This document shows, piece after piece, positions 1 through 64,000 of a stretch of 64,000 bases of DNA. This DNA comes from Fragilariopsis cylindrus CCMP1102 (Eukaryota; Bacillariophyta; Bacillariophyceae; Bacillariales; Bacillariaceae). Positions within the stretch are counted from its first letter, which is position 1. Every line of letters starts with the position of its first letter. The DNA is taken from positions 186,001-250,000 of the forward strand of contig FMBT01000335.1 of the NCBI GenBank assembly GCA_900095095.1. The letters are read 5' to 3'. Under the pieces are notes generated by a model. The model was not told where the DNA came from. It ran no database searches and worked only from the letters and a program-made list of their open reading frames with translations. The position numbers and the translations under genes are program-made.

Positions 1-78
1 CGTTATCGTTATCGTGATAATTCGGTAACAACAAGAAAAATTCGTTGTTTATTCCTTTTCCCGATACTCTTAAGTAGT

Positions 79-2116
79 ATGATCCTCTATACACTTTCAT
101 GCAATGTAATGGCATCATCATCTGATACTAATAATTCCCATGATCGAAGCAATGATAATACTATTCCATCATCAAAGTCGAAGAAGAAGAAGTCGAAACG
201 TGCGCCGCCAAACATTGTAATTCTACTAGCTGATAATCTTGCATATGACGATGTTGGTGTATTTCGTCAGCAACTACAGCAGCAGGACAACGACGGCGGC
301 GACGGCTGCAGTGACGATGAGGAAGAAAATATCAGGAGTGGTAGTACAAGCAGAAGTACAAGTACTACAAATACAAGTAGAACACATAATCTTGATAAGG
401 CAGCATTAGATGGTCGTCGTTTATTAAATTGGAATTCACCTGCTGTACTATGTTCCGCATCACGTGCTGCATTATTAACAGGTAAATACCCAATAAGGAC
501 AGGGATATATCCACGCGTTTTTGAACCAGATGCTGCATACGGGTTACTACCAAATGAAACAACATTAGCAGATTATTTACATGATGAAGGATACTCAACA
601 AAAATTGTTGGAAAATGGCATCTTGGACAACGGCCGGAATATTTACCAACAAAACGTGGCTTCGATGAATGGTTTGGTATACCTTATCATATGAGTGGTG
701 GTAGTATCGATGATCATGTTTGTGGTAAAGATACGACCGGGAAAATGTGGTTACCATTATTTGATGGCACATCAATTGTAGAACAACCGGTACAATTAGA
801 AAATTTAGCACCACGATACGTTGAAGAATCTATCAAATTTATGAAAACAAACATCGAAGAAAAGGTAAAACCATTCTTTCTTTATCTTGCATTTAGTCAT
901 GTACATCAATTATGTGCACCACGTCATTCGGAATGCCAATGGGCATCAACACATTTTAGTCGTAACAAAACGAAAGGATACAATGCTACGTTTGATGATG
1001 GTAAGATTAATTGAATTTTCGTTGGCGTGGGGAGAATGCCATGTGTTTTTTGTTGTTGTGTGAGTTCAGGTTGACCTCTTTTTTCATACTCACTTTCATA
1101 TCTTAACCCGTATATATTTGTTTTTGATGAAATCGACAAACTAAACTAAAATAGCCGTAGAAGAAATGGATTGGATTGCCGGGAAGGTATTTGATTCAAT
1201 TCGTGAATTGGGTGTAGAAGGTAATACACTTGTTTTGTTCACAAGTGATAACGGCCCATGGGTCGCCGAAGGAAGTTGTTCCGGGAGTAAGGGACCCTTT
1301 CTTGGACAATGGTTAGCAGATAATGTGGAACAGAATTGCACCGCCTGTCCAAGTGAATACATCCCAGCACCATTATTACCAGATAGACCAAGAAGATGTA
1401 TTTATCAAACAACAGGTAATAATAATAATAATAATACCAATTTTTATGAAGTAGACGGTGTTCATTGTGGACAAGATACAGGATTAGGATCAGCGTGGGA
1501 GAGTAATGTACGTATGCCAGCATTCGTAAAATGGCCGGGAGGTGGTATCCAATCAGGATCTAAAACAATGGACATGGTCTCAACACTGGATGTTGTACCT
1601 ACAATTTTGAGTATCGTCGGTGGTAGTGAAAACATCCCATCGGATTTGGATGGTATCGACGAGTCTGATGTATTTTTAGGGAGGATGATCGATAAAAAAG
1701 ATGGAATAAAGGAAAAAGATGAGAAAGTTATATTCTTTTGGCGTGATGGTTTCCGTACTGGACCATTACCACAACCATTTGGTCGATTTGATGTTGTTGC
1801 AATGAAAATTGGTCCAATAAAAATTTGGTTCTGGACAAAATCATCCCATTATAATGCTGATGAGGAAGTATATCACGATCCACCATTATTATTCAATATA
1901 ATAGATGATCCAGCAGAAGCATACCCACTGAATCATCCTGACGAAGTTTATGCACCATTGATTGCACGTGCACGTATTTTAATTCAGAATCACAAGGATA
2001 GTATTGATTGGACATACCCATTATGTCTTGATCGGGATACTAAATTTTTACCCTGCGTGGATGAAAAATCCAACTGTCGAACTACTACTATATCTGCTGA
2101 TACTACAGTAGCATAG
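79..2116 (+). CDS. Arylsulfatase-family sulfatase, two exons, possibly 5' partial
   Basis: Hydrolyses sulfate esters; family members are secreted or act in the endomembrane system. Exon 1 runs 79-1000, intron 1001-1154 (GTAAGA...ATAG), exon 2 1155-2116, giving 627 codons from the ATG at 79. Across the join the protein reads FDDAVEEMDWIAGKV, a typical sulfatase segment. Motifs seen: LADN metal site (D52), CSASR active-site block with the formylglycine cysteine at C125, ALLTGKYPIRTG, GKWHLG near 178-183, and TSDNGPW and VRMPAFVKWPG in exon 2. Odd points: the usual P of CxPxR is A, and the second Asp of the usual LADD is N. The frame is open to base 1 and the upstream codons encode a hydrophobic run (FLFPILLSSMILYTL) that would suit a signal peptide, so the true start may lie outside the window. 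Substrate unknown. Confidence 0.88.
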
Positions 2117-2755
2117 CAACAACAATAATCTGAGGAGAAACTTACGGTACTGTTTTTTTTTGTATTCTTCTTCTTCAAGGTTTGCATCACTCTTCTTATA
2201 CACTACTAATCTATACGTACTAGTACTACTTTAAGAAAATATATAATACAATACAACGTGCCAGTCCTATAGTAACTACAGTCTAGTGTACTGTCTGTAC
2301 TGTAGCTAGTAGACACGAAATTTATTGAATAAAATTCTTTGACAGTAGTTACTGCTGATGGAGATATTATGATCAAGGTTTTTTCGATCTTTCAGTTCCC
2401 TCGATGATGAACATATCTAGTCGTACACGATATTGTATTGAGTATTATAGTATGATTTGTACATATGAAACCACGACACTCTAGTACGCTCATACAGTAC
2501 GCGCAATAATACCTATTAGTAGTAGTCAGTCACACTGTCTGTACGAGCGAAGACCAGATTACATGATATGATTTTACTAAATATATCTTTTCGGGAATGG
2601 CATCGTGAAATTTGTCTAGAAATGTCTATATTTTGTGTTCACTTGTTTCATCTTCTTGGCGTGTATGTCCGTCCAATCGCAACAATAAACAATATATAGA
2701 CTGTATATACATATACAGTGAACACTAAGCCAAAGCTAAGCTAAGCTAAGATACT

Positions 2756-2787
<32 letters not shown>

Positions 2788-2821
2788 CAACCTAACCCAG
2801 CAACCAATCGATATACATACG
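2117..2821. other. Intergenic spacer between sulfatase and mannosidase fusion gene
   Basis: AT-rich, no ORF of note. It presumably holds the sulfatase 3' end and the promoter and 5' UTR of the downstream gene. A (GA)n microsatellite lies at about 2756-2782, preceded by a short AAGCT tandem (about 2730-2748), roughly 40-90 bp before the ATG at 2822. No TATA box or polyadenylation site could be singled out. Confidence 0.6.
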
Positions 2822-5349
2822 ATGAGGTCACGACAATCGTCAATGACGAAAAAGAATCGCAATCATAACGGAGCAGGAGCAGGAGGAGTCGGAATCGTAG
2901 GAACACCGTCGTCACACCAGTTGTCACAGTCGTCGTCACCAAGAATAACAATAACATCCGATAATGCTATTGTTGGTGACCTATCAACATCAAGATCGAC
3001 ATCAAGATCGCCACAGTCATCATCGTTGTCGTCGTCTCAAATTATGATGCCACAGCATCAATCACCATCCATTAGTCGTCATGTTAATAATCGAAATCTT
3101 ACGACAACATCGTCGATGGCAATGCCATCATCGACGTCGAACAACAACAACAACAACAATAACACGAAGAATAATATTTCAGTAAAAGAAAAAGCTGATT
3201 TTAATGCAAGACTGGAACAACGTCGTCGTCAAAGACGTGATCAAAGAGTACAACGTGAACATCGTAAAGATAATATACATCATCGTCATCGTCATACATT
3301 AGGTCGTAAGGGATTATTTAGAGGTTTCAAAACCAAACATTTTATTGTCTTCACCTGTAGTTTTTTGATTATATTATTTGGTTGGATTATTGGATTTTAT
3401 TTCTTAATAGTGTCATCATCACAACAAGATTTAGATGGTAGTAAATCATCACCATTCCAAATGTTATTAAAACAGGCAGCAGGAAAAAATCGTGGTAAAA
3501 TCTTAAAAGATATAAAAGATACAGCATCATCAAAATTCAAATCATTAGAGGATACAGCATCATCAAAATTTAAATCATTAGTTCAAAAGAAGAAGAAAAC
3601 AGCAAGTGATAAGAAATTTGATACTTCGAATGGAATTTTAGACACAGATACAAATGACAGTAAAAAGAATAAGGATGGTAATTTTATTGATATACTTGAT
3701 ATACAAGATAATAGTATTGATGAATATGATTTTAATACACCATTACTAAAAGGTGATTCTTCAACAACAACAACAATTATCGATATGAGAAAATTAAGTT
3801 ATGAGTTACCATTTACAGATGAGGATGGTGGTGCATGGAAACAAGGATGGGATGTTCAACCAATAGAAATTGATAATAGTAATAATAATGGTAATACTAT
3901 ACCATTAAAAATATTTATTGTACCACATTCTCATTGTGATCCTGGTTGGATACAAACATTTGATGAATATTTTCAATCACAAACAAAACAAATTTTAACC
4001 TCCATTATTGATTCCTTAATGAAAGATACCAAACGGACCTTTATCTGGGCGGAAATATCTTATTTTGAATGGTGGTGGAAAGAACAAAATGCAATTGTGA
4101 AAAATAATGTCCGACATTTACTAAAAAATAAACAATTTGAATTTGTGACAGGTGGATGGGTACAACCAGATGAAGCGAATACACAATTATATGCCATGGA
4201 AATACAATTAGAAGAAGGACATGATTTTATTACCAAAGAATTTGGTTCCCGGTATATACCCAAATATGGTTGGTCTATTGATCCATTCGGATATTCACCC
4301 ACCATGGCCTATTTATTAAAAAAACATGGCTTTAAAGGTATGCTAATACAACGTGTACATTATGCCATCAAAAAAGAATTAGCATTACATAAAAATTTAG
4401 AATTTATGTGGAGACAAACATGGGATAATGGTAATACTGATAGTAATGAAGGTGAAGGTGAAGGTGGTGAATATGATATATTTACACACGTAATGCCATT
4501 TTATTCCTATGACGTACCCCATACGTGTGGTCCAGATCCATCGATATGTTGTCAATTTGATTTTGCACGTCTGAAGGGTAGTGTAAGAGGTGGGAATGGT
4601 GGGAATGTTGCTGATTATGCAGCAACATGTCCATGGCATAAACCAACACAACTCATTACTTCCAAGAATATTGAAGAACGTTCATTGTTACTATTAGATC
4701 AATATCGTAAAAAGGCAAATTTATATAGAACAAATACTGTATTAATACCATTAGGTGATGATTTTAGATATCGATCAATTCAAGAAGCGGATGCACAATA
4801 TGATAATTATTCATTAATTATTGATTATATCAACAAGAATGTTGATAATGTTGATATACAATTTGGTACATTAAGTGATTACTTTCAAACAATTATGTAT
4901 GATAAATCGAGACGATTTGATCCACCAATATTAAAAGGTAGTTTCTTTACATATAGTGATCGTGAACAAGATTATTGGTCAGGATATTATACAAGTCGTA
5001 TATTTGATAAAGCATTAGATCGACAATTAGAACGTGTCTTATATGCAGCAACATCATTAGGTGCCACTAAACAAGAATTACAAAATTCAAGACGTGCATT
5101 AAGTTTATTTCAACATCATGATGGTGTTACCGGTACTGCAAAATCATATGTTGTGGAAGATTATGCAAAACGTATCCATACTGCAATAAAAGAAACACAA
5201 AATTGGATCATGATGAATTTAATACAAGAACGATCTAAACATTTAGCGAAACAATTAAAGCTTCAACCATGTTGGCAAAGTACTGCCCCACGTGGATTAA
5301 GTCAAAATTTATGTGATCATAGTACTGATAGTCATGACGGCGGAAAAAT

Positions 5350-5380
<31 letters not shown>

Positions 5381-7832
5381 AACATTATTGTATACAATCC
5401 ATTAGAAACATCACAAAAATGTGGTTCAGTTATTGTTCCTGGACGTCAAATTGCACATGCAACATTACCATGTGAAATACCTGGACCGATCATTGCTAAG
5501 AAAAGTAATATTCAATTTGATCCGAATACAGGATTAATGATATCACCAGTACGTGAAGAATGGATGGTATGGAAAGTTTCAAAGGGTGGTGCGTACTTAT
5601 TCTTTCCTGGTACATTAGGTTCATACAATGAAAACAATATTCATATTGAATCTGATGGTGCTATTGTTACAACACAACATTGGAAACGTACTGTTGTTGA
5701 ACGTGAAATAGAAGGTGCTGATGGAAGTACTAATGTTGTTATTGACTTTATTTATGAAACTTATCTTCAAACTAATAATGAAGAATGGTTTGCACGATTT
5801 ACATCACCTGATATAAAGAATGAGGGTATATTCCATACAGATTTGAATGGTTATAATTTTGATACACATCATTTTCGTAGTGATATGCCAATCCAATCAC
5901 AAGTATTTCCAATGCCAACGTTAGCTTCTATTGAAGATTCGTCAAATAGGATGACGATATTATCAGAACATGCGCAGGGTGCAGCATCTATTGAAGAATC
6001 AGCAGTCGATATATGGTTAGATCGACGATTAGCACAAGACGATCAACGTGGATTAGAACAGGGTGTTATGGATAATGTACCGACTCGTACAAGACTACGT
6101 GTCGTTCTTGAACCACGAACTACTAGAACAGTAAATGATGAATTTGAAATTACACCATTCTGTAAACTTCAGTGGAAGGAATTGAACCATCCACTTGAAA
6201 TGTTCGGTTCTGGTAGTGGTAATGCGAATGGTGCAGCTACAGCTGCTGCTAAGGAAGGAGGAGAAGGAGCAGCAGCAGCAGCGGCAGGAGGTGGATTCCA
6301 TTTAAGTAATCCATTTGCTGGTGCACAGCATCTTGTATTACCTGATATGAATGCACTTGAATTAGATAATCGCTCGATCGAGGAAAAGTTAAGTTCGAAA
6401 GGACGGAAAATATATAACCCCGAAGATGAGAAACACAATAAACACTTGATTGGTCGTGCTGATGAAGAGAATGGTGATAAACTTTATAATGTTGCTGCTG
6501 TTTTTATGGTCTATAAGCGTGTTGATTACTTCAAACAGGCAATTGAAACATTGCGTAATTCGGATTATCCAAAATCATTATCAGTAATAATTTCTCATGA
6601 TGGTCATACAAAGGACATGGTCGATTTCGTTGAGAGTATTAAATCAGAATTTAAGATCATACAATTATTCCATCCCTATTCGTGTTCGGATCATCCTGAT
6701 ACATTCCCAGGTGATGATCCAAAATTAAATGAAAATTACAAAGGAGATGCATTTGGTAATAAACGTGATAGTAAGATAACCTGTTGTAAGCATCATTTTA
6801 CATGGTTGATCAATACAGTATTTAACTTGAAGGAAACAACAAATGTTGATGGATTTTTATTTTTAGAGGAAGACTATATCGTTGCACCAACAATATATGA
6901 AACGATCCAAAAGGGATATAATTACATCGATACGAAGCATCGACAAAATCACTTCTTTGGATTAACATTCGATCCTAGTGACGGGTACGCATATCGTGTC
7001 CCAGAAGTTGATTGGATTGAAACGAAATTCGTTACGGTAAGTTTTTGTTCTATTTTAATTTTGTTATGTACCAGATTCTTTTGTGTGCTATGCTGTGCTG
7101 TGCTTTCTTTGCTTCTTTCGTCACCGGCATGTTGAGTCATTCGTATCGATTGACGGCTTGGTTAGTTTTAGTGTCCATCAAGTGGAAGGTTGATTGGTTT
7201 TCAAGACACCTCGATTCGACTCGTTTTTGTCGCTCTTCGCATAAATCTACATCTTCGCCCTCATTGACTGGACGACGACGTCTTCCCCGCGCCGCCATAA
7301 TCGTTGTTTATACCTCACTTTCCGCATCCATGATGGCTGTTCTATCATTTTTCTCGCCACAATTACTATTAATTTCTTTCCGCTTCTCACAACAATAACA
7401 ACTAATGAAATATAGGGTCCTGTTTCGTTACGACGTGATATGTATAAAAAAATCAGAGATAATGCTAAAGATTATTGTATGTGGGATGATTATAATTGGG
7501 ATTGGAGTATTGTACATATGATGTCATTGGAAATATTACCCTTTTCAATATTAGTGCCTGGTGTATTACAGGTTGCACATATTGGATTAGAGGGTGGACT
7601 ACACGACCATACTTCTGGCGTCCAAGATGCTGACAAATTAAAAATGATGAAGCGATATATTCATGATGGTAATAAATTAGATGCCTTCCATAGTGATATT
7701 ACTGTACCATTCGTTCAACGATTACGACCACCAGAAGTTAAAAAGAAAGGATTTGGTGGTTGGGGTCATCCAGCTGATCAAGAACATTGTATGAAATTAT
7801 TTGATGAAGGAATTGTACATACTGGGAGGTAG
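2822..7832 (+). CDS. Fusion of Golgi alpha-mannosidase II (GH38) and GlcNAc-transferase II (GT16)
   Basis: Two consecutive enzymes of complex N-glycan processing in one chain. Exon 1 is 2822-7036, intron 7037-7415 (GTAAGT, CTAAT branch-like site, TATAG, phase 0), exon 2 7416-7832, giving 1,543 codons. After a low-complexity cytosolic tail, residues about 172-198 form one membrane anchor (type II Golgi topology). The GH38 part starts near 365 with PHSHCDPGW, then AEISYFEWWW, TGGWVQPDEA, SIDPFGYSPTM (predicted nucleophile Asp) and FQHHDGVTGTAK near 763. An Ala/Gly/Glu linker leads to GT16 from about 1220: VAAVFMVYKR, HPYSCSDHPDTFPGDDP, CCKHHFTWL, FLFLEEDYIVAP, and in exon 2 YDDYNWDWS and GFGGWGHPADQEHC. 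Mannosidase II trims two mannoses; GnT II then adds GlcNAc to the freed alpha-1,6 arm. Both domains look complete. The single open frame through the linker argues against an annotation artefact. Confidence 0.9.
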
Positions 7833-8181
7833 TCGATAAAAGATGCAAGGGAAAAAGAGATTCAAAACAACACAAAACGCACCCCCCACAGAAAAAGATG
7901 CTTCCACAATATATGATAATATAAATAATAGTATGTAAATATAGATTTTCTAATATCCTTCTTTTCTTAGCACAAACAAATTTGCACGCATGCATTCTTT
8001 TATTCTGATCTTTTATTCTGTATCATTTTTGGATTTCACTATTAGCTAGCTAGGCAGGCTGCCTAGCTTTGTTTATTTTCATTACCTGTACGTAACGTTA
8101 CCGTATTTGTATTTCTTTCTGTATTTCCATCTACGACGTTTCATAGTATTGTTATAATTGTTTATTCTCTTTTGAAAAAAC
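7833..8181. other. Convergent intergenic region (two 3' ends)
   Basis: The spacer lies between the stops of two convergent genes and presumably holds both polyadenylation signals. It contains a perfect inverted repeat at 8048-8068 (10-bp arms, one-base centre). No ORF is supported. Confidence 0.55.
8048..8068. repeat. Perfect 10-bp palindrome with 1-base centre
   Basis: The arms AGCTAGGCAG and CTGCCTAGCT flank a single G. It sits midway between two convergent genes, where a hairpin in either transcript would fall in the 3' UTR. A role in 3'-end formation is only a guess. Confidence 0.6.
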
Positions 8182-9201
8182 TTAAAAACACATTGCTGAA
8201 TCACGTGTATCCACACCAGTGGTTGGATTAGTACCCTTCATATCCGGTCGTTCACACAACACCGGTAATATCTTATCTGGTATTTGTGCATCAGTAAAAT
8301 CAACATTTTCGACACTTTTTGCTTCTAATAAATTTTGATCAAAATAGGCACCAGATGCAATAGCATTCTAGTAGTAAGTATTTAAAGAAAAGAAATCAAA
8401 AAGTTAAAATTAAAGAGTTGAGGAAAAGAAATAGCGGCGGTACCTACACGTAGTTGGAATCAATATATATGCATAAACAACTCGACTCATCAAGATAAAC
8501 TCAACTCATGTATATAGGGTCGCAATCTTATTTTTCTTACTTACCGTTAACACCACATTTTCCATATTAGTTCGTTCAAATGACACACCACGTAAGTCCG
8601 CACTACCAAAATCGGCATCAATTAAATAAGCATTTTGAAATCGACATCCAGTAAATATCGATTTTTGGAAATTAGTTTTCCTTGCAAGGACTTGTGTAAA
8701 ATCTTTTAATTTATAATTTTGATTTGAAAAATCTTGATTGGAGATATCGGTTCCAGCAAAATCCGATCCACCACCACTCACAGCATATGCTGGTTCTAAT
8801 ACTGATAAAGATAATGCAATTGCTGTAAAGAAAACAGCTGTTCCCGCTAAAAATCGATTTGGACTACTACTTTTTGTTGTTGTTGTAGTTGTTGTTGTCG
8901 CCGTCGTTACAATTTTCTTCGAAACACGACTATTGTTGTTCGATGGTGATGACGACGATGAAGGACCAGCAACAATCACATCTATAAAATCGGTTGTTGT
9001 TCTTTCAGGGATCCAATTCGTCCAAATAGAATATAAAGGACTACTACTACTACTACTACGTTTACTACTGCAATGTCGAGTCGTCGATGTCGTCGATGGT
9101 AGGAATGCATGTACTCCACCATGTTCCGAAATCAGTATACCAACACTAATAAATACGACAACGACAACATTCGTCAAAGAATTCATTTCCATCATCATCA
9201 T
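8182..9201 (-). CDS. Thylakoid lumen pentapeptide-repeat protein, plastid targeted
   Basis: Two exons, 9201-8545 and 8367-8182, with intron 8544-8368 (GTAAGT...CTAG, phase 0); 280 codons. The N-terminus is a signal peptide ending VHAF-LPS, matching the diatom ASAFAP-type cleavage site in which Phe follows the signal peptide. Next come a Ser/Thr-rich transit region and a second hydrophobic stretch ending AYA, a thylakoid-processing-type site. The mature part has pentapeptide repeats such as ADFGSADLRGVSF and VDFTDAQI, and the second exon ends with CERPDMKGTNPTTG and TRDS, a C-terminal signature of lumenal pentapeptide proteins. The expected route is ER, plastid, then thylakoid lumen. The biochemical role of this family is poorly known. 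The start at 9201 begins a run of four Met codons, so the exact initiator is uncertain. Confidence 0.85.
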
Positions 9202-9659
9202 CTCTATATTCGTTTATCTTCTATTTCTTCTTCTTCTTCCTAATGTGCTTTTGCAACTTGGATATTGCGTCTTTGCCTATCTGTGTATTCAACCTTTTTA
9301 TTCAAACAATCTGGCTGGTTTATTGTATATATATCTGTCGATCACCACAAGGCTCACACATCACATGAAAGAATAGCCTATTTATTTTATTCAAAGATAC
9401 ACGTTCAATTTAACGCGCTCCACCACGGCGTTGTCAGTGACGACGACCGCTGTTCTTTGATTTTTCTGTTTCTTTAGCGTTGATTTTTCCCTACTCGAAT
9501 TTCATCTTCAAATCTGCTGCCACAACGCTTTTACGTCATCGGCGTCTGTCATGTCACCGACCGACATCCTGCAATAATCATGACTGTAATGCATGCATCT
9601 ACATGCGTTGTACAAGAAGTCGTTGTAAAAAACAACTACACGAATGGAAAGGAGTAAAA

Positions 9660-9774
9660 AGTGTGTGTGTGTGAGTGCATATATATATATATATATATAT
9701 ACACATGTGTGTGTGTGAGTGCGAGTGCGAGTATGTGTGTGTGTGTGTGAGTGTGTGTGTGTGTGTGTGTGTGT
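9660..9774. repeat. TG/TA-rich compound microsatellite
   Basis: Stretches of (TG)n and (TA)n interrupted by GAGTG. All ORFs across it are repeat artefacts. Confidence 0.85.
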
Positions 9775-9916
9775 TTTTGTACAAGACGAATAAATGCAAA
9801 CATCATACCTGTCACACAACATTATACAGCACCACGAAGCATTGTTCCAAGATCAACTGGCTTACATGTGGCTCATAAGAAATGTTCGGAAATTCACCGT
9901 ACTGTGAGGTCTTTGT

Positions 9917-10117
9917 TCTAAATCCAACCATAGATTCATCCAACATCAATCGATAAAAAGCAAGTAGTTGTGTGCGGCTTTAGTCTAAATCCAACCATAG
10001 ATTCATCCAACATCAATAGATAAAAGGCAAGTAGTTGTGTGCGGCTTTGGTCTAAATCCAACCATAGATTCATCCAACATCAATAATTAGAAAGGAAGTA
10101 GTTGTGTGTGGCAATCA
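9917..10117. repeat. 67-bp tandem repeat, three copies
   Basis: Units begin TCTAAATCCAACC at 9917, 9984 and 10051, a constant 67-bp spacing. The first two are nearly identical and the third diverges towards its end. No coding potential is evident. Confidence 0.85.
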
Positions 10118-10558
10118 TTGCATCTATCAACTTCAGATTGGAATATATCCCCATCCATGCCACAATCAATCATATTATATGAACCAAAAATGCTCATCAG
10201 CAAAAATGAAAGGTGCAGCAGATATAAAACACTTCATTTCATTCTGACTAGCATCCTTTCCAGAGCCAGAATGGTTAAGTGCAGGTTTCCATAGGTCTTC
10301 ACTAGAGAAAGTTTCCATTGCAGCTGCTATTAACACCAATATATACACTGTTTGACTTTCCATTGTTCTGAGTCCTCTGGTTCTTCATCATGAAGAGAAA
10401 TGCGGGTTTACAAATAATGTTGCCCAAATTTTTCCTTGAAATCCAGAATCAGCCACCAGTCTTTCACTTGACTGTCCAATTTTGAGAATTCATATAGCAG
10501 CAGAGGTGGAAGTTGTAGTTACTTTCTTTCTGCAGCTTGTTATTGTAGTAGTCTAAGT

Positions 10559-10560
<2 letters not shown>

Positions 10561-10589
<29 letters not shown>
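10561..10589. repeat. CAG trinucleotide microsatellite
   Basis: About nine or ten CAG units in the intergenic region. Confidence 0.85.
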
Positions 10590-10857
10590 CATTTAGCTGC
10601 TTACAGTAGAAAAAAATCAAGACTGAAGAAGTCGCACGTCGCGTAACGAAAGATTTTTATTTTAGATGATTTTCCGAAAGCAAGAAGCGAAGTGTCAACG
10701 ATGCATGCATCATGCACAAGGAAGATCACATTCGAACGACGAACAACGCGAAACAAAGTATACCGTAGTCATCTTGAGACACAACAATACATGCAGCAGT
10801 CATCAACCGAATACTTATAGTCTCTAGTACCAGTTCAATTCATATCATACTATAGTA

Positions 10858-10895
10858 TCATAATCATAATCATAATCATAATCATAATCATAATC
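10858..10895. repeat. AATCAT hexanucleotide array abutting a start codon
   Basis: Six or more tandem copies of a TAATCA-type hexamer end exactly at the ATG at 10896, so the repeat forms the immediate 5' leader of the next gene. Confidence 0.8.
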
Positions 10896-12250
10896 ATGTC
10901 AGCAACAACAGGCGACAGAAGCGCATCTAATAATAATTCGACAACTTTTCTTGATGAATATCAAAAACTTCTTGTTTCTGTCGGCGGTAATTGCGGTGAC
11001 GAAGCTGTAACTGATGGTGACGATGGCGGCGGCGGCGGTGATAGTAGTAGTAGTCCGATTAGTAGTCCGATTGGTATAACAACAATTTCTACAACTGATA
11101 TAACATCCTCTGATACATTGTTAATAGTTGATGTACAACATGATTTCTTACCTGGTGGTACTTTTGGCGTCGAAGAAGGATTTTCAATATTAGATGGTGT
11201 TTGTGATTTAATTTCTAAATTTGATTCTGCTGGTACGTTCATCTATAATTATAATGTGTTTCTTTTCCCTTTGTTAAACTCACTCACTTCCTTACACCAA
11301 CTCTATCTCTCTCTCGCTCTCTCTACACACAATTCTTTCTTTACTTTTGCTTTAATTCTTTTTCAACGGAAATATTCACAACCCATTTTTTCTTCCTTTC
11401 TTTACTTTTGTATGACGAAGGTGGAACTATTATTGCAACACGTGATTATCATCCAAGAGATCATTGTTCCTTCACGACACAAGGTGGACCATTTCCATGT
11501 CATTGTATTCAAGGTACAAATGGTTCATTTTTACATGAAAACATTGTAACTGCATTACAACCACTTCTTGCGGATGACGAAAAATCAAAACGTACACATG
11601 TTGTCTATAAGGCATTCACTAAAGATATTGATTCATTTGGTGCATTTCAATATACTGATGATACATTCCATCCACATACATTAGTTCGAGGTAGTAGTGA
11701 AGAAGATACTAAAAGTGAAATTGAAAATATAAATAAATATGACCAATCAACTGAAGACGAAAATGATCAGTTTCTAAAAGGTGATGGATGGGAACGTCGT
11801 TTATCACATAATACAGATCATTGTTCATTAGAATGGACCGGTGGATATACATTATATTCATCTAATTTAATGGAGGATGCTAATGCACCACCAGATGTAA
11901 TGTCAATTTTTGAGAAACGTCCAATAGGTGATTTATTACCAAAAATAACAAGTAAAACAGGTGATGATGATGAAGATGATGATGATAATAATAATGGTAC
12001 TAGTATTGGTCGATTATTTGTTTGTGGATTGGCATATGATTATTGTGTCATTGATTCCACTGTTAACTTTTGTAGATATAAAGAAAAGAATAATATAACT
12101 ACTGGTGGTAAATGTTTTATTATACAAGATTTAACACGTGCTGCACATATTCCTGGTGTTGGTCAATTTGGTAGTGGATTCTTAACTGATCCAAAAATTA
12201 TGTATGATAAATTGCAGAAAAACAATATTGAATTAATGCAGTTTGAATAG
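10896..12250 (+). CDS. Nicotinamidase/isochorismatase-like cysteine hydrolase
   Basis: Probably deamidates nicotinamide to nicotinate for NAD salvage. Exon 1 10896-11232, intron 11233-11420 (GTACGT, pyrimidine-rich tract, AAG; phase 1), exon 2 11421-12250; 388 codons. Across the join the protein reads AGGTIIATRDYHP. Nicotinamidase-type motifs: LLIVDVQHDFLPGG (catalytic Asp), ATRDYHPRDHCSF (metal-site Asp and His), GPFPCHCIQGTNG, VVYKAF (probable catalytic Lys), DIDSFGAF and VCGLAYDYCV (nucleophilic Cys). It is much longer than the usual 180-220 residues: the N-terminus is Ser/Gly/Asp rich and an insertion of about 125 residues lies between the Lys/SFGAF block and the Cys block, partly acidic (DDDEDDDDNNN). 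Another isochorismatase-fold amidase is possible, but the HCIQG block favours nicotinamidase. Confidence 0.82.
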
Positions 12251-13235
12251 CGAATGTATTTGCATATATATATATATATATATGACGACGACGACGAAAG
12301 TCGTAGTTCTCTTCTTCTACTACTACTGTTGCTGATGCCGATGCTGTTGCCAATAAATGGCAAAAAAGATAATATCTTATCAATACCGATCATAAAAGTA
12401 ATAATAATAATAGTTACTGATATTTTTTGTTATTTTTTGATATTCATGTACACAATAATGGCCACACTAGCACCACACACCCTTTTATATTATGATTGAT
12501 TGTCGTACTGTACACGTAGACAGAGATAAAATAAAATAAATGTTATTTGTTAGTTAGTGTACAGTACAGTACGGTAGTTCTAGCTGCTCGTCACTCTACA
12601 ACTGCTACTGTAGATGATTCGATTCGATGCCTCCTGTAGTTTCTAGTGAGTCGAGGCGTTATTATTGCTCGATCATGCCCATTCTGACAACAAAGAACGT
12701 GTTTGAAGATAGGCGTTCTGAATTATTCAGGAAAAACGGACGTCAACTTCCAAATTATTATGGTAACATACTTGTCCTATCCATTCAGACAACAACAACA
12801 ACAACAACCAACACACGTACCGAGTTCTGGATGGTCTCCTTTCACTGAAGGTGATCCATGCTTCTTGTTAAGGCATTTCCTTGAAGTATTGCAGTGTATG
12901 TACAGTCAGTCAGTCGGCAACGTACACCAATGCCCCCAATTGAAAATAATGTAAGCGGAGAATACTGAAGAACAAAAAGAACTCTTTCCTATTTCGCGCC
13001 ACCAGTTTAGCGCAACCAGTTTCACGAATCTCTCCAGTGTTGATATTATGCCCCCAAAGAGAACCAATTTTCTTTTACTACAGTACAATAAGTTACTTAT
13101 ACTATCAGTCAGTCGGCAACGTTGTACGCAAATTGAAAATAATGTAATCCTGGAGAACAAAAAGAACCCACTAATGAAGCTAAATAAATTCGCTTTTCAA
13201 GATGTTTTTTGTGATACAAAAAATTCTGAATCAAT

Positions 13236-13880
13236 CAACAACAACAACATCAATTATGATTATGACGATGAACATTTTTAGGATGATTTAACGTCCGATA
13301 GATTGTTATGGAGTGATTCATCCGCTTATACTACTGCTACTGCTGCTGCTGCTTTCAAGAACAAGAACAAGAACAACAACAACAACAACATCAATTATGA
13401 TTATGACGATGAACATTTTTAGGATGATTTAACGTTCGATAGATTGTTATGGAGTGATTCATCCGCTTATACTACTGCTACTGCTGCTGCTGCTTTCAAG
13501 AACAAGAACAACATCAATTATGATTATGACGATGAACATTTTAAGGATGATTTAACGTTCTATTGATTGTTACCCCCAAAAAAGAAAACCAATTTTCTTT
13601 TACTACTAAAAGTGTCAAAGGTAAACCCGTCCCGCTATGATTCATCCGCGTAAACTATTGCTATTGCTACTGCTACTGCTGCTGCCAAGAACAACAACAA
13701 CATCAATTATGATTATGACGATGAACATTTTAAGGATGATTTAACGTTCTATTGATTGTTACCCCCAAAAAAGAAAACCAATTTTCTTTTACTACTAAAA
13801 GTGTCAAAGGTAAACCCGTCCCGCTATGTACTTCAACAATCAAGGTACAAGCCGTCGCGCTGCGTACCTTTAATCAAGGT
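13236..13880. repeat. Degenerate long tandem array
   Basis: A core that starts CATCAATTATGATTATGACG recurs at 13248, 13389, 13512 and 13701 (spacings 141, 123 and 189 bp). It is followed by blocks with CCCCCAAAAAAGAAAACC and AAACCCGTCCCGCT that also recur. Each core can encode INYDYDDEHF, so the array may derive from a coding exon end, but no longer frame is kept. Confidence 0.75.
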
Positions 13881-14069
13881 AAACCCGTCCCGCTGCATAC
13901 TTCAATAACCATGTTCATTCATAACTGAAAATGATGGCACTTTTCATCCAACATTGCTTAGCTGGTGGTGTAAGAAAGATCCAAATACGATAACAGGACA
14001 TGACCGACGACTACTGTTAAAATACGTAGGCTGCAAATCAATTGAAAAATAGTACAAAGAAAAACAATA

Positions 14070-14200
14070 TCTCTCACTAGATAATACCAGAAGAAACGGT
14101 ACTTTTTTTTAATTTTCAAAAAGCACACTTTATCTCTTACTAGATAATACCAGAAGAAACGGTACTTTTTTTTAAGATCTTCAAAAAGCTCACTTTATTT
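14070..14200. repeat. Tandem duplication of about 60 bp
   Basis: Two copies share ACTAGATAATACCAGAAGAA, CGGTACTTTTTTTTAA and CTTCAAAAAGC-type sequence. Non-coding. Confidence 0.7.
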
Positions 14201-14352
14201 CTTTCACGCAATCTTGAATTTAAAGACAGTCCAGTTACAAAAAGAAGAGAAAATACAGAACAGAAAAATGTTAGTACTGTTGTGTTGCTGCTTTGTTGTC
14301 TTGTTTATCCTGTTGTTGTATATTGAAGCTTCTGTCGTGGTGGTGGTGGTAG

Positions 14353-14355
14353 TGG

Positions 14356-14408
<53 letters not shown>

Positions 14409-14410
14409 GA
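14353..14410. repeat. ATCGTC hexanucleotide array
   Basis: A pure hexamer array; the Val/Ile and Met/Thr ORFs across it on both strands are artefacts. Confidence 0.85.
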
Positions 14411-14661
14411 CGGATAAGGTGATGTTGCTTTCAAGTCAAATAATAATGATCATCATGGCTAGGAAATGTGTGGGTCTTCAACAGCAACAACAACAAATGG
14501 AATATAATGATAGTATCTTTACATGATCAATCAGGACCAATATTTTATAAAGATCAGCATTTATATTGTGCAAATATTTTTCTCACGTTACTGTTCAATT
14601 CAATTCTTCCTTATCTTCCCATCTTCTGTGTTCCTATAACATTACAAAAGAAGTTGTCATT

Positions 14662-17600
14662 ATGAAGCTTTCTTCTGCGTATATCAGCGCCTTCCTTGTC
14701 CCCATCCTCGTTAACGCAGCTAATGCAGTACCTACGGCAGCACCTACCCCAGCTAAGTCGGACATTACCTCGTTGACTCTCCCCCGTGCGGCACGCAAGG
14801 GTAATTCTTCTTCTCGAACCATCCGTCGTGTAAGAGAAATGCGCCAAGCGAGCTTCATCTCGTCGCGGAAGAATCTGTCCGTGCAGAATGGCGTCAGGGA
14901 CGGTGCTGCTGACCATCGCCTCACGCTGGCAATCGTTCGACCTATTGCTGCAGGCGATGGCGAAGCACTCATCATTGACTGTTCAAATGATCTTGACTTT
15001 AGATTTGAAGGCAATTCGTCAAGAACATGTGATTTATACGTTGCAATCAAACCTGTCAAGAGATGTGAAAAGATACAACCTGAATCTGGTGGAAAAACAG
15101 TAAGAAAATTTTGTCCTGGTACATGTGAGACGGAATGCAGGAAGCCACGCGACGAGGTTACTTCTGCTCCTAGTGCTGTACCCCCCATTGACTGTTCAAA
15201 TGATCTTGACTTTAGATTCGAAGGCAATTCATCAAGAACATGTGATTTATACGTTGCAATCAAACCTGTCAAGAGATGTAAAAAGGTCCAACCTGGTACA
15301 GAAAAGAAACTTAAGTTCTTTTGTCCAGCAACATGCAAGAAGGAGTGTAAAGGAGCTGATTCACCAACATCTTCACCAACAGTTAAACGTGGTCCATGTG
15401 AAAATTTGGATTCATTCCGATTTGAAGGTAATGCAAACCAATCATGTGATCCATACGTTGCAGCGAAACCAACTGGGAGATGTAAAAAGGTCCAACCTGG
15501 TACAGAAAAGAAACTTAAGTTCTTTTGTCCAGCAACATGCAAGAGGAAGTGTAAAGGAACTGAATCACCAACATCTTCACCAACATCTTCACCAACTGAT
15601 TCAACAACATCTTCACCAACAGTTAGACGTGGTCCATGTGAAAATTCGGATTCATTCCGATTTGAAGGTAATGCAACTCAAACATCATCAAGAACATGTG
15701 ATTTATACGTTGCAATCAAACCTGTCAAGAGATGTGAAAAGATACAACCTGAATCTAATGGAAAGAAACTTAAGTTCTTTTGTCCAGCAACATGCAAAAG
15801 GAAGTGTAAAAAAACTGATCCACCTACAGCAACTCCCACCTTTACACCATCATCGAGTCCATCTTCAAGTCCTAGCACATCACCAACTATCGCACCAAGT
15901 TCCATCTCGAGTGACGATCCTAGTGGTTTGCCTAGTTTTGTGCCAAGTTCTGCACCAAGTGCTAGTCCAAGTTCAATTCCAAGTGCAAGTGTTGTACCAA
16001 GCTCTTCTCGTAGTTTAGATCCGAGTGGCGCACCAAGTTCTGCACCAAGTTTCATCCTGAGTGCTGGTCCAAGTTCGATTCCAAGTCTAACAACAAGTGG
16101 TGAACCCAGCTCTTCTCCTAGTTTAAATCCGAGTGGCGCAACAAGTCCCATCCCGAGTGAGATGCCTAGTGGTTTGCCTAATTTTGAACCTAGTTCTACA
16201 CCAAGTTCCATCCCGAGTGAGACGCCTAGTTCCATTCCAAGTCTTGTGCCAAGTTCTGCACCAAGTGCTATTCCAAGTTCAATTCCAAGTCTTACACCTA
16301 GTGTTGTACCAAGCTCTTCTCCTAGTTCTGATCCGAGTGGCGCACCAAGTTCTGCACCAAGTACCATCCCGAGTGCTGCTCCAAGTTCAATTCAAAGTCT
16401 TACACCCAGTGTTGGACCAAGCTCTTCTCTTAGTTTAGATCCGAGTGGTGCACCAAGTTCTGCACCAAGTTCCATCCCGAGTGAGATGCCTAGTTCCATT
16501 CCAAGTCTTGTGCCAAGTACTGCACCAAGTGCTGTTCCAAGTTCAATCCCAAGTCTTATACCAAGTCTTATACCAAGTGGTGTACCCAGCTCTTCTCCTA
16601 CAGTATCGCCTACTGTAACGCCGACAGTATCACCTACTGTATCGCCTACATTATCACCTACTGCATCGCCTACAGTATCGCCTACTGCATCCCCTACTTT
16701 GTCACCTACAGTATCGCCTACTGCATCACCTACAGTATCACCTACTGCATCCCCTACTTTGTCACCTACAGTATCACCTACTAGTATGCCTACAGTATCA
16801 CCTACTGGATCGCCTACTGGATCACCTACTGCATCACCTACAGTATCACCTACTGGATCGCCTACAGTATCGCCTACTGCATCCCCTACTTTATCGCCTA
16901 CTGGATCACCTACTGGATCACCTACTGTATCGCCTACTGGATCACAGAGCGTATCACAGAGCGTTTCAACCACTGGATCACCTACTGCATCACCTACAGT
17001 ATCACCTACTGGATCGCCTACTGCATCCCCTACTGTATCCCCTACTTTATTGCCTACTGGATCACCTACTGGATCACCTACTGGATCACCTACTGTATCG
17101 CCTACTGGATCACCTACTGGATCACCTACTACTTTGTCACCTACAGTATCACCTACTGGATCACAGAGCGTATCACAGAGCATTTCAACCACTGGATCAC
17201 CTACTGCATCACCTACAGTATCACCTACTGGATCGCCTACTGTATCGCCTACTGCATCCCCTACTGGATCACCTACTGGATCACCTACTACTTTGTCACC
17301 TACAGTATCACCTACTGGATCACAGAGCGTATCACAGAGCGGTTCAACTTCTAAAACATCTAAAGCATCACCTACTGGATCACCTACTGGATTGCCTACT
17401 GTATCGCCTACTGCATCCCCTACTGCATCCCCTACTGCATCGCCTACAGGATCACCTACTGGATCACCTACTGTATCGCCTACTGGATCACAGAGCGTAT
17501 CACAGAGCGGTTCAACTTCTAAAACATCTAAAGCATCACCTACTGGATCACCTACTGGATCGCCTACTGTATCGCCTACTGCATCCCCTACTGTATTGCC

Positions 17601-19473
17601 TACTGGATCACCTACTGGATCACCTACTACTTTGTCACCTACAGTATCACCTACTGGATCACAGAGCGTATCACAGAGCGGTTCAACTTCTAAAACATCT
17701 AAAGCATCACCTACTGGATCACCTACTGTATCGCCTACTGTATCGCCTACTGCATCCCCTACTGCATCCCCTACTGCATCGCCTACAGGATCACCTACTG
17801 GATCACCTACTGTATCGCCTACTGGATCACAGAGCGTATCACAGAGCGGTTCAACTTCTAAAACATCTAAAGCATCACCTACTGGATCACCTACTGGATC
17901 GCCTACTGTATCGCCTACTGCATCCCCTACTGTATCGCCTACTGGATCACCTACTGGATCACCTACTACTTTGTCACCTACAGTATCACCTACTGGATCA
18001 CAGAGCGTATCACAGAGCGGTTCAACTTCTAAAACATCTAAAGCATCACCTACTGGATCACCTACTGTATCGCCTACTGCATCCCCTACTGTATCGCCTA
18101 CTGGATCACCTACTGGATCACCTACTGGATCACCTACTACTTTGTCACCTACAGTATCACCTACTGGATCACAGAGCGTATCACAGAGCGGTTCAACTTC
18201 TAAAACATCTAAAGCATCACCTACTGGATCACCTACTGGATCGCCTACTGTATCGCCTACTGCATCCCCTACTGCATCCCCTACTGCATCGCCTACAGGA
18301 TCACCTACTGGATCACCTACAGTATCACCTACTGGATCACAGAGCGTATCACAGAGCGGTTCAACTTCTAAAACATCTAAAGCATCACCTACTGGATCAC
18401 CTACTGGATCACCTACTGGATCACCTACTGGATCACCTACTGGATCGCCTACTGGATCACCTACTGGATCACCTACTACTTTGTCACCTACAGTATCACC
18501 TACTGGATCACAGAGCGTATCACAGAGCGGTTCAACTTCTAAAACATCTAAAGCATCACCTACTGGATCACCTACTGGATCGCCTACTGTATCGCCTACT
18601 GCATCCCCTACTGTATCGCCTACAGGATCACCTACTGGATCACCTACTGTATCGCCTACTGGATCACAGAGCGTATCACAGAGCATTTCAACCACTGGAT
18701 CACCTACTGCATCTTCTACAGTATCACCTACTGGATCGCCTACTGTATCGCCTACTGCATCCCCTACTGGATCACCTACTGGATCACCTACTACTTTTTC
18801 ACCTACAGTATCACCTACTGGATCACAGAGCGTATCACAGAGCGGTTCAACTTCTAAAACATCTAAAGCATCACCTACTGGATCACCTACTGGATTGCCT
18901 ACTGTATCGCCTACTGCATCCCCTACTGCATCGCCTACAGGATCACCTACTGGATCACCTACTGTATCGCCTACTGGATCACAGAGCGTATCACAGAGCG
19001 GTTCAACTTCTAAAACATCTAAAGCATCACCTACTGGATCACCTACTGGATCGCCTACTGTATCGCCTACTGCATCCCCTACTGTATCGCCTACTGGATC
19101 ACCTACTGGATCACCTACTACTTTGTCACCTACAGTATCACCTACTGGATCACAGAGCGTATCACAGAGCGGTTCAACTTCTAAAACATCTAAAGCATCA
19201 CCTACTGGATCACCTACTGGATCGCCTACTGTATCGCCTACTTCATCTCCTACTTTATTGCCGACTGGATCACCTACTGGATCACCTACTGTATCACCTA
19301 CTGGATCACAGAGCTTATCACAGAGCGTTTCAACCACTGGATCACCTACTGCATCGCCTACAGTATCACCTACTGGATCGCCTACAGTATCGCCTACTGC
19401 ATCCCCTACTGCATCCCCTACTGGATCGCCTACTGGATCACCTACTGGATCACCTACTGTATCGAGCGTTTGA
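14662..19473 (+). CDS. Secreted six-cysteine-module protein with PSS/SPT mucin-like repeats
   Basis: Probable cell-wall or extracellular protein of 1,603 codons. The start at 14662 is chosen because it opens a clear signal peptide (MKLSSAYISAFLVPILVNA). Four six-cysteine modules follow at about residues 104-155, 175-225, 243-300 and 323-390, with core FRFEGN...TCDxYVAxKPxxRC...FCPxTC...C, resembling ShKT-type spacing. Residues about 398-646 are Pro-Ser-rich (PSSxPS), and 646-1603 are SPTxSPT repeats with a higher-order unit marked by GSQSVSQSGSTSKTSKASP (11 GSTSKTSKASP copies). Such Ser/Thr/Pro tracts are likely heavily O-glycosylated. The first stop is TGA at 19471, but the same repeat continues in frame to a TAA at 19651. 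Repeat copy number makes length polymorphism or assembly collapse likely. Confidence 0.8.
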   Translation: MKLSSAYISAFLVPILVNAANAVPTAAPTPAKSDITSLTLPRAARKGNSSSRTIRRVREMRQASFISSRKNLSVQNGVRDGAADHRLTLAIVRPIAAGDGEALIIDCSNDLDFRFEGNSSRTCDLYVAIKPVKRCEKIQPESGGKTVRKFCPGTCETECRKPRDEVTSAPSAVPPIDCSNDLDFRFEGNSSRTCDLYVAIKPVKRCKKVQPGTEKKLKFFCPATCKKECKGADSPTSSPTVKRGPCENLDSFRFEGNANQSCDPYVAAKPTGRCKKVQPGTEKKLKFFCPATCKRKCKGTESPTSSPTSSPTDSTTSSPTVRRGPCENSDSFRFEGNATQTSSRTCDLYVAIKPVKRCEKIQPESNGKKLKFFCPATCKRKCKKTDPPTATPTFTPSSSPSSSPSTSPTIAPSSISSDDPSGLPSFVPSSAPSASPSSIPSASVVPSSSRSLDPSGAPSSAPSFILSAGPSSIPSLTTSGEPSSSPSLNPSGATSPIPSEMPSGLPNFEPSSTPSSIPSETPSSIPSLVPSSAPSAIPSSIPSLTPSVVPSSSPSSDPSGAPSSAPSTIPSAAPSSIQSLTPSVGPSSSLSLDPSGAPSSAPSSIPSEMPSSIPSLVPSTAPSAVPSSIPSLIPSLIPSGVPSSSPTVSPTVTPTVSPTVSPTLSPTASPTVSPTASPTLSPTVSPTASPTVSPTASPTLSPTVSPTSMPTVSPTGSPTGSPTASPTVSPTGSPTVSPTASPTLSPTGSPTGSPTVSPTGSQSVSQSVSTTGSPTASPTVSPTGSPTASPTVSPTLLPTGSPTGSPTGSPTVSPTGSPTGSPTTLSPTVSPTGSQSVSQSISTTGSPTASPTVSPTGSPTVSPTASPTGSPTGSPTTLSPTVSPTGSQSVSQSGSTSKTSKASPTGSPTGLPTVSPTASPTASPTASPTGSPTGSPTVSPTGSQSVSQSGSTSKTSKASPTGSPTGSPTVSPTASPTVLPTGSPTGSPTTLSPTVSPTGSQSVSQSGSTSKTSKASPTGSPTVSPTVSPTASPTASPTASPTGSPTGSPTVSPTGSQSVSQSGSTSKTSKASPTGSPTGSPTVSPTASPTVSPTGSPTGSPTTLSPTVSPTGSQSVSQSGSTSKTSKASPTGSPTVSPTASPTVSPTGSPTGSPTGSPTTLSPTVSPTGSQSVSQSGSTSKTSKASPTGSPTGSPTVSPTASPTASPTASPTGSPTGSPTVSPTGSQSVSQSGSTSKTSKASPTGSPTGSPTGSPTGSPTGSPTGSPTGSPTTLSPTVSPTGSQSVSQSGSTSKTSKASPTGSPTGSPTVSPTASPTVSPTGSPTGSPTVSPTGSQSVSQSISTTGSPTASSTVSPTGSPTVSPTASPTGSPTGSPTTFSPTVSPTGSQSVSQSGSTSKTSKASPTGSPTGLPTVSPTASPTASPTGSPTGSPTVSPTGSQSVSQSGSTSKTSKASPTGSPTGSPTVSPTASPTVSPTGSPTGSPTTLSPTVSPTGSQSVSQSGSTSKTSKASPTGSPTGSPTVSPTSSPTLLPTGSPTGSPTVSPTGSQSLSQSVSTTGSPTASPTVSPTGSPTVSPTASPTASPTGSPTGSPTGSPTVSSV

Positions 19474-19610
19474 ACCACTAGATCGCCTACTGTATCGCCT
19501 ACTGCATCCCCTACTGTATCGCCTACAGGATCACCTACTGGATCACCTACTGTATCGCCTACTGGATCACAGAGCGTATCACAGAGCATTTCAACCACTG
19601 GATCGCCTAC
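16600..19610 (+). repeat. SPT-coding tandem repeat tract
   Basis: Twelve-base CCTACTGSATCA-type units coding for SPTG/SPTV/SPTA are arranged in higher-order blocks. The tract runs beyond the TGA at 19471, and produces a spurious 1,081-codon open frame on the other strand. Confidence 0.9.
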
Positions 19611-19653
19611 AGTATCACTTACTTGTGTCGGTACCAATACCAGTACCTCTTAA
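19474..19653 (+). pseudogene. In-frame repeat tail behind a premature TGA
   Basis: In the frame of the upstream gene this encodes 59 residues of the same SPT/SQS repeat, then SLTCVGTNTSTS and TAA at 19651-19653. Sister repeat units read GTT TCA ACC ACT where this one reads GTT TGA ACC ACT, so a single C-to-G change explains the stop. It is either the original C-terminus lost by nonsense mutation, or a polymorphism or sequencing error. Confidence 0.65.
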
Positions 19654-19960
19654 ATAAACACTGGTACCACCCAGGTTTTAACTGTTTTTCATATGCATAC
19701 CTTTTACATAGTTATATTAATATTATTTATAGGACCTATATATATATATAAATATAGCATTAAGCCTAGTCAATTACCAAGTGATGTAACTAGTTTTCCT
19801 CCTAGTATGGATCAAAATAGCAAACCAAGTACTGTCCGAAGTTTTGAACCAATTTCTCTGCCAAGTGGTGTTCCTAGTGCTAGTCCAAGTTCTGGTCTGA
19901 GCTTTAAGCTAAGTCAATCACCAAGTTATGTACCTAGTTCTATTCCTATCAAGTACATGT

Positions 19961-19965
19961 GATTC
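19961..19965. repeat. Target-site duplication GATTC, left copy
   Basis: Directly precedes the left terminal repeat; the partner is at 22181-22185. Confidence 0.8.
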
Positions 19966-22180
19966 TAGAGTCTCCACTCAGTACTGCGGTTGCCATGCGC
20001 GATATTCAAATATACATAGGAAATTAGCTAACTGTCACAAAAAAAATTCGTTTCAGACCCGCGATTTAACTGCCAAAATCAAATTGAAAAAACTAAATAA
20101 TCTCCAAATCAGATTAAAAAAACTAAATAATCTCCATAGTTGAAATCAATTTGGGCTAGTTATATCATGTATATAGATGCTACCATCACTTTTTTTTTCC
20201 TAAATAATTAGTCAGCAACATCAAATACATGCATAAGATAACACCCAAAGTAACTGTACAAAAGTAATACGTGTGCAGCTGCTGTTCTACGTGTATCATT
20301 CTGCCAATAATGGTCTAGGAGGGTAGGTAGGCATTATGTGGGATTTATATTATATATATAGATGCTACCATCACTTTTTTTTCCTAAATAATTAGTCAGT
20401 AACATCAACAACATGCATAAGATAACACCCAAAGTAACTGTACAAAAGTAATATGTGTGCAGCTGCTGTTCTATGTGTACCATTCTGCCAATAATGGTCT
20501 AGAAGGGTAGGTAGGCATTATGTGGGATTTATATTATATATATAGATGCTACCATCACTTTTTTTTCCTAAATAATTTGTCAACAACATTTAACACATGC
20601 ATAAGATAATAACAAGAGCTGCTGTAGAAAGGTAATATGTGTGCACTTGTTGTTCTGCATGTATCTATTTCTTTTAATGCAACAATAACCAACAGGATAA
20701 TATTTATCATAATATTATTATATATTACAAACAACATTGTTAGTGAGTGTGATAGTGAGCTGATGCATTGAAACACCAACCAAACATCTCCATACTCCTT
20801 TTGTTAAGATCATTTATAACAGCTTGTATCTGTCACTGTCATTTCTATATATTAAAATAAGAAATAAACATGCCATCCCACACACAGTAAGAATATAGCC
20901 CAAAGCACAGCTCTTCATTAGCTTTATTTAAACATACCACCAGGTAAATTAGAACACAGAATTGAATCACTGTCCTCACTAGGACATATAAGTTGTGAAT
21001 GGAAAGCATCATCATCCCAACCCACCATTATTTTGAATGTAATTGCAGTTTACCCCTGTTTTCAAAAATATCTCATAAAAAGCAGTCAAGGACCGTACTT
21101 AAAATAATCACTGTGGGCTGATTTATGCTCCAAAACAAATTTTGACATGTATTTTCACACAAATACTCATAAAATAAACTAACCCACCTAAAGCCGAAAC
21201 CATTGGGGCTTCTGGTTCATATGCTACATCTCGTGCAAAATTTTTTTAAGTGGATTTTAGCTAAAATAGGGTATTTATTGGTTTTTGTTCCGTGACGAAG
21301 AAAGTGAACCCCTGGATGTACCCACTGTCTTGCATACATATAAATATTAAGCATATAATGGGTTCCATGATTTTATTTTCTGAAAAAAGTTCTTCTAGCA
21401 AAAATTATAGCCGCAACAAATTAAGTAGTAACATGGTGCGTTAAAGGCTAGTTGTCGTACAGGTATGTGTGCATGAACTGAAAGAGAGCCTACCACATAT
21501 TTTGGAACCAGTATTTATTACACACATGGTAAGGTAGAGGAACTCTCACTGACCAAAAAAAAGCATTTTCCTGGAAGTTCTACCCTGCTTTGTGTCCAGA
21601 ACAAGATATCTCATAAAAGAATGATGTGTGCTGTGTGTGAGCCTACATTGTGAGATGCCAGTAGGCTTATGAGACTAAGGAATATAATAGCACTCCATCC
21701 AATAGGTCAATTGTAAGCTTCATAGTTTAATTTTCCAAAAAAATGACTTTTCAGGTGTATATATTTGATGCTAAAGTTATTATTATATACTACAGTAACA
21801 AATACTAGTAAATTTTTGGGCATTATTCTATTTTTATTTTTTTATATTCGTACGCTGAAAAGTGAGCTTAAGTATGTCATACTAGAAATCTGTTTAACTG
21901 AAAGTGCTTTTGGGAATACCTTCTACTTATAGCAAATACCTAAATGCCAAAAGCGCTTTCGCTTAATAGAGGAAATGAGGTGTCTATCCTGTTTTTAATC
22001 CTTTTATATCGGTCTCTTAAGAATTGAGATGTGTCGCGCTAATATTGAAAACGTGACAGTTAGATTTGCTAAATGTGTATCGCAAAATTTTGGCGCGCAC
22101 GCTACAATGTTATATTCATTCTGTATATAAATAAATGATGCGCGTTCTACAGAGCTGATTCTACGTGAGTGGAGACTCTA
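19966..22180. mobile_element. Non-autonomous inverted-repeat DNA element, 2,215 bp
   Basis: Perfect 15-bp terminal inverted repeats: TAGAGTCTCCACTCA at 19966-19980 and its complement at 22166-22180. Both ends are flanked by GATTC (19961-19965 and 22181-22185), a 5-bp target duplication. Removing the element and one GATTC rejoins a recognisable wall-protein module around the TGTGATT...ATACG site, which confirms the boundaries. Inside are 185-bp tandem repeats and no transposase-sized ORF, so it would need a transposase in trans. A 5-bp duplication with these ends does not match a superfamily I can name with confidence. Confidence 0.85.
20176..20650. repeat. 185-bp internal tandem repeat, about 2.6 copies
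   Basis: Units begin GATGCTACCATCAC at 20176, 20361 and 20545. The third is truncated and diverged. They lie inside the 2.2-kb element. Confidence 0.85.
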
Positions 22181-22185
22181 GATTC
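22181..22185. repeat. Target-site duplication GATTC, right copy
   Basis: Directly follows the right terminal repeat and is continuous with the six-cysteine-module relic. Confidence 0.8.
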
Positions 22186-22739
22186 ATACGTTGCATTCAA
22201 ACCTGTCAAGAGATGTGAAAAGATACAACCTGAATCTGGTGGAAAGAAAGTAAGAAAATTTTGTCCTGGTACATGCAAGAGGAAATGCAAACTATTGTAA
22301 GATCTAAAAAATCAAAATTAGTACACAAATCCACACGCACACACACACTAAGAACATAAACACATCAACACTTGCATCCATATTCAATTTGTTAATAAAC
22401 TACAATATCACTCAATTTAGATTATGTATTGAAATACAGTAAAGATACATTGGCTGCGTCGCCCAGCCCGTCCATTGTCACGTAAAGCAAAACAAAATAG
22501 AGATAATGATGAAGGATATCATAAATCATTGTTATTGACTAGTTTGTTCAACCTCCTACAAGACTACGTGGGTAAGGCAAATTGGGTAATTCAATTGATT
22601 AATTCACATTACAAGCAAAGCTGCATTTTTTTACTACCTACAGGTATGTTTGTCATTTTATTTGTGTGAGTAGAATTACTTTGTGTACGCTACCCGTACA
22701 TCACTCGTATTCAAATGGTATCTTAGCGATATAGACTTA

Positions 22740-23125
22740 CAGAGACTTCTACTCCACCTAACGCAGTATTGTTAGGAAATACTGCTCCTAGCTCTGATCC
22801 TAGTCTTAATCAGAGTGGTATACCAAGTTCCATACCAAGTGCTTGTCCTAGTTCATTGCCCAGTACTGTGCCATGCCTAGCTCTGTTCCTTGTCTTAATT
22901 TAAGTGGTACACCAAGTACTGTCCTGAGTGTTGCTCATAGTTCAAGAACCAGCTTATACCCCAGTTTTTTTTTCAACAATTACTACTACATTTTCTCCTA
23001 GAACCATCCTGAGTCTAGCTCCATTGTTGGACTGCACTGATGATGATGCATTCCAGTACAAAAACAAAAACACAGAAGGATTGTGCCTCATTGGTATATG
23101 TAGAACCAATTTTACATTACAGTAA
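22740..23125 (+). pseudogene. Second decayed PSS-repeat fragment
   Basis: Broken frames encode Pro-Ser repeats (APSSDPSLNQSGIPSSIPS) and then LDCTDDDAFQYKNKN, which resembles the start of a six-cysteine module. Stops and shifts interrupt it. A relic of the same family as the gene at 14662. Confidence 0.55.
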
Positions 23126-23585
23126 CAAATCCTAGAAAAATTTGGTACTTTGCACACTTAGCAAATCTGAACCACGTTGATCCAGAACACGCCACTTGTT
23201 GTTGTCCCAATTTACTAGTCTGCAAGAACTCTCCTCTACTTGTTCGAGGGCTTCTTTCTTGCAAGCACGCTGCTCCATTCCTGATTGCTGCTTCTAGATG
23301 TTTGAGTGTCCAATTGGCTCTGCAGTCGACCGTACAGCCTTCTAGTGCATACTGTAGTAACTCCAGGCCTGCTGGGTGGTGTAGATCTTCATGACGAGGA
23401 ATTATAGCCCCTTTAAATCTGAGTACTCACTTTGAGCTGAAGTGAAAGCAGTGACATTGACTGGTTGTTGAAGACAAGGGGAGGGGGGGGGGGAGGGGGG
23501 GATGCTCAACAATACGGTGTCCAGAATTGGTGGTGATGCAATCGTGAGTGTGATGCTAGGCAGTATCCTTAGGTGGACGGGGAAA

Positions 23586-25250
23586 CTATAGACAATGATG
23601 GTATTGAGAAGAGATACTTGAATGTTGACATAAATTAAAACAGTGGCGGTCGTTATGTTTAGGGTGCTTACATGGTTGCGGCCTTACACCTGTGAGGGGG
23701 CTGTAATTATCATAAAGGGCGTCAATGAGATGCATGATTTCCCGTGGTGGTGGAGGTCTGCCGCCAATTACTTGTTCCAATACACTCTGGTCTAGTATCA
23801 GTAGTGTGATGAGTGCATTGATGTTTTTGGTGTTACTGGCTTGCTATGCTCCATATCTGAGGTTATAGGAGCAACCCCTAATGGATTTAACGTGCGAAAA
23901 TACTCAAGGTTCTCCTACTCGGACAACAATCTAGTGACCAACGACAGTGGGCCTAGACCTCCATGTGGTTTGCTGCATTCAAAAGTTGACGGGGCTAATC
24001 TCCATTTGATCAGCAGTTTGCAAAAGTTGGCAGTGATGATACGTGTCAATGATGGACTCCTTTTCGCCTTGAGGATGGGCCCAACCACATAAATTGAACG
24101 CTCTGGTTCCTTAATTGTCCTTACCTTTTTATACCAGATCTGGACTGACTGCATTGGCTGGGCCTGTGCTTGTGGCAGCAAACTTTAGTATTTCGAACCT
24201 ATCAGCTGGAGTGAGATGTCCTTGTTCTGACTTGGCGAGCAATACTTGAAGGCAATCCCCAATACTTTGATGTTTTGCTGAAGCTGGTGTCAATGCTCCA
24301 AAACTGAAACTACAATTGCTTGCCGTTGCTGCTCAGAAACTGAAACCATTTGTTTCAATTCCTGCAGGTGCAACAAATCTTCCTGGTAGCCCTAGAGGTT
24401 TAAATGATGTGTCCCCAAACGGGCTGGTGGTACCTGATGTTCCAAAGGTCTGTTGAATGGCAAAGGTTGATCCAGTACTGAAACCATTTTCACCAAAAGG
24501 GTTGACTGATTAGCTAAATGGTAGATTGGTTCCTTTGAACATTGCTTGGTTTGCTGTTGACGTACCGCTCACTGGAGGGGTTGTTGCAGTGCTCTGCTGG
24601 CGGTCCAGAGCTTGTTGACAACTGGTGGCCCGGTCTACCAAATGTTGTTGCAGGGGCAGGGTTTCTTCAATTGAAGAAGTTGTTGGAGTACTGCATCGTT
24701 GTTCATATTTGCTACTGGCGGTGTAGTTGTACGTTGTTGCATTGTTGATGTCAAGGACCTCCCTGGTTTCAGGGTGGGCTGGATTGAAATCTGGATGGAG
24801 GCAGTTCAGGACTCCATTGGCGATGGTGGTGCCAAATGCATGGTCGTCTTAGTCAAGAGGTTGTTGTAGAAAGTTGAAGACTGGTCAAGGGTAAACGTGG
24901 CTAGTAGTTTAGGGTCAATTTGAAGTTGGCTAATATTATCTGCGTTGTTAGAGAGTGTGAGGTCTTTTGCTACGAAAGCGGCTTGGAGCCAGTTCCAAAA
25001 CAGCATGTCCTTGGCTCCTTTCCTGCCTTCAAACGACACTGCTATTACTCAAACGCCCTTCAGAGAGCCGTCCTCGGTGATTGCAATGGGAAAACTTCAG
25101 TCATTTGTCGTTTGTTCAAGTGTACTGTGGAGATGTAGTCCTTCTCCCTGTTGGCAACTGAGTTTGCAGTCTTTGACAACCAGACCTCTTTTTTTATTGT
25201 CAGCTTTGGAGCTGCCGCAAAACAAAACTTGACGTTTCCAAAAGAATGAT
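23586..25250 (-). pseudogene. Decayed minus-strand coding region of unknown origin
   Basis: Read from right to left, fragments of protein-like sequence appear between stops and shifts: KDMLFWNWLQAAFVAKDL (in an ORF at 25039-24806), a Gly/Phe-rich stretch NPFGENGFSTGSTF and TSPFGDTSFKPLGLPG near 24480-24350, LTPADRFEILKFAATS near 24210-24180, and an ORF at 23780-23586. The pattern suggests a mobile-element protein, but no diagnostic domain is visible. The right edge (25195-25310) is repeated at 41150-41290. Confidence 0.4.
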
Positions 25251-25330
25251 TCCAGAGTAGACTTTCTCTAGTTTTTCTCCTAGCGCGCGTGCTTGTAGAA
25301 AAATTTGATTGATTTATTTCCTACACTAAA
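25195..25330. repeat. Dispersed repeat, copy 1
   Basis: Shares GGAGCTGC, ACAAAACTTGA, GTTTCCAAAAGAATGA and TCCAGA with 41150-41290 in the same orientation and order; about 70-80% similar by eye. Likely ends of one repeat family. Confidence 0.6.
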
Positions 25331-25773
25331 TTTAGTTGCACCAAATTTAGCCGAAGCTGTTATGCGACTAAAGTAATTATTGTGAATCAGAATTATTGTG
25401 AATCGTTCTTCTGGCTTACCTCGGTTTTGTTGAACACGTTTTTCTGGATCTATCTAAGTGTATATAGTTTCATCAAATGATGTTTGAGGACACGTCGTGG
25501 AAGTACAGGCGTGATCCGGATGTCTACTATTTGATTGGTGTAGATGTATGTTGGGATGGTTGAGTCTGGAGTGCTACTGGGGTAGCAAGACTCTGAACAT
25601 GGCCGCGGCTTGTAGTACTCGTTAGTTGACTGTGCCATTTTTGACTAATTGTAGGCTAGAGTACATGTTTACAATCCAAACTGTGCTAATTAATTTGAAG
25701 TTTTTTTTGTCTGATTTTACAGGGAACGCTAATTTCCCGAGGAGTCGGTTGATCTTGCCGGTGTCCTTGTGCA

Positions 25774-27247
25774 TTAAAACCTTGTGGGTATTGTGGTGTA
25801 TTTGTCTGTGAGGTGGTTGAGACGTGGTCGTTGCACGCAATTAATGTGTTCATATGCAGAAAATAGAGTACCCATTAATAATGTTTCTTGTGGTTGGTCT
25901 GGACTTGATTTCTGCCGATTTCCATTTGGCATAAAAGTGGGGTGGTGATGGTGAAACCATTCTTGTCGAACACCGTTTCGTCCTCTGAAACATCCTGGTA
26001 CGCCTCCTTTTAGGTTGTGGCGGGATACTGCTGTGTAGTAGTCTTTGTACTTGAAGTTGGCTTCTGCATTATGTTCCTTGAAGATCAAAAACAATGTTTG
26101 GTTATGTTTTGTGTTGTCGTTGAGCCAATCTTTTTGTACAGTTACACCCATGATCGTGAAAATCGCTTATAGGGATGTTCGTGGGTAATTCTTGCTGGTG
26201 CAGGTTAGAACGTGTGGTTGTGCTGAATCTGAGACCATGGTTCCTGAATATTTGGTCCTGAGTGTTGTTACAGTTTGACAGATGCTATGGTGGTAGGTTT
26301 TTGACCCCAGTGGCCGGCTATTCCAGTTGTATGAATCTGAGACCATGGTTCCTGAATATTTGGTCCTGAGTGTTGTTACAGTTTGACCGATGCTATAGTG
26401 GTAGTTTTTGGACCCCAGTGGCCGGCTATTCCAGTTGTATGCGCAAGCTCCAGAGCCAAAATCAATGGCTCTTTTCACTGGGGTTTGCTTCTTTGTTGTT
26501 GCACTTTCAACTGCCGCCTTGATTGGGGTGACTGTGACTTTGGTGGTTGTGTTCCATGGTGGTTGAACTGCTGGCATGGTGCGATCGTTGGCCGGAATGA
26601 TTGCTGGTGGAGTGCTATTGTTTGCCGTATCGGAATCGTCTATAAGATCAACCAAGTCAGCTGCGGCAATTTGTAACACTCTGTTGTGTTTCTGTGAACG
26701 ATGACTTTGGAGTTCCATGTCCATTAATGCGACCATTGTTTGGTTGATCTTGGGGACGTTGAGGTGGGGGGCGGGGGGGGGGGGTGAAAGCCGTGGCGAT
26801 GCTGGCATAGATTGATTCTGGTAGGGTTTCATTCTTAATGGGTTTTGCGTTGGGTTCGCCTAGTTTGTAGTCTGTGTTGATAACTTGGACGTCGGTAAGG
26901 TGGGTTCCGCATTTGATTGTACCCCTGACTTCGATGAAAATATCATTGAGGAGCAGTTCGAAACCTGGAATGGCGTAGGTGAAAGGCATTTTTGTTTGAG
27001 TTGAGAGTGTATTGTTGCAATTTGCCTTTTGGTCTAGTTGGGAAATAACTTTATGGGAGATTGCCGGTGAATTGTACCAGGTTAAGTCCGTGTAGCTTTC
27101 GAGTATAGTTCGTTGTGTAAACTTTGTTTGTGTGCTTATCGCGGCATTGTGCGACGTTGTTGGTTTAGAAACGTCTGGTTTTTGTTTGTTGTCCAGAGTT
27201 AGTTTTGAGTTAAGATTTGTTGTTGTTATCGGAGCCGTTGTGGTCAT
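25774..27247 (-). pseudogene. Broken minus-strand ORF, unknown, Pro-rich with internal duplication
   Basis: Three blocks (27247-26657, 26832-26167, 26151-25774) join into one broken protein. The first two change frame at a C/G-homopolymer near 26763-26787. The last two share a frame and are separated by a TAA at 26169-26167. It contains a Pro-rich patch, QIAAADLVDLIDDSD, and a direct 36-residue duplication (YNWNSRPLGSK...) from a 108-bp tandem. No family is recognised. It diverges from the broken plus-strand ORFs at 27573, with 325 bp between. Confidence 0.5.
26226..26441. repeat. 108-bp tandem duplication
   Basis: Two near-identical units each contain GAATCTGAGACCATGGTTCC and GGCCGGCTATTCCAGTTGTA. 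It preserves the minus-strand frame of the relic. Confidence 0.8.
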
Positions 27248-27572
27248 GGCTTCCGCTGTGTTGGGTTTCGGCCTTTGGTTTGGTTATGGTTCTATCATGG
27301 TGGCTGTAGGTGAAACAAATTGTTCCGCTGACTCCAGCATGATTTCTAGTAACGGTTTTTCAACACAAAACGTAGTTTATAGAGACAACGCAAACATGAA
27401 TTTTTGAGAATGTTGATTCAGGTACGAGGAGTTGAGGAGTTGTTTCAGTTGTGACTAGTTGTGTAAAATTTCTATTTAGGTTGGGGTAAATGTTTATCTT
27501 TATATTAATTAAGTATCTTTGTTATCTAAAATAGGGGCTTGGATGGTGCAAAAACTTATGTTATGGTAAAAA

Positions 27573-28973
27573 ATGTCCAGCGACACCGGAAGTGAATGGA
27601 CAGTGAAGTTAGCCAAGCAGAAAGCCACGACAGCCAAGAGGGTAAGAGAAAGAGACGAAAGAAACTCTTTTAGACAAAAAGCCAAGCAGCGCCTGGCAAA
27701 TTCCCCAAAGAAACTACCAAAACAAGGACAGAACATAACACCACTATTCGATTCGGAAGCAGAGGAATCAGAAGTAGAGAAGGAAGAGGAGTTAGACAAT
27801 GATACAGTAAAGGAAAGACTGGATAATACAATCGACAGACTAGAACAGCAGGAAGAGGTATACTTACAAGAACAAGAGGAGACCAAAAGTGAGGTACTCA
27901 ACAAAAGTAACCACACAACCAGTGTAACAACAACAGTAGTAGACTTGGATCACGCAGTAGCGTCGACTTAGAGGAACTGATCGATAAGAAGATCGAAGAA
28001 ATGATGAATAAGAAGATGGAAGTGAGATACAGGGAAATGGACGTAAGAAACACCCGAGAGCATCTTGATTCTGTCAAACGCATGATGCAACTGGAAGAGA
28101 GTGCGAGTAATCAAATGAGGATAACACAACGAATGGTTAAGGAAGCTGAATCAAAACTGAAGGAACTCACCTCAAAGATCAATGAAGTCACAAGTCGAAT
28201 CGATGAGGCAACCACAACAATTGCAGAAGTGGATACGGCCACAACAGTACTTGTGGATCATTTGGATGCAGCACAGGTAGCCTTGCAACACATAACAACA
28301 TATAGACAAGTAACGGCAGGAGATGCAATAGCCATGCGATTGGGTGCAAAGAAACTAGCACAGAAGTTAACCGACCACAAGGATGCACTAGCACAAGACC
28401 TCCAATGGTCCCTGTTGGCGGTAGATCCAATGAGAATCACAACAGCACTGAATGAGGCCATAGCACAAATCAAATCAGCGCGTGATAGCACCATCCTAGG
28501 ACTGAGTGATATGGCATGGTCGATAAATATGGAAAGTCGTAATGAATATCATTGTGGAAAATCAAACACACTCCATAGCAACCAAGACTGAACTATCAAA
28601 CATCACCAAGAAAGCGACGGATGACTTGGTTATTACATTAGCAATGATAGAAGACCAATCGAAGGCTGCGATAACATCCATAGTAGACGGACCAGACTTT
28701 CAACTAATAATCCAGAATCAAATCAATGCCTACATCAAGACATTCCCACAGGAAATGTCCGAATCACTGATGGATTTTACACTAGATTTCTTAAAGGACA
28801 ATGACACAATCGACCATTATATCAGAGGAGTAGCATCTTCAGTAACGGACATAGGAGATTTTACCGACAATCTTGAGAGGGAAGTTGATCAAATTGCGGC
28901 AGAATGGATGCATACCAACGTAGCAAAGAAGACGCAACATGAGCCATGCACAAATGCAACGGAGGACTATTGA
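27573..28973 (+). pseudogene. Broken coiled-coil protein, mobile-element ORF1-like
   Basis: Three ORFs (27573-27971, 28001-28591, 28542-28973) form one protein of about 465 residues broken by two frame changes, near 27940-27950 (the continuation reads LGSRSSVDLEELIDKK) and near 28535. It is highly charged and heptad-rich, with a basic N-terminus (KQKATTAKRVRERDERN) and an acidic middle. It lies just upstream of the copia relic and may be a Gag-type or accessory protein of a mobile element. No catalytic motif is seen. Confidence 0.5.
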
Positions 28974-29694
28974 GTTGCTAGCGCGACACTTGCCTAAGGC
29001 TAACCTTAACCCTAATCTCAAGCGCATGGCGCGCGCATAGTATTTAGCGCGCGCATCCACTGAGTCAGTGACTAAGCGCACCTCACATCCATTCAATAGC
29101 GAAAGCATAAATGCCTATCATCGAATGAAAGCAAACCCAAATACAATAGCAATAGAGATCCTCATAATCTAAATATAACACAGTTAATAAGAACTCAGAT
29201 CTCTCTCTCTCTCTTGTAGTTGAGTGTAGACATCTTAATAGTTATATTTAGATTTCTAAAAAAGAACCAGGTAGCATAAGCACCAGGTTGAAAGGATTCC
29301 AACAGCATAAGCAGTGGAATCAAAACCGATATCAATAGCATAAGCATCGCAAATATTGATAGCAATTCAAAGCATCGTAAACCGAAATCAATAGCAATTC
29401 AAAGCATCGACGTAAACAGGTAATTCACGTACTATTGTAGATAAAGAAGAGACCAAGACCGGTGTTGTTGCTATTCAAGTACAAGATCAAGCTAATCCAG
29501 AAATTCAAGTACAAGATCAAGCTAATCTCGACGGTACAAGTGAATGTGTCGACGATTCAAGCAAGTCAACAAGTGATCCATCCAGTGACCCATCCAGAAA
29601 TAGCACGTATCTTCCGATCGTTCCATCGAGGTGCACAGTATCTTACGTATCTTACAAATATATCCTACGAATATTACGACACATACAATATACG
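28974..29694. other. Spacer before the copia relic; possible LTR remnants
   Basis: No gene. A CT run near 29201-29213 and several short direct repeats (AGCAATTCAAAGCATCG, AATAGCATAAGCA, AAGTACAAGATCAAGCTAAT) lie where a 5' LTR and leader would be expected. No matching 3' LTR was found, so an LTR is not called. Confidence 0.4.
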
Positions 29695-32600
29695 ATGAGT
29701 TGGAATTATAAAGTACTCACACCGGAAGAATACACCGAACACTTCCCAATCAAGGCAGAAGAAGTACCACCAGTAGTTGGATTGCCGACATTCGTATCAT
29801 CAAATGTAGTCATCACAGCACTCAGGACTAACTGCATCGCAATGGATGATGACAGATCAAAGCTGGGAAAACTTCACTGTATTATCGATACATCCAGCAT
29901 GGAAACAGTTACGGCAAGTACCAATTCAGGTGAATTAAAATATGATGGAATGACAACAGCGGAAGCAAGAGCCAATCACTTGGCTAGCTACAGTAGAAAG
30001 AAAGCATTATAGGAATCAGATAAGAATTTACAAGAAGCATGTAAACGATTTGTGTTATCAAGATTCGAATCAGTTTATTTCCAAGAACTGTCAGATTCAA
30101 TCACTAAATTCAAAACAGTAACAATCACCGATCTCCCTCCAGAACCAGAAGAAATTTCGGCAGTCGAAGCAACGCTCAGAGAAGAATGGGATCCAACCAA
30201 TCACATCAAAAATTTATTCCAATCCGTAAAGGAAGGGACCGAAATATTACTCCAAATGAAGTATATCGATCAAGCCCAATGTGACATGCAGTTCATCAAG
30301 TACCTCTATGCGGCCATCCGCAATAGTGGGCAATTTGAAGAAGCATGTATCAAGTGGAAGGCATTACCAGCTGCAGATAGGAAGACCAACAAGCAATGCC
30401 GTACATTCTTCAGTAAGAAGTACAACGTGTACCACACACCGCAGAACTCATTAGCATTGGCAGGAGTGGCGAACAGTGTACGGCAAGTACAAGAGCTGGT
30501 ACATGCAACACACAACGGGTTCTGCGCCATCGGCAAACAACAGCAAGAACAGGCAGCAGTCAATACATGACAAGAAGCAATGCGTCCGTTCTTCAGATGG
30601 TAGCAGCAAAAGGAGGTGATGGAATGGATGATAACGCGACTGCCTTTTCAGCTATGACAGCCAATTCAGTGGTCAAAGATAAACGGATTGAAGAATTGGA
30701 AGTACTATTACGGTCATCCGCCAGCACAGCGGCGTCCACTACTACTGGTACCAGTGGAGGGCGTGGTGGTGGTGATGGTCGTGGTGGTGCCGGCCGAGGT
30801 GGTGGTGGCCGAGGAGCCGGCAACAACGGTGGCCGTGGCAGAGGTGTCTACAGAAGCCGTGCAGATGGACCCGGCAACATAACGAAGAACAGTAAATGTT
30901 GGACGGCTGAGACCTACTGCTGGTCACACGGATATGATTGTTCCTCAAACCACTGTAGCGGTAAATGCACCCGCAAAGCTATAGGGCATAAAGACACAGC
31001 GACTGGCGGCAATCCAATGGGAGGCTCCACTAAAGACAAAGAATTCTCCAAGTGGAAATGATGTGTTTGGGAATTGCAAGCAAATAATATTGAAATCAAA
31101 GAGACTGACTCATCAACAGAAACAGTAACTAGTAGCATTCTAAAAACTAGTTCCAATTACAATCTTGATATCAAACAGCATGTAATTCCAAGTACAATTA
31201 AATTTAGTAATGCCACACTAGTTGCAATCTGTGACAATCACTTCACTAGCCACATGCATCACACCATACCCAATCACTATCCAAATCGCTACACAGCACA
31301 ACCAGTGAGAAGCATCATCAAGAATAAAGCATGGCACCCAGTCAAGCAAAACCATATGAAATTCGATCGGGTGATATGTGAATATGAACGACGAGCCGAA
31401 GATAGATTACAACAACAACAACAACAACAACAGCAATGTCATAGCAGTATCAACACCAACAAATACAGTGCATTAGCAAATGATGCGTTAGAAGCTTACG
31501 GCAACTATCATCAGTCATGGTCCTTAGATACGGCAGCCTCCGGTAATTATTGTGGAAACAAAACAAAAATCGTCAATCATAAGAAAACTACTACTGGTAA
31601 TATCCAAGTAGGGGTTGCAAATAATCAGTCCATGATACAGTCAGAGGAAGGGGAACTACCGTTCGACTGTCTTCCGAAGTCCGCAAAAGATGTACAGGCA
31701 TTTCCAAATATGCAATCACCACTAATTGGATGTGGAAAATTAGCAACCAGTGGGTGTGGTATATGGTTTGATGATGAAAAAGGATCCGTCGTAACTGATA
31801 AATTAAAAGATAAAATTAGATCCATCATTGCATCACAACAAGGTGACGTCCTACTCGCTGCACCATTTGATAATAAATCATTAACTTGGAAGACGGTACC
31901 AGCTCCAAGGGTGGGACTGAACCCAACCCGGGACCAGTACCAGGTCCAAGGGTGGGTCCGAACCCGGGCCCATCACCAAAACACCTAGCTCAGAACGTCC
32001 AAAGACTTCGAACAAAGGAATAGTTAGTTGATTATCTACACCGAGCAGCAGGACATCCAGTCAAGAAGACTTGGCTGGCAGCAATTAAAGCAGGAGCATA
32101 CACGACGTGGCCTGGCCTAACTTACGAATTAGTGTCTAAACATTTGAGTGATATAGAAGAAACAGCAATGGGACATCTGCACAAGCGCCGCCAGGGTATA
32201 CGTAGTACAAAACCAACAACACCATTAGCCAAGAATAATACAACCAATGATTTGAAACCGGAACTGGAATTTCAGTTTCTCATCAACAAAGACCGGACTC
32301 AACGCGTTGGCTGCCACCTAGTCGGCATGGAAGAATTAAATGGAATGATATCAACAGATCAAACTGGACGGTTTCCAGTTAAATCACTTAAAGGGAAATC
32401 TTACATCATGGTCTTGTATAATTATGATTCCAACAGCATCCTAGCTACGTCAATGAAATCAAGAACAGCACCAGATCTGGTTGCAGCGTATAACGAACTA
32501 CACCAACAATTATTAGATGGGGGGTCAAACCTATTCTGCAACGATTAGACAATGAAATATCCAAAGTTTTAATCAAAGCAATCAAAGACAAAGGCATCAA

Positions 32601-32990
32601 CTATCAATTAGCAAGTCCAAATGATCACCGCTTAAACCCAGCTGAACGTGCAATCCAAACATTCAAGAACCATCTAATCGCCATCCTCCACGGCACCGAC
32701 AAGCACTTCTTGGCTTGGCTTTGGTGTCAAATCCTTCAACAAGTAGTTATAACATTAAATATGTCACGACGTTTGAGAATCAACCCCAAACTATCGGCCT
32801 ATGAGCAGATATTTGGAGTTTTGGACTACAATCGAACGCCATTAGCACCAATTGGAACCAAGTTGGTAGTACACCTACGAACTACCCAGAATGGCCGCTC
32901 CACTTTTGGAGACCACGGCGTCATCGGCTGGACCATAGGATGGATCATCTATAGGATAGAATGCTTGAGGAATAGTCAGAGAGGGTAACG
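29695..32990 (+). mobile_element. Ty1/copia-type retrotransposon relic (gag-protease-integrase)
   Basis: Order of parts: Gag N-terminus (29695-30012), Gag helical region (to 30570), Gly/Arg-rich tract and zinc-knuckle-like region (30567-31061: CWTAETYCWSHGYDC...H..GKC), protease region (WSLDTAASGNYCG near 31520-31560), pre-integrase zinc region (LHRAAGHPVKKTWLAAI near 32040), integrase core (DQTGRFPVKSLKG, then LDNE and NPAERAIQTFKNHLIAIL) and an integrase tail. The reverse transcriptase and RNase H expected downstream in copia order are absent. Resembles diatom CoDi-type copia elements. Confidence 0.75.
29695..32990 (+). pseudogene. Gag-pol reading frame with stops and frameshifts
   Basis: The gag-pol frame is broken by an in-frame TAG at 30010, a frame change near 30567 (the two ORFs overlap by ATGA), an in-frame TGA at 31059, stops and a frame change near 31986-32130, and a change near 32520-32548. 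The protease motif is DTAASG where DTGASG or DSGASG is normal in the family. GC-rich repeats of GGGTCCGAACCCGGG type (31900-31985 and 32990-33050) border the integrase part. The element cannot be autonomous. Confidence 0.7.
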
Positions 32991-33755
32991 AACCGCAGGT
33001 TTCAAACCGGGTTCGGTTCCGGGTTCGAACATTGGATCGAACCTGGGTTTGGTTATTTCTATAATCCGCCCATGGGCGCGTGATTATAGAATTCTTGGTT
33101 GCAAGTCGCCTTCTAGCATGGAAGATAGCAGAGTGCCTCCCAGAGGAACTCTTGTTGTTACTTGAGTTATGTCTTTTGCTGATGCCCGAAGGGCGTATAC
33201 TAATTGAAGGGCTAGTGTTAATATTAGCACTAGACACCAATCGCTCAATTCGTTGAAGACAATTGAAAATTGGATCAATGTAATTGAAATTTTGGAAGAT
33301 AAGAGACTCAGTTTTAACTACCATGGTCCCGAATGACACGATAGTTTTAGCAATCATTCGGAGGAGCATGTTGACTTGGTCAACCATTGGAGTGAACATG
33401 TTATTGAAACACATTTTCACAATGACAAGGGGTGGGCAGCCTTCAGTATATAGGAACCATGCCAAGCAGATTCCACCATAGATGGATTTAATCCATCCAG
33501 TGTCGTACGGTTCATAGGGCATCTGATCTTCCGTTGTTAAGACCGGCCCTGACAAAAATCCTGAACATATCCTTGATTGATTTCCATACCAAGGATATGC
33601 TTAACAGCATTCAACGGTGAGCCACTTTTTGGGGTGTTTTTTAGGGGATGTATTTCCCTCAAAAAATGGACTTATACCCCCCTATTGAGACACAGTACAT
33701 CTCCGTTCAAAGGCACGTGCTTTCTTATTAAGTTAAAATAACTCCCGGTCACTAT

Positions 33756-33790
33756 GTTAGGGTTAGGGTTAGGGCAACCCTAACCCTAAC
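33756..33790. repeat. Head-to-head telomere-like repeat palindrome
   Basis: Three TTAGGG units are followed, after one C, by AACCCT units; as an inverted repeat it has 15-bp perfect arms and a 5-base centre. TTAGGG is the telomere repeat reported in diatoms. Confidence 0.8.
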
Positions 33791-33884
33791 CACTACTCCG
33801 GCAGCTGCAGTCCTAAATAAAATTCGGAAGAGCATGTGTTCAAATATAGAGAGACAGAAATCGTGCCGCGCAACCCTCTTTTTG

Positions 33885-34110
33885 GTCAATATCCATAATG
33901 ATTTTTTTCGACGCGCGACTCAAAATGAAAACCATATATTTTTTTCCTTGTCGCGAGGAATTGCGCATTATTTTTTGAACTAAAAAAAATAAGTCCCGCG
34001 TGGTCAAAAAAGTTAACACGCCTAAAACACTAGTAAAATGGAAACCACCGGTGGTTTTCATTTTTTTTAAAACCCGTATTTGAGTTTTAAAAATCACTAT
34101 GGATATTATT
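33885..34110. repeat. Imperfect foldback (MITE-like) inverted repeat
   Basis: AATATCCATAATGATTTTT at about 33889 pairs with AAAAATCACTATGGATATT at about 34090-34108, and AAAATGAAAACCA pairs with TGGTTTTCATTTT. The centre is AT-rich and non-coding. Confidence 0.6.
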
Positions 34111-34408
34111 ATGTGACTCACACCCAAGATTCAAAATTTGAAAAATGAATCAACTTTTAAAAAAAAGAGTGGATCAACGCATGAAAAATATGGATCAAAT
34201 GGTCAGTCTTGTAAACTTAACTAGCAAATTTACTAACAAATTCTTTTTCAAAACTTGTGTTTTCAAATTTTCACACACACTAACTACTAGTGAAGATATT
34301 TTAGTCACTAGCTGTTTTCGTAACTTTACCACGCATTTTGGTTGATTTTCATCACTTTACAATTCCATTTGAAATTTAATCAAAATATTTGGAGTAAAAT
34401 GGCATAAA

Positions 34409-36583
34409 ATGGCTCCTAGAAGCCCCCAAATTAGTTTAGAATGGGCCAATTCATTAGTAGGACTGTCTATGAAGGTCCCTGATTACTGGTGGGATGGTTG
34501 CAAAGGCTATAGGCTAAATGATGGTGTAATTGATTCATACGATAGTGTTGAACAAAAATGGAATTTGTTACTAAACAGTAGAGATGACAATGATCGATAT
34601 CTTATGAATTATACTGCTGTTTCTACCTATGCTGATAGCGACTCCTCCACTATTGACGAGTACCAGCTTCCATTCGCTGCAATCTATGATGGTGATGATA
34701 TCATTGATGCTAATAATGGTGTTAGATATTTTCGAACACCCCCTACTGAATGGACTAAAATTGAGTTGGAAGCCGGTCTTAATGAGGGTGGAAGAACAAT
34801 AGATCCGATTGAATGGACTGGAGAGAAGGAGGAGCCGGTAAATATAACTGATGAGGAGATCGAATCATTAAAAGACAGTGATGGAGAGATCAGGTATGAA
34901 AAAGTATTTGAATGGTGTCTTCCAAGGTTTGGTGACGACAAGGATCAATCTCTATTCACTTGGCAAGCTGCAAGAATGAGGAATTACATGAGGAAGAAAG
35001 TGGTTGGAGAGGGATGGAAACCAAAATACTATCAAGGTGATGATACGATTCAACCTGATCATGTAGCAAGATTCTATGGTTCATTGCTTGCTAAGATGCT
35101 AACTGGTAGTCGATCGATTAATCAAATGTTTTGTACAAGAGAAATCTTCAATGCAGTACCACCTATTCAAGAATCAATGCCAAAGAACGCTTTAGAAGAT
35201 CTCACTAGCTGTCTGCACTACAGTGACGATTGGGATCCTATGGGAGATGCTGATTGGGATGAGGTTTATGATGATCCAAAAGTTGTTGCACCACCACACA
35301 CAGCAAGACATAGAGTGAAACATGGGATATTAGAAGATTGCTATATTCAGGTATGTAGTATATTTGTTGTTGTTGTTGTTGTTGTTGTTTCGAATCGATT
35401 ACTAACCTACCTTGCTTGTTCTTCTACTTCTTCTTACAAGCGATGGCAGTACTGTGTCACCCCATCAAGATGGATCACAACTGATGAAAGTCGAATTGCA
35501 GGCTGGTATCATAGTGCCATGACTATAGGACCAGAGCCCAAACCAATTCAAACTGGGGCTACTCTTCATACTGTCTGCATTACTCAAGGTCGTCTCAGCT
35601 CATACAAGCTGTATGCTAGAGTCTATGGTGGTAAAGATGATCAAGATATGAACGTACATAACAGGCATACTGTTAAGAAGGCTAAGATGGTATCACTGTA
35701 TGATTTTATGCTTGAAGCATTTAAACATAAGGGTCATTGTGTTGTAATGGACTCTGCATACATGAGTGATGCTATGGCTCAAATCGGTCGAAACCATTGG
35801 GGTATCAATATGGTGGTTGGTACTTGTCAATCTGATCGTACAGGGGCTGGAAAGCTTGGGAAGGCTGCTGTCAAAGCAAAGGAAGTTGTTATTGGTAGTC
35901 ATGAATCTCTTATGTACCAACACAACACAAAGGCCTTGCTTTATACAGTTTGGGGTGACAACAACTTTGTCAAGACGCTTTCTAACTTTTATTCTCCAGT
36001 TGTATTGAGAGGAGGAATGAAAAGGAAGAAAAGAAATAGAAGCACCAAGAGAAGAGATAGAGAGTTTAGTGATGTTGATTGTCCTATTCAACAAAAGGAT
36101 TACTGTGAGACATATCATTTGATTGATAAAGGCAATGGTGCTGAAGCCAAGTATGATCTCTCTACTGAATCGCATTTGCATGGTTGGTCCCCCAAGTTAG
36201 CAGCCAGATATTTCAATATGAATATTAATAATGCCTACAAGATTCATTGTTATCTGTTTAAGAAGCATCATCCGACCAAAGTTGTAATGCCCTTAAAAGA
36301 ATGCATACATAATTTGACCCATTCACTACTTCAAAGAGGTGATACTATGAGGAAGCGAGGGGGTGGAGCTCCACCCAAAGCGACCAAGGATATTACTACT
36401 TCATCATCTGTGGATGGAAGGAAGATTCGATCTGATTCAGTTATACAACCATTCACCTCCCCTACTGCAACAGTAACTGGTACACCCCAAACACCAGTGT
36501 CTGGTTTAGAGGTGCTAGGGCTCTCCAGTATCGACAAGTTGCTTTTAAACGTCGAAAGGAATGTTGATTCCAGTGGTTGTTAA
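34409..36583 (+). CDS. PiggyBac-family (DDE_Tnp_1_7) transposase
   Basis: Exon 1 34409-35350, intron 35351-35440 (GTATGT, pyrimidine tract, ACAAG; 90 bp), exon 2 35441-36583; 694 codons. Joined, the protein reads EDCYIQRWQYCVTPSRWITTDESRIAGWY. DDD candidates are D329 (TTDES), D418 (VVMDSAYMSD) and D487 (VWGDNNFVKTLSNFYSP). The C-terminal KYDLSTESHLHGWSPKLAARYF and NAYKIHCYLFKK fits the piggyBac fold. The intron is a multiple of three without a stop, so unspliced RNA also stays open. The Cys-rich tail usual in piggyBac proteins lies one frame away at 36561-36860, so the last part is frameshifted. Terminal repeats with TTAA could not be identified. Confidence 0.8.
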   Translation: MAPRSPQISLEWANSLVGLSMKVPDYWWDGCKGYRLNDGVIDSYDSVEQKWNLLLNSRDDNDRYLMNYTAVSTYADSDSSTIDEYQLPFAAIYDGDDIIDANNGVRYFRTPPTEWTKIELEAGLNEGGRTIDPIEWTGEKEEPVNITDEEIESLKDSDGEIRYEKVFEWCLPRFGDDKDQSLFTWQAARMRNYMRKKVVGEGWKPKYYQGDDTIQPDHVARFYGSLLAKMLTGSRSINQMFCTREIFNAVPPIQESMPKNALEDLTSCLHYSDDWDPMGDADWDEVYDDPKVVAPPHTARHRVKHGILEDCYIQVCSIFVVVVVVVVSNRLLTYLACSSTSSYKRWQYCVTPSRWITTDESRIAGWYHSAMTIGPEPKPIQTGATLHTVCITQGRLSSYKLYARVYGGKDDQDMNVHNRHTVKKAKMVSLYDFMLEAFKHKGHCVVMDSAYMSDAMAQIGRNHWGINMVVGTCQSDRTGAGKLGKAAVKAKEVVIGSHESLMYQHNTKALLYTVWGDNNFVKTLSNFYSPVVLRGGMKRKKRNRSTKRRDREFSDVDCPIQQKDYCETYHLIDKGNGAEAKYDLSTESHLHGWSPKLAARYFNMNINNAYKIHCYLFKKHHPTKVVMPLKECIHNLTHSLLQRGDTMRKRGGGAPPKATKDITTSSSVDGRKIRSDSVIQPFTSPTATVTGTPQTPVSGLEVLGLSSIDKLLLNVERNVDSSGC

Positions 36584-36860
36584 GGGAAATAAGGCTACAT
36601 CTTATTGCAAGTACAACAAATGCCCTGGTAAGAATACTGGAGCAAAGAGAAAAAGAGCCTACATGTCAAAGTATGCATGTGAAGAGTGTGGTTTGGAGAA
36701 GGGAATCGATTTATGGCTGTGTAATTCAACCAAGGATGTGGATGGAACTTTGGTAGTAGTTGATTGTCACACAGCATATCATGTGCAAAAGAAATTATAT
36801 ACAGCACCATCACCAGTGAGTACTGCTGAAAGTAGTGTTGTTTCTGAGCTAACAGAGTAG
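36561..36860 (+). pseudogene. Frameshifted Cys-rich tail of the piggyBac-like transposase
   Basis: Encodes VVVKGNKATSYCKYNKCPG, then RKRAYMSKYACEECGLEKGI, then DLWLCN and a CHTAYH block: a zinc-binding pattern at the C-terminus of piggyBac transposases, where it binds element ends. It overlaps the upstream ORF in another frame, so a single-base change near 36555 would separate it. Programmed frameshifting or an unrecognised intron cannot be excluded. Confidence 0.65.
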
Positions 36861-37242
36861 TAGATACTTAACCAGGTGATTCATTACCTCTATTTAATGG
36901 AGATCATGTACCTTATCTTCTTTTTTACTGTAGTTGAGTGGAAGACCACATATTATTAGCATGTGTGTGGTTACTCGGATTTCCCATTATCAATCTTGAT
37001 TTAGAACGAAAATCACTGTATTTAGTGCGTGTTAATTTAGCGCGCTTTATGGTTTATATACTCAAATCCGTTGCTTCACTTCAAGGTAGTAAAATCTTCC
37101 ACAGATCGTAACGGATGTGGCTATATTGATATTATTAATAACTGGGGTCGTTAGTTCGAGTCCACCTAGGTCAAACTAATAGGCTGAATGATCTTGTCTT
37201 TACCTAGCATTCAACCGGTGAAGATTGGCTATATTTTTTAAG
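36861..37242. other. Spacer between transposase tail and Gag-like relic
   Basis: AT-rich and without a gene. A GTTCGAGTCC motif near 37156 resembles a pol III B box, but no tRNA fold is possible around it. Confidence 0.5.
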
Positions 37243-37608
37243 TTAAATTATTTTTTTTGGAAAAATAACACGTGTTTTTACTAGCAATTTTTTTTTATAA
37301 AAAGACGAAAAAATCCTTATAGCTTGAATGCTCTTAAATCCATTGATTGTCATCTTATGGAATGAAGGCTTGTGATATTGATGAAAAACATCATTGATAG
37401 TGTTACCTCTAATCATATTCTCAAGTTGTTTACGAGAATTGATACAACAGTCGATCATCTTTCGAGTAACCTTGTTGACCCAACGTGTGGGCTTGTGCCT
37501 TTGTTGGTATGATGCAACTGCAACGATAGTATGATGCAGTAGAACATGTGCTGCAGGATAGTTGATTGGTTCATAATCTCTGCCGATTTCACTACACATA
37601 ACATCATA
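37243..37608 (-). CDS. In-frame extension of the Gag-like ORF behind a TGA
   Basis: After the TGA at 37611-37609 the same frame continues YDVMCSEIGRDY... for about 121 codons to 37243, ending in a basic, Phe-rich tail. It contains HKPTRWVNKVTRKMIDCC; no family is recognised. Either a nonsense mutation split a longer ORF, or the TGA is read through. Confidence 0.4.
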   Translation of the reverse strand, partial: YDVMCSEIGRDYEPINYPAAHVLLHHTIVAVASYQQRHKPTRWVNKVTRKMIDCCINSRKQLENMIRGNTINDVFHQYHKPSFHKMTINGFKSIQAIRIFSSFYKKKLLVKTRVIFPKKII

Positions 37609-39600
37609 TCAGAGACTGCTGTATCCAAGATGTGCTTTGTGTCTGTATGTCTCCTCTTTGAGGAGATGCACGGTGTTGGTATGGAGTGGTACCTGACATA
37701 CTGTAATCATCCTATGTCTTAAGTCTGTTGAGGCGTCAGTAATACTACAGTCTTCAAAGATATCTGTTAGATCAAGGAGGTCGTGGATTCCTGCAATCTG
37801 CAGCTTCAAACAAAGTACATCTGAGTATTCGATAATAGCTTCTAGCGTTGGACTTCCATATTCAAGGCTGATGAGATCTGCTTGATTCGTATCATGGTGC
37901 TTGATACGGACGTCTTTGCCTTTATTCTTAACTCGTTGAGCTGTAAGATATACTACAGTTTCAAAATCATGCTTGTGGTTGACCACATAGCGCGGCCTTC
38001 CATTTCTAGGACAATTTCTTGACTCGTTAAGTTCACAAGACCATTCATCAGAATCCCAATCACTTGAATCACCTTCACGATCACCATGATCACCATTTGC
38101 ATTGGCTGCTTGATCAACTACATGTGCTAAACACGCTGCGTTTGACTGAATAGGTTCGATAGGATCACCCATATGCGTATAGCATACAAGGTCTGGTTCA
38201 TTGTCTTCATGGACGTCATCCGCGTCTTGTAGACCTGCAAAGCTAGCTCCAAAGAAATCATCTTCTGCATATTCAGCAGTAGCTTCAGCAATAACTGTTG
38301 TCATCACTGATGCATCAAACTTGACTAGGTGCTCATCGTTTGGTTCAATAGTATCAATGTTATCATTGTTACCATCATTGTTGTGCTCGAGTTCATCTTG
38401 CATTCCAATATCATCCATATCATTGGCATCGATTTTCTCTGTCTCATAATATGAAACAACATCATCATCGGTTGTGGTGGATGTACTATCTTTTTGCGTA
38501 CTGGCAAAAGTAGATAGCAACGAAACAGCATCACTCCTAGTATTAGGAAAGCAAGTGTTGTTGTTTACAGAGAATATCTTGATAAGATATTCTTTTAACT
38601 GCTCATTCAGAGAGTTCTTGATGATTAGCCTTGCGACTATTCTTTCTTTTACTATCTCATCAATTGGTAGTTGAGCTTCTGGAGTTAATAACATGTATTC
38701 TGCAAAAGTCATTGGAGTGGCAACATTTTGTAGAACCATGTCACATGTTGATTGACCAAATGTAAACTTGCCACATGTAAATATAGCAGATTCATATCGA
38801 CTCAACACATTCTCTCCAAATGTGGTATTGTTGGTTTTCTTATTTTGCCTGAAACTAAGTGCTTGATGTAGAGTAATAAGGTTCTGGTACTCTTCATCAA
38901 CTTCAACACTTCCTTTGTTCTGGGTGCATACAGATTGTAATATTAATAAGAAACCAACCAGGTTCTTCTTGGTTTCAACAAGAGCCATTCTGGGATCTCT
39001 ACGGCAGTATGTAATAATTTCATTCTCCACATTTCCAATAGCAGTTCGATAGAAGCCTTCTTCATATCGTTGATATTGGTTCCAATTTGATGATTGGAAT
39101 TTTAAATCCATGTAGTACTCGGATTCCATTTGTTCTTTTAGAACTGGATCATGACATACAAGTACGTTCGCACCCGTAGCCACTCCATTTTTTATAACAG
39201 CAGTAAGGGTGGAATGGGCAGTTGGGCTTGGATTGTCCTTGATAAAATCAGATCGGACTTTAGCCTTGAGAACAAGGATGACTGTATCCAATCTGAACGC
39301 CTTGTGGTCCGCATCTGATCCAGCCATGACGTTCGTGTATACACGATACTGTTCAGATAGATTGCCATTGCCTTGAGCAATGACAACGTCCTCCATTAGA
39401 TTGGATCCTGCTGCACTGCCCTTGAAAGTAGATCTAGCAGCCTGGGGCTGTGCCTTCTTTTTGGGAGCGTTCTGCACATTCTTTTGATTCTTATGTTGTG
39501 GTTGTTTCTTTCGTGCGCCTGTTTGGTTAGAGGCAGTGGTCTCGTTCTTAGCAGCTGCATTACCCTCACCATTTGATGAGTCGGTGTTATTGTTCGTCAT
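37609..39600 (-). CDS. Gag-like ORF of a retroelement, intact 663 codons
   Basis: The N-terminus is Asn/Thr and Lys/Gln-rich (basic: ARKKQPQHKNQKN), followed by a helical region and the stretch LKEYLIKIFSVNNNTCFPNTRSDAVSLLSTF, which resembles the distal Gag region of diatom copia elements (NNTYPTTRxxA). The C-terminal third is acidic (Asp/Glu/Asn-rich). No zinc knuckle, protease or polymerase follows. The frame is open throughout, unlike the copia relic at 29.7-33 kb, so it is recent or under constraint. Assignment rests on general resemblance. Confidence 0.55.
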   Translation of the reverse strand: MTNNNTDSSNGEGNAAAKNETTASNQTGARKKQPQHKNQKNVQNAPKKKAQPQAARSTFKGSAAGSNLMEDVVIAQGNGNLSEQYRVYTNVMAGSDADHKAFRLDTVILVLKAKVRSDFIKDNPSPTAHSTLTAVIKNGVATGANVLVCHDPVLKEQMESEYYMDLKFQSSNWNQYQRYEEGFYRTAIGNVENEIITYCRRDPRMALVETKKNLVGFLLILQSVCTQNKGSVEVDEEYQNLITLHQALSFRQNKKTNNTTFGENVLSRYESAIFTCGKFTFGQSTCDMVLQNVATPMTFAEYMLLTPEAQLPIDEIVKERIVARLIIKNSLNEQLKEYLIKIFSVNNNTCFPNTRSDAVSLLSTFASTQKDSTSTTTDDDVVSYYETEKIDANDMDDIGMQDELEHNNDGNNDNIDTIEPNDEHLVKFDASVMTTVIAEATAEYAEDDFFGASFAGLQDADDVHEDNEPDLVCYTHMGDPIEPIQSNAACLAHVVDQAANANGDHGDREGDSSDWDSDEWSCELNESRNCPRNGRPRYVVNHKHDFETVVYLTAQRVKNKGKDVRIKHHDTNQADLISLEYGSPTLEAIIEYSDVLCLKLQIAGIHDLLDLTDIFEDCSITDASTDLRHRMITVCQVPLHTNTVHLLKEETYRHKAHLGYSSL

Positions 39601-41365
39601 TGTATAAGATAGTAGTACTTGCTTATACGATGGATGATATTGATTTGATTGATCAAATCAGTATCTTTGATTATTTATTATAGAATGTTGAAATACAATA
39701 ATCACACCTCTGCTATCTGAGGTCACTGCGATGTGCTATGACTATGTAATGCTTAAAGTACCTATGTGTTATGTAGATCTGTGTTTATTAACTTGTCTAT
39801 TATTATTTCCTATTGCATAAATTCTATAATAAATAATGACTATTGACATGACAATCGAGGTGCGACGATGGAGGTGCTTACATTAACATAATGTAAAGAC
39901 GACACATCGTTTCTCATCAATTATCAGCCACACGCTAATATACCTGTTATCTTCTTACTATTGTGGGGAAGCGACATGCGCAGATGACACGATGTTCGTG
40001 ACATAGCGAATATCATAAAAACCCCACACAGGACCCATATTTAATTGAATCCTCAACAGGTGGTGAATCGAATCAAAAGTGAGTGCGTTGGTAATGAGTT
40101 GACTGTCGGTGTTAGTTTCCTGGGCACGTTGTGCCTTCCGGATCAATGCAGATTGTAGCCCACCTTTACTGAATGTCATCCTGTTGCTGTTTAATCTGAG
40201 CTGCGAGGTGCTCAGTGTTTTGAGTTGCTTGAAGTTTAGATTGTGGGAGTATTGTGCAACAGGGCAAGTCGTCCCGGGAAGTTGCAAATTGCTGTAATTT
40301 GTGTTTTTCGGGTGTATTTCACATCTGGAAGTGACTGGTTTCATTGACGTGGTGATTCCGAGTAGCATGCTGTTGGCATGGTGTCGCCTTTATTGTTCGG
40401 AATCTATGTTGACCAATGGTGGAAGTAGGCCTTAACGATGGTATTTAGTTAGGGTGACTTCCATTACGTTGGTAAATAATTAGGGTGAAATATTGTTGAA
40501 TGTTTTTTTTTGTCCCAACAAGGGATAATGCGATCGTGAAGTTTGAATAAACTACTTATAGCCTATGTATTGCATTCTGGGCTTATGTGTGCCCAAATGT
40601 AAAAATTTCAATTCCGGAGTTAAAAATTGAAAATCGGAGTAACAGTACGAGAAGTGCGCGTAACAGTTGCTAACTAGATTTCGTTGAACAGTTGAGTCCT
40701 GACAAAAATTGCATATATTATTTGCCTCTAGCGTTATATTATATAGTTTGGCTTATCTATTATATAAATGTTTTTGTTTTTATTGGTTGCTCGGCGTGAT
40801 GCCGAGTGTTGTGCTCCTGACTTGACCTTTGTACGTTGGTGTCCGGTCTCCATATTTGGTTATGAACGTGTGGTTTCAACTGCGGTCTGTCTGTGCGGGT
40901 GTGTTTGTCCGTTGTGCGCTCTTATGTACGTGACAAATTGATTCAGGAATGGTACAAGTCTGGTCTTGACTGTGAAACTTCGTTGCCTCTTTGAGAGGTG
41001 TTTCGTCATGGCCGTGTGTCTTGGCTAGTTGACGCCATTCTGATTACTCTGGGGTTGGTTATTGAATTTGTTTTGGTTGTTTCTATGTGGTTGTCTCTGT
41101 TGTTGTCTCCATTGAGCGGACAGGTAGTCCAAGAAGAAGCGCTTTCAGCGGTCACATCAGCTCCGGAGCTGCGGAACAACAAAACTTGATGTTTCCAAAA
41201 GAATGAGTCCAGAATAGATTTCTCTTCTGGAATATAATTTTACTACTAGTGCGCGCATTGTATAAAAAATCGACTGATTCCTTTTTTACAGCTTCAACAC
41301 TTCTTGAGCTTTAACACTTCTTGATTCTTGACTTGAACACTTCTTGAGGGCGCACGAAAAGAAAT
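39601..41365. other. Spacer with inverted repeats, a short ORF and a dispersed repeat
   Basis: The palindrome GATTTGATTGATCAAATC lies near 39648. Matching arms GATTATTTATTATAGAAT (about 39668) and ATTCTATAATAAATAAT (about 39822) form an inverted repeat upstream of the Gag-like ORF. A 136-codon minus-strand ORF (40368-39958) has no recognised family. The copy of the repeat also seen at 25.2 kb is at 41150-41290. Confidence 0.5.
41150..41290. repeat. Dispersed repeat, copy 2
   Basis: Partner of 25195-25330 in the same orientation. Confidence 0.6.
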
Positions 41366-41999
41366 CTAGGCAAATCGGTTGGTGATGTCGGAGGAAAGGT
41401 AGTTGGAGAATCGGTTGGAGACGTAGTAGGTAGTAGGCGAATGAGTACTTTTGCATTTTTTCTTACATGTTGCTGGACAAGAATATTTAAATTTCTTTCC
41501 TCCAGTACCAGAGTTTCTTTTTACATCTTCTATTGACACGTTTTTTGGCAACCCATCCATCACATGTCATTTTGGAATTGCCTTTAAATTGGAATGAATC
41601 TGAATCTTCACATGGACCCCGTTCTGCTGTTGATGTCGTGAATGTATCCTTGCATTTGTCCTTACATGTTACTGGACAAAAGAATCTGAGTTTTTAACCG
41701 GTCCCAGGCTGATGCTTACTGCATCGCTTGACAGGTTTTTCTGCAACGAAATTATCACAAGTTTTAGTATCATCATCTTTAAAACAAAAGATAAGAGAAT
41801 TTTCACATTCACCACGTTCTTGAAAGGTCGGTGCGGTACTAGGCATCGCTTCTTGAAGCGCACGAAGAAGATTATTATTGCTGGCGCTCTGCCATAACGT
41901 TGATGTTGGTTTCGTTTCGCTTCGTTTCGCTTCGCTTTGAAGTGTTATTAGCATCAACATCAACAACGACAAGGCAAAGGTGAAGGATATGTTTTTCAT
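41366..41999 (-). pseudogene. Decayed secreted six-cysteine-module gene
   Basis: It starts with a good signal peptide (MKNISFTFALSLLMLMLI, then QSEA), followed by two modules of the type seen at 14662: CENSLIFCFKDDDTKTCDNF, then KPVKRC and LRFFCPVTCKDKC; and CEDSDSFQFKGNSKMTCDGW. It ends in SPTDSPTTFPPTSPTD repeats. The frame is broken by a TAA near 41695, where the module expects Lys, and by at least one shift around 41520-41580. A third locus of this family in the window. Confidence 0.7.
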
Positions 42000-42149
42000 A
42001 CTGATGCTAGTTTCTTGGTCGTAGGTAAGTTGAAATGGGACGGCGGTCTAGCAGAACAGATATATTGATCTTGTTCATTTTAAAAAAGACAAATCTTCAC
42101 ATCATCATCTAATCTGAAGACCTTGGGCTCGATCGGTCCTAGGACAAAT

Positions 42150-42931
42150 CCACCACAATACTGAATGGTCCTAGGACAAATCCACCACTATTTTCGACAA
42201 ATCCACCATTTCGCGCAAACCATTGGTGCGGGATTACTTGTTAAGAATTTACGTAATCTTGGACTTGAATCACATTGTCTAGAAGGATCACCAGAAGCAA
42301 GTGCACATTGGCCAACTACTCAGGACAACTACTCACAAACATATTATCATGTCGTTAATCTACTAACTGATCAGGCACGAGAGGTAATGCCAGTGACAGA
42401 TTATGTAGTTAGTTTTGAGGTAGCGGAACATATCCAACCATATTATACAGATAAGTTTATTGCATTACTTAGCATGCATAAACCAAAACGGATAATATTT
42501 GGTGCGGCGACTGTCGATCAGGATAGAGGATTAAATCCAACACATGTCAATGAAAGAGAATTTGATTATTGGATAAAGAAATTTAGTCATGCAGGATATG
42601 TAATTGATTTAGCAAAAACTGCAAAATTGAAACATGATATTATTACGGATCAAAATTTTATGATAGAATTTGGTAAATTATGGTTTTATCCCAAGAATAT
42701 ACTTGTTTTTGAAAGTCTTTCGTATACTACGAAAGAGGAACTGAATACAGCAAGAGAACAATTACCAGTACACGTGAATATGTTAGATCCTGTCTATACA
42801 CAATTGGGTTATAGTGATCGTTTAAATAGTGAAGAAAAGAGGCACCGGAATTCGGAAAAATGTGGGAACGTGATTGGACAGAATTTGGTAATTTGTTTCA
42901 TGCAAAGTCTGAGAGTGGTATGTATGAAGTG
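42150..42931 (+). pseudogene. 5'-truncated class I methyltransferase relic
   Basis: The frame encodes GAGLLVKNLRNLGLESHCLEG, DYVVSFEVAEHI and PKRIIFGAA, the SAM-binding half of a class I methyltransferase, but the first residues of motif I are missing and the leader is replaced by three ACAAATCCACCA repeats. Near 42840 the coherent frame changes (APEFGKMWERDWTEFGNLFH continues it), and the remaining coding sequence is cut by the terminal repeat of the 7.4-kb element. Substrate unknown. It could still be expressed as a fragment. Confidence 0.6.
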
Positions 42932-43004
42932 TAGGAGGTCGGTTCATCCCAAAAGAGCTTTTGGGGGAATCCAAAGGATCTTTGGGGGCACCCTAAAACC
43001 CCCA
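42932..43004 (+). repeat. Left terminal inverted repeat of the 7.4-kb element
   Basis: Pairs with 50287-50361. It contains an internal near-palindrome CCCAAAAGAGCTTTTGGG and two G-runs. Confidence 0.9.
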
Positions 43005-43049
43005 TTTCCGTTTCTTGAACTTTCAGTGTGATCACACCTATGTGGATAC

Positions 43050-43450
43050 TTTCATATGGTATGATCATACCTCGGGTATACTATCATATGGTATAATCAT
43101 ACCTCAGACAAACTATCATACGGTATGATCATACGTTGGGTCTGTACGCGTTGATTTCAAATATTTTCCACTGAACGCGTTGATTTCAAATATTTTCCAC
43201 GTACTTTTTCGAGCGATACGTTACGCGTAACGTATCGAACGTATCTGTACGCGTTGATTTCAAATATTTTCCACTGTACGCGTTGATTTCAAATATTTTC
43301 CACTGTAGTACGCGTTGATTTCAAATATTTTCTGGAATCGAGTAGGGACGCGTAACGTATTGCTCAAAAAACACGCGTTAAAATACTGGATTCCAGATGT
43401 GGCATTTTTGCCAACTTTGAAACCACGCGTTAAAATACTGGATAAAACTG
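43050..43450. repeat. Subterminal repeat array, candidate transposase-binding sites
   Basis: Three families are interleaved: three copies of a palindrome-like TCATATGGTATGATCATACC (about 43052-43135); five copies of ACGCGTTGATTTCAAATATT starting at 43146, 43175, 43249, 43278 and 43310; and two copies of ACGCGTTAAAATACTGGA (about 43374 and 43425). A 22-bp perfect palindrome centred on ACGCGT lies at 43215-43236. No equivalent array is seen at the right end. Confidence 0.8.
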
Positions 43451-44261
43451 GAGTTGACGTGATTGCGGATGTAAAATAACACTAGCAAATAAGAAGGAGA
43501 CACATCAACAAGTCAAACAACATCAAAAATGAATGAAGTAGTAAGGTAGGTACCTTGAGATGACGAATTCTCCTACTATTTGGGTGCTTAGAGAATACTA
43601 CAATGAATCAAATTTAGAACAACAGTGCATATAATGGTGATAGGTCTAGTTTAACAGCTATAATTAAATTCCGTTCCTTGCAAAATGTGTCGAATTTTTC
43701 CATTTTTTAAATTATTTTTCTCTCCGTATCTCAACAGCAACAACAACAACAACAACAACCACTAGTATTAATAGTGTAACAATCTTGGCAATGGTACTGT
43801 GGTGTTAAAATATTAGTTGAAGAAGCTAGCTTGCTGTGAAAAATGCCGATCTTCATCGTATGAGTCGTCATCGGAATCAAACTGGAGCTTTGAGGAAGGT
43901 AAATCAGTAACAGTGTCATCGTCAGTGTCATCATCTTCATTACTTTCATCACCATCATTGCTACCATTGCCATCGCTACTAGCAAAGGCCACTTTAGCTG
44001 CCCTAATGGGGGCTAGAAGAAATCTAAAATATCTTATAATCAAGTTAAAAATAGTTATTTGTTAATCCGAAGTATGTACTATAAAACTGCTTCAAATTTA
44101 ATAGTATTCACAACTGCTCCTTAGATGATCATTTTCAGAAAAAAATGATTTAATATCATCTATAAAAAATAAGCAACTGTGGTATGTGTAGCAGTAGTTC
44201 TATAACATGTAACAGCATCAGCGACAACAGTAGCATGAAGCTAAAACAAAATTCACTGATA
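43451..44261. other. Region between subterminal array and transposase 3' end
   Basis: A minus-strand ORF (44043-43813) encodes an acidic Ser/Asp stretch after a TTCTTCTAG acceptor-like site and could be an extra terminal exon. However, the good donor CAG/GTGAGA at 44289/44288 is in the wrong phase for it, so it is not joined here. Confidence 0.45.
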
Positions 44262-47200
44262 TTAACGGAGCCGGGATGATCTTCTCACCTGTGGTGGTGG
44301 TGGTGGCGGCGGCAGTGGTGGAGATGCTTCACTTCTTGATGCATCAGGTGGCAGTGTTGGTGTTGGTGATGGTGATGGTGTTGTTTTTGTTGGGCCTCGT
44401 TTACTAGCACGAGTTGTTGTTTTACATCTTGAATGATTTGTTCTTCTACGAGAACTAGTACAAGCACGTCTTGGTCTTCGTGAATATAATTCTTCATTGT
44501 CCGAAGAAGTAGCGTCCGAAGAAGTAGCAGCTTGCTGAGAGAACATTCTGATTAAAGGAGTTTTATTGAATGATACAGACTTTTTGTTACGAACACCTTC
44601 AATAAGCTTGTCAAGCTTGGCAGTATCATCAGTTTCGCTACCGCTGCCAGCAATACCACCTTGCTTGGTAACATTATCAGTTTCGCTACCGGCATCACCA
44701 CCACTTATCTCACTTTCAAGAATCATAAAATTGGTTCCGTCATCACTTATTTCATCATCATCAAGAAACAAACTAGTATCTGGATCGTTGACACTTAGTA
44801 CAATATTGTCGATGGAGTGATCAACAATAGAATTATCAATAATAGAAGTATTAGCAATTGAACCGTCAGCAATTGACAAATCCAAAGCACAGTCATCAGG
44901 ATTATATTCTTCCCCATATTCCTCTAGCTGCTTTAAATTACTCGTCTTAACAAAATTGATGGAAGCTTGTGTAATTGCCAATCCTGATAATGCTGCTCTG
45001 ATAGGAGGATTATTAAGCAACCTCGCTCGTCCTGCTACATCAAAAATTTTGAGTAAGTTTGTCAAGGCCTTCTTCTTCAATTTCTGTAGTTGAATTGTAG
45101 AATTGTCATTCCAGATATCCTCGTACTCATCTATAGAGGAAAAAGTTTGTATACATTTCAATCGACGTTTGCATGAAACAATTGCCTTCTTTCTCTTCTT
45201 CTCTGCGGCAGCTTCTTCTGTAGATATATCATTTAAATGCTGCTGGTCCATTTGTAGACTCTTTACGAATCCATCACTACCTCTTTTAACGCGATTGACT
45301 CGACCACCACGTCTTGTCTTCTTCTTTTCTTTTTGATTTGAATTACCAATAATGGTACGGCATATATTATCCATGACAAGCTGATTCATTGATGATGTAT
45401 TGTGACCATGGGCTGCAACTTTAATAGTGTGCGTTTCTGATCCGAGTTTAACTTTTTTGTGAGAGAGAAAGAGAGTGAGCGCCGAGAGAGAGAAACAAGA
45501 CAAAGCATAAATAAAAGTCAATAAAAAACTAACCTGTTACAATATGATTGCTAGGCTTCTCAATCTTCGCAATCATTCTAGACTCGAAATTGATAAAAGA
45601 TCTCTCTTCTGCAGGCAGTAAATTAAATGTATTGTACACTTCCTTTAAATCTGCTCTTCTCTCTTCTTCTGCTAGCACTTTTGCCATTCGCTTTATTATC
45701 ATTTCTTTTTCATTTCTTCTCCTTCTATCGGACCTATGCCCATTTTCAATTAATCTATTGTCTTTGGGAAACATATGATATGAAATATTGATTATATATT
45801 GTGCTTGTAACTGATCTGTTGTGAGCTGTACACTACTTGTACCATCAAAGATATTCCACATCTCGTGTTTATCCATCATTTGAGCTGTGTGCCATTTGTT
45901 TTGATTATTGCTTTCTTTTGGTTTTACTTGAAATCCTTCTGTCGGTTTTGCAAGAGTTAACATAGCATTCTGTTTCTTGTTTTCGTAGTTCTTATCAAGG
46001 AGTAACGAGTCTTCAGATTTTGGTTCTGCAGAAACGATCTGTACAATTTCCATATGCTGCAGTGCAACTTTCTCAACATCGGTTACAGCCCGAGGTCGCC
46101 AAGCTCTCTCACTTGATGGTTTCTCAATGTATTCATTGATAATTCCTTCTGCAACAGCATAACATTTTGCTTTTCCATGGTCAAGAACAGTTTTGCTGCC
46201 ATCAGATACAAGATTAGGAACAGCGTCGTTTAATAAGGAAGTATCAGATTCAGTAAAACTAGGGCATACATTATTATCTTTAGGACGAACGCCATAGTAC
46301 CGACAGCCACCATCTTCTTTAATTCGTAGACCATTAAAAGAAGCATACATTTCTAAATTTTCACGCCACCCATCTGAATATGGATTGGAAGGTTCCATCC
46401 CAGTTACCTTCCACGATTTTGTGGTTGAATTTGATCCTCTTGTCATGAGTTTTTTCCTCTCTCCCTCACGAAATAAATGAAATGCTTTTGCCATGACTCG
46501 ATTCGAATAAGAGATATCACTTTTGTTTCAAATGAACAGAAGAAAGAAAGGAGAAGGAGTAGGAATAGGAAATGAAAATGAGAGTAGACCAAAGCATAAT
46601 TTGACAGAAAGAGAATGGTGTATACTTACGTTTCTGTAGCAAAGAGCCTATCCATCAATGATGCTTCTTCCAGGCACTTATGAAGGAATAAAATAACACC
46701 ATTGTCTTGTGGCTGTACAACAATGGACAAATGTGAGGGAAAAAATACCGGTATGATACGGTTCTTGAATAGAAGATAGAGCGCTCTTGGATTCCATCGA
46801 GAGACATGACTATCAAGAAGGAGAAACGAATACAGTCCATTAGCACCTTGATCAGAAGCTATATTCTCAACTAGGTGTTCCACTGCAACCAAAAATAATT
46901 CTTTTGTCATACTACCGTTGATTGATGTGCATACTATGATCCCAAGATTCTTGTGTCGCTGAAATCCATCAGTATATTTATCATGTACTGGTGGTGTTTC
47001 CTGCTGCTCATAAAGTCCAATTCGTCTTTCAGCAGCAGATGAATTGCTTTTCTTTTTTGATTGTATTGAATGAATCACCATCTGCATTGGTGCACCTTCT
47101 ATTTTTGCTTTAGCGTCTTTATATTTACCATCACTTCTTGAGAACTGTGCAACTGAACAATGAACTGATGGACGATCTCCTTCTGGCGTTGATTGGAAGA

Positions 47201-48488
47201 TACGATGAATAATTTCCTGTGGTATCAATAGTAAATCACGAAACTTTGTCGGATCCGTTCCCATCTCGTCCATATTATATTTGAATTCAGCTCCAACTTC
47301 AGCCCAGTTTTTCCATGGACAATTTGTAGAATCAATGGTATGCAAAAGCATCACAACCTGATCTAGTCGAAAGAAGAGGGCGTCTCGGTTCTCTTCCGTT
47401 ACCTGGGATATACGGGCTGGATCAATATTCTTAACGTTCTTACATTCTAACTCATAGTTTTGGATAAAACGGTTGAGAGTTGATCGAGAAAATCTGCCAT
47501 CATTTGATCCATCCTTTAATGCCTCAACAAAGATTTGTTTTGCTGCTATTTTACCTATACCTTGACCGCACAAGGCTAACTGCTTTATCAAACAACGCAT
47601 GAAGAGTTCAAGCTCTACTGGTATAGCCTTTTCAGATGCTCCGTTTGCCTTGTTCTTAATACCATTTTTCTTTTTCTCATCTTCTTGCCATCTATTGTAT
47701 GCTACGATTGCCGGTGCTACTGACTTTTGCTGAAGTTTCATTAGTCCAAGACCACTATCTTTCCAATGTGTTTGTATTCCTTTCTTATTAGCTAGTCGCC
47801 CTTTGTCTCTGATGAATGTCAATAATTTGATTCCATCAGTAGTTAAATAGAATTCAAACAACAGATCCTTCATTTCGTAGTCTTTTAGTTTTTTTGTTGG
47901 TGGTGATTTCTTCTTTATCTCCTCTTCCTCCCCATCATTGTCATTATCATCATCAAGGACGTCTATTACTTCAACGTCCCCATCACCATCACCATCATCA
48001 TCATCAGTACCAGCATCAACATTGACATCATTATCTACAGTAGTAGTATCATCAGCGTCAGCGTCAGCGTCAGCGTCAGCATCAGCATCAGCATCAGCAT
48101 CAGCATCAGCATCAGCATTGTCGAGATCGTCATAAATTGCAAATCCTGATCCGTGCGATGTTGATCCATTGAGTTGCTTTTGTTTACAAAGACCGCCCTT
48201 CCATTTACAGAACCAGAAATCATACTGTATTTTAGCATCAGCATATGGAACATTTGTTTTCTTTAATTCTCTCAGCCCACTCCTGTCCCATCTTTTTCGA
48301 AACTTATCCCTGCTCAAGTTGTTGTCTTCAAGGAAAGAACGCTGTGATTTGTTTGACATATAGAATGCAAAGATGAAAGAACGCAACCCAGATTCATCAA
48401 GTTCTATATTCTTGCTTTTCTTTTTTGTTGTTTTTGGTTGGTTGGTGGCATCTTTCAATACCGTCTTCTTTGAACGATGCCGCACCAT
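44262..48488 (-). CDS. DD35D (pogo/Tigger-like) transposase, three exons
   Basis: Exons 48488-46630, 46519-45534 and 45451-44262 join in frame (introns 110 and 82 bp, GTAAGT...AAAAG and GTTAGT...AAAAG) to give 1,344 codons. Residues 31-98 and 201-270 are two copies of one helical module (FxFY...W..SGL..LK...Y..W) separated by an (Ala-Asp)n run and an acidic tract. Catalytic Asp candidates are D407 (YNMDEMG), D559 (LLLDSHVS) and D595 (VQPQDNG), with 35 residues between the last two. PSHLSIVVQPQDNGV is typical of the pogo/jerky group. Exons 2-3 form a long C-terminal extension with basic and acidic tracts of unknown role. The 3' end is uncertain, because a strong donor CAG/GTGAGA lies 27 bases before the stop. 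Expected to cut and paste its own element. Confidence 0.8.
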
Positions 48489-49080
48489 CTTAGTCTTGTT
48501 GTAGTCGTTATGCGAATATCACAACGAGTGGTGGATTGATGGCAAATTGAAACAAACATGAAGAGAAGCACTGCCTGGAGTGGAATGATTTCTCACTCAC
48601 ATGCTAATATTTTTGAATTTGAATTGATAATGGATCAATACATTCCAGGTTTTGGTGGGATGTTGAGTTGAAGATTTCATAACGCCATGTCGAGAAACAG
48701 TATGCACTCACACTTCACACAAAATTTGGTCAGCTGGAGTGTCACCTCGTGTGGAAAATTTATGGTTACTTAGAAGAAGTGCGCAATCCAAGCATTTGAG
48801 CGCCCAGTTTGAATAGGAAATGTCTAATTTTATGACAAAAAAAAAACGGGATTGCGCCTACCAGTCCTGTCTAGTCCCACTTCATTTTTTTATATGATTT
48901 CTTTCTTGTCACGCCGTGGTAATTTCTTTTCTTTTTCATAACACCGAACCTGGGAAATGAACTTTTTCGCACAACATTAACACAACAACAAGACATAAAA
49001 AAAAGTATTTACAATTCTTATTGGATTACTTATTTACAATCTCCACCCATTATATAACAACAGCAACAACACCAGCAACC
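48489..49080. promoter_or_regulatory. Divergent promoter region of the 7.4-kb element
   Basis: This 592-bp non-coding spacer lies between the transposase start (minus) and the accessory gene start (plus), so it must hold both promoters. No specific site can be assigned. Confidence 0.5.
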
Positions 49081-50028
49081 ATGTCACTCTTATCTGTCTC
49101 TAATGGGACTGTCAGAGAATTGTTCAACGGCAGTGCAAAGTTTGGACGTCCATCCAATAAAGCAGGAGCAGGATGGATTGTTACTGCAGGCAAAGGGAAT
49201 GCTATCATTCAAGAACAGACCATTAACGATGAAAGTACCAGTGCTAATTCCAGTGCCGTTGTTGTTGTCCGCTGGACAAACTATTTGAAAGCTGATGGAA
49301 TGAATGGTCGTATCCTTCTAGGACTTCCTATTCGTCGTCAGCATGATACTGTTTATTTCAAAACATCATCAACAACAACCCTTGGCGGTAACCGGCACAA
49401 GGCTCCATTCTTTTTCAAGTTTGAAACAGTAGATGAAGCTGAAGAGTTTGAAGCATTATGGCTTTTGAAGAATGGTTCAATTGCATCGTGGAAGGCTGAC
49501 AACGAAGCCAAGAAAAAGGCAGGCAGTAACAGCATCAACCTGCCACTTCAAGAGACAACAAATGCTGTATCAACTCCTGCCCGTAAGAAGAGAAAAGCAG
49601 TCCCAATGATTGATGACCGTCCATTACGTAAGAAGAAATTGGTATGCATCAATGATGGCATTGATTGCAGCAATGATGTTGAAAATCAATCAGTTTTTTT
49701 ACGGCACGATGGTATTGCAGATGATTCTGTTGGTGCTTTCAAGGCACTTGGGTTGATGCCTACTGAGGTAAATATAAATGGTAAAGTGAGAAAGATTGTA
49801 AAAGTGAAACGTTCTGCTTTGAAATCAATTGAAGAAACTTCAACCTTGACTAATTTGAATTTGAATGAGGATGAGGATGGAATTGATTTGAAGGATGATG
49901 ACAACAGCAATGATTTGAATGAAGATGACAAGGACCAGTCGAACGAAGGATCTACTGAAGGCATCATCGTTGACGAAGAAGATGCGCCTCAGTCTCAAAA
50001 CTGGAAGACTGCTTTTGCTTCTTATTAG
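49081..50028 (+). CDS. Accessory protein of the 7.4-kb element, unknown
   Basis: 315 residues from the ATG at 49081 (context CAACCATGTC). The frame stays open upstream to 49021, but this ATG is the first good start. The N-terminal half looks globular (VRWTNYLKADGMNGRILLG, FFFKFETVDEAEEFEALWLL); two basic nuclear-signal-like clusters (ARKKRKAVP, RPLRKKKL) follow; the C-terminus is acidic Asp/Asn-rich. No known domain is recognised. Its position inside the terminal repeats and divergence from the transposase suggest an element-encoded nuclear factor, perhaps DNA binding or regulatory. This is inference. Confidence 0.65.
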   Translation: MSLLSVSNGTVRELFNGSAKFGRPSNKAGAGWIVTAGKGNAIIQEQTINDESTSANSSAVVVVRWTNYLKADGMNGRILLGLPIRRQHDTVYFKTSSTTTLGGNRHKAPFFFKFETVDEAEEFEALWLLKNGSIASWKADNEAKKKAGSNSINLPLQETTNAVSTPARKKRKAVPMIDDRPLRKKKLVCINDGIDCSNDVENQSVFLRHDGIADDSVGAFKALGLMPTEVNINGKVRKIVKVKRSALKSIEETSTLTNLNLNEDEDGIDLKDDDNSNDLNEDDKDQSNEGSTEGIIVDEEDAPQSQNWKTAFASY

Positions 50029-50870
50029 TGAAGATATATAAAGAACTGTGTGTCTACCGTAATTGATACTGCAAAAGTGAAGGCAATATTAATAATTATT
50101 ATTACTATCAAAAAATCTAAAATAGTTAAATTTCTTATCTGCAACAATGATACTGACATTGTCCAATATAGCATTTTTTCTACTTTTTTTTAATCTCTAT
50201 CATTGTAGATTACTTATAGTATATAGAAAGAATACTATATGACAATATTTTTCTATTCCTAAACTCTTATATTTTTCTTTAAAGAATTTGGGGTTTTTAG
50301 GGTGCCCCCAAAGATCCTATGGATTCCCCCAAAAGCTCTTTTGGGATGAACCGACCTCCTATGCATAAAATGTATATATATATATATTTTCGGTAGCGAC
50401 AACAAATATAGAGTATCAATCAACCAATCAATCTATCACCCATGCACTAGCAATGTAGATATAAATCCTACTGTATCGAATAGAATAATTGGGTTAGCCA
50501 TGTTTGAACCGGCATATCCTATGCTAGTTTTTGAAACGTGAACCAACGAACTATAGACATGATCAAGAAGAAAGGCAATAATAGATATAACCGTACTACT
50601 AGGTGTATCTAATAATAATGATATAGGACTATACTTCGAATTTCACTAATATAAGTTTACTATTTCTCTAAACTAACGCTACTCTCCTATCCCATCTTCT
50701 TTTACTTATCATATTTTATTAAACCTTCAAAAAATTGTGAATATGAATGATGTGCTATACAAATACGATGTATTGTATTGTATGTATTTATGAATGGCGT
50801 AATGTAAATTCTTTGCTGTTGTTGCTGTACCAAAAATTGTTATGAATGAATTAATGCATCTTTATTATTT
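50029..50870. other. 3' region of accessory gene, right TIR and flank
   Basis: AT-rich with no ORF. The right terminal repeat lies at 50287-50361; beyond it is ordinary spacer up to the 3' end of the MYB gene. No continuation of the methyltransferase relic could be recognised right of the element. Confidence 0.5.
50287..50361 (-). repeat. Right terminal inverted repeat of the 7.4-kb element
   Basis: Reverse complement of 42932-43004 with one clear mismatch in the first 65 bp. Confidence 0.9.
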
Positions 50871-52927
50871 TTACCGATTGTGTTGTGATGCTTTTACTTG
50901 TTTCAATTCGTATTCGAGTGCTTGGCGTTTTACACGTTCCCGTTCTAATTGTGAATTCAATTCTAGTATTGCACGATGTTGATCAGTCAGTACACCCGTT
51001 TGTCTTGATAAGGATTCTGTTACTGTATGGTATCGTAATTCTGATTCTGTTAATCGTGCTTGCATCAATTCAGTATTTGCACCCCGTGTTGCTGCTGCCA
51101 TTAATGCCGATGAGTTATTCCCAGTCTGTTCAAACAACATTACCATACGACGTAATTCAGTTTTTAATTGTGCGTTGATTTCCTGTAAATTCTTACATTC
51201 ATTCAATGCCACACGACGATCCGTAATTGCCTCCATAATACGACTATCACTTTCAATGTTTTGTTGTTGTAATGCAAGTATCGTATGGTTTAAATTCTTT
51301 ACCTCTTGACGTAAACGTAAAAATTCTTGTCGTTCCGCAACAGCTTGTAATTTTTCTATTACATCCCTCTGATCCATCGTATCTTGTACAGCACCAGCAC
51401 CATATCGATTGGATGTACCATCATTAAGTTTCATCTTCTTGTGTTGCTGTTGCTGCTGACCTTGAAGTTGCTGTTGAAGTTGCTGCTGTTGTAGCTGTAG
51501 ATGAAGTCGCTGTTGCTGCTCATGGTGAACTTGTGCCGCGTTGGCGGCATGATACGACGATCCAACCCTAGCTGCGACGACATGTTGGTCTTGTTGGTGT
51601 TGATGCTGTTCTTCTCGTTTTTGTTTTGCTAATGCTGCATGATGAGCTAATACTGATGCAGCATCTGTTTCGTTTTCTGCTTGCGCAACCGCTTCTTTCG
51701 CGGCATTAATATCACTGCTATTACTACCGCTACCACCAGCATTTTTGGCACTTGCAGCAGCATCAGCATCATTCGCAATCTTCTTGCGTAATTCAGCGAC
51801 AGCCTTGTCGAGGGAACTTTCATATTGATTATACATTGTATGATCTTCAATACCACGAACACCCATACCAACACCAATATTTTCGGTAATAGCAGCTTGA
51901 GCTAAAACTTCCATACCTGTCAAGCCGGTATTGTTATCACGAAGTCCATCGGGACCCCAGAATTGTTTAATTTGTTGGTTTTTGTTACCGCCGCGGCCAC
52001 CGCCGCCGCCGCCACCATCATCATCTTCGTCGTCAGATTCATCATCAACAATGACACCAGACGTTACTGGTATGATACGACTTGGATGAATGGGTGTACC
52101 TCCACCACCATATCCTGTAATAATTGCTGATGAACCTGTTTTAATATTTGAATTTAAATGATGATCGGCACCGATTAACATTTTACTTTTCTTTCGTGCA
52201 TAACCACCCCCACCCCCACTTCCACCTCCACCACCACCATTACCTGATTCACCACGAACGCCGTTAGTAGAAGAATCGTTAATCGGTTTTTGTAATGCAA
52301 TAAAGTACTTTTGAGCATGTGTACGGATTTGTGTGCATGATCGTGTACCGACCATCTCTGTAATCTTCTTCCAATTACCGGTTCTGTATGCGAAAGGAAA
52401 GGACATAGAAACAGAGATAGATTGTTGTTAGATAAGTATCGTTAGTATCTCGATAGAGAATAGAAATGGCGATCGATCTAATCCCTGCTGCCTCCTCCTC
52501 CTCCTCCTGATGTTGTAGTGTTTTATCTTTAGGGGATGGTGCACGATATACGCGACATCAAAGAGCAGCAGCTATTATTATAATTTTAGAATATAGAGTA
52601 AGAAAGAGACACTTACCCAAATTGATCTAATCCGGCTAAAAATCTTTTGTGTTCTTCAGCGGCCCACCGTCCTGTATTCAAACCGTCGTTGTTATCACTA
52701 TCTCCACCATTACCACCACCACCACCTTTATTGTTACTATCATTGCTCTTCATATTTTCATCACCATTCCTTTTTCTGTTACTCATATTATTGTTGGTAT
52801 CAGAATGGATACTATTGGTTTCACTATTACTACCACCACCATAAGTAAGACTTTGTCTACGAAGTGCAGCAACGATATGATTTTTATGATCGAGACGATG
52901 ATCTCTTGTTCTATTATCCATTTCCAT
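50871..52927 (-). CDS. SHAQKYF-type (one-repeat) MYB transcription factor
   Basis: Exon 1 52927-52617, intron 52616-52384 (GTAAGT...ACAG, phase 2), exon 2 52383-50871; 607 codons. The single MYB repeat spans the intron: GRWAAEEHKRFLAGLDQFG, then TGNWKKITEMVGTRSCTQIR and THAQKYF (the family normally has SHAQKYF), at about residues 85-130. Gly/Asp-rich and Gln/His-rich low-complexity regions follow. The C-terminal 160 residues are coiled-coil-like (EKLQAVAERQEFLRLRQEVK, LNSQLERERVKRQALEYEL), suited to dimerisation. A nuclear DNA-binding factor; plant relatives bind GATA-like boxes, but the target here is unknown. Confidence 0.85.
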
Positions 52928-55291
52928 TTTATTTTTTGTGTTGAGTTGAGTTACGTTACGTAAGGTTATGTTATGCTAGTCGAGCGGTTGGGTGATAGGT
53001 GTTTCTTGATTTTAGTAGATAAAGTCTATATAAGATGAAGAGAGAGAGAGAGAGTAGAGAGAGAGCAAACAAAATACGATGATGTTAGATAAAGGTTGTG
53101 TAGTACTATTATGTATGTGCAATAATACGAAGAAAGAAAATGTGACGTGTATTGTGCTATTGATCTGTCCATCTGTTTTAGACGAATAATTGTTAGCCAG
53201 TTGTTGCTTATGAATCAAAGCACATACATACTGGTTCGCGGAACAAGATAAATCTATTAGTATTCGAATTCGAATTCGAATGAATCGAAATCAGAAACGA
53301 ATCAGTCAATCAATCAAAACTAGCGCTACTAGTGATCGTCTGCACGATGAACGAGCTCTTGCAGTAGGATGCCACAGAGAGAGAGAGAGGAAGCGAAGCG
53401 AGGAAAGTATAGTACACAGCCATCCAAGAATGAATGTACCACTGGTACATGATGCACGATTAACTTTCTTTAGAAGGCGGGACGAACAGACACATCGTCC
53501 CGTGAAAGGGGTAAATCATAAGTCATATATGTCTCTATCTCTCTCTCTCTATCTCCCTGTCAGGACGAGGAATTCGCATTCGCATTTAATCACAGACGGA
53601 GTACGATCTCACACACGATTAACTATCTCGTTCTCGTTCTCACACTCTCCAGCGGAATGTGGAATGTGGAAGAGCGAGCGAGACAGAGAGGAAGTAAACA
53701 CTTACTTTATTACGAAGAATAAGGAATTCATTTATATTACGATGATCATGGGAATGGAATGGAATAATAGAACAAAGTAATACAACAATAAATCAAAAAA
53801 AAGTAGTAGCAAGAACAACAAGTTCAACATCGCATTCTTCGCCGCCGATTCACTTTTACTTGATTAACATTTTAAACAACTTGTGACTAAAAAAAGAGAC
53901 AACGAGACAATCGACAATTTCGAATAGAAGTAATTACATACCTTTGTTTGTTCGCTTGGTGTGTTGTTTGTGTAGTGTGTTCATGTATTAATATTTGAAT
54001 TGGGTACAGTAACGTTAGTAAATTAAAAAATATGAAAGTGAAAGTGAAAATACGAATGAATCAATCATAAATAGTGTGTGGTTTGTGAATGATGTTTGAG
54101 GAATTACAAAAAAGATAAAAATCAACAGCATTTTTTACCTAAAATGCATGGCGTATCCTTACGGTGATGTGTGTGCCAGTCTAGCGTGGTGTTGAGGAAA
54201 GGATTTTTGTTCTACCGGTTTTTGTGAAGAAGATGTGTTCGTGGATATGATTCACTGTCTTAAGTCGCTAAAGATCACTCACTCAGAATCATCAACATAA
54301 AAATGCGATGCCACCGGACAAGAAATCGAGCCGGTAGGGAATTTTTTATCTACGGCAGATAGAAGTGTAATCAGTCGAATCCATCTCTTTTTTAAGACGG
54401 GCGCGTGCATGAAAGAGAATAATACAGCGAATGTTAGCCACCAAAAATGGGTCATTGCTGTATGCAGTACTTTCTTTAAACGATGTCTTATTACATCGTG
54501 TAACATTATTATGTGTAAGATCTCATACTGTATCTAGTACAGTACACGCCGTTGCCAATCCCGTATGTGTTTTTCATTTAATGCTCTTTGAAGTTGATGC
54601 ATATAAAAAAGGGGCAGTTCTGATCATCAGATACACACACCATAGTAAAAATCCAATCATGTGTCAAAGCCAAAGATGTGCGCGTTCGGGTTTTGGAGTA
54701 ATCTTTATAACTTGAATTAAATTTGCAGCCTACTAAAAGATATTATAATAAATTCAAAATATAACAAATTCATAAATATATATTTACATTCCTGTATACT
54801 CTCTAGACTCGCGCTACTAAATTATATACAGAGATACGGTAAATTCGACGTTTTTTTTTACCCGAGATCTCATACGTATTGGGTATTATTTAACAATCTT
54901 GACTCATTCCCATATTTACATTAAATTAAAGTCATTAGATACACATTTTTTGCATGTGCCTTCATCGAAGGTAATTTACACTACCAAACATGCATCATTT
55001 CTGATTGAAGTGCGAATTTATTGTACTATCGCGTGCTAAAGTACGCACTACACAACGGTCAAAATCTTTTTTTGAGTTCGGAAATTAATATCAACGGTCA
55101 AGATTCGATCCCAATGCATGATTCATTCGTTCCTTCCTTTGATTTGCACACGTGGCATTCCAACTAACTTATTCGGTTCTCCGTTCGATGTCGACTCAAA
55201 AGAATGGTTATGATGGGTACTCATTTTAAACGAATATACACAATATTATAGGTCATTTATATTATATATATATATATAAACAACAAGGAAA
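52928..55291. other. Long spacer, no supported gene
   Basis: Contains a GA microsatellite (53040-53068), an ATTCGA tandem (53262-53281) and a 166-codon plus-strand ORF (53280-53780) rich in Arg/Ser/His that reads through GA/CT-rich DNA and looks spurious. The remainder (53800-55240) is AT-rich with only short ORFs. Confidence 0.5.
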
Positions 55292-55510
55292 ATGTCAAAT
55301 AATCCATTAACGAACGTGTTCACTAGACTAAGGAAGAAGCGATCATCCAGCAGAGTGTCACCAGTACTAGAAGCAAAATACAAAATGAACAGCCTTATGT
55401 CCACACTGTATGAAAAATTGGGGAAAAAGAGATCGACTAGCAGAGCAACACCAGTACTAGAAGTTGAGACACAAACTATTGCAGATAGATTTGGATATGA
55501 ACCAAAGTAA
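55292..55510 (+). CDS. Small ORF with an internal duplication, unknown
   Basis: 72 codons, beginning MSNNPLTNVFTRLRKKRSSS after an A-rich leader (GGAAAATG). Two halves repeat: LRKKRSSSRVSPVLEAKY and LGKKRSTSRATPVLEVETQ. The copies differ at several third-codon positions while keeping the residues, as expected for coding DNA. No family recognised. The basic Ser/Arg patches might be phosphorylation or nucleic-acid-binding sites. It could be chance. Confidence 0.4.
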   Translation: MSNNPLTNVFTRLRKKRSSSRVSPVLEAKYKMNSLMSTLYEKLGKKRSTSRATPVLEVETQTIADRFGYEPK

Positions 55511-55986
55511 ACAAACAAACAAATAATATGGAATAATAGGCGGGTAGATTGTCGGCTCTTCTTCTTTCTAAGAAGTTAAGGGGCAAAGCTGCAGCTTTTA
55601 AATAACAAGTTAATATATATATATATATATATACACTGTATACACACATACACACATACAGACAGACAGCAGATATAATTTACAAATCACTCTATATTAT
55701 AATATGAACATGTTGTAATGTCTGGCATAAATTGTTTTACTTCAATTCTTTGCAATGATGTTGAATAAATGGCTGGGCTAGCATATCAAGCCATTTTTAA
55801 TCCTACTATTTTGATTGTACAACATGATATTATAATAATTGTTGATCACCTCACCACCATGACAATGATAGAGAAGTACTATTAACAGTAAGTCCGTTAG
55901 CGCACACTATGCCAACAATCATAAAAAATAGGCATATGTATACCAGCCAGCATGTATAGTAGTAATTGATTTTTGTACACACAGAC

Positions 55987-56048
55987 ATGCACACACTGCA
56001 CACACTGCACACACTGCACACACTGCACACACTGCACACACTGCACAC
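55987..56048. repeat. CTGCACACA 9-bp tandem repeat
   Basis: About seven copies; they encode Cys-Ser-Val repeats on the minus strand, an artefact. Confidence 0.85.
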
Positions 56049-57129
56049 ACATAATGGGGGAGAATTAGGATTAAGATTGTTCAACAACCATGAACACAGC
56101 ATGTGTAGAATTCTAGTGTTGAGTGGATGTGTTTAGGAATTTATTATGTGAGACTATGCTAGCTACAAGATTTTATGATGAGTGATTTGTTTGCATTTTT
56201 TGCTGAGAGTGTTTCTTCCTGTTGTTGTTTCACAAACTTGCTGTTTGAATTTGAATTGCAATTGCTAACTGGTGGTATGGAATTGGTTGCCAGCATACGC
56301 TTGCGCACTTGGTGGATATGTGTGTATTTTGTTGATGATATTATTATACAAGTGATGTGGGGGCCAGAAAAAATCCTGTGTAGTAGAAGCAGATCAGGGT
56401 TGGGGAATTATCAAGAGGAGGTAGGTGTTTGGTAGTAGTAGGATATAGGCAGAATTTGATACATGTATGACATCAGTTGCCTTGTTGTTATGTGTTTGTA
56501 TGTTGAATTATTTTACTGGTGTTAGACTGCCGTTTGGAAGGGGAGTGTAGCTCGATCAACCCCATGTCCCCCCACTAGGAGAGCACCACTATGCAGTACC
56601 GTACAGCACTACTAAGCACAATGAGAAAATGTCTATGCCAAGCTAGAAGTCCAACAAAATTAGACTGTTGATATACTATGGTTTACTAGCTGGGTGGGAA
56701 TGAATTGGCAAACGTATGTTGTCTTCTGCCATGAACTTGGCAGTGACCCCTAATCAAACGTTATGGGGTTGCTACATATACTAGATACTAGAAACGTGTT
56801 ACGGCTAGATAGAAAGAGTTGGAAATAAATGGTGTTTGGAATCATTTGACAACCTTGCAGCAGATAGACATTTCACACATACCCAATAAATTAAGAGAAG
56901 TACATTTCTACCACACATCACATGAGGTTCAAAAAATAGATAGATAGAGATAGAGAGAAAGGTACGAACCAAATAATAATCTAATATCAGCTAAAGTTCA
57001 ATGATACAACAGTATAAATGTTTCTGACGTGGTTTTCACATTAAAGAAATCACAATTAGTACATGAACGCCTTGGGGGGGGGGGGGCTCTCCATCACTCG
57101 TCTAAGTAACTTTGCAGTTTTATTTATTG

Positions 57130-57185
57130 CATATACACCGGTATGCAGTGCATCTATATATATACACTGCATACCGGTGTATATG
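57130..57185. repeat. Perfect 21-bp-arm hairpin
   Basis: The arm ATACACCGGTATGCAGTG pairs perfectly with its complement at 57165-57185 around a 14-base AT-rich loop. No matching target duplication was found. It could be a small foldback element or an RNA hairpin. Confidence 0.85.
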
Positions 57186-57312
57186 GTATAATCTATATAT
57201 ATATATCGTGTACAAGCATGCCTATCGCACCATCAAATCATTCTATCCCTCCCCCGCGTGTACACTGTAGTAGTAGTAGTAGTAGTAGTAGCAGTGGAAT
57301 AGTCGAGTCGAG

Positions 57313-59103
57313 TCACTCTACATTCGACCCGAGTATTGCTAATCCTATACCACATCCAACTAAAAACCCTTTTCTGATCATTGCTCTTCTTTGTCGATTA
57401 TTTACTATAACACCGATAGTATTATCATTATCACCATATAATGCATACCCATCTTGATACAATTCTTGTTGTTGTGGATGAGTTATCATCCAACCTTTAA
57501 ATTCATCTATTATTCCCTGAAAGTCAGTATCATCTCTTGCTGCTGTTTTTTTCGTTGAGGATGAACAAATTCCCAATGAATAGTTTTCTTCGATAATCTT
57601 ATTCTTGTATTTGTGACTTTTCTTGTCTTTCTTCTTCTTCAATAATGCACCACCACTGCGTGAATTGCTGCTACCCCCAAATGTTGTCATCGCATTTGTA
57701 TCACCGTCTCCGCTACTCCTTCTACTACTAATTCTACTACTACTTTCCAACAACAAATTGTTCCCTCCCGAAACCAAACCCTCACTGCTGCTGCTATAAT
57801 AACCTAAATAGTAATCGCTATCATCCTCTCCTCTTCCTACTTGTGGTTGTTTTTGTCCAAAGACTGTTCGTCGAATTAATCGTCGACATTGCTCTAATAT
57901 ACCATTTATTGTTGCACCTAATGTGGATGGTGTTTCACCTAATACTTTAAATAAATTTATATCCATATTTCTTTTACAATAATGATTTATTTCTGCTAAT
58001 CCATATAATGCAGTAGCAGGTTTCCAGTATAAATTCGTCCATCGGACTAGTACTGGTGTACCTATTAATCCACAGGATACACCAATAACAAATGCCACCT
58101 TTAATGACGAAACAATTTTTTTCGTATACCATAATAAATAATCACAATCATCTATTAAATTATTTTTAAAATTTATCATAAATATTTCTATTGCATCTGC
58201 TCCTGGACCTGGTAATAATGAACGTATAAAGTTATTATATATATTACCAATTGAATTTTTTATATTATAATAGAGTGGTATAATATCATAATACCAAAAT
58301 GCAATACATTGTGTTTTTAATATTGCTGGTATATCTTCATATAATATACCAACACGATCGAATACTTCTGCTAATAGTATAGATAATATACTTAATTTTA
58401 TAATTCGGGATGGTATTAAAATTGATGATAGTGCCGATGTTGCTGACGTTCGAGAGACAGATAGTGGCAAGAAAGAGATTGTATCTGTCGAGTTTTTTTT
58501 CGTCGTTTCGGAAACGCTTCTTTTTTTGATTGCCTGTTGTTGTTGTTGTTGTTGTTCCTTCTTTTTTCTCTTGGTGTTTGTGTTTTCCATTACTTCATCT
58601 CTTTCACTTTCTTTCTCTTTTTGATGTTTATGTTGATTTTGTTGTCTTGATTTTAAATCTGATAATCGATGCGTGAATTTTTGTGTTGAATTTTGTATGA
58701 CTGGAATACAACGATTACGTATAAATGATTCCATTTCAGTAAATATAACCGGTAGTGAATCAGTAACATTATAAGATAAAAATGGACTAGGGTATTGTTG
58801 AATCCCACTACTATCATTGCCACTGTTACTGCCGCCTCCTCGGGGGACTATGGGGACTATCCGAATATTTAAATTTTCATCGTTGTGCTCAAGCCATCGC
58901 TTCCTCCTCCTCCTTACCAGTCGCATTTTTAGTGCATTGTTGTCATCATTGTTAATGTTATTACGCCCTGTAGCGCCCAATCTTTCGTATCGGCGGAACG
59001 TCGTCGTCGTCGTTGCCATAACATAGTTCTTACTAGAATTATCATCGATAACCACCAAAAATATAAATTGTAGCACAACGAGCAACAGAACGACTTTCAT
59101 CAT
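57313..59103 (-). CDS. Membrane or secreted protein of unknown function
   Basis: 596 codons. The first 20 residues (MMKVVLLLVVLQFIFLVVID) are a strong signal peptide or anchor. A Lys/Glu/Gln-rich stretch with a poly-Gln run lies at about 160-200. The middle (about 225-375) has several hydrophobic segments, including SSLKVAFVIGVSCGLIGTPV; the tail FLVGCGIGLAILGSNVE is hydrophobic. A Ser/Gly/Arg-rich linker lies near 425-480. No family is recognised, and no ASAFAP-type plastid motif follows the signal. An endomembrane protein with several helices is the most that can be said. Confidence 0.7.
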   Translation of the reverse strand: MMKVVLLLVVLQFIFLVVIDDNSSKNYVMATTTTTFRRYERLGATGRNNINNDDNNALKMRLVRRRRKRWLEHNDENLNIRIVPIVPRGGGSNSGNDSSGIQQYPSPFLSYNVTDSLPVIFTEMESFIRNRCIPVIQNSTQKFTHRLSDLKSRQQNQHKHQKEKESERDEVMENTNTKRKKKEQQQQQQQAIKKRSVSETTKKNSTDTISFLPLSVSRTSATSALSSILIPSRIIKLSILSILLAEVFDRVGILYEDIPAILKTQCIAFWYYDIIPLYYNIKNSIGNIYNNFIRSLLPGPGADAIEIFMINFKNNLIDDCDYLLWYTKKIVSSLKVAFVIGVSCGLIGTPVLVRWTNLYWKPATALYGLAEINHYCKRNMDINLFKVLGETPSTLGATINGILEQCRRLIRRTVFGQKQPQVGRGEDDSDYYLGYYSSSSEGLVSGGNNLLLESSSRISSRRSSGDGDTNAMTTFGGSSNSRSGGALLKKKKDKKSHKYKNKIIEENYSLGICSSSTKKTAARDDTDFQGIIDEFKGWMITHPQQQELYQDGYALYGDNDNTIGVIVNNRQRRAMIRKGFLVGCGIGLAILGSNVE

Positions 59104-59843
59104 AAAACTGCCGCTAATGCTGTGAAGATGACGGCTCGTCGTCGTTGTCGCTCCGTCCTGAGCGATAGCGAGCGAAGCGATGAGGAGGTAAATAACTGAA
59201 AGATAATATCTGATAGATCGGAGGAAGTAGGGAGCAAATTCTTGGCATCAAATACGGTAGATGAAAATGTGAAAGGTAAAACGTAATGAAGCTCGCCTGT
59301 TCTGTTCTTCTTTCAGCAATGATTGTCTGGACTCCTCACTCCCCCGTCAAGAAGATAGTATCAAACTCGTCGCTCCTGTTAATGATTGTTCGTCGCTCTG
59401 GTTGATTGAGAAAGATACTACAGTACAATTATGTAGGCTCTGACCCACAATTGTACGGAAGAAGAATGCATTGCTTGCTTCGCTCCTCTTTTTCTTTGAT
59501 CAGCCATGGTGATGGATTGTAAAGATAGGTACGTCGTGGATACAAATTTGGCGCGCCGTACCAATGATCTACCGGTTGTAGCAGCACATCCTCGTGTCAA
59601 AATAATAAAATTTGAAATTTTGCCTCATGGTTGGCGATCTTCAACTACTTCAAGTACACTTCTACTAGAGAGTATTATGATGTGAGGGTACTACGTCTAT
59701 GTACTATGTATGTAGGACCTATGTATATGTATGTAGGACCTATGTATGTATATACGTATGAATGTTGTGTGTGCGCGTGCGTGTGTTTAAAAATTGTACG
59801 AGTAAAACCCAACTATTTTGCCTAGTACTGTACCTAACTGCCA
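59104..59843. other. Spacer between two minus-strand genes
   Basis: Contains the promoter side of the gene at 59103 and the 3' end of the gene at 59844, plus a TATGTAGGACC short tandem (about 59700-59750). No gene. Confidence 0.5.
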
Positions 59844-60719
59844 CTATGATGTACCCCATCCCCTGAATAAGTTTGTTACCCTACTACTTGCTGTAGCCGT
59901 ATTGGTAGATCCACCAATACTAATACCGTGTTGTTTCTGTTTCATAAGTTCATATTGTTCAACAATCTTAATTAATTTTTGCAGTCGATCTAATCCTTTG
60001 GATGTAACTGATGTTGACTTTAAAAAGGAGACAAAATTAGTGCTAGTATTATTTTCCTTTTGTTGGTGTTGTTTGTTACCATTCATGTTGTTAGGTACTT
60101 CTTCATCTTCTTTTTCTTGGTGTTGTATATCATAATATACTTCTTGTAATCGTTGTATCAAATAAGAAGAGGAGTTCATACTATTATTGCTGTTATTATC
60201 TTTATCAACAACCAATGCCAATAATAAAATAATTGCTCGTTGCTGTACACCATGATGCATCCTGTGTGTTTTCATTGCACGTATAATTGTTACAAATGAA
60301 TCTACATCGTCGTCGCTATTATTGTTACTGTTACTGTTACTATTGCTGTTCTTCGTTGTTGATATTGGTTCGTTAAAGTTGTTGTTATCGATATTGACAT
60401 TCATAATGCTATCGTTACCTGTAGTACTACTGTTTATATCAATACTATCCATGCTGGCATTACTACTTGTCGTCATAATAGCACTACCGTTACTAATACC
60501 ATTATTATTACTAAATTGATCCGATAAATTAATAATCTCTTCTTCTACCACATCCTCATTATTCTTTTTTTTGGTTGATGTTGTTGTTTCACTTGTACTA
60601 CTACTTGTCTTATTATTATTATTTCGATTTTTCCAAAGTCTTGAAAGTGATTTCACAGCAACATCAGTAAGAATGGTATTGTTTGCAATCTTTTCATAAT
60701 TATTTTCATAATCATTTCC

Positions 60720-60750
<31 letters not shown>

Positions 60751-62798
60751 ATAGTTGTTTGTATTAATATAAGACGACCTAATTCTTCATTTGATGCAAT
60801 TCTACCTAATAAATCACATCCATATGCCTGTATTGCTGCATCATAACGAAATATGTTCATTGTTCGAAGCACAATTGGTATTATACCGTCACCACCATTT
60901 GCAGTTCCATTTCCATCTTGTTGCTGTTGTTTTGTGTCTATTGATAATGATTTTGTGACAACTTCCGTACGATTATCTTCATGGACCATTAGATTACGTA
61001 AGCATGCCATTGCTGGATCAATTATATTAATCACACTACTCCGTGTACTGCATTGATGTTCATTATTGTAATGATGTAATAAATCTAACACAGTTTGTAT
61101 ACCCCCCTTGACAGCAATGATACGTAATATATCCAATGATGAATTAGTGGGTCTGGATAAATCACGTAGAAATTGACATGCCATTTGTGCCAGACTATCA
61201 TACTTATCTTTGACACTGCGTGGATCATGATTACTAGAATGATCATCACCCAAATCGTCATCATCATCACCTGAATTCATTGATGATAATGCTGAATATG
61301 TATCAGTGGTTGTCATCTTAATGATATTTAATAATGCTGTTAGTCCACCTTCACTAACAATAACTTCATATTGTTCCTGATCGTGTTGACATAGTCTCAT
61401 GAGTACTAACAGACCATATTGCTGTACTAATAATTGATGTGGATAATGATATTCCATACCACGTAATACAATTGCGGAAAGAGATGGAAGTAAACTTTCA
61501 TAATCTTCAAGTTGTTTGCCATCAATTTCGATACTTTTTTTCATCGCATTTATTTGAGTTGGACGTGGTGGAGAAGCTAATGCTGCTTTTGACGACGACG
61601 ACTTCGCCGGGCTGTTGTTGTTATTTTGAGCAGTATTTTGAGTGTTTTTTTGTTGTTGATTAGAACATAATACCAGCAACGGTAATAAATTATATAATGC
61701 CTTATTGCCATATTCTTGTACTTTTTTATTGGAACAGGGATGGCATTTCATGGCTTGTACTAGCAATGAAAAGGAACCGGCTGCAATTAATTCTTGTAAT
61801 AATGGATTACTTAAACTATATAAGATCCAACACCCATAGCCTTGTATTTGTGAACAGGGACAATATATCATCATCGATTGATGGATGATTGTTGTTAAAT
61901 CTTTCAATAAAAAATCATTCTTGATGGTATCCGAGGAATTATTTGCAAATATTGCAATTACTTTCATTATTTTAGTTGGAATTTTATTGGTGGGGAGACA
62001 AGATTCAATTTTTACATCACAACAACCCTTATCAAGATAATCAAAATCAATACCAATGTCGCCACCTACTACATTATTATTATTGGAATCAATACCAATA
62101 CCAATATTATCCGATTTAGCAGATGTTGTTGTTGTTTGCTGCCATGATTTTGATGACGCTTGATTGCAATGATCGTCTAATATTTGTCGTAATAAATACA
62201 TGATCATTTCATAGACACCCGAAGTGACAAATAATGTTTTGCTTTCTTTCATTGAACAACAACTATTTGATTTTGATGATAACGATCGACTGCCGGCACG
62301 GAATGATAGAGAGTTTGCTGTTGTTGATCGTTGGGATGACTGATTATTGCTATTATTATTAGTAGTCAAAAAACTTAGTAAACAATCTAAAATTGCAATA
62401 GTATATTGTACGTCATCATTAATATCATTACTACTACCATCGCCGACGGTATCCTTTTTCTCATCAATTAACGATGATGATGATGATGATGATCCTCCTA
62501 CACCTCTAATGATTTCATCATTATTATTTGATCTTCTTGTATTATCTTTTTGTTTTCTTTTCAGGTCTTCATTTTGTAATAAATCTTTCATTGCCGGAAC
62601 GATCAACGTTTCTAATACACATGGTGTTACAACAATAATGCCACCACCGGCAGTAGTAGCATCGATGATGTCATTATCATTATCATCATTATCATTATCG
62701 ACCTTGCTCTTTTGAAGTTTATGATGTAATGCGAATATTTCATCACGTCGCTGACGCTGATGCTGACGAGAATCATCGCCATCGTCATCGTTAATCAT
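59844..62798 (-). CDS. ARM-like helical repeat protein
   Basis: 984 codons in one exon. Repeated helical blocks typical of armadillo-type repeats recur through residues about 260-700: IQGYGCWILYSLSNPLLQEL, VQEYGNKALYNLLPLL, VQQYGLLVLMRLCQH, GGLTALLNIIK, IQAYGCDLLGRIAS. These xxYGxxxLxxL signatures match ARM-type scaffold proteins common in stramenopiles. Asn/Ser/Asp-rich low-complexity loops separate the blocks. A protein-interaction scaffold, probably cytosolic; partner unknown. No kinase or other catalytic domain is visible. Confidence 0.75.
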
Positions 62799-63594
62799 TA
62801 TTGTTCAATTAATTAAGTAAGTATTCTTCAACAATACGCCACTCTCTCTCTCTCTCTTTCTCTCTTTCTTTCTTTTATAAAAAAATCGAATGGGATAACT
62901 GACTGACTGGCTGGCTGACTGACTGACTGCTGTTTCGTTTCGTCTATATTTTCTTTTTGTCGCTTCTCGTTTCACGTTGTTACGGTTATGCTGGGGTTCT
63001 GGTGTTGTACTACTAGAAGTTTGTAACAGTGGCAAAAGAAGAAATAACACTTTTTGCCGACCAGATGATGGAGTTCTTCAAGGTGTATCGAATTGACTGT
63101 TCTGTTTATGCGTTTATGCACAGCATATTATGATCACGAGAATTTGCTACTTGCTCGCCATTCCCGCAAGAGAAATAAATCAAAACACATTTTTTTTGCA
63201 CATGAAACAAATGGAAACGGTAGGATCTTGTTAACGTTGGCGTTACAACAAGCGCGCGAACACAAAATTTAAATAAAATTTTCGTATGCTTCCGCGAGCG
63301 TGCCATTATTACAATATAGTAGGGGAGGGGCGGGACGTTTATTAAAAATAAATTTAAAAGGGGGATGTAATGAGTGAACAAAGAATAAAAACATCTTTTG
63401 TGTGTGTCAAAGAACGCGTCAAACGTCGAGATCGGTAGTTAGCTCATGTGTTTTTTTGTGAAGTGAATGGTTATCACATCCGCGCTGCAGTAACGACAAA
63501 GGTGGTCGATATATGTACTATGATAATGTTGACAAAAATGAATACAGTAGAAAATCATCATCAGTGGCGGCAGCGGCGAGTGCACGTTGATGGT
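62799..63594. other. Divergent intergenic region
   Basis: Spacer between the ARM-like gene (minus) and the truncated gene at 63595 (plus); it likely contains both promoters. A CT microsatellite lies at about 62842-62872 and a TGACTGAC/GGCTGACT tandem near 62898-62930. Confidence 0.5.
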
Positions 63595-64000
63595 ATGTCG
63601 TTACGCCAAGTACTCTTATTATTTACGATGATGATGACGACGATGATGATGATGATGATGTTGATGATGTTGACTGTCGTTGATGGGTTTGGTATAGACA
63701 ATATGATGATGGTGCCGAGAGGAAGAATCAGCACCTTGAAGCCGCCGACGATGACAAATATTATGTTGATCAAATCAACATCTACTTCTACGTCGTCGTC
63801 GTATGGTAGCGGTGTAATAACGCTTTTACGATTATCAAATAATAACAACGATAATAAAGTCGACATCGACAGGAATGAATCCTCTTCTGCTGATTCTGGA
63901 ATTGAAAATCAAAATGAATCAGCAGAGGAATTAGAATCAGTATCAATCTTGGATAAAATAAACAAGTTTTTAGATACACCAATATTAGATGCCAATAATC
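63595..64000 (+). CDS. 5' part of a gene running off the window, signal-peptide bearing
   Basis: An open frame from the ATG at 63595 to the window end (135 codons, no stop). The N-terminus MSLRQVLLLFTMMMTT plus a Met/Leu run ending MLTVVDG is hydrophobic and could be a signal peptide, although the Met run comes from an ATG microsatellite. Ser/Thr-rich and Asn/Asp-rich segments follow, then acidic ESAEELESVSILDKINKFLD, which looks like the start of a folded domain. The reverse strand has overlapping ORFs that I take as shadows. Function cannot be read from this part. Confidence 0.55.
   Translation, partial: MSLRQVLLLFTMMMTTMMMMMMLMMLTVVDGFGIDNMMMVPRGRISTLKPPTMTNIMLIKSTSTSTSSSYGSGVITLLRLSNNNNDNKVDIDRNESSSADSGIENQNESAEELESVSILDKINKFLDTPILDANN

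Follow-up and report, generated by a model that had tools for sequence, protein, structure and literature searches.

Gene content and boundaries of the element

The window, a stretch of 64,000 nucleotides of Fragilariopsis cylindrus DNA, contains an element of 7,430 bp (42932–50361) in which two divergent genes, a spliced transposase gene on the minus strand and a second gene on the plus strand, are enclosed by terminal inverted repeats. Positions of all features are presented in Table 1.

Table 1. Features of the element, with positions counted from the first letter of the window.
Feature	Position	Strand	Remarks
Left terminal inverted repeat	42932–43004	+	73 nt, starts TAGGAGGTCGGTTC
Subterminal repeats, three of 32 bp	43046–43141	+	start about 115 bp from the element end
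Remainder of left subterminal module	43142–43984	+	ACGCGTTGATTTCAAATATTTTCCAC repeats, CGCGTTAAAATACTGG pair; about 520 bp common to other loci
Transposase exon 3	44262–45451	-	conserved until residue about 1,110–1,150, then low-complexity tail; stop TAA
Intron 2	45452–45533	-	82 bp, GTTAGT..AAAAAAG
Transposase exon 2	45534–46519	-	conserved C-terminal half
Intron 1	46520–46629	-	110 bp, GTAAGT..AAAAG, phase 2; unspliced codons ACG TAA give an immediate stop
Transposase exon 1	46630–48488	-	N-terminal part, acidic linker, DD35D catalytic region
Codon of catalytic D595 (QPQDNG)	46704–46706	-	residue by alignment; position computed from exon start
Codon of catalytic D559 (LLLDSH)	46812–46814	-	residue by alignment; position computed from exon start
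Codon of catalytic D407 (NMDEMG)	47268–47270	-	residue by alignment; position computed from exon start
Divergent intergenic region	48489–49080		592 bp
Second gene	49081–50028	+	315 residues, single frame
Right terminal inverted repeat	50289–50361	-	71/73 identical to left arm; TA at end

The two arms are 97% complementary over 73 nt and each is bordered by TA, in agreement with the near-identical repeats and TA borders claimed by an earlier sequence-only reading of this DNA. The first TA of the left arm is presumed to be the target-site duplication. The longest exact inverted match in 41501–52000 was 42 nt, compared with a maximum of 18 nt in shuffled sequences (n = 50), which places the identity of the arms far above chance. 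When the flanks were fused at a single TA, a naturally closing host frame was obtained (..GMYEVYA followed by a stop). The terminal repeat sequence had no further occurrence in the window's own assembly (67.9 Mb searched). Empty sites, which the earlier reading had suggested looking for, were sought in the assembly via both flanks, and the occupied site was the only one returned.

The splice junctions of the transposase gene were set by GT..AG boundaries and the reading frame, and the resulting three exons encode 1,344 residues with no internal stop. The junctions appear well supported, since the transposase of a second element of the same genome (E2, described below) is a single open frame through both sites where the window exons meet (ETDISYSN and SNHTVTVQLG), and since other transposase relatives align unbroken there. 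The catalytic residues D407, D559 and D595 form a DD35D triad. The earlier claim of an intact spliced DD35D transposase of about 1,344 residues was retained. An additional exon past 44288 was considered: one acceptor led to a stop, and with the other the frame stayed open and ended in low-complexity sequence. Since the aligned relatives back neither version, the stop at 44262 was retained.

The second gene was confirmed as a divergent gene on the plus strand, the same gene pair being found in E2. The region between the two genes, which is 600 bp long in E2, is presumed to be the promoter region. Residues 9–131 (approximate limits) of the second protein were predicted to adopt a PH-like fold of the RanBD/EVH1 type, a β-barrel with a C-terminal helix cap. 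A PH-type fold was indicated both by the model (mean pLDDT 53.7 over the whole length) and by the structure matches listed, in which RanBD and EVH1 entries were tied; Ran-binding and EVH1 domain proteins among the best 50 matches listed were 7–15% identical to the second protein. The Ran_BP1 profile matched two of 32 members of the second-protein family (best E 0.016) and did not match the window protein, which does not reach the curated cut-off. A sequence search of solved structures with the second protein returned only a designed protein (E 5.3). A conserved FKTSSTTT motif is peculiar to this protein, and the PH-like part is followed by a basic motif (KRKA..KKK), an acidic stretch and a conserved C-terminal APQSQNWxTAFASY. 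The protein is probably nuclear. EVH1 domains bind proline-rich peptides; EVH1-like binding of the proline-rich transposase end was considered and discarded because the proline run is missing in several transposase relatives. No report of a RanBD/EVH1-type transposon protein was found in the literature searched.

A second element, short copies and transposase relatives

Exon 1 was used as a query against the window's own 67.9 Mb assembly. One other long relative was found, on contig C297, 59% identical over exon 1, and a relative of the second gene lies divergent from it on the same contig. This element (E2, C297:263654–270338) is 6,685 bp in length and encodes a transposase of 1,327 residues. 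It has its own terminal repeats (70 nt, 99% complementary) with TA at both ends. The terminal repeats of the two elements both begin with TAGGAGGNCGGTTC and differ past the first bases; each element is present in a single copy in the assembly. The search for further copies by terminal repeat, as proposed by the sequence-only reading, was negative for the window repeat itself; diverged repeats enclose the same gene pair in E2.

The exact 14-base pattern TAGGAGGNCGGTTC occurred five times in the assembly (three times for a control pattern, the same bases read backwards). Four occurrences were the ends of the window element and E2. The fifth, on C411, was the start of a 236 bp unit with similar inverted repeats. 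A search with the end of this unit matched nine loci including C411 itself; eight were inspected, the ninth (C449) lying at a contig end. Five (C411, C788, C642, C90 and C689) were complete units of 178–242 bp with TAGGAG..CTCCTA ends, and TA was found at both ends of these five as in the window element and E2; in the other three (C70, C809 and C674) a single end could be recognised with the tolerance applied. From their ends, the short units look like non-autonomous copies that are closer to E2 than to the window element.

In E2, two 32 bp repeats similar to those of the window element begin about 105 bp inside one of the ends. They lie on the second-gene side in E2 and on the transposase side in the window element. 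The left subterminal part (43046–43984) was also found at loci without ends of the window or E2 type, about 520 bp of it showing 88–90% identity to C265 and C407/C303. Exchange of a regulatory module between elements could account for this, as could capture of DNA from the host.

Between the window element and E2, pS/pN was 0.698/0.264 for the transposase (dS 2.0) and 0.501/0.202 for the second gene (dS 0.83). Both genes are under purifying selection in this comparison and hence stayed functional while the elements diverged.

Protein searches were scored over the 7,993 (first search) and 7,987 (profile search) candidates sharing most words. At least 18 transposase relatives, E2 among them, were obtained in the first search; 12 of the 18 listed have 1,159–1,478 residues, and P0005 belongs to Pseudo-nitzschia arenysensis. 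The profile search gave at least 37 relatives, 21 of them new. All but two of the new proteins (19/21) terminate exactly four residues past the motif RLF, P0067 ends two residues later, and P0074 is a different fragment. The donor of window intron 1, with its unspliced ACG TAA, coincides with this end point. The simplest reading is that the shortened relatives share intron 1 and that their open-reading-frame calls end there; P0054–P0073 are database protein entries, and this placement of intron 1 was taken from the protein ends. P0059 corresponds, apart from small differences, to the window gene itself.

A tree was calculated from 38 proteins (316 columns), all relatives of the window transposase family, and rooted on P0018; P0015 and P0017, which are fused or fragmentary, were left out. 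The window protein, E2 and 20 shortened proteins formed a clade with support of 95, within which E2 was nested with support of 98. This nesting makes a single gain of intron 1, followed by loss in E2, the most likely history, and the intron seems to be widespread in the relatives. A recent gain by the window copy was discarded in view of the shortened relatives and the tree. The introns had been proposed as a mark of the whole lineage; this does not hold, as E2 has neither.

No confirmed relative was found in viral contigs scanned with the transposase alignment, the second protein and P0018, nor in prokaryote genome contigs. Sequence searches of solved structures with the E2 transposase and with its alignment gave no match.

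Nature of the element and origin of the second gene

The DDE_1 profile (PF03184, cut-off 22 bits) matched window exon 1 with 23.1 bits and E2 with 30.4 bits, and was found in 17 of the 18 alignment members, E2 included. The catalytic region was modelled with an RNase H-like DDE/D core resembling that of Mos1 (mean pLDDT of the transposase model 61, a modest confidence). The profile match and the Mos1-like model together point to a pogo-like element of the IS630–Tc1–mariner group, the features of which, a Mos1-type DDE/D core and TA at both ends, are present. The element is very likely an autonomous cut-and-paste IS630–Tc1–mariner transposon, pogo-like by DDE_1 and of an unusually large two-gene form. 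Its sequence basis is formed by the paired repeats with TA, the intact DD35D transposase, the occurrence of the gene pair in two elements and the short copies. The large two-gene pogo-like transposon of the earlier reading was in this way substantiated by E2, the short copies, the DDE_1 match and the Mos1-like model.

Some observations count against this explanation. No empty allele was recovered, the full elements are two single copies and the window repeat is unique in the assembly. The second gene also occurs without the transposase at six loci (C68, C694, C511, C414, C411 and C295) and as a fragment at C717; no related transposase was detected by tblastn (E up to 0.001) in the 10–17 kb (approximate) fetched around each, and no convincing pair of terminal repeats flanks these copies. 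A 49 bp inverted repeat around the C414 copy resembled, on inspection, pieces of another dispersed repeat. The sequence-only reading had held that repeats absent elsewhere, together with the two genes found apart, would speak against a single unit. The window repeat is indeed absent elsewhere and the second gene does occur alone, but the same pair lies within diverged repeats in E2.

It is possible, if somewhat doubtful, that a real transposon carries its second gene as a passenger: a gene of the host that became enclosed by the terminal repeats and does not contribute to transposition. The solitary copies, with no related transposase nearby, are what this would predict, although two of the six look, from their sequences, like haplotypes or duplicates: over the longest pieces C694 resembles C68 (about 97–98%) and C295 resembles C414 (84–89%). 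The C414/C295 pair (pS 0.117, pN 0.111) is evolving without constraint, as expected of relics, and so argues against a passenger; the C68/C694 pair (pS 0.025, pN 0.012) is too close for a verdict and leaves room for constraint outside the element. Two named F. cylindrus proteins match the second gene and none so named matches the transposase, among the matches listed, of which few are named. The lower dS of the second gene may also indicate that its history differs from that of the transposase. Against a passenger stand the divergent arrangement and the intergenic region of 592 or 600 bp, kept in two strongly diverged elements, together with the constraint on the second gene between them.

Comparison with known transposons and proposed mechanism

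The pogo superfamily (Passer, Tigger, pogoR, Lemi, Mover and Fot/Fot-like) is described, in the portions of the source used here, with elements of 1.2–5.2 kb, transposases of 300–977 residues and a spacing of DD29–56D, DD35D being given for Passer and Fot/Fot-like (Gao et al., 2020; PMC7386202). DD35D groups of pogo are also described in the corresponding portions of Dupeyron et al. (2020; PMC7325037). The window element and E2 (7,430 and 6,685 bp; 1,344 and 1,327 residues) exceed these published maxima of 5.2 kb and 977 residues. The sequence-only reading had put typical elements at 1.5–3 kb with transposases of fewer than 600 residues; the published range is wider and still lies below the window element.

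DDE_1, the DD35D triad within the published spacing, TA target duplications and terminal inverted repeats are shared with pogo as described there. The 70–73 bp repeats fall between the published pogo length classes, and the conserved second gene, which does not encode a transposase, is a further difference from pogo. Stramenopile hosts are reported for Passer, Mover and Fot-like (PMC7386202). Mover, a pogo family of red algae and Chromista, has in that account no DNA-binding motif detected by hmmscan (PMC7386202), but its triad is DD36D and that of the window element DD35D. The ciliate elements TBE and Tec of the wider Tc1/mariner group have three open reading frames each (PMC7325037, as far as covered); they resemble the window element in carrying genes besides the transposase and, for TBE, in repeats of about 80 bp, and differ in a DD34E triad and, for Tec, in repeats of about 700 bp. 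KolobokP is likewise a eukaryotic DDD/E transposon with a second protein gene; according to the text consulted it belongs to another superfamily, its terminal repeats are long and direct, and its second gene encodes a His-Me finger nuclease (PMC9587614). No description of the window element or its family was found in the literature searched.

We consider it unlikely that the lineage is a separate IS630–Tc1–mariner superfamily, distinct from pogo, that matches DDE_1 by chance. Elements and transposases longer than any in the published pogo range would fit such a position, as would the absence of CENP-B_N, HTH_Tnp_Tc5 and psq matches in the 18 alignment members at E up to 1; a lone HTH_28 match (E 0.32) was obtained in these members, and the model has helices at residues 61–141. 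A strong DDE_1 protein from this genome, used as a single sequence in a profile comparison, did not align over the catalytic region. This result, the mean pLDDT of the transposase model and a Foldseek search which on its own gave nothing below E 0.001 also count against the pogo-like explanation. On the other side, DDE_1 lies over its curated cut-off in both elements and is found in nearly all alignment members, DD35D and TA duplications are pogo features, and Mover similarly lacks a recognisable DNA-binding motif.

That two host genes, for example a domesticated transposase and its neighbour, lie between chance or secondary inverted repeats is highly improbable: single copies, the missing empty allele and gene conservation over a long divergence would be compatible with it, but repeats with TA enclose the same pair twice in unrelated places, short copies have related ends and the identity of the arms is far over chance.

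For the pogo-like transposon, the N-terminal helical part of the transposase would bind the terminal or subterminal repeats, and the DD35D core would excise the element and insert it at TA. The long conserved C-terminal half may serve in assembly or regulation. The second protein would assist or regulate the transposase through its predicted PH-type binding domain; we infer this cofactor role, and the solitary second-gene copies count against it.

A bolder version, which as a whole seems rather improbable, is a distinct diatom lineage of giant two-gene transposons, possibly a superfamily beside pogo, with a two-protein machine and a switch at intron 1. A transposase of about 1,300 residues would be tethered or regulated by a nuclear partner of RanBD/EVH1 fold. 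Intron 1 directly follows the part that encodes the catalytic domain, and an in-frame stop lies right at its donor; splicing would therefore yield the full transposase, and retention of the intron a protein of the catalytic half. A comparable switch is the regulated intron of the P element.

Transposases of more than 1,300 residues, a conserved second protein whose predicted fold is associated elsewhere with protein docking, and short copies widen the known range of the group. With them, it becomes possible to test whether certain transposons of the cut-and-paste type depend on a partner protein of their own. The family also probably illustrates how an intron found throughout a transposon clade has been lost from a single member.

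Insertion site and transposase

The host open reading frame at the insertion site gave a weak match to Methyltransf_12 (E = 0.0074) and is split by the window element just ahead of its final codons; a frameshift is apparently also present near its end. In exon 1 of the transposase, CATCAG-type tandem repeats encode a run of Asp and Ala residues, and the near-identical P0059, the database entry for the window's own gene, differs in this stretch. Among the relatives retrieved by protein searches, P0067 and P0068 have an additional cysteine-rich stretch N-terminal to the catalytic region, PHD-like or zinc-finger-like by eye. An aldehyde dehydrogenase domain is recorded in the same protein as the transposase relative P0015; this fusion probably reflects chimerism in the contig or in the gene prediction.

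Related genes elsewhere in the genome

Further DDE_1 transposase-like ORFs of differing types were found in the same genome, one of which stays open for 873 residues. The second gene also occurs by itself, as copies or fragments, with no related transposase nearby; the pair on contigs C414 and C295 showed drift and no constraint.

Features of the window and related loci (L) on contigs (C) of the same assembly
Feature	Locus	Contig	Coordinates	ORFs (residues)
Host ORF		window	42165–42930	
Shared module		window	43046–43984	
CATCAG-type repeats		window	48050–48121	
Loci with shared module	L045–L056	C518, C52, C733, C412, C337, C178, C31, C195, C407, C303, C265		
Other DDE_1 ORFs	L034–L037, L039, L041	C379, C531, C679, C363, C690, C307		
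Solo second gene	L020/L022	C68, C694		
Solo second gene	L024	C511		
Solo second gene	L026/L029	C414, C295		
Solo second gene	L028	C411		
Solo second gene	L031	C717		
ORF cluster, minus strand	L056/L059	C265	461325–470300	722, 334, 311, 286, 222

Shared subterminal module

The left subterminal module of the window element is common to at least 11 other loci, all of which lack its terminal repeats. About 2.8 kb adjoining the module is approximately 98% identical among four copies (L045, L046, L048 and L049, on C518, C52, C412 and C337, respectively) and contains an ORF which, judged by eye, we take to be RusA-type resolvase-like. On C265 the module is adjoined by the ORF cluster, around which no terminal repeats were found and whose 722-residue ORF had no Pfam match; this cluster is possibly another large mobile element.
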